From positions 1 to 32,339 of the forward strand of contig VGYV01000008.1 of NCBI GenBank assembly GCA_016872855.1: a DNA stretch of 32,339 nt, given 5' to 3'. The stretch is from Planctomycetota bacterium. GTDB lineage: Bacteria > Planctomycetota > PUPC01 > DSUN01. The position numbers and the translations under genes were made by a program. The notes beneath the pieces are model-generated. The model was given only the letters and a program-made list of their open reading frames with translations, ran no database searches and was not told where the DNA came from. Below, one piece after another: positions 1 through 32,339 of the stretch (positions are counted from its first letter, which is position 1; each line of letters opens with the position of its first letter).

Positions 1-202
1 TGAAAGCCCGGAGAGCCTCAAATAGACAGGAAATATGACGGCATGTCAACACCTTGCATTCGCCGGGCCGCCGTGGTATTCTCTGCGCCGAGCACCATGC
101 CCCGTCAGTGCGAAAGGAGACTGTCGGGAAGGAGCTCCGTGACATCGGGTCGGTGACGCAGCCGCCGAAGTCGGGGGAGATGTGCTTCGAGATGGGCGGA
201 AT

Positions 203-2548
203 ATGCGCATGAATGGCCATTCGGTCGGGTTGTCCGTCGTCGGGTGCCTTCTGTGGATTGCACGCCTCGGCTTCGGGGCAGAGGGGGAGCTGGCCGACGC
301 CGGGCCGCCCTTCGGCAAGCAGCGGCTGGTCCAGGAGATTGACTGCGCGCAGGCGAACAAAGACCTGCTATCCCTTGAGTTCCCCAAGGGCGCAAGCCAG
401 GTGGAGAAGGCGCTCGACACGCCCTGCCGCGTGCTGCCGAACAAGGAGGGCGAGGCGAAGTTCTTCGCCTACCGCGTGGGCGAGGGCAAGGGGCTGAAGG
501 CCGGGGGATGCTACGTCCTGAGCATCGAGTACCCCGAGGACCAGCCGCGGGCGATGTGGGTGTGCAACTGGGGCTGCGAGACCGTCCTCGGCTTCGCCAC
601 GGGCACGGCGCTGGGCGACGTGCTGAAGGGCAAGTACGTGCCCAACAACCCCGAATCGCTGAAATACCCCCTCTCGGGCAAGCTCCAGCGCTGGACCCAG
701 CTCTTCTACCTGCACGACCGGTTCCCGGAGATAAAGCGTCCTCGCGGCCTCGGCCCGCGGCCGCTGGTGCCCGCCGACGGCTTCTGGGTGGCGATTGCCC
801 AGCCGCCGGCGTTCCAGGACCCCCTGAGCGCGGGGGCAGCCGTCTCGAAGATCCGTCTCTTCGAGGTCGCGGACCCCGCGGCGCTGGCGGTGAAGCTGCG
901 CTTCCCGCCCGAGGGGCTGCCGCGCCGCCACGTCTTCTCGCGCGAGGAGATGGCCGACGGCGTGGTCGCCTTCGGCCACAAGCCCGGAGAGCAGGCCGAG
1001 AACCTCCGCGGCGTGAAAGACCTGCCCGACTGGTATGAGTACAAGATGAAGGTCATGGAGTTCCTCGGCATAGACACCTTCGGGAAGGACCTGCTGGAGT
1101 TCGGCCACAACCAGGGCTGGGACTCCGCCGAGGGCGGGGGCACGGCCTGGGTCAACCAGTCGTCCACCCCCGGGCTTTGGGCGGCGATTCTCGAGCGGGC
1201 CGCGAAGCGGGGGCTGGCCGTGCTGCCCTACTACGAGTACCGCGGCAGCATCGGGCAGGACAAGGCGCTCGCCCTCGGCTCCCAGCACCGCTGCAAGCGC
1301 CTCGACGGCGGCGACACCTACACCCACATCACCTGGTGCGAGAAGGCCAACGCCGACATCACGGACCCCGACACCATCGCCGACGCGAAGAAGATGCTCG
1401 ACCTGACGATCACGAAGTACAAGGACAAGGCGAGGTTCGTGGGCGCCTGGTTCCGCCAGCGCCCCACCGCCATGCCCGTGAGCTTCAACGACGCCAACCT
1501 GCGGGCCTTCGCCCAGGAGGCCAACGACGGCGCCCGCGTCACCCGCTCGCACCTCCAGGGCGACAAGGCGCTGCGGGAGAAGTACTACCAGTGGTGGTTC
1601 GCCAAGCGGCGGGCCTTCTTCGACGCCCTCCGCGACCACCTGCGGGCCAAGCTAGGCCCCGACGCCTTCGTGCTCTACACCAACGACACGAGCGAGCCGG
1701 GCCGCTCCCTGCCCCGCACCATCACGGGCGAGGGCAAGCCTAACGCCTGGCAGTGGATGCAGGTCGTCGCCAACGACGACATGGAGACCTGGGACGCTAT
1801 CCTGAAGGACGAGGCCCACTACAAGTATGTCAAGCCCTTCGACTTCGCCGAGGCCGTGGCGAAGGACATGCACCTCCGCGGCCTCGCCACGTTCGCCGAG
1901 AACTGGGACAAGTGGGAGATGGCCCACGCCTGCCCGCCCAACGACCCGCAGAGCTACAAGGACGCCGACGGCGTGATGCTCACCTACACGTACAACCGCC
2001 TCTACACCGTCGGCTCGCCCCGGCCCTTCGACGCCTATCGCACCAAGGGGGGCGGCCTCGCCCTCGTGCGGCACTACTCGCTCAACGAGCACGAGACGAA
2101 CGTCGGGAAGGACGAGCCGCTGGGCTACTTCATCGCCGACGTGGAGCGCGGCGGCCCCTACTGCATGATGGCCGAGGCGAGGGCCGTCGCCCACGGCGAC
2201 CCCTGGTATCTCGGCTCGCTCACCGGCAACAGCAACCACCGCGGCTTCCCCGACTTCGTCCGCCGCTTCCACGCCGCCTTCCTCGCCCTTCCCGCGCTCC
2301 CCAGCGAGGTTGTGCCCAACGCCGCCAGCGACCCCGAGGTCGTCGTGCGCGCCATCAAGACCCCCAAGCACGGCACCTGGCTGGCCGTGGTCAACACCGG
2401 CTTTGGCGAGAAGAAGGGCGTCGTCGTCACCCTTCCCGCCCAGGGCAAAGTGGAGGATGCCGCAACCGGCGAGGCCCTTCAGGCCGACGGCGGCAAGCTC
2501 ATCCTCACGATTGCCCCCGGAGAACTGCGAGCCCTACGAATCCCGTAG
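203..2548 (+). CDS. secreted TIM-barrel / glycoside-hydrolase-like hypothetical protein
   Basis: Long ORF; N-terminal hydrophobic signal-like segment MRMNGHSVGLSVVGCLLWIARLGFGAEG; C-terminal beta-domain-like ending GKLILTIAPGELRALRIP, typical of glycosidase-like proteins. ATG 203 preferred over the upstream start at 182. Confidence 0.6.
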   Translation: MRMNGHSVGLSVVGCLLWIARLGFGAEGELADAGPPFGKQRLVQEIDCAQANKDLLSLEFPKGASQVEKALDTPCRVLPNKEGEAKFFAYRVGEGKGLKAGGCYVLSIEYPEDQPRAMWVCNWGCETVLGFATGTALGDVLKGKYVPNNPESLKYPLSGKLQRWTQLFYLHDRFPEIKRPRGLGPRPLVPADGFWVAIAQPPAFQDPLSAGAAVSKIRLFEVADPAALAVKLRFPPEGLPRRHVFSREEMADGVVAFGHKPGEQAENLRGVKDLPDWYEYKMKVMEFLGIDTFGKDLLEFGHNQGWDSAEGGGTAWVNQSSTPGLWAAILERAAKRGLAVLPYYEYRGSIGQDKALALGSQHRCKRLDGGDTYTHITWCEKANADITDPDTIADAKKMLDLTITKYKDKARFVGAWFRQRPTAMPVSFNDANLRAFAQEANDGARVTRSHLQGDKALREKYYQWWFAKRRAFFDALRDHLRAKLGPDAFVLYTNDTSEPGRSLPRTITGEGKPNAWQWMQVVANDDMETWDAILKDEAHYKYVKPFDFAEAVAKDMHLRGLATFAENWDKWEMAHACPPNDPQSYKDADGVMLTYTYNRLYTVGSPRPFDAYRTKGGGLALVRHYSLNEHETNVGKDEPLGYFIADVERGGPYCMMAEARAVAHGDPWYLGSLTGNSNHRGFPDFVRRFHAAFLALPALPSEVVPNAASDPEVVVRAIKTPKHGTWLAVVNTGFGEKKGVVVTLPAQGKVEDAATGEALQADGGKLILTIAPGELRALRIP

Positions 2549-2554
2549 ATGACC

Positions 2555-2582
2555 TTGACGGACGCGGCAATTGAGATAGAAT
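2555..2582 (+). promoter_or_regulatory. putative sigma70 promoter TTGACG-N16-TAGAAT upstream of the N6-adenine methyltransferase
   Basis: Begins 6 bp after the gene-1 stop; -35 at 2555-2560, -10 at 2577-2582. Confidence 0.5.
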
Positions 2583-2627
2583 GGCTCGGGGACGGGGAAG
2601 GGACTCCGAGCGCAGAGGTAGCGGCGC

Positions 2628-4319
2628 ATGGCCGTGACTGTTGATCCCGCCGTCGAGGGCCCCAGGCCCGTGAACGCCAAGGGCATGGGCGCCTTCTACA
2701 CCGATACACGCGTCGCAGAGTTCCTGGTGCGGTGGGCGGTCCGCGACCCCACGCAGTCGGTTCTCGATCCCAGCTTCGGCGGCGGCGTGTTTCTGCGGTG
2801 CGCGACCGAGCGGCTCAGGGGTCTGGGGGGCGATCCCGCGCGCCTCGTGTTCGGGGTGGAGGTTGACGCGGAGGTGCATGGCCGCGTGGCGGCGGAGCTG
2901 GCAGACGTTCTCCCGCCACACACGGGCAACCTGCTGCGGGCCGATTTCTTCGACGTGTCGCCCGACACCCTCGGGGAGGTGGACGCCGTTGTTGGGAACC
3001 CGCCCTTCATCCGCTACCATCGGTTCACAGGGAGCGACCGCGACAAGGCCCTGCGCCGCGCGGCCAGCGAGGGCGTGGCCCTTAGCCGCCTGACGAGTTC
3101 CTGGGCGCCCTTCGTCGTTCACTGCGCCGCGCTGGTGAAGCCAGGGGGCCGGCTTGCCCTCGTGCTGCCCATGGAGCTCGGACATGCCGCCTACGCGCGG
3201 CCCGTGGTCGAGTTCCTCTCCCGCCGCTTCAGGAGGCTGACCTTTCTGACGTTTCGCACGCGGCTGTTCCCTGACCTGAGCGAGGACACCCTGCTGCTCC
3301 TTGCTGAGGGCAAGGGGGAGCCGCCATCGGGCATCTTCTGGCGCGACCTGCCCGACGCGGCGGCCCTGGAGCGGTTCCACGCGACTGGGCGTCTTCCCGG
3401 CCTGCGGCGCCTCGACGCGGAGTCCTTCACGAACGGCGGGCACGGGCTGGTCGAGTGCTTCGTTCCCGCCCGCGCTCTGTCGCTGTACAGGGGCTTGAGG
3501 CGCCACAGGCTCGTGCGCCGTCTCGGCGATATGGCAGACGTTGGGATTGGGTATGTGACCGGGGCCAACGCCTTCTTTCATCTGAGCCACGACGAGGCCA
3601 CCCGCTGGCATATCCCCGACGCCTTCCTACGGCCAGCCGTTCTGCGGGGCCGCTCGCTCCGTGGGCTTCGCTTCACCCAGGAGGACTGGCACAAGACAGT
3701 GAGGGCGGGAGAAGCGGCGTTTCTCCTCCATATCAGACCGACTGACCATCCGCTTCCCGACAGCGTGCGCCGGTACCTCGAACACGGGGCCGAGCTCGGC
3801 GTGCCGACAGCGTTCAAGTGCCGCACCAGGTCGCCGTGGTATTGCGTCCCGCACGTCTACCGGCCCGATGCGCTACTGACCTACATGATCGGCGCCGCCC
3901 CGAGCCTTGTCGCCAACGACGCCGGCGTGGTCGTCCCCAACAGCCTGCACATGTTGCGGTTGCGCCCCGGCGCCGCCCCGTCGCCGGCAGCCGTCGCGGC
4001 AATGTGGCAGACGTCGCTCACGCGCCTCAGCGTGGAGATCGAGGGCCACGCCCTGGGCGGGGGCATGCTGAAGCTCGAGCCCACCGAAGCAGGCAACGTG
4101 CTGCTGGCCGCCAGCGGACCCGGCGACGGGCACCTCGACGGCCTGGCCAGGGAGCTGGACTGCATGCTTCGGCGTGGCGAGCAGACGGCGGCGCGCGACC
4201 TCGCCGACAGGACTCTGCTGATTGGCGGGCTGGGCCTTGATGAGAAGGACTGCCGCGTCCTGCGCAGAGCGGCCGACCTGTTGCGCCAGAGGCGCTACCC
4301 TTGCGGCGATCGGGAATGA
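2628..4319 (+). CDS. N6-adenine DNA methyltransferase (Eco57I/TaqI-like class)
   Basis: Motif I-like VLDPSFGGGVFL and motif IV VVGNPPFIRYHRF; C-terminal specificity-like region. Confidence 0.8.
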   Translation: MAVTVDPAVEGPRPVNAKGMGAFYTDTRVAEFLVRWAVRDPTQSVLDPSFGGGVFLRCATERLRGLGGDPARLVFGVEVDAEVHGRVAAELADVLPPHTGNLLRADFFDVSPDTLGEVDAVVGNPPFIRYHRFTGSDRDKALRRAASEGVALSRLTSSWAPFVVHCAALVKPGGRLALVLPMELGHAAYARPVVEFLSRRFRRLTFLTFRTRLFPDLSEDTLLLLAEGKGEPPSGIFWRDLPDAAALERFHATGRLPGLRRLDAESFTNGGHGLVECFVPARALSLYRGLRRHRLVRRLGDMADVGIGYVTGANAFFHLSHDEATRWHIPDAFLRPAVLRGRSLRGLRFTQEDWHKTVRAGEAAFLLHIRPTDHPLPDSVRRYLEHGAELGVPTAFKCRTRSPWYCVPHVYRPDALLTYMIGAAPSLVANDAGVVVPNSLHMLRLRPGAAPSPAAVAAMWQTSLTRLSVEIEGHALGGGMLKLEPTEAGNVLLAASGPGDGHLDGLARELDCMLRRGEQTAARDLADRTLLIGGLGLDEKDCRVLRRAADLLRQRRYPCGDRE

Positions 4320-4338
4320 CCCCGGGAGCGCCGGTGAT

Positions 4339-4563
4339 GTGAACACCACCTTTCCGCCACCCGACTCGCCGCTGCGGATCGAGTCCTTCTTCGCCAGGGT
4401 CTACGAGGTCTACGACCTGCGATTCCCCTTCCGCGGCGAGGGTATCCCCGGCGCGCTCCGCTTGGAGTGGGCGGCAGAGTCCCCGCTCTTCCAACAGCTC
4501 TCGCGCGGCCGCCTGACCGCGCTGCGCCAAGTCCTCGGCTACGACCCACGGCTCTTGCCATGA
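4339..4563 (+). CDS. small ORF (74 aa, GTG start), possible truncated partner of the methyltransferase
   Basis: Starts 19 bp after the methyltransferase stop; VNTTFPPPDSPLRIESFFARVYEVYDLRFPFRGEGIPGALRLEWAAESPLFQQLSRGRLTALRQVLGYDPRLLP. No motif recognised. Confidence 0.4.
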   Translation: MNTTFPPPDSPLRIESFFARVYEVYDLRFPFRGEGIPGALRLEWAAESPLFQQLSRGRLTALRQVLGYDPRLLP

Positions 4564-4565
4564 CT

Positions 4566-4631
4566 CTCAGCAGGCCGCGATTCACACTGACGCTGCACGC
4601 AACCGAACTTCGCGCGCTGCGGCTCCCGTAA
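4566..4631 (+). pseudogene. relic of a 3' end resembling the C-terminus of the gene at 203-2548
   Basis: In-frame LSRPRFTLTLHATELRALRLP-stop vs gene-1 end GKLILTIAPGELRALRIP-stop; 9 of the last 16 residues identical. Confidence 0.45.
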
Positions 4632-4647
4632 GCTGAAAGGATGGCCT

Positions 4648-5676
4648 ATGAAACCCCGCGAGATCGTGCTGGAGCAGATTCATCACCGCGAGACCAGGCC
4701 CGTGCCCTACACGCTCGGCTTCGAGGGCGACGTCGCGGACCGCCTCGACGCCCACTACGGCTCCAAGGCCTGGCGCGACGGCCTCAAGCCCTTCCTCAAG
4801 GGCACGGGCGTCGTCTCGACGATGAAGCGGCTGCCGACAGACCGCGCGGGGGTCGAGCGCGACCCCTATGGCACCCTCTGGCGCATGGACCGGCGGCCCT
4901 GGCACCTTGAGACGCCCGCCCTGCCCAAGGCATCATTCGACGGCTATCGCTGGCCGAAGCCCGAGGAGTTCTTCGCCGATGCCGCGGGCATCGCCAAGGC
5001 CCAGCAGTTTGTCGCCGCCGAACGCGGCGACTACTTCATCACGGCCGGCCTCGGCTGGGGCCTCTTCGAGACGAGTTGGGGCATCCGCGGCTTCGAGAAC
5101 GCCCTGATGGACGCCGCGGCGGAGCCTGAGTTCTACGAGGAGCTGCTCGACCGCATCACCGACCAGTTTGCCGCCTACATCGAGTTCACGCTCCGCACCC
5201 TGCCCGACATGGATGCGATCATGTTCGGGGACGACTGGGGCGACCAGCGGGGCGTGCTCCTGGGGCCGGAGCGGTGGCGTCGCTTCCTCAAGCCCCGGTG
5301 GGCGCGCCTCTACCAGGCCGTCCACGAGCGGGGGAAACTCGTCATCTCCCACTGCTGCGGGAGCATCGTGGACATCCTGCCCGATGTCATCGAGATCGGC
5401 CTCGACGTGTTGGAGAGCGTCCAGCCCGAGGCGCGGGGAATGAACCCCTACGGGCTGAAGAAGGCGTGGGGCGACAAGCTGGCCTTCTGGGGCTGCCTGG
5501 GCAGCCAGAGCACGATCCCCTTCGGCACGCCCGCCAGCATCAAGGCCGAGGTCGCCCGCCTGCGGCGCGAGATGGGCAAGGGCGGCGGCTACATCCTCGC
5601 CCCCGCCAAGGCCCTCCAGCCCGAGACCCCCACCGCCAACGCCGCCGCCGTGGTCGAGGCATTCACGGAGGAGTGA
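4648..5676 (+). CDS. uroporphyrinogen decarboxylase (URO-D) family protein, probably a methyltransferase-type member
   Basis: MKPREIVLEQIHHRETRPVPYTLGFEGDV N-terminus; MFGDDWGDQRGVLLGPERWRRFLKPR; SHCCGSIVDILPDVIEIGLDVLESVQPEARGMNP. Confidence 0.85.
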   Translation: MKPREIVLEQIHHRETRPVPYTLGFEGDVADRLDAHYGSKAWRDGLKPFLKGTGVVSTMKRLPTDRAGVERDPYGTLWRMDRRPWHLETPALPKASFDGYRWPKPEEFFADAAGIAKAQQFVAAERGDYFITAGLGWGLFETSWGIRGFENALMDAAAEPEFYEELLDRITDQFAAYIEFTLRTLPDMDAIMFGDDWGDQRGVLLGPERWRRFLKPRWARLYQAVHERGKLVISHCCGSIVDILPDVIEIGLDVLESVQPEARGMNPYGLKKAWGDKLAFWGCLGSQSTIPFGTPASIKAEVARLRREMGKGGGYILAPAKALQPETPTANAAAVVEAFTEE

Positions 5677-5713
5677 GCACAAGCACTTGGCGCCTTCGTC
5701 GAGGAGACAGAAA

Positions 5714-6112
5714 ATGGCAGCGACACAGGAGCACCGGCCGTTCGGGGTCACGACACCGCTTGGCGAGGACGTGTTGCTGTTGAAGAGCCTGACCCTGGTG
5801 GAGGAGCTGGGGCGGCCCTTCGAGGCGTCGCTCGACCTGCTGAGCGACGACGCGGCCATCGCATTCGACGACATCGTGGGGCGGGAGGTGACGCTGCGGA
5901 TCGAGACGACGCGCGGCTCGACGCGCTACGTCCACGGCGTGGTGAGCCGCTTCGCGCAGCGCGAGCCGCTCGGAATGCCAGAACTCGCTGCGCGGCACCC
6001 GAAGTCCTCGCCTGCGACACCCAAAGCGGCGCTCCGCGCCGCACTCCCAAAGGCTCCCGCCTCGCTCCCGACGGCTCCTCGTTGCGAAGCTCCCGCTTCG
6101 CAACGGACATAA
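5714..6112 (+). pseudogene. truncated VgrG-type spike N-terminal fragment
   Basis: FGVTTPLGEDVLLLKSLTLVEELGRPFEASLDLLSDDAAIAFDDIVGREVTLRIETTRGSTRYVHGVVSRFAQ matches the VgrG/TssI N-terminal pattern, then runs into palindromic repeat sequence from about 5970. Confidence 0.7.
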
Positions 6113-6146
6113 TGCGGCTCCCGCCGCGATTCGGTTTCGAAGCGGG
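6080..6146. repeat. dispersed palindromic element, copy 1
   Basis: CGTTGCGAAGCTCCCGCTTCGCAACG hairpin followed by TGCGGCTCCCGCCGCGA and TCGAAGCGGG; same order at 11710-11788. Confidence 0.75.
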
Positions 6147-6215
6147 CCTGGCCCGAGCGAAGCCGAGGGCAGCTTGGGCATTGCCGTCGCGAAGCCGGAG
6201 CTTCGCGACGAGAGA

Positions 6216-6935
6216 TTATTCCTTCTTCCTCAGTTCATCAATGTACCGCCATTCCCCGGCCTCGTTCTTGTACTTCCACGCTTTCCAACCGTTGTACGCC
6301 TTCTTGCCCGCAGCCTTGCGGGCGGCCAGCGATGGTGACGTGAACGTCTCACCATTGAACGTGATCGTCCCGTTCTTCGCCAGCAGCGCCTTGTGAACCG
6401 TGCCGTGGTGGGTGAACCTGAGCTGTATCCAGCCGTGCCCGATGATGCCAGCCATCGGAAACCGGTGTGTTGTCTGCTCGGGGCGGGCCCGCTCCGGTGC
6501 CCTGCGCTGGCGCCTCGCGTCTCCGAAGATGCTGCTCACGATGCTCTCGTGGCGCTCCCGGATCTGGGCCTTGACGTGACGGCGCAGATCGGTCGAACCC
6601 TTGAGCTTTCCCTTGACCTCGTTGCCACGGGGCGCGGTGATGCGCAGCACCAGCGATTCAAGCTCCCGGATGTGCTTGTCCCCGGAAGTCTCGTAGACGC
6701 TGAAGTTGTTCCACTTCCCGCCGTGCCGGTCGCGTAGGTGCTGGGCGAGGCGGGAGGGCAAGTTGGTGGCCAACCCAACGTAGTAGAGCCGTTGCCCTTT
6801 GTAGAGCGCATAGATTCCCTTCAGCCTGCGGAACGACTGGCGCAGCAGGTCTCGGTACTCCTCAAGCAACAGGCCCGACACCCGCTCCAGGTGCCGGCAC
6901 ACTAACCTACTTTCGCGGGGCTTGTTCTTGGGCAT
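6216..6935 (-). CDS. GIY-YIG nuclease with C-terminal RAMA/DUF4357-like domain
   Basis: KGIYALYKGQRLYYVGLATNLPSRLAQHLRDRH; C-terminal LRFTHHGTVHKALLAKNGTITFNGETFTSPSLAARKAAGKKAYNGWKAWKYK. ATG at 6935 (MPKNKPRESR). Confidence 0.8.
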   Translation of the reverse strand: MPKNKPRESRLVCRHLERVSGLLLEEYRDLLRQSFRRLKGIYALYKGQRLYYVGLATNLPSRLAQHLRDRHGGKWNNFSVYETSGDKHIRELESLVLRITAPRGNEVKGKLKGSTDLRRHVKAQIRERHESIVSSIFGDARRQRRAPERARPEQTTHRFPMAGIIGHGWIQLRFTHHGTVHKALLAKNGTITFNGETFTSPSLAARKAAGKKAYNGWKAWKYKNEAGEWRYIDELRKKE

Positions 6936-7752
6936 CGTGGTCTCCGCTCTGTGGGGGCAGATGGTCTCCATCGCCGGTCTCTGGGCCACGCAAAAGACCA
7001 AGGATCTCCTTCGCTGTGCAATCCTCAACCTTTGGGCGGGAGGCAATGCCGGTTTCCCTGATGCACTTCAGCGCGAAGTCTGGGGGGACTCTCTCCAGGT
7101 GCTCAAGCGCCCACGAATCGAGCAAGGCGAACAGTTCCACACAGTAGTGCAGCACTACGGCGAGTGGAATCTGGTATCTGCCCCGGGCAAAGTGACATAG
7201 CCTCTTCTCCACGGTGAACTCGACGGTCAGGTTCTGGTCGCTTACGGTTGGCATGCACGTGCCGAAATGGGTTAGTTGGGTTCTGAGATCGTTGAAGTGA
7301 CCAAGCCATGGCCACTTCGAGCGATTGAATACGGGGTACTTTCTGACCTGTGCCATGAACCCGATTGGCAAGCCCGGGTTCATCAGTCGGTTGATATGAG
7401 CAGCGATCTCCAAGGCGCTGTAGATCGAGTTCAGGTAAGCTTCAAGTGCCGCGACCACGCGCTGATCTGGATCGTAGGGTCTGACATACCTACCCACGTA
7501 CACGGGATCGCCGGCAGCTGCAATGGTCTTCCGGAGTTCAAGGTGGTGGAACATCACCGCGGCAAGCTTGTTCTCGAGAGCCATACAATACGAGTGTATC
7601 TGGGTCTTCTCCTGCCCCACGATGGCTTGGGCCAAGTGTGTGAGCACGTGTATGGGGCGCAGCTTCCTCAGCCTCCCCTCTGCGAGGAGAAGGTCGTGCA
7701 CGACAACCCACCAGTCGCCACCTTGTTCCGAGGGGAGCCTAACAACCATCAT
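6907..7752 (-). CDS. hypothetical protein, possibly HEPN-like
   Basis: 281 aa helical-looking protein; AYLNSIYSALEIAAHINRLM and FNDLRTQLTHFGT containing an R-x4-H motif; overlaps the GIY-YIG start by 29 bp, suggesting translational coupling. Confidence 0.5.
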   Translation of the reverse strand: MMVVRLPSEQGGDWWVVVHDLLLAEGRLRKLRPIHVLTHLAQAIVGQEKTQIHSYCMALENKLAAVMFHHLELRKTIAAAGDPVYVGRYVRPYDPDQRVVAALEAYLNSIYSALEIAAHINRLMNPGLPIGFMAQVRKYPVFNRSKWPWLGHFNDLRTQLTHFGTCMPTVSDQNLTVEFTVEKRLCHFARGRYQIPLAVVLHYCVELFALLDSWALEHLERVPPDFALKCIRETGIASRPKVEDCTAKEILGLLRGPETGDGDHLPPQSGDHDAQEQAPRK

Positions 7753-7789
7753 GGGGGTACCCTGTCTCGAACTGGCCCTCCCTGACCCA

Positions 7790-8290
7790 TCAGACGAGCT
7801 TCATCGCAATGCGCTCCTCCAGAATCTCCTTGACCGTGAGGGCGACGATGGCTTTGCCCGTCTGCTTGAACAAGCGGCCGATTTCGTCAAGGGCGTCCTG
7901 AGAATAGCCGAAGGCGACGGGCGAACGGCGGCCACGACGAGGTGCGCAAGCAGGGCCAAAGGGACACAAGGGACCAAAGGGACTCAAGGGACGGAAGAGC
8001 TCGCGTCCCTTACGTCCCTTTGGTCCCTTGGGTCCCTTCGCTGCTTTCCCGGCCGGGAGAGTGGGGCGCATGAATTCGATGTAGGCCTGGGTGGAGGCGT
8101 GGCGGTCGTCGAAGGCGCGCTTCTCGCGCGTCTCGCCCCAGAAGACCCCGTAGTGGCGGTTGGAGTTGAAGGGCGGGTCTATGTAGATGAGGTCCACGCA
8201 GGCGTCGGGGAGTTTTCTCAACTGGTCGAGGTTGTCGCCGCAGTAGATGACGCGGGTGTCCACGAGGCTGGAGGGCTTCTGGGCCGGCAT
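7790..8290 (-). pseudogene. internally deleted site-specific DNA methyltransferase
   Basis: N-terminus with VDLIYIDPPFNSNRHYGVFWGETREKRAFDDRHASTQAYIEFMRP, then repeat-encoded KGPKGPKGRKGREL, then C-terminal tail AFGYSQDALDEIGRLFKQTGKAIVALTVKEILEERIA; the central part of the family is missing. Confidence 0.7.
7955..8040. repeat. inverted array of 9-bp repeats (AAGGGACnn)n / (nnGTCCCTT)n
   Basis: AAGGGACACAAGGGACCAAAGGGACTCAAGGGAC ... GTCCCTTACGTCCCTTTGGTCCCTTGGGTCCCTT around GGAAGAGCTCGC. Confidence 0.85.
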
Positions 8291-8484
8291 GCGAGGTCTC
8301 CTGTCCGCGGTGCCGGGCTTGAGGATAGCGAAGTCAGGGGGAAAAGTCCACTGCGACTCTCGCTGGGAGTGACGCCCCGAATCCTGGTGCCTCGGGATGG
8401 CACGGGAGTCGAACCCTCCCCCTCCCCCCTCATCTCTGCCCACATGTCGAGGTCTTGTAGCCCGCGAAGGCGGGCGAGCGAGTC

Positions 8485-8636
8485 GTAGCCCAGGGCGACC
8501 GAAGGGAGCCCTGGGATCGGGCGTCCCCATGGTGCAAGCCCCCGAAGGGGGCGCCTCATGACCGTTGAATCGCCCCCTTCGGGGGCTCAATATCGGGGGG
8601 CTTTTCCCAGGGCTCCCTTCGGTCGCCCTGGGCTAC
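8485..8636. repeat. nested long inverted repeat
   Basis: Outer 31-bp perfect arms 8485-8515 and 8606-8636 (GTAGCCCAGGGCGACCGAAGGGAGCCCTGGG); inner 17-bp perfect arms 8537-8553 and 8571-8587 (AGCCCCCGAAGGGGGCG). Confidence 0.9.
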
Positions 8637-8791
8637 GGCTCAAACGCCCCCATTCGGGGGCTAAGCCAAGCCTGCCAGAGCATGTGGGCAAAGATCAGGG
8701 GCATGCGGTCTCGGTGAGAACATGGCAGGGGCGGCGCCTGGCGGGCAGGCGTCGCCCCTGGGGTGGGCTTGGCGTTGTGAGGCGGGCCGGC

Positions 8792-10048
8792 TCAGACCCA
8801 GCCGCGGAGCTTGACGGCCTCGGCGACGCGCTGGACGGCGACCGCGTAGGCGGCGAGGCGCATGTGGACCTTGTGGCGCCGCGACGCGGCCAGGACCGCG
8901 TGGTAGGCGTCCGTCATCTTCTTGTCCAGCATCTCGTGCACCTGCTTCTCGGTCCAGTAGAAGTGGTTGAAGTTCTGGACCATCTCGAAGTAGGAGACGG
9001 TGACGCCGCCGGCGTTGCAGAGGAAGTCGGGGATGACGTGGATGCCGTTCTTGTAGAGAATGGCGTCGGCGTCGGGTGTGGTGGGGCCGTTGGCGGCCTC
9101 GGCCACGACCTTGGCCTTCACCCTGCCGGCGTTGGCGCCGGTGATGACGTTCTCGATGGCCGAGGGCCAAAGGATGTCCACGGGGAGCTCGAGGATTTCT
9201 TCGTTGCTGATCGGCTGGGTGCCGGGGGTGCCGGCGACGGAGCCTGTGCGCTTCTTGTGCTCGAGGATGGCCTTGGGGTCGAGGCCGTCCTGGTTCATCA
9301 CGCCGCCCTGGGTGTCGGTGACGGCGACGACCCTGCAGCCGAAGAGCTCCTTGCCGAGGATGGCGGCGAAGGAGCCGGCGTTGCCGTAGCCCTGGACGGC
9401 GACGGTGGCCTTGGCGAGGTCGAGGCCGAGCTCGTTGGCGGCCTCGCGGACGGTGTACCAGCCGCCGCGTGCGGTGGCGTCGCCGCGGCCGGCCGAGCCG
9501 CCGAGCGCCAGCGGCTTGCCGGTGATGACGCCGAAGGCGTTGTGGCCGGCCAGCTTCGAGTATTCGTCCATCATCCAGGCCATGATTTGCGGAGTGGTGT
9601 AGACGTCGGGGGCGGGAACGTCCTTCTCGGGGCCGAGGATGCGGCCGACGGCCTCGACGTAGGCGCGGCTGAGGCGCTCGAGTTCTGTGGCGGACATGTT
9701 CTTCGGGTTGCAGATGACGCCGCCCTTGCCGCCGCCGAGCGGGATGTCCACCACAGAGCACTTCCACGTCATCCACGCGGCCAGCGCCCGCACAGTGTCA
9801 ATCGTCTCCTCCGGGTGGAAGCGGATGCCGCCCTTGGTCGGCCCGCGGGCGTCGTTGTACTGCACGCGGAAGCCCTGGAAGACCTTCACCCTCCCGTCGT
9901 CCATGCGCACGGGAAGGGTCACGTGCAGCTCGCGCATCGGCACGCGCAGGAACGCGCGCATCGCGGGCTCCAGGCCCAGCAGCTCGGCCGCCTCGTCGAA
10001 CTGCTGCTGGGCAATCGCAAACGGGTTCACGCCCTTCTGCTCTGCCAT
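8792..10048 (-). CDS. gdhA: Glu/Leu/Phe/Val dehydrogenase family, glutamate dehydrogenase
   Basis: [69 protein letters not shown]. Confidence 0.93.
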
Positions 10049-10143
10049 CCAGCCTCATCCTTTCTGGCGGGCCGCACCTGGGCCATAGCCATCTCGCCCT
10101 CGCCGACCGCGGAGGCGCCACCAGGCACCCACCGAAATGCGGC

Positions 10144-10186
10144 GGCAAGCGTTGCCGTATTATACGCGCCAGCGTCGGCGTGTCAA
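10144..10186 (-). promoter_or_regulatory. gdhA promoter with overlapping palindrome
   Basis: Reverse strand TTGACA (10181-10186) -N16- TATAAT (10159-10164), then palindrome GGCAA-GCG-TTGCC (10144-10156). Confidence 0.75.
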
Positions 10187-10304
10187 GGCAATTTCAATAA
10201 ACAGACGAGAATCGCCCGTTCGGCCCTAATCGCCGAAAGCCGAAGGCATCGGCAAGTCCGCCCGACGAACTGCGCGGAAAGGGGGCAAATTGCCGTCCCC
10301 GCCC

Positions 10305-11183
10305 TCAAGAACCCGCCCCGCCGCCGCCAGGGCGCCGCCGCCTCAGATTCGGGCACGGCTGCCGGTCCCCCAGGTAGATGCGCCCCGGCGGACCCTCCAG
10401 CCCCATCGCGTAGCGCACGAGGTCCGGCGGGAACAACTCCTTCGCACTGAGCTGGTAGAGCAAGAACAGGTAGAAGTACAGCAGCGTGTCCTCCCCCGAC
10501 TCGTAGTAGCCGAGGCGCGAGTCGGACGTGAGGACCGTCGGGTGCCAGACCTCCTTGCCCTCCGCGTCCGCCTGCCTGGCGAAGTGGTAGACCAGCCCCT
10601 TGTCGAGCACGCACACCGCATCGGTCCAGTGCTGCCACCGCATCGTGCCGTGGAGGTCGGCGAGCGCCGGCACGGTGGCGTCGAGCCCTGGCCCGTCGAG
10701 CGCGAAGATAGCGCCGAACATCGGCGGGTTCACCGAAGGGCCGCCGATGAGCCTGTGGCCGTGGTGCGACGCCACGATGGCCGAGCGGTCGAGCGCCTTC
10801 GCCGTCGCCACGGCCCCCACCGCGTCGGCCAGCGTTGGGCGACTCAGCTTCGGCTTCACCTCGATCACCGCGAACACGCTCTCGGCGGCGAACACCTGCG
10901 AGCCCTCCGACCGCTGGAGCAGCGGCGCGTGATGCGCGTCGTAGACCACCACGTCCGCCTGACGTGCCACGTGCCCCTTGGAATCCGCCACCTCGCCGCG
11001 CGACACCCCGTAGCGTGGCGGCAGATGCTCGCGCAGGAACTCGATCAGCACCTGCTCGTGGCGCAGCCCCTTCTCGTAGGTATGCTTTCCCCCGGCGAGA
11101 CAGGCATCGAACTTCGCCCTCAGCGCCCGCTGCTCGGCCCGGAACTTCGCCCGCAGTTCCTCGCCCGCGCTCTTCCCTGCCAT
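10305..11183 (-). CDS. DUF6602-like / restriction-endonuclease-fold protein
   Basis: KHTYEKGLRHEQVLIEFLREHLPPRYGVSRGEVADSKGHVARQADVVVYDAHHAPLL...AESVFAVIEVKPKL; D..E-x-K pattern. ATG at 11183. Confidence 0.6.
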   Translation of the reverse strand: MAGKSAGEELRAKFRAEQRALRAKFDACLAGGKHTYEKGLRHEQVLIEFLREHLPPRYGVSRGEVADSKGHVARQADVVVYDAHHAPLLQRSEGSQVFAAESVFAVIEVKPKLSRPTLADAVGAVATAKALDRSAIVASHHGHRLIGGPSVNPPMFGAIFALDGPGLDATVPALADLHGTMRWQHWTDAVCVLDKGLVYHFARQADAEGKEVWHPTVLTSDSRLGYYESGEDTLLYFYLFLLYQLSAKELFPPDLVRYAMGLEGPPGRIYLGDRQPCPNLRRRRPGGGGAGS

Positions 11184-11259
11184 CGTCGGCCTCCTCGGCG
11201 GCGCCTCCCTCCCCGCATCATAGGAGCCGGGGCAGGCGCAGTCAAGAGGGGGCAGAGAA

Positions 11260-11525
11260 GAAGGTGCCCGCGAAACACGCGAAAGGACGCGGAACCGGGA
11301 TTGCCACCACAGAGGGCACAGAGAGCACAGAGAGAAGCCGCGGAGAAGACTGACAACCACGGATGACACGGATGGGCGCGGATGGGAGGCCAGACGGCAG
11401 TCGGCAGACGGCAGTCGGCAGTCGGCAGACGGCAGGCCGCAATCGTCGTCGTCCTCGTCGTCGTCCTTGTCGTCGTCCTCGTCGTCGAGACTGCCCGCGG
11501 AACACGCGGAACGATGCGGAAGCTT
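11260..11525. repeat. compound array of several degenerate 7-9 bp tandem repeat families
   Basis: Consecutive blocks: CGCGAAACACGCGAAAGGACGCGGAA; CACAGAGGGCACAGAGAGCACAGAGAG; CACGGATGACACGGATGGGCGCGGATGGG; (A/T)CGGCAG heptamers; GTCGTCCTC units; CGCGGAACACGCGGAA. Confidence 0.85.
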
Positions 11526-11557
11526 AGACCCGGTACCCGAACACCGATCCCCGCTTC

Positions 11558-11710
11558 TCAGTCCAACTCCGGGATATCCCCTTTCGGCACCAGCAGCCGG
11601 ATGGACCGCGGCTCATGGGGGACCCTGGAGATGAGGCCTGGCTTCTCGAGTGTGAGTACCATCTGGTGGACGGTGGGCGGTGAGACTCGGAAGTATGCCT
11701 GCATCTCCTC
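11558..11710 (-). pseudogene. 3' fragment of a LexA/MarR-like winged-helix protein
   Basis: Reverse strand EEMQAYFRVSPPTVHQMVLTLEKPGLISRVPHEPRSIRLLVPKGDIPELD-stop; no start, 5' side runs into the palindromic element. Confidence 0.65.
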
Positions 11711-11788
11711 GTTGCGATGCTCACGCTTCGCAACGCCACTCGTGCGGCTCCCGCCGCGAAGCCATCGAAGCGGGAGCTTCGCGACGAG
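11710..11788. repeat. dispersed palindromic element, copy 2
   Basis: CGTTGCGATGCTCACGCTTCGCAACG-N7-TGCGGCTCCCGCCGCGA-...-TCGAAGCGGGAGCTTCGCGACGAG; compare 6080-6146. Confidence 0.75.
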
Positions 11789-11794
11789 GCACGA

Positions 11795-12523
11795 TCATGT
11801 TCCTCCACAAACGCGCGACGGGCAGGACGGTCGAGAGGCCGAAGGTGGGAAGGGCAGGAAGAGATGAAGAAGCTGGATGCGGCTGGGCCCGCCGCCCTGC
11901 AAGTGCGCTGTCCGAAAAAGGTGGCGTGAGCGACCGAAGCGGTCTTCCGGCGCCCAAGGAGCACAGACATGAAGCGGGGCCTTCGTATATCCGGCTATCC
12001 TGGCTGCCATGAAAGAGGCCGCGGCAGCCGACTTGCCGTCAATGACGAAGGCGAGCATGACTCCCCAGGCGTGACCACGACCGTACTTGTCGCCGACGAA
12101 CCGGAGAACGCCATCCCCAATGTAGTAGGCGGCCCTATCCCGCGGGCCATCAGCAGGCGTGGTGCTCACGCGCTTGCACTCCAGGCGGAGATCGGGTTCA
12201 CCCGAGAAGTTATGGACGATCTCCATGTCAATCCAGCCGTCGGGGACCTCCAACTCATCAGAGGAGAACGTTGCGACCTCAGCCTTGATCCGCACCCACG
12301 GTGTTCTTGGAGTACGCTCTTGTTCGGCCCTGACCATTCGCTGATACAGGCGGCCTGCTGTCCTGCGTTCGCTCGTCCGGTGCTCCACGGTCACGAGCTT
12401 CTCCCGACAGATCTGAATCCACGCCTTGATCACGATCTGTAGAGCGGTCCGGATGACCGCGTGGATGTCGGGAGCGGCTATCAGGGCAGGCTGTGCAAGT
12501 GAGATAGCCGAGTCCTGATTCAT
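11795..12523 (-). CDS. putative nuclease-like partner of the type IIG-like methyltransferase
   Basis: ATGA overlap (12520-12523) with the upstream gene; D..E-x-K-like GWIDMEIVHNFSGEPDLRLECKRVS. Confidence 0.5.
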   Translation of the reverse strand: MNQDSAISLAQPALIAAPDIHAVIRTALQIVIKAWIQICREKLVTVEHRTSERRTAGRLYQRMVRAEQERTPRTPWVRIKAEVATFSSDELEVPDGWIDMEIVHNFSGEPDLRLECKRVSTTPADGPRDRAAYYIGDGVLRFVGDKYGRGHAWGVMLAFVIDGKSAAAASFMAARIAGYTKAPLHVCAPWAPEDRFGRSRHLFRTAHLQGGGPSRIQLLHLFLPFPPSASRPSCPSRVCGGT

Positions 12524-15500
12524 CTCCGCCTCAGATGCTCGGCCAAGACGGCATCGCCGTCGTTGAGGCCAGCGGAGCGAGTCCAGAACCGAACCTGCGC
12601 CGGCTTGACGATATAGACCTCGCCAGGGCCGTGTACCCGCAAGTGGCGGCCAGTGTAAACCGGATCTGTAGTCTCGCCCCGCTCCTGCAGCGGACCTGCC
12701 ATCTGGGTGAGCACGCGGTCGAGCTCTGCGCAGACCACAGGGCGCACCTTTGGAACGCGAGCCGGGCGGGCAACTGAGCGGAACTTGACCACGCGCAGCC
12801 TGGATTGGCGGGGGAGATCGAACACCTCCGCCACCAGTTCCTGCTTGTCGCGTACGCTGAGGAACTCGTCCACAACACCTGTGAACTGGGTTGCGTACGC
12901 GCCAAGGTCGTCAACCGTTGCGGGCCGCAAGGCGACCGACTTCTCCTTCTTGAGCTGGAGGTCGATCGTGTAGCCAAGCATGTCCTCGACTAGGATGCGC
13001 TGCCTCGAGTCCAGGCCGTAGAGATCGTAGATCGCATCGTCTAGCTCCACCAACGCCGACGGCCGGACGGCCCCTTTCCTCGAGAACGCGGCCAACGTGG
13101 CCTCCGGATTCAGGAGGCGGTTCGTGCTGCCCCTCATATCATCCAAAGGGGGCGGCAGCGGCAGCCGCAGGAGATCCTCCTTCGTCAGGCTATCGCGTTC
13201 CACCCCCCATGACGAGGAGGTGAGGAAGAAGTAGTATGTGGCCAGCCGCGAGTTCAGCAGCCCATTGACGCAATGCGCCCAACCCCGGATTCCCGGTGAC
13301 ATCGGAAGACCACAAAAGCGCTGGGAGTAAACGATTGAGGCGTCGCAAATGGTGGAGCGTAGCTCCCCGGCACTCACTCCCAGGTTGAACAACAAGAGCG
13401 GGCCTTGGTAGATTTCCGGGTCGCGTGGCCACTGCATCCACTGGTCCATCAAGGGACTCAGACGAGACGTTTCCATTGAGAATGGGCGGAACCCCACCCT
13501 CTCCAAGCAGGGCTGTCCGCGCAGGGATTCTCGAACAGGCCTAGTGCGGTTCTTCTCCTTGCCCCGGATGAAACCCTGGTAGAATTCCAAGCCAGACCGC
13601 GACAGGACTTCGCCTACAGCCACGGCCTCCTTCATCTGCTCGATCACCTCCACGTCGCGCGCGCTGCCCCACGAGGCAACCTTCAGGAGGTCCTCGTGCC
13701 GTGTCGCTCTTGAGACGCTGAGTTGCTTCACCAACTCAGGGCCGACCTCTACCGTGCCATGGTGCTGAAATGTTCGACAGCGCTCAACCGCTGCGAAGGT
13801 GAACGAATCCCCACGCTCCGCTTCCCGGTCGGCGGCGACATAGAGCATCGCGGGGTGCTGCACGTCGGGGAAAAGGTGCTCCTCCCTAAGATTTCTCAAG
13901 TTGATCAGGAAGCGCGGCGTGAAGCGCTCAAGGAGCGCTGCCTTCGCAGCCACCGAATCCTCGTGGTGACTGAAGAAACGGCGAGCGCCGAGGATCATGC
14001 CAATCCTGCCCCCTCTGGCAAGGAAGTCGGCAGCGCGCCAGAGGAACGCCTGATCTGGAGGGTCCTGGGACGGAAGCGGGATATCACGCTCTCGGCAATA
14101 GGTGACGTGGTAGGGCAACCCAACTTGCTTCCGTTCTCCCGAGGCGCTCTCTGCCCTCTCTCCCGCCGGCCGCGTCCACGGCGGGTTGCCAACAACGATG
14201 GCGAATTGCTCGCCAGCAAAGGCTGGATGGTGTCGGAACCGTGCTTCAGGGTCGAATGCATCCGCTGCGAACAGGTTGTGGCCGATCGCTTTGGCTGGCG
14301 GCGCGGTTTCGGCCGGATCGGCGATCAGCGGGCGGAACTTCATACCATTGCCAACCCCGGGATTCGGGTCAAGGTCCAGGGCCGCAAGGTATAGACTCAC
14401 CGCGGCGATATGGATGGCGCCGGGGTTCTCGTCTACTCCGAATATCTGGTTGTAGAGCGTGTCGCGCACGAGGGCGCGGGTTAGGGGCTGGCCGGCAGCG
14501 ATCTGACGGGCGACCAGGTGGCGCAGGCATCCGACAAGGAAGGCCGCCGACCCGCACGCCAAATCGAGAGCCTTTGCGTCCAAAGGCAGCTTGTCGCGGA
14601 AAAGGCCGTCGTTGAAAACTTCAGAGAGCGTGAGGTCAACCAGGTTGCTCGGGGTGTAGTGGGTGCTCTGGCGGCGGGCGCGGACGGGATCGAGGGCGTG
14701 TGCGAATTCCTCGTAGATCGAACTGAGGAGTTCCACAGGGACGACATCGAACTCATAGGGCCAGAGGGATGTCTGTCGGCTCTTGGGATCGCCGCCCGCC
14801 AGGAGGAAACCAAGCTCCTTGAGTTGGTCGGCAGTGTACTTCCTGTCCGTCTGCTTCGCTGGGAAAACGTCGCCATTAAACGTCACGGCAAGCCAATCGA
14901 ACAGCTCTTCCGCTTTGTCCCTGCGCGCGAGCGCATCCCGGAACCTCTCGACCCCAAGCCTCTTCAGGACGCTCGATGGCAGCCAACCCCTTGCCTCGAG
15001 ATAGCTGGCGAAGATGCCGCGGAGCAACAGGCGATGCGCTTCGCCCAGCTCGAGTCCCTTTGCCTGTAGTTGCCGTGCGGCGCTGTTTAGGTTCCGCACA
15101 AGTTCGCGGTCAACGCGGCTGCGCCAAGCGATCTTCCTTCCCGTGCCCACCCAGAAGTCGCCGGCCTCAATCGCCTGGCGCGAGGCAACATCCTTGAGTT
15201 GCTTGATCTGCTCCGCGATGCGCTGAAAGGTGACGACCTCAACACGCCTGAGACCGTCCTCAGGCGGCTCCTCAGGTGCCGGTGGACGGGCGTACGCATT
15301 GAGGATGCGGACCTGGGTGGGGGTCACGACCCACAGCATGGGCGCCCGGCCATGGTTCCACGCCGCCTGTTGCCAGGCCAGCAGCATCTTGGTGAGTTTA
15401 CGTGCGTCCGGTTCGTCTGAGAGGTGCTTGAAGTAGATGCACGGCGAGCCCGAAAGCTCGAAGACGTGCTGGATGCCGAGCTTTCCCCCCTCCGCCTGGG

Positions 15501-15696
15501 GCCGCGCAACCACCTGATAGCGGAGCGCTCGCTCCACGCGCTCTGGGTCCCCCGCAGGTGCTCCGGGCGTGGCCACCAGCGAGGCCATGAGGTCGGACGC
15601 GGACCACATGACCCCGCCCAGAGGCTTACCTTGGCGGTAGAAGCCGGCCTCCTTAAGCACTTCCTCGTAGGGGACTTGGGGGCCCGAACCAGGCAT
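12520..15696 (-). CDS. type IIG-like restriction-modification enzyme / N6-adenine methylase
   Basis: 1058 aa; motif I ALDLACGSAAFLVG, motif IV FAIVVGNPPWTRP, RQSTHYTPSNLVDL; C-terminal target-recognition-like region. Confidence 0.85.
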   Translation of the reverse strand: MPGSGPQVPYEEVLKEAGFYRQGKPLGGVMWSASDLMASLVATPGAPAGDPERVERALRYQVVARPQAEGGKLGIQHVFELSGSPCIYFKHLSDEPDARKLTKMLLAWQQAAWNHGRAPMLWVVTPTQVRILNAYARPPAPEEPPEDGLRRVEVVTFQRIAEQIKQLKDVASRQAIEAGDFWVGTGRKIAWRSRVDRELVRNLNSAARQLQAKGLELGEAHRLLLRGIFASYLEARGWLPSSVLKRLGVERFRDALARRDKAEELFDWLAVTFNGDVFPAKQTDRKYTADQLKELGFLLAGGDPKSRQTSLWPYEFDVVPVELLSSIYEEFAHALDPVRARRQSTHYTPSNLVDLTLSEVFNDGLFRDKLPLDAKALDLACGSAAFLVGCLRHLVARQIAAGQPLTRALVRDTLYNQIFGVDENPGAIHIAAVSLYLAALDLDPNPGVGNGMKFRPLIADPAETAPPAKAIGHNLFAADAFDPEARFRHHPAFAGEQFAIVVGNPPWTRPAGERAESASGERKQVGLPYHVTYCRERDIPLPSQDPPDQAFLWRAADFLARGGRIGMILGARRFFSHHEDSVAAKAALLERFTPRFLINLRNLREEHLFPDVQHPAMLYVAADREAERGDSFTFAAVERCRTFQHHGTVEVGPELVKQLSVSRATRHEDLLKVASWGSARDVEVIEQMKEAVAVGEVLSRSGLEFYQGFIRGKEKNRTRPVRESLRGQPCLERVGFRPFSMETSRLSPLMDQWMQWPRDPEIYQGPLLLFNLGVSAGELRSTICDASIVYSQRFCGLPMSPGIRGWAHCVNGLLNSRLATYYFFLTSSSWGVERDSLTKEDLLRLPLPPPLDDMRGSTNRLLNPEATLAAFSRKGAVRPSALVELDDAIYDLYGLDSRQRILVEDMLGYTIDLQLKKEKSVALRPATVDDLGAYATQFTGVVDEFLSVRDKQELVAEVFDLPRQSRLRVVKFRSVARPARVPKVRPVVCAELDRVLTQMAGPLQERGETTDPVYTGRHLRVHGPGEVYIVKPAQVRFWTRSAGLNDGDAVLAEHLRRR

Positions 15697-15919
15697 TTCG
15701 AGCCTCAGTGGCAGCGCTCCAAGTGGAACGCTCGGGGACGCGTGGCCGAAATCGGGGCGTGCTAAGTATAAGCGAATCGAGCGCGGACGTCAATACCCGA
15801 TTCATGAGCGCGACCGTTCCGGCCTCGGGCATGCCGTCTACGCATCGCCGGTGGCCGCTCGGCGTCTCGCGCTTGGGCTGCGGATTTCGGCTGGGTCGCC
15901 GACGGGAGGACGAAGAGGG

Positions 15920-15950
15920 GTTGGCGGTGTTGGGTGTTCGGTGTTGGGGG
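15920..15950. repeat. short heptamer array (GGTGTTG/C)n
   Basis: GGTGTTGGGTGTTCGGTGTTGGGGG, 7-bp period. Confidence 0.6.
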
Positions 15951-16035
15951 TAGGAGAAGGCGGGAGGAGGGTGAGAGGTCAGTCGGCGGGACAGCCGAAA
16001 GCCGCAGCACAATGTGAGAGTTCTTGAAGAGGGGT

Positions 16036-16071
16036 CTGGGGAGGGACTTCTTGCAAGAAGTCCCTCCCCAG
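16036..16071. terminator. 36-bp perfect palindrome, probable terminator of the gltB-like gene
   Basis: CTGGGGAGGGACTTCTTGCAAGAAGTCCCTCCCCAG, about 17 bp past the reverse-strand stop at 16088. Confidence 0.6.
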
Positions 16072-16087
16072 GCTCTTGGGGGCTGGC

Positions 16088-17686
16088 TCAGGCGTCAATG
16101 ATGGCTTCGGCCTGTTGGCGGTAGGCGTCCATGACGTAGGGGAGGCCGGAGATCTTGGCTGCGTCCTCGGTGAGGGCGAAGACGTTGTGGCGGCCGATGG
16201 TGGCGAGGCAGAAGTTGCGGCTGCCAGCCATGATCTGCTGGAGGCCGACGCGGAGTTTGTCGGCGAAGGTGTAGATGCCGATGGCGCCGGTGGGGAGTTC
16301 CTTGACCTTGGCCTTGCCATAGCGGGCGATGAGTTCTTCGTAGCAGACGAAGATCTCTTCGAGTTTGTGGCCGTAGTCGCTGACGGTCTTGGGGAGTCCG
16401 CCGTTGCCTTCGGCGGCCCAGAGGCCGATGTTCTTGGCGACCATGCCGGGGATCATGAGGGCGCGGCCCATGCAGATGGCTTTGACGAATGGGGAGCCCA
16501 TGGCGAGGACCTTGAAGATGTGGTCCTCGGTGGAGAGGCCGCCGGCGATGGCGAGGTCGGGCACGTAGCGGCCGCGGGTGGCCAGGCGGGTGCAGAGGTG
16601 GTGGGCCATGGCCTGGAGGTAGAAGGTGGGGATGCCCCACTCGGCCATCATGCGCCAGGGGCTCATGCCGGTGCCGCCGCCCGAGCCGTCTATGGTCAGG
16701 AGGTCGAGGCCGGCGTCGGAGGCCCAGCGGATGGCCATGGCGAGCTCGCGCATGGGGTAGGCGCCGGTCTTGAGGGTGACGCGGCGGGCGCCGAGGTCGC
16801 GGAGGCGCTGGACCTCGGCCATGAAGGCGTCCTGGTCAATGAAGCCGAGGCGGGAGTGGCGCTCGAAGTGCTTGATGGCGCCGTCGCGGTGGGCGGCCTG
16901 GATGGCTTCGCTGGAGGGGTCGGGGGTGATGAGGTAGCCGCGCTTCTGAAGCTCGAGGGCGCGCTCGATGCTGTCCACTTTGATTTCGCCGCCGATGCAC
17001 TTGGCGCCCTGGCCCCACTTGAGCTCGACGCACTCGACGCCGAGCTTGCCGAGGACGTATTCGGCGACGCCGAAGCGGGTGTCCTCGACGTTCATCTGGA
17101 CGATGAGGTCGCCGAAGCCCTCGTGCCATTTGCGGTAGGCCTCGACGCGGCGGCGCATGTCGGGGGATTCGACGATCTTGCCGTGGGCGTCGAGCTCGAG
17201 GCCGGGGTCAATGCCGCAGACGTTTTCGCCGCAGACGAGGGTGATGCCCGCGATGGCGGCGCCGGCGGCGAAGTGGTCCCAGTTGCGGCGGGCCACGTCG
17301 GTCGAGCCCAGGGCGCCGGTGAAGACCGGCATGCGCATCGTGACCTTGTGCTGGTTGCCGTACTGGGCCGTGGTGTTGACCATTGGGAAGAGCGTGTTGT
17401 CGGGGTCGCCCTGGCGGCCGCCGGGCAGGCCGGCGGCGCCGAGCGCGTAGCCGTGGATGTTCAGGTGCGAGTAGTCTACGGGATATTCCTTGTCCGCTCC
17501 CGCCGTCAGGGTGCCGTAGGGGCCGGGGTAGATGACCTCGCGGCCGCGGAACGAGGCCTTGAAAATCTCGCAATTCCCCTTGCACCCGTCAATACAGCGG
17601 GTGCAGATGCCCGAGCTGGGCGCCACGTCGCGCGAGCGGTTGAACGTCTGCGACACCTCGTTCGCGTTAGGCCGACTCAAGTGCAT
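16088..17686 (-). CDS. FMN-binding glutamate synthase-like protein (GltB central domain type)
   Basis: CTRCIDGCKGNCE; QMNVEDTRFGVAEYVLGKLGVECVELKWGQGAKCIGGEIK; TIDGSGGGTGMSPWRMMAEWG; VPDLAIAGGLSTEDHIFKVLAMGSPFVKAICMGRALM. No glutaminase domain. Confidence 0.88.
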   Translation of the reverse strand: MHLSRPNANEVSQTFNRSRDVAPSSGICTRCIDGCKGNCEIFKASFRGREVIYPGPYGTLTAGADKEYPVDYSHLNIHGYALGAAGLPGGRQGDPDNTLFPMVNTTAQYGNQHKVTMRMPVFTGALGSTDVARRNWDHFAAGAAIAGITLVCGENVCGIDPGLELDAHGKIVESPDMRRRVEAYRKWHEGFGDLIVQMNVEDTRFGVAEYVLGKLGVECVELKWGQGAKCIGGEIKVDSIERALELQKRGYLITPDPSSEAIQAAHRDGAIKHFERHSRLGFIDQDAFMAEVQRLRDLGARRVTLKTGAYPMRELAMAIRWASDAGLDLLTIDGSGGGTGMSPWRMMAEWGIPTFYLQAMAHHLCTRLATRGRYVPDLAIAGGLSTEDHIFKVLAMGSPFVKAICMGRALMIPGMVAKNIGLWAAEGNGGLPKTVSDYGHKLEEIFVCYEELIARYGKAKVKELPTGAIGIYTFADKLRVGLQQIMAGSRNFCLATIGRHNVFALTEDAAKISGLPYVMDAYRQQAEAIIDA

Positions 17687-17797
17687 AGTCACGTCTCCTT
17701 TCGCCCCCTGTCCAGATGGTTTGTAGCGGCAGCGAGTGCTCGCCGCCCACATCGGTTCCGCCGCCGCAGAACCTGGCTTCCGCGGTTCACAACGGCC

Positions 17798-17839
17798 GGC
17801 AACGATTGCCTATTATGCTCCCCGGGCGGGAGGTGTCAA
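17798..17839 (-). promoter_or_regulatory. gltB-like promoter with overlapping palindrome
   Basis: Reverse strand TTGACA (17834-17839) -N16- CATAAT (17812-17817), followed by palindrome GGCAA-CGA-TTGCC (17798-17810). Confidence 0.7.
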
Positions 17840-18093
17840 GGGGAAAAGCGCGGAAAGGGGGCACTTTCGGCTGGATTTCCCCAAGGTACGCCGCAAGGCT
17901 CGGCGGCGTTGCCGATTCCTGGTTGGCTCCGCAAGGGATTGGTGACGCACTGCTTCCGTGGGGCGCCTGGGAGCGATCCTGCTTACTCGCCGGCCCGGTA
18001 TACGGCAGTTCCTGCCGCTTGTCGTCGGATGTCTCTCGGCGTCTTGGGCGGGGCTCGCGGCGCGCGGATTATGGGCAAAATGCTGAAAAAGCG

Positions 18094-18122
18094 TTGACTT
18101 TGGTGCTGTAAGCCGGTATCAT
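18094..18122 (+). promoter_or_regulatory. putative sigma70 promoter of nrpR
   Basis: TTGACT-N17-TATCAT, about 60 bp upstream of the GTG start. Confidence 0.6.
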
Positions 18123-18181
18123 CGGGCGGCGTGTGATGCGGTTGATTGGGATCGCGCTGCGGGGGGCAGTTCGAGGAGCCA

Positions 18182-19198
18182 GTGAGCGTGGACGCTAAGG
18201 CGAAGCGGCGAGGCGTGAACATCCTGCGCGCGCTGCGCGACGCGGGGAGGCCGCTGGGCGCGAGCCGTCTGGCTCGCGACCTGGAGGCGATGGGAATCGA
18301 CATGAGCCAGCGGACAGTGCGCTACTACCTGGCGATGCTGGACCGCGAGGGGCTGACGCGCAGTTGCGGGAAGCGTGGGCGCGAGATCACGCCGCTGGGG
18401 GAGCAGGAGGTGGCCAACTCGTTCGTCGCGGAGAAGGTGGGCTTCATCGCAGCGAAGATGGATGAGTTGGCGTGCCAGATGACGTTCCACTCCCGGCGGC
18501 GGAGCGGGACGGTGATAATGAACCTCTCCCTGGTGCCCGCGGCCCACATCCAGGAGGCCGTGGTGGAGATGACGGCGGCGTTCGAGGCGGGGCTCGGGAT
18601 GGGGCGGTTCGTGGCCGTGGGGCGGCCTGGGGAGGTGCTGGGGCGGCACCGGGTGGCGGAGGGCCAATTCGCCATCGGCACAGTGTGCAGCGTGAGCATC
18701 AACGGCATCCTGTTGTCGGAGGGGATTCCGGCGGCCTCCCGGTTCGCCGGGCTGTTGGAGATTTCCGACGGGCAGCCGGTGCGGTTCACCGAGATGATCC
18801 ACTATGACGGGACGAGCCTGGACCCGCTGGAGGTGTTCATCAGCGGGCGTCTGACGTCGGTGCGCCAGGCGGCGCGGACCGGGCACGGGGTGATCGGCGC
18901 GAGCTTTCGGGAGATACCCGCCGTGGCGGCGCCGCGCGTGCGCAAGGTGTGCGCCCGGCTGGCGCAGATTGGTCTGGGCGGCATCCTCCTGGTGGGCAAG
19001 CCGAACCGCCCGCTCCTCGAGGTCCCTGTGCCCGAGGGGCGAGCGGGCCTGGTGGTCGTCGGCGGGCTGAACCCTCTGGCGGCCGTCCAGGAGGCGGGCA
19101 TCCCGACCCACAACAAGGCGCTCACCGGCCTCTACGAGTTCGAGCGCCTGGCCTCCTTCCGCGAGCTTGGGGCGCTGGTCGGGGGCGTGCACGCATGA
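18182..19198 (+). CDS. nrpR: NrpR-family nitrogen regulator (winged helix + DUF128)
   Basis: VDAKAKRRGVNILRALRDAGRPLGASRLARDLEAMGIDMSQRTVRYYLAMLDREGLTRSCGKRGREITPLG HTH; MNLSLVPAAHIQEAV..., VGTVCSVSINGILL-like core, GLNPLAAVQEAGIPT. GTG start behind AGGAG. Confidence 0.82.
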   Translation: MSVDAKAKRRGVNILRALRDAGRPLGASRLARDLEAMGIDMSQRTVRYYLAMLDREGLTRSCGKRGREITPLGEQEVANSFVAEKVGFIAAKMDELACQMTFHSRRRSGTVIMNLSLVPAAHIQEAVVEMTAAFEAGLGMGRFVAVGRPGEVLGRHRVAEGQFAIGTVCSVSINGILLSEGIPAASRFAGLLEISDGQPVRFTEMIHYDGTSLDPLEVFISGRLTSVRQAARTGHGVIGASFREIPAVAAPRVRKVCARLAQIGLGGILLVGKPNRPLLEVPVPEGRAGLVVVGGLNPLAAVQEAGIPTHNKALTGLYEFERLASFRELGALVGGVHA

Positions 19199-20595
19199 GC
19201 GACGCGCGCGAGGCCTGCGGCATCTTCGGCATCTACGGCTATGATGGCGCCGCCCGCCAGGCCTACCTCGGCCTCTACTCCCTCCAGCACCGCGGCGAGG
19301 AGAGCGCCGGCATCGCCGTGTCCGACGACCGCGAGATGCGCTCGAAGCGCGGCATGGGCCACCTCGACGAGGTGCTCAAGCCCGACGACCTCGGCCGCCT
19401 CCACGGCCACATGGCCATCGGCCACGTCCGCTACTCCACCACAGGCTCCCCAAAGCCCCAAAACGTCCAGCCCCTCGTCATCGAGTACTCCCAGGGCCTC
19501 CTCGCCATCGCCCACAACGGCACGCTGACCAACGCCCGCGCCCTCCGCCGCTACTACGAGGGCCGCGGCTCCATCTTCCAGACCTCGACCGACAGCGAGA
19601 TCATCGTCCACCTCATGGCCGACCCCGACCACCTGTGCCTGCCCGACCACCTCGAGCACTGCCTGGCCCACCTCGAGGGCGCCTTCTCCCTGCTCCTGAT
19701 GACAAAGCACCAGCTCATCGTCGCCCGCGACCGCCACGGCTTCCGCCCCCTCTCCCTCGGCGAGCTCCGCTGCTCGCCCGTCGTCGCCAGCGAGACCTGC
19801 GCCTTCGACCTCCTGGGCGCCCGCTACATCCGCGACATCGAGCCCGGCGAGGTCGTGACCGTGGACGAGCGCGGCCTCACCACCCGCCGCTTCGTCCCCC
19901 CCGGCCAGGCCAAGGCCGCCCACTGCATCTTCGAGCACGTCTACTTCGCCCGCCCCGACAGCCGCGTGTTCGGCGACACGTGCCACCTCGTGCGCCAGCG
20001 CCTCGGCGCCCGCCTCGCCGCCGAGCACCCGGTCGAGGCCGACGTCGTGGCCGCCGTGCCCGACTCCGGCCTCCCCGCCGCCCTCGGCTACGCCCGGGCC
20101 AGCGGCATCCCCTTCGACTACGCCTACATCCGCAACCACTACGTCGGCCGCACCTTCATCCAGCCAGCCGAGAGCCAGCGGGGGCTGGGCGTCCGCATCA
20201 AGCTCAACGCCATCGCCGACGTTGTTCGCGGCAAGCGCGTCGTCGTCGTGGACGACTCGATCGTCCGCGGCACCACCTCGCGCACCCGTCTGGGCATGCT
20301 CCGCGAGGCGGGGGCCAGGGAGATACACCTCCGCATCTCCAGCCCGCCCATCCGCCATCCCTGCTACTTCGGCATCGACTTCCCGACCACCCGGGAGTTG
20401 GCGGCCAGCGGGCGTTCGCTCGACCAGATTCGCGACTTCGTCGGCGCCGACTCCCTCGGCTACCTCAGCGTCGAGGGACTCCTCTCCGCTGTCACCCGGC
20501 CGCCTGAGAACTACTGCACCGCCTGCTTCACGGGCGACTACCCCTGCGAGATCACCGAGGCCGTGGAGAAGCTGGGGATGGAGAGTCGAGGATGA
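19195..20595 (+). CDS. purF: amidophosphoribosyltransferase
   Basis: EACGIFGIYG N-terminus, LYSLQHRGEESAGI, HVRYSTTGSP, VVVVDDSIVRGTTSR PRPP motif. ATGA overlap with nrpR. Confidence 0.96.
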   Translation: MSDAREACGIFGIYGYDGAARQAYLGLYSLQHRGEESAGIAVSDDREMRSKRGMGHLDEVLKPDDLGRLHGHMAIGHVRYSTTGSPKPQNVQPLVIEYSQGLLAIAHNGTLTNARALRRYYEGRGSIFQTSTDSEIIVHLMADPDHLCLPDHLEHCLAHLEGAFSLLLMTKHQLIVARDRHGFRPLSLGELRCSPVVASETCAFDLLGARYIRDIEPGEVVTVDERGLTTRRFVPPGQAKAAHCIFEHVYFARPDSRVFGDTCHLVRQRLGARLAAEHPVEADVVAAVPDSGLPAALGYARASGIPFDYAYIRNHYVGRTFIQPAESQRGLGVRIKLNAIADVVRGKRVVVVDDSIVRGTTSRTRLGMLREAGAREIHLRISSPPIRHPCYFGIDFPTTRELAASGRSLDQIRDFVGADSLGYLSVEGLLSAVTRPPENYCTACFTGDYPCEITEAVEKLGMESRG

Positions 20596-20676
20596 CGCGT
20601 GATTCGTGACGCGTGACCAAAGGAAAGCGCAGACCAGTCTCTTCCCTTGTCACGCGTCACGCATCACGCATCACGA
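20593..20676. repeat. heptamer hairpin A (unit TCACGCR)
   Basis: CGCGTGATTCGTGACGCGTGACC - core AAAGGAAAGCGCAGACCAGTCTCTTCCCTT - GTCACGCGTCACGCATCACGCATCACG; starts at the purF stop. Confidence 0.85.
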
Positions 20677-20707
20677 CGACCCAGACAACGGGACAGAGCA
20701 TCGAAGA

Positions 20708-22477
20708 ATGAGCGAACCTGTAGAAGCACTCATCTCCGCCCTCGCGTGCCTCCTTCTCCCTTGCGCCGGTGCGAGGGAGGCAGAGCCCGAGCGCCTTGAG
20801 GGGCCAACAACGGTGACGGTTCAGACCCACAACGGCGAGAGATACACGGACCGCCTGGTGCCGGGCGAATGGCTCGACCGGATCACCTCGACAGACCGGG
20901 GCGGCTCTCTTCGCTTCCCCTACACGAGGGGGTCACACGTGCGCTTCGACTACGACGAACCCCACATGTACCAGCATCTAGATGGCGGGCCGCGAAGGCT
21001 CGTTGGCATCGAGGTCCGCCGCGCCGGGGAGATGAAGCTCCTACAGCGGGCGGTTGACGACGGGGTGAACCCGCTGACCGTTTGGTACGACCCGGCGCCC
21101 GAGGCCCCCTTCCCGGCAATCCCCGAGGGCGTCCAGGTCGCGCTCCTCGTCGGCTCAGGGAAGAAGGCGAAGTGGGACGAGTTGCTCGCGGCGTGCCCGC
21201 ACCTGTGGGCGCTCTCGGTCAGTGGCGAGCCGCCGCCTCCCCAGGTGCTGGCGCGCCTGAAGCGGCTCTCCTCCCTTCGCCTGCACGTCTTCGGCGCCAC
21301 CCTGCGCGACCTCTCTTGGGCCGCCGAGATGTCCGACCTGAGGGTCCTGCACCTCGAGGGGCCGCTCGAGATCACGGACCTGCGGCCGCTCAGCGGCCTG
21401 CGGAAGCTCCAGGCGCTCACCTTGACTGCTTGCCCGGGCCTTTCCGACCTCGGGCCGCTGCGCCACATGCCCCACCTTGCCAGGCTCAGCTTGAGGCTCT
21501 GGGGCTACTCCGGGTTGCCCATGAACAACGCATTGACCGACCTGTCGCCCCTGGCCGACGTGCCGAACCTCGAGGAGCTAAGCATCGAGGGGCTGTGGAG
21601 CCTGCGCGACCTCGGGCCTCTGCCCAAGCTGCGCCGCCTCCAGGCCCTCGAGCTGGCGGCGCCTCGGGTCTCGGACGTCAAGCCCCTCGGCCAGTGCGCC
21701 GGCCTCAGGAGATTGCGCGTCGTGAGCGTCAAGGTGTCGGACCTCGCGCCCCTGGCCTCGCTCGCCGAGCTGCGCCACCTCGACATCCACTCGCCGCGGT
21801 CATTGGGCGGCCCCGTCGTCCCCGAGGGCATTGCCGCCCTCGGCGCACTCAAGCGCCTCGAGAGCCTCCGCCTAAACGCGCCCGTCGAGGACCTCGGGCC
21901 GCTCGCCCACCTGCGCAATCTCACGCAACTCGAGCTCGCCGATTGCCACCAGGTCAGGAATCTCAAGCCGGTCGGCACGCTCCCGGCGCTGGCCGGCCTG
22001 AAGCTGAAGAACTGCGGCCAGGTCGCCGACCTCGCGCCCCTGGGCGAGCTGGCAAGCCTGGGGTCCCTGCATCTGGACTCCCTGAGCCGCGTCACGGACC
22101 TCGCGCCTCTGGCGCGCCTGGCCGCCCTCGAGGACCTCAGGCTCCGGTCCTGCGGAGGCATCGCGGACCTCAGCCCCCTCGCGCAGATGCGCGGCCTGAC
22201 GAACCTCGAGCTGCTCGCGTGCAGCAAGCTGGCCGACCTCACGCCGCTGGTGGGCCTCCAGCGCCTGCGCTCGCTCTGGCTCGTCGCCTGCCCGGAGGTG
22301 AGCGACCTGAAGCCCCTGGCCTTTCTCCCGAACCTCGAGAGGCTCGGCTTCTGGAACTGCGATAGGGTGAGAGACATCTCGCCGCTCCGCCACATGCTCC
22401 GGCGCGGCGGGCGGCTCATGCACAACAAAGACCTCGAGCAGCAGGCAGAGCGCCTGCGTGCAGGGGGGGACTTCTGA
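20708..22477 (+). CDS. leucine-rich-repeat protein with N-terminal signal/lipoprotein-like segment
   Basis: Many L-x2-L-x-L repeats of internalin style (VSDLAPLASLAELRHLDI, VTDLAPLARLAALEDLRLRSCGG); LISALACLLLPCAGA at the N-terminus. Confidence 0.8.
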   Translation: MSEPVEALISALACLLLPCAGAREAEPERLEGPTTVTVQTHNGERYTDRLVPGEWLDRITSTDRGGSLRFPYTRGSHVRFDYDEPHMYQHLDGGPRRLVGIEVRRAGEMKLLQRAVDDGVNPLTVWYDPAPEAPFPAIPEGVQVALLVGSGKKAKWDELLAACPHLWALSVSGEPPPPQVLARLKRLSSLRLHVFGATLRDLSWAAEMSDLRVLHLEGPLEITDLRPLSGLRKLQALTLTACPGLSDLGPLRHMPHLARLSLRLWGYSGLPMNNALTDLSPLADVPNLEELSIEGLWSLRDLGPLPKLRRLQALELAAPRVSDVKPLGQCAGLRRLRVVSVKVSDLAPLASLAELRHLDIHSPRSLGGPVVPEGIAALGALKRLESLRLNAPVEDLGPLAHLRNLTQLELADCHQVRNLKPVGTLPALAGLKLKNCGQVADLAPLGELASLGSLHLDSLSRVTDLAPLARLAALEDLRLRSCGGIADLSPLAQMRGLTNLELLACSKLADLTPLVGLQRLRSLWLVACPEVSDLKPLAFLPNLERLGFWNCDRVRDISPLRHMLRRGGRLMHNKDLEQQAERLRAGGDF

Positions 22478-22502
22478 CCCGTCCGCCCAGGGCGCCGCCT
22501 GG

Positions 22503-22553
22503 CCCTGCCAGCCCCCCGAGGCGCTGGAGAAGCGGGGGATGGAGTGCAGGTGA
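22503..22553 (+). pseudogene. relic of a purF 3' end
   Basis: PCQPPEALEKRGMECR-stop vs purF end PCEITEAVEKLGMESRG-stop; 35/42 nt identical over 14 codons. Confidence 0.65.
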
Positions 22554-22562
22554 GGAGAAGAC

Positions 22563-22654
22563 CAGTCGGCAGTCGGCAGACGGCAGTCGGCAGGAAGACG
22601 ACAGACGGTGTTTTGGTCTTCACTGCCTACTGCCGAGTGCCTCCTGCCGACTGC
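22563..22654. repeat. heptamer hairpin B (unit RGTCGGCA)
   Basis: CAGTCGGCAGTCGGCAGACGGCAGTCGGCAGGAAGAC - GACAGACGGTGTTTTG - GTCTTCACTGCCTACTGCCGAGTGCCTCCTGCCGACTGC. Confidence 0.85.
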
Positions 22655-22679
22655 GCCAAGATGAGAGAAAGCGCGAGAG

Positions 22680-23840
22680 ATGACCGAAGCCCATGAAGCC
22701 GTCATTGCCCTCGAGGATGGCCGCCTCTTCCCCGGCCGCTCCTTCGGCGCGCCTGGCACCCGCACCGGCGAGGTGGTCTTCAACACCTCCATGACAGGCT
22801 ACCAGGAAATCCTCACCGACCCCTCCTACTCCAACCAGATCGTCACGATGACCTATCCGCTGATCGGCAACTACGGGGTGAACCCCGACGACGTGGAGTC
22901 GGGCCGCATCCAGGCCGAGGGGCTCATCGTCAAGGAGGCCTGCCGCATCCCCAGCAACTGGCGGTCGCGCCAGTCGCTGCCCGACTACCTGGCCGCCCAG
23001 GGCGTCATCGGCATCGAGGGGGTGGACACCCGCGCCCTCACCCTCCACATCCGCACGGCGGGCGCGATGAAGGCCGCAATCTCCACCAACGGCCATTCCC
23101 CCGATGAGCTTGTCGCCATGGCCCGCGCCTGGCCCGGCCTCGTCGGCCGCGACATCGTCGAGGGCGTCACCTGCCGAGAGCCCTACCAATGGGATTCAGC
23201 CATTGCCGATTGCAGATTGCAGATTGCAGATTGCAGATCGGAAATCGGAAATCGGAAATCGGGAATCGGAAATCAACGCTTCGATGTGGTGGCCTACGAC
23301 TTCGGGGCGAAGCATAACATCCTCCGCCTCCTCGCCGCAAGCGGATGCCGGGTCACTGTGGTGCCCGCATACACCCCGGCCGCCGAGGCCCTGGCCCTGA
23401 AGCCTGATGGCGTGCTACTCTCGAACGGCCCCGGCGACCCTGCGGCCCTCACGCGCATCATGCCCGAGGTGCGCAAGCTCATCGGCGAGATCCCCATCTT
23501 CGGAATCTGCCTCGGACACCAGCTCCTCGGCCTCGCTCTGGGCGGCAAGACCTTCAAGCTCAAGTTCGGCCACCGCGGCGCAAACCAGCCCGTCCGCGAG
23601 CTTGCCACAGGCCGCGTGGACATCACGAGCCAGAACCACGGCTTCTGCGTGGACATCAAATCGCTTCCCGCTGACGAGGTGGAGCTGACCCACGTGAATC
23701 TGGACGACGGGACCCTCGAAGGCTTCCGCCACCGCAAGCTCCCCCTCTTCGCAGTCCAGTACCACCCCGAGGCCTCCCCCGGCCCGCACGACGCGAGCCA
23801 TTTGTTTGAGCGATTCGTCGGCATGATGGACAGGAGATGA
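22680..23840 (+). CDS. carA: carbamoyl-phosphate synthase small subunit, with repeat-derived insertion
   Basis: [85 protein letters not shown]. Confidence 0.96.
23204..23274. repeat. heptamer array inside carA (GATTGCA)n + (AATCGGA)n
   Basis: GATTGCAGATTGCAGATTGCAGATTGCAGATCGGAAATCGGAAATCGGAAATCGGGAATCGGAAATC, encodes [26 protein letters not shown] in frame. Confidence 0.9.
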
Positions 23841-23844
23841 GGGC

Positions 23845-23970
23845 GTGTCGCCCAAATGGTCAACTCGTTGGGAGTCCCGCCTTCAGGCGGTCTTCTCTCG
23901 CCCCAATCCGCCTAAAGGCGGGACTCCGAACGGGGTTGATCCCCTGAACTGGGTTTGGGCGATGCGCCCA
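23845..23970. repeat. large imperfect palindrome after carA containing the GGAGTCCYGCCTTCAGGCRG motif
   Basis: GGAGTCCCGCCTTCAGGCGG (23871-23890) vs CCGCCTAAAGGCGGGACTCC (23908-23927), one mismatch; outer arms CGCCCAAA...CAACTCGTT / AACGGGGTTGA...TTTGGGCG. Confidence 0.8.
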
Positions 23971-23980
23971 TGAGTTTTGG

Positions 23981-24136
23981 CTCCCCACCGATCTTGTGTC
24001 GGTGGGAGCAGGGATTGACAGCTAGAGCCACGCACCCACCCCCCGCCCCCCTCCCTTTCAGGGAGGGGGCAGGGGGAGGGTAGGGCCACGCGGTAGCTTC
24101 CAATCCCCCGCCCCACCGAGACAAGCTCGGTGGGGG
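23981..24136. repeat. three consecutive GC-rich hairpins
   Basis: CCCACCGATCTTGTGTCGGTGGG; CCGCCCCCCTCCCTTTCAGGGAGGGGGCAGG; CCCCACCGAGACAAGCTCGGTGGGG. Confidence 0.8.
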
Positions 24137-24149
24137 CGATGGGACGTCT

Positions 24150-24184
24150 GAAATCGGCAATCGGAAATCGGAAATCGGAAATCC
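24150..24184. repeat. heptamer array (AATCGGA)n upstream of guaA
   Basis: GAAATCGGCAATCGGAAATCGGAAATCGGAAATCC; same unit as the array inside carA. Confidence 0.85.
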
Positions 24185-24187
24185 GCT

Positions 24188-25810
24188 ATGACCCACGACA
24201 CGATCCTTATCCTCGATTTCGGCTCGCAATACAGCCAGCTCATCGCGCGGCGGGTGCGCGAGCACCACGTCTACTGCCGCCTCGAGCCGTGCAACGTGCC
24301 CTTCGAGCGCATCCGCGCCCTGCAACCGAGGGGAATTATCCTGTCGGGCGGGCCGTCGAGCGTCTGGGCCGCGGGCGCGCCCACGTGTGACCCCGCCGTG
24401 CTCGACCTGGGCGTGCCGGTGCTGGGCATCTGCTACGGCATGCAGCTCCTGGCCCAGATGGCCGGCGGCCGCGTCGAGGGCGGCCACGCCGGCGAATACG
24501 GCCCCGCCACCATCGAGATCATCGCAGACGACAGACGGCAGACGGCAGACGGCAGACGGCAGACGGCAGAGAGCAGAGCTAAGCAAGAGGCGAGCGTGCC
24601 GGTCGCGGCTGCCAGCCTGTTCGCCGGTTGCGAGGCCACCGAGAAGGTGTGGATGAGCCACGGCGACCGCGTGGTCGAGCTGCCGCCCGGCGCGGCCGTC
24701 ACGGCTCGCACCCCCACGGTCGAGGTCGCCGCCTTCGCCGACCCGGCCCGCCGCATCTACGCCGTGCAGTTCCACCCCGAGGTGAGCCACACGCCCCAGG
24801 GCAGCCGCATGCTCCACAACTTCCTCTTCGACATCTGCGGCTGCAAGGGCGATTGGACCATGGCCTCGTTCGTCGCGGAGGCCGTGGCCGACATCAAGCA
24901 GCGGGTCGGCGCCGACCGCGTCGTCTGCGGCCTCAGCGGCGGCGTGGACTCCACAGTCGTGGCCACGCTCATCCACCGCGCCATTGGCGACCAACTGACC
25001 TGCATCTTCGTGGACAACGGGGTGCTGCGCGCCGGCGAGGCCGAAGAGGTCGTGCGCATGGCCCGCGACGACATCAGGCTGAACCTGGATGCGGTGGACG
25101 CCGCCGAGCGCTTCCTTGGCCGCCTGGCCGGGCTGAGCGACCCCGAGGAGAAGCGGCTGGCCATCGGCGACGAATTCGTCCGCGTCTTCACCGAGGAGGC
25201 CGAGCGGCTTGGCGGCGCGCGCTTCCTGGCCCAGGGCACGCTGTTCCCCGACCTCATCGAAAGCAAGTCGGCCTTCGGCGGGCCGTCCGCCCGCATCAAG
25301 AGCCACCACAACGTCGGCGGCATGCCCGCCTGGAGCCAGTTCCAGCTCATCGAGCCGTTGCGCGAGCTGTTCAAGGACGAGGTGCGCGAGCTGGGCAGGG
25401 AGCTTGGCCTCCCTCACGGCATCCTGCACCGTCAGCCCTTTCCCGGCCCAGGGTTGGCCGTGCGCGTCGTGGGGGAGGTCACTCGCTCGGGGCTGAGCAT
25501 CCTGCGCGAAGCCGATCTCATCGTGCAGGAGGAGATGCGGAAGTGGGAGCACTACGGCACCATCTGGCAGTCGTTCGCCGTCCTCCTCCCCGTCAAGAGC
25601 GTCGGCGTGATGGGCGACGCGCGGACCTACGAATTCGCCGTCGCGGTCCGCGTGGTCTCCAGCCGCGACGGGATGACGGCCGATTGGGTGCGGCTGCCCT
25701 ACGACCTGATGGCGCGCCTCTCGGCCCGCATCATCAACGAGGTGGACGGCGTGAACCGCGTGCTCTACGACATCAGCTCGAAGCCGCCGAGCACGATTGA
25801 ATGGGAGTGA
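24188..25810 (+). CDS. guaA: GMP synthase (glutamine-hydrolysing), with repeat-derived insertion
   Basis: [46 protein letters not shown]-terminal [12 protein letters not shown]. Confidence 0.97.
24524..24580. repeat. heptamer array inside guaA (GACGGCA)n
   Basis: GCAGACGACAGACGGCAGACGGCAGACGGCAGACGGCAGACGGCAGAGAGCAGAGCT; encodes [26 protein letters not shown] in frame. Confidence 0.9.
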
Positions 25811-25813
25811 GCC

Positions 25814-25915
25814 GTCGTGCCGCGTCCCGCGTCCCGCGTGCCAAGAGAGGAGCAAAGCCTGGCCTTCTCTTGCCTTGGCACGCGGGACGCGGCACGAGGC
25901 ACGCGACCCGGAATT
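25814..25915. repeat. heptamer hairpin G (units CGCGTCC / GGCACGC)
   Basis: TGCCGCGTCCCGCGTCCCGCGTGCC - AAGAGAGGAGCAAAGCCTGGCCTTCTCTTGCCTT - GGCACGCGGGACGCGGCACGAGGCACGCG. Confidence 0.88.
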
Positions 25916-25928
25916 GTGGATGGCCGCG

Positions 25929-26654
25929 ATGATTGCAATCGTTGACTACGGCCTCGGCAATCTGAAGAGCGTGAAAAGCGCCTGTGATCGTCTCGGCGTC
26001 GATGGGACGGTCACGTCGGATGCCGCCGCCATTCTGGGGGCCGACGGTGTGATCTTCCCCGGCGTCGGGGCCTTCCAGCGCGCGATGGAGAACCTGGGCA
26101 AGTTGGGCCTCGTCGAGCCATTGCGCCAGGTCGCCCACTCGGGCAGGCCATTCCTCGGCATCTGCCTGGGCCTCCAGCTCCTCTTCGCCGAAAGCTCCGA
26201 GCACGGGCACCACGAGGGACTGAACATCATCCCAGGCAAGGTCGTGCGCTTCGAGCCAGGAGCCGGCCGAAGACTGCCTGAAGGCAGGACTCCAAACTCG
26301 AGCGCGTCTGCGTTCGGAGTCCTGCCTTCAGGCAGTCTTGGGGGGCCGCCAGGCGCGGACGAGCCGCTGAAGGCCCTCAAGGTGCCCCACATGGGCTGGA
26401 ACCAGGTGAGGCAGGAGCGGCCATCGCCCCTCTTCGAGGGGGTGCCCGACCGCAGCTTCTTCTACTTCGCCCACTCGTACTACGCGGAGCCGGACGATGC
26501 CGCCGTCGCCATCGGCTCGACCGAGTACGGCGTTCGCTTCGCCTCGGCGGTCCAGAAGGGCAACGTCTTCGCCACGCAGTTCCACCCCGAGAAGTCGGGG
26601 CCGGTGGGGCTGAGGATGCTCGAGAATTTCTGTGGGTTGTGCAGACGCCGTTGA
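25929..26654 (+). CDS. hisH: imidazole glycerol phosphate synthase glutaminase subunit, with repeat-derived insertion
   Basis: MIAIVDYGLGNLKSVKSA; FLGICLGLQLLFAES; VPHMGWNQV; ATQFHPEKSGPVGLRMLENF. Confidence 0.95.
   Translation: MIAIVDYGLGNLKSVKSACDRLGVDGTVTSDAAAILGADGVIFPGVGAFQRAMENLGKLGLVEPLRQVAHSGRPFLGICLGLQLLFAESSEHGHHEGLNIIPGKVVRFEPGAGRRLPEGRTPNSSASAFGVLPSGSLGGPPGADEPLKALKVPHMGWNQVRQERPSPLFEGVPDRSFFYFAHSYYAEPDDAAVAIGSTEYGVRFASAVQKGNVFATQFHPEKSGPVGLRMLENFCGLCRRR
26270..26339. repeat. perfect 24-bp inverted repeat inside hisH
   Basis: AAGACTGCCTGAAGGCAGGACTCC (26270-26293) / GGAGTCCTGCCTTCAGGCAGTCTT (26316-26339); motif shared with 23871-23894. Confidence 0.92.
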
Positions 26655-26755
26655 GAGGATGAATGGTTGGGTGGATGAATGGATGAATGAAAGAGAGACC
26701 GAGTTCCGCTCTTCTCTCACCCATCCATTCCTCCATTCATCCAGCCATCCTCGCC
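26653..26755. repeat. heptamer/octamer hairpin H (unit GGATGAAT)
   Basis: GAGGATGAATGGTTGGGTGGATGAATGGATGAATG - AAAGAGAGACCGAGTTCCGCTCTTCTCTC - ACCCATCCATTCCTCCATTCATCCAGCCATCCTC. Confidence 0.88.
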
Positions 26756-26781
26756 GAGACCGAGGAGAAGACCACTAGGGC

Positions 26782-27537
26782 ATGGTCGCCAAGCGCATCA
26801 TCCCCTGCCTCGACGTGAAGAACGGCCGCGTGGTGAAGGGCCGGTCGTTCGTGAGCCTGCGCGACGCGGGCGACCCGGTCGAGTGCGGCCGGGCCTACAG
26901 CGACGCGGGGGCCGATGAGCTGGTCTTCCTCGACATCACGGCGACGCTGGAGGCCCGCAAGACCATCCGCGAGCTGGTCAGCCACGTGGCCGAACAGGTC
27001 TTCATCCCCTTCACCGTGGGCGGCGGCATCCGCGGCCTGGACGACATCCGCGCCCTGCTCAAGGCAGGCGCCGACAAGGTTTCGATCAACACCGCCGCCG
27101 TCCGCCACAAGCGCCTCATCCGCGAGGGGGCCGAGGCATTCGGCGCGCAGTGCATCGTCGTGGCCGTGGACGCCAAGCGCGTGGGGCAGGGCTGGGAGGT
27201 GTTCGTGGACGCCGGCCACACCCCCACGGGCCTGGACGCTCTGGCCTGGGTGCGCGAGGCCGAGGAGCTGGGCGCGGGCGAGATTCTGCTCACCTCGATT
27301 GACGCCGACGGCCACACGGCGGGCTACGACATCGAGCTGACCGCGGCGGTGAGCGAGGCCGTGAGCATCCCCGTCATCGCCTCGGGCGGCGCCGGCGGCC
27401 CGGAGGACATGTTGCGCGTCCTCACCGAGGGCCGGGCCGACGCGGCGCTTGCCGCTTCCATTTTCCATTACGGTCACTATACTATCGCGGCGGTCAAGGA
27501 CTACCTGCGGGACCGCGGCGTCCACGTGAGGTCATGA
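26782..27537 (+). CDS. hisF: imidazole glycerol phosphate synthase cyclase subunit
   Basis: [54 protein letters not shown]. Confidence 0.97.
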
Positions 27538-27634
27538 AGCCGCGAGCGCCGAGCTTCGAGCCACGAGCCTAGGAGGAAGAACAGATGGGCTGGATGTCGG
27601 CAGGCTCGCGGCTCGTGGCTCGCGGCTCGTGGCT
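27538..27634. repeat. heptamer hairpin I (unit GGCTCGY)
   Basis: CCGCGAGCGCCGAGCTTCGAGCCACGAGCC ... GGCTCGCGGCTCGTGGCTCGCGGCTCGTGGCT. Confidence 0.85.
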
Positions 27635-27652
27635 ACGATAGGAACAAGCCAG

Positions 27653-30600
27653 GTGCCGAAAAGGACGGATCTGAAGAGGATACTCATCATCGGCGCCGGG
27701 CCGATCGTCATCGGCCAGGCGTGCGAGTTCGATTACTCGGGCTCCCAGGCCTGCAAAGCCCTCCGCGAGGAGGGCTATCGCGTGGTCCTGGTGAACTCCA
27801 ATCCCGCCACGATCATGACCGACCCCGAGATGGCCGACGCGACGTACGTGGAGCCGATCACGCCCGACGTGGTGGAGCAGATCATCGCGCAGGAGCGCCC
27901 CGACGCGCTCATCCCCACGCTGGGCGGGCAGACAGCGCTGAACGTGGCCTCGGTGCTTGCCGAGCGCGGCGTGCCCGAGAAGTACGGCGTCGAGGTCATC
28001 GGCGCTAGCCCCGCTGCCATCCGCAAGGCCGAGTCGCGGCAGGAGTTCCGCAAGGCGATGCAAGCCATCGGGCTGGAATGCGCCCGCAGCGGCATCGCGC
28101 GCAGCCTGCCCGAGGCCCAGGCCATTGCCCAAGAGATTGGCTACCCAGTCATCATCCGCCCAGGCTACACCCTGGGCGGCGCTGGCGGCGGCGTGGCCTA
28201 CCACCCCGAGGAGCTGGCCGAGATCGCCGGCCGCGGCCTCGCCCTGAGCCTCATCGGCGAGGTGCTCATCGAGCAATCGCTCATCGGCTGGAAGGAGTTC
28301 GAGCTGGAGGTGATGCGCGACCACCGCGACACCGTGGTCATCATCTGCTCGATTGAGAACTTCGACCCGATGGGCGTTCACACGGGCGACTCGATCACCG
28401 TCGCCCCCGCCCAGACCCTCACCGACCGCGAGTATCAGGCGATGCGCGACGCCGCCATCGCCATCATCCGCGAAATCGGCGTCGCCACAGGCGGCTCCAA
28501 CATCCAGTTCGCCGTCAAGCCCGACGACGGGCGGATGGTGGTCATCGAGATGAACCCCCGCGTCTCCCGTTCCTCCGCCCTCGCCAGCAAGGCCACGGGC
28601 TTCCCCATCGCCAAGATCGCCACCAAGCTGGCCGTCGGCTACACCCTGGACGAATTGCCGAACGACATCACGCGGGAGACGCCCGCCTCGTTCGAGCCGA
28701 CGATTGACTACGTGGTCGTCAAGGTGCCGCGGTTCGCCTTCGAGAAGTTCCCCGCCGCCGACCCGACGCTCACGACCTCGATGAAATCGGTCGGCGAGAC
28801 GATGGCCATAGGCCGCACGTTCAAAGAGGCCCTGATGAAGGCCATCCGCGGCCTCGAGGCCCGCTTCGCCGCCGTCCGCACCGACGACCCCGAGGCCGTC
28901 CACCGCAACCTCCGCACCCCCACGGCCGACCGCCTGGCCTATGTCTTCGCCGCGCTCCGAGGCGGCTGGGGCGTCGAGGAGGTCGCCCGCCTCTCGACGA
29001 TTGACCCCTGGTTCGTCGAGCAAATCCGCCAGCTCGTCGCCATCGAAGCCGCCTGTCACGCGTCACGCGTCACGCATCCTGACCCTGCCTTGCTGCGTCG
29101 CGCGAAGGAAGTGGGATTGTCGGACCACAGTATCGGCGAGCTGGTCGGGCTGAAGGAACTGGATGTGCGCCGCCTGCGCCTGGCGGCCGGCATCCGCCCG
29201 ACGATGAAGCTGATTGACACCTGCGCCGCCGAGTTCGCCGCGGCCACGCCCTACTTCTACTCGACCTACGAGGCGGAGGACGAGAGCCGCCCCACCAGCC
29301 GCCCAAAGGTCGTCATCATCGGCAGCGGCCCAAACCGCATCGGACAGGGCATCGAGTTCGACTATTGCTGCGTCCACGCCGTCTTCGCGGCGCAGGAACT
29401 CGGCTACGAAGCCATCATGGTCAACTCCAATCCCGAAACGGTCTCGACGGACTACGACACGGCGGACAAGCTGTACTTCGAGCCTGTGACGCTGGAGAAC
29501 GTGCTGAACGTGGTCGAGGCGGAGAAGCCGCTCGGCGTTGTGGTGCAACTCGGCGGGCAAACGCCCCTGGGCCTCGCTGTGCCGCTCGAGCGCGCCGGCG
29601 TGCCCATCCTGGGCACCACGCCCGACCAGATAGACCGCGCGGAGGACCGCGAGCGGTTCGCCGCCGCTCTCGACCGCCTCGGCCTGCGCCAGGCGCCCAA
29701 CCGCTCGGTGCGAACCGTCGAGGAGGCCCGCGCCGCCGCTGCCGAACTCGGCTACCCCGTCCTCGTCCGCCCCTCCTACGTCCTCGGCGGCAGGGCGATG
29801 GAGATCGTCCAGAACGCGGGCGAACTCGACCGCTTCGTCGCGCGGGCCATTGACGTCGCCCCCGAACATCCCGTGCTGGTGGACAAGTTCCTGGACAGCG
29901 CCATTGAGCTGGACGTTGATGCGGTGTCGGACGGACGCGACGTGTACATCGGCGGCGTGATGGAGCACATCGAGGAGGCCGGCGTCCACTCCGGCGACAG
30001 TTGCTGCGTGCTCCCGCCCCACACGCTCCCCTGGCACATCCTGGACGAGGTGCGCCGCGAAGCGGTCGCCCTCGCCCTTGAGTTCCAGGTCCGCGGCCTC
30101 ATCAACATCCAGTTCGCCGTCCAGGACGGCAGGGTCTTCGTCCTGGAGGTCAACCCCCGTGCCTCGCGCACCGTGCCCTTCGTGAGCAAGGCCACAAACG
30201 TGCCGCTGGCCAAGGTGGCCACGAAGGTGATGCTGGGAAAGACGCTCGCGGAGCTTGGCGTGACGGGCGAACCGCCCCGATTCGGCATCGCCGTCAAGGC
30301 CCCCGTCTACCCCTTCAACCGCTTCCCCGGGGTGGACGCCGTGCTCGGCCCCGAGATGAAGTCCACCGGCGAAGTGATGGGCATCGCCGACAGTTTTGGC
30401 GTCGCGTTCGCCAAGGCTCAGAGCGCCGCAGGCACCGACCTGCCGCTCCAGGGCACCGTCTTCTTCAGCGTGCGGGACAGCGACAAGCCGGTCATCGTGG
30501 CCATCGCCAGCCGCTTCCACAGGATGGGCTTCCAGATTCTCGCCACCGGCGGCACCTGCCGCGCCCTCCAGGGCGTCGGCATCCCCGCCCAGCACATCCT

Positions 30601-30862
30601 CAAGGTGAGCGAGGGGCGGCCCAACGTGGTGGACTGGATGAAGAACCGCGCGGTTCACCTGATCATCAACACCCCGAGCGGCAAGTCGCCGCGCCTCGAC
30701 GAGGTGTCGATTCGCACCACCGCGGTCCTCCGCGGCGTGCCGCTCATCACCACCGTGCCCGGCGCCGCCGCCGCGGCCAGCGCCATCGAGGCCCTCCGGG
30801 CAGGCCAGTTCGGCGTCCGGCCGCTGCAAAGCTGGCATGGGACGAGAAGGGAAGATGCGTAA
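27653..30862 (+). CDS. carB: carbamoyl-phosphate synthase large subunit, with small repeat-derived insertion
   Basis: [23 protein letters not shown]; two ATP-grasp halves; [27 protein letters not shown]-like C-terminus. GTG 27653 preferred because the listed start at 27629 lies inside hairpin I. Confidence 0.96.
29056..29079. repeat. heptamer array inside carB (TCACGCR)3
   Basis: TCACGCGTCACGCGTCACGCATCC; same unit as hairpin A; encodes HASRVTHP in frame. Confidence 0.8.
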
Positions 30863-30948
30863 TCCGTAATTCGTAATCCGTAACCAGAGAAGAGCGAACT
30901 CGGCACTTTCTTTCTGGTTACGGATTACGGATTACGCATTACGGATTC
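30856..30948. repeat. heptamer hairpin J (unit CGTAATC)
   Basis: GCGTAATCCGTAATTCGTAATCCGTAACCAGA - GAAGAGCGAACTCGGCACTTTCTT - TCTGGTTACGGATTACGGATTACGCATTACGGATT; the carB stop codon lies within the first unit. Confidence 0.92.
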
Positions 30949-31007
30949 CCCTGTAGCGCAGCAGAGCAAGAGAGAAGAGAAGCCCTTCATTCAGGGAGTC
31001 CGTGATA

Positions 31008-32339
31008 ATGGCCAAACACATCTTTGTAACAGGCGGCGTCGTGTCCAGCCTCGGCAAGGGGCTCACCTCGGCTGCCCTCGGCCTCGTCCTCGAACGCCGC
31101 GGGCTGCGCATCGCCATCCAGAAGTTCGACCCCTACATCAACGTTGACCCCGGGACGATGAGCCCCTACCAGCACGGCGAGGTCTACGTGACGCCCGACG
31201 GCGCCGAGACCGACCTCGACCTGGGCCACTACGAGCGCTTCACCAACTCCCGCATCTGCCGCCTGTCGAACTTCACCACCGGCTCGATCTACAAGAGCAT
31301 CATTGACAAGGAACGCCGCGGCGACTACCTGGGCAAGACCGTCCAGGTCGTCCCACACGTCACCGACGAGATCAAGGCCGCGGTCCGCCAGATTGCGGCG
31401 GACGACGTGGACGTGGTGATCACCGAGATCGGCGGCACGGTGGGCGACATCGAGGGGTTGCCCTTCCTTGAAGCCATTCGCCAATTCCGCCTCGACGTGG
31501 GGCGGGAGAACGTCCTCTACGTCCACCTCACCCTCATCCCCTACCTGCGCGCGGCGGGCGAGATCAAGACGAAGCCGACCCAGCACTCGGTGAACAAGCT
31601 CCGCGAGATCGGCATCCAGCCCGACATCCTCATCTGCCGCAGCGAACGCCCCCTCGGCGACGACGTGCGCTCCAAGATCGCCCTCTTCTGCAACGTCGAG
31701 AGGGAGGCCGTCTACGAGGAACTGGACCTCGAGGCCAGCTACCTGGTCTACGAGCTTCCCCTCGTCTTCGCCCGCCAGGGCCTCGACGAGCTGATCATCC
31801 GCAAGCTCGGCCTGAGCTGCGGCCCCGCCCGGCTCGACGACTGGGCGAAGATGATCGAGACGCTCCGCAAGCCCTCCAAGGCCGTCGAGATCGCCGTCGT
31901 CGGCAAATACATCCAGCTCAAGGACGCCTACAAGAGCATCTACGAGGCCCTCACCCACGGTGGCATCGCCAACGACGCCCGGGTGACCATCCGCATGGTT
32001 GAGTCCGAGGACGTCGAGCAGAAGGGCGCCGAGGCCGCGCTCGGCGGCGTGGCCGGCGTCCTCGTGCCTGGCGGCTTCGGCTATCGCGGCATCGAGGGCA
32101 AGGTCGCCGCCATCCGCTACGCCCGCGAGGCCAGGGTCCCCTACTTCGGCATCTGCCTGGGCATGCAGTGCGCCGTCATCGAATTCGCCCGCGACGTCTG
32201 CAACTACGCCGGCGCAAACTCCACCGAGTTCGACCCCAAGACCAAGCACCCCGTGATTGACCTCATGGAGCGCCAGAAGCACGTGTCCGGCCTGGGCGGC
32301 ACGATGCGCCTCGGCTCATACCCGTGCGAGCTGCTGCCC
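31008..32339 (+). CDS. pyrG: CTP synthase (3' truncated by window end)
   Basis: [67 protein letters not shown]; open reading frame runs off the window. Confidence 0.97.

Follow-up and report, generated by a model that had tools for sequence, protein, structure and literature searches.

A dimer of high-copy palindromic repeats lies in frame within hisH of a Planctomycetota bacterium

The palindrome in hisH

The window, by which we mean the whole analysed stretch of 32,339 nucleotides, carries carA, guaA and hisH, and hisH is followed by an intact open reading frame that we read as hisF. The features are collected in Table 1. As the start of hisH we took the second in-frame ATG (25929), the other ATG being at 25920, and the genome has only this one hisH.

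Table 1. Features of the hisH region, of the carA-guaA intergenic region and of tandem repeat units elsewhere in the genome.
Feature	Position	Strand	Basis
Intergenic 129-bp element between carA and guaA	23841..23969	+	inverted repeats, sequence, further copies of its class
hisH	25929..26654	+	GATase Pfam match, solved HisH matches, orthologue alignments
Left REP unit (24-mer plus AAAC), GGAG head pointing inward	26270..26297	-	exact family match; head and stem anatomy
Variable inner spacer of the hisH dimer	26298..26311	.	family dimers have 20-22 nt gaps and RAAC...GTTY ends, with varying middles
Right REP unit (GTTC plus 24-mer)	26312..26339	+	exact family match
Inner flank, from REP dimer to right outer repeat	26340..26357	+	weak class match, P = 0.053
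Diverged right outer inverted repeat (147-bp composite class)	26358..26381	+	matrix score 15.0
ORF after hisH, read as hisF, intact	26782..27537	+	ORF list; assigned by inspection of sequence and position
Tandem solo REP-like units	L131 4761-4844; L124 16728-16781; L150 3640-3690

Directly after GKVVRFEP, hisH contains an insert with a perfect 24-bp inverted repeat. Its left arm, AAGACTGCCTGAAGGCAGGACTCC, covers 26270-26293 and its exact reverse complement 26316-26339, with 22 nt between the two 24-mers. The pairing continues for 4 nt inward (AAAC / GTTC), giving arms of 28 nt. Shuffled versions of the window contain no match to the 24-mer, and ORF 25797-26654 runs open across the repeat and encodes RRLPEGRTPNSSASAFGVLPSGSLGG. 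Thus, the perfect repeat, its reading frame and the peptide are as described in an earlier note on this DNA.

As single-stranded DNA or RNA the palindrome is predicted to fold very stably, at -69 kcal/mol (z = -9.2), and it lies directly upstream of the hisF-like ORF. As the earlier note remarked, an RNA hairpin of this kind could affect translation. It could be speculated that this is a selected regulatory hairpin, i.e., that the structure of the hisH mRNA controls translation or RNase III cutting and tunes HisH against HisF. However, many unrelated, mostly intergenic sites have the same dimer, the orthologues lack it, and no sign that the hisH copy is under selection was found. We regard such an origin as very improbable.

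A repeat family with tagged units and composite elements

The genome-wide count that the earlier note had called for gave 757 copies of the 24-mer in 8.88 Mb of genome when up to 3 mismatches were allowed, while the reversed 24-mer used as a control gave 0; a palindromic repeat spread over the whole genome thus sits in hisH. There are 41 perfect dimers. Among 59 relatives, more than one copy of the 24-mer was found solely in a single genome of the same family, which has 10. The repeat family is lineage-specific and high-copy. For the exact hisH dimer there was no match in the named genomes, from which the source genome is possibly absent.

The unit has the layout GTTY-G[G/T]AG-TYC, followed by a 6-bp stem with a TC loop and then TCTT. 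The head is GGAG in 156 of 219 units and GTAG in 61, and the variant with the canonical GTAG head has 127 copies. When only the head was searched for (GTTNG[GT]AGTYC, 2 Mb), 171 of the 175 sites ran into a stem with at least four of six pairs, 137 of them with all six, and the sequence of the stem changes on both sides. A CT follows within 4 nt of the stem in 84% of these head-anchored sites, a position that would be compatible with cleavage at CT by a Y1 transposase. The family therefore shares with GTAG-type REPs and REPINs a short palindrome (20-40 bp) in high copy number, as well as a GTAG-like tag, here with GGAG as a departure at position 2, that stays unpaired and keeps a constant position on the 5' side of the stem. 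It also forms the inverted doublets that make up one hairpin in REPINs, as seen from the 20-22 nt gaps, the perfect dimers and the fold of the hisH copy. Judged by this anatomy, the feature in hisH, an element left unnamed in the earlier note, fits a head-tagged, REPIN/BIME-like REP dimer.

REPs that face inward in dimers are 20-22 nt apart, those in outward dimers mostly 9-10 nt, and others are solos. Many of the dimers are enclosed, at nearly constant distances, by outer inverted repeats of at least four unrelated kinds. For the largest composite class examined, 34 copies were aligned; the core is 70 nt long in 33 of these, and the full length of the class, counted from the aligned copies, is 147 bp or 49 codons. 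In the window, the 129-bp element between carA and guaA is also a composite: the outer repeats GGGCGTGTCGCCCAAA / TTTGGGCGATGCGCCC hold an outward-facing REP pair at 23871-23894 and about 23908-23932. The first of these is the near-copy of the arm, in opposite arrangement, that the earlier note had pointed out after carA; it is the C-type half of the pair.

The hisH copy is a member of the 147-bp class. On a position matrix built from 33 composite copies, its right outer repeat scores 15.0, while the highest score among 20,000 random genomic segments is 3.1, and the dimer spacer weakly resembles the class (P = 0.0005). The same matrix gave no signal for a left outer repeat in hisH, sliding included, and the 35 nt leftward of the dimer score as random (P = 0.41); the left outer repeat of this copy is truncated or decayed. 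Since the right outer repeat is recognisable to 26381, the insert is longer than the 70 bp originally proposed and its right end lies at about 26381. Its left border can be placed only to about 26252-26269. In the protein, this corresponds to about 30-40 extra residues.

The nearly constant distance between the outer repeats of the composites, 129-139 bp, would suit a MITE moved by a DDE transposase, in which the outer inverted repeats serve as the mobile ends and carry the REP dimer as mere passenger DNA. However, unrelated outer repeats surround the same REP dimer, and REPs also occur solo or without recognised outer repeats. A MITE shares its terminal repeats with a full-length transposon, but the 2-Mb sample contains neither a longer element with the same ends nor any far-apart pair of the same outer repeats. 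Further, a target duplication is not evident by eye in the aligned flanks. We consider a MITE unlikely.

Placement in genes and the HisH protein

A home-made gene finder (order-4, three-periodic) was run on 1.97 Mb and assigned 77% of the DNA as coding. Among the 50 inward dimers in this sample, 38 fall between genes, 4 across gene ends, 5 near predicted starts and 3 inside genes; these fractions are approximate, as a likely gene of the window (18146-19198), at the least, escaped the gene finder. Under random placement, this avoidance of coding DNA has P ~1e-26. The dimers are thus mainly extragenic, as in GTAG-type REPs and REPINs, and with only 3 of 50 well inside genes, the hisH copy is a rare tolerated case. 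The two other internal dimers are both at locus L100, one being part of a tandem array and the other lying 85 nt from a predicted start, which leaves hisH as the clearest internal case.

At L100 (9254-9442), three REP-derived units follow one another in tandem every 60 bp, in a gene predicted at 8950-10212 that has a Beta-lactamase Pfam domain. Tandem solo REP-like units were also seen in other predicted genes, with a period of 30 bp (10 codons) or close to it and with the frame kept (Table 1).

Outside the gene-finder sample, anmK (L190) carries an insert of 22-23 residues at the place where its alignment to solved AnmK-family kinases breaks and then resumes. An ORF at L194, for which a Pfam search returned no family, contains a full composite in the same phase as hisH. 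These in-frame dimers, in AnmK and in a membrane protein, are comparable to that of hisH, and solo units lie inside LpxK, a DUF763 gene and others. Not every match in an open frame is an insertion. Of 20 places with long frames, only hisH, the anmK copy and the L194 ORF look coding on both sides, as judged from coding potential; most of the others are elements next to genes or frames that are open by chance in GC-rich DNA. Two solo matches in genes (L130 15580 and L140 14033) look like chance, being near the 5-mismatch limit.

The assembly is fragmented into 1143 contigs, with 89.5% completeness and 5.8% contamination, and the element occurs in it many times, so unrelated parts of contigs might have been joined through the repeat. 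However, each flank carries one half of a single hisH, and the two halves are in frame. Also, the spacer of the hisH copy is unlike that of every other listed perfect dimer, its outer repeat has diverged in its own way, and an equivalent in-frame insertion exists in anmK. An assembly artefact is the most improbable of the explanations that we weighed.

In the alignments, the insert does not belong to the conserved parts of HisH. The segment between G-x-V-V-R-F and L-K-x-P-H-M-G-W-N is short in the HisH of 18 relatives. Of 55 HisH proteins from named genomes, all but two have 5-15 residues where there are 43 here; one of the two is merely a masked sequence and the other, L260, has an unrelated insert. 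In all, the segment is short in all but one (L260) of about 73 HisH compared. The earlier note had stated that HisH is normally short at this point, and that conservation of the insert in HisH of unrelated lineages would speak against its reading; the first agrees with both sets of alignments, and the orthologues are without the insert.

L260 (1001-1732) is the HisH of Planctomycetota bacterium isolate J080, and its insert is in the same loop and of similar size. From this unrelated insert and from the variation in segment length among the orthologues, the loop looks permissive.

The glutaminase catalytic residues C79, H219 and E221 are retained and are invariant in the alignment. An AlphaFold model made with 42 sequences has a mean pLDDT of 88 and a pTM of 0.84, with most of the core at 95-99. 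Residues 115-118 and 120-142 are below 50 and lie between the strands 101-107 and 154-162. The HisH fold is thus predicted to be intact, and the insert to be disordered. The conserved PHMGWN motif starts only a few residues past the insert, so an effect on HisF docking is possible.

Origin of the insert and relation to known systems

We suggest that the feature in hisH is very probably a GTAG/GGAG-headed, REPIN/BIME-like REP dimer within a 147-bp composite, which arrived as a mobile element and entered a permissive loop of HisH in frame. It would have come as a non-autonomous element, and its most likely mover would be a REP-associated Y1 tyrosine transposase (RAYT) acting on single-stranded DNA. 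It may then have persisted because the element is open in this phase, its length keeps the frame, the loop between the two strands is disordered and the catalytic residues are kept. The insert probably has no beneficial role. Three observations stand against this origin: the majority head is GGAG and not GTAG, the left outer repeat is undetected in hisH, and no Y1 gene of the assembled genome or of a same-family genome (G001) is flanked by the family.

RAYT genes are usually bracketed by REPs. The genome has 19 Y1_Tnp genes, and those at L031, L033-L036, L044 and L049 are bracketed by other palindromic high-copy repeats, e.g., CCACGGGCGTGAGCCCGTGG, GCCCGCGAATGCGGGC and CCGGCGGCTTACGCCGCCGG. 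One genome thus appears to hold many RAYT-REP pairs. However, none of these 19 loci, which come from an assembly that is 89.5% complete, and none of 4 loci in a genome of the same family (G001) has a Y1_Tnp gene flanked by the hisH-type REP. The flanks hold other REP families only, apart from one pair of GTAG variants near L047, which is no more than expected by chance. As orphan REP families are known, the assignment as a REP rests on the anatomy. The mover may be absent from the incomplete assembly, may have been lost, or may be of another kind.

The closest parallels are the GTAG-superfamily REPs. In the main text of Di Nocera et al. 2013 (PMC3733652), these are described as a tag, a 2-nt gap, a short stem, a TY loop and a short tail, and they form mostly intergenic dimers in which the tag lies inside (TT type) and the spacer varies between 20 and 100 bp. 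The intragenic dimers reported there encode 20-30 residues and occur in Opitutus, Rickettsia, Thauera and others; in Anabaena variabilis dimers are enclosed in longer palindromes. REPs joined to unrelated stem-loops have also been described. The family studied here resembles those described (PMC3733652) in its tagged palindrome, the 2-nt gap, the tag-inside dimers and the mostly intergenic location with some copies in genes. It differs from them in its GGAG majority and in the several unrelated outer repeats around the same dimer, while the published families also vary at tag position 2. hisH is not among the genes named in the main text of that paper.

In the REP of Marinomonas REPtron Mb (PMC8266576), 2 bases separate GTAG from a stem of 5 bp. 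With CT substrates, the enzyme selects strongly only at the last two positions of the tetranucleotide (PMC8266576), which would allow a GGAG head. There, enzyme and repeat were studied together, whereas here the repeat is known without its enzyme. Similarly, the REPINs of Bertels and Rainey 2011 (PMC3116915) are inverted REP doublets forming one long hairpin, in high copy and extragenic, as here; however, in our case no associated RAYT gene was found and there is no sign of excision or current movement.

In layout, the insert also resembles the Rickettsia palindromic elements (RPE, reviewed in PMC10969869), i.e., palindromic elements of about 100-150 bp found in frame in unrelated protein genes, as in hisH, anmK and the L194 ORF. 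However, RPEs are intragenic far more often (PMC10969869), while the dimers here strongly avoid coding DNA and only 3 of 50 inward dimers are internal. It can be imagined that the composite REPs of this lineage have become coding-compatible (at 147 bp they span 49 codons and are open in some phases), that enzymes have repeatedly gained similar disordered peptides from them, and that some of these are now used, e.g., in tuning HisH-HisF assembly or in hairpin-mediated expression; we give this extension very little credence.

An intragenic REP dimer is thus ordinary in kind, while the one in hisH is a rare and well-supported instance in a central enzyme. It offers a clear case of a REP dimer tolerated in core metabolism, with orthologues without the insert, a structural rationale and an estimate of its rarity in the genome, and it is a natural test of how a long perfect mRNA hairpin together with a disordered insert affects an enzyme. 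The genome itself combines many REP families; several of these come with a Y1 transposase of their own, and one has no visible partner.

Two neighbouring genes of the window also carry repeats. In-frame inserts made of 7-bp tandem repeats (ATTGCAG, AATCGGA, GACGGCA) are present in carA (23206-23275) and guaA (24530-24570), encoding 24 and 20 residues, respectively, so that carA, guaA and hisH are three amidotransferase-domain genes of one window with repeat inserts. Before guaA, at 24035-24076 and 24147-24188, there is a C-rich/G-rich inverted repeat, together with a tandem repeat of 14 bp, TCTGAAATCGGCAA, that adjoins the start of guaA.
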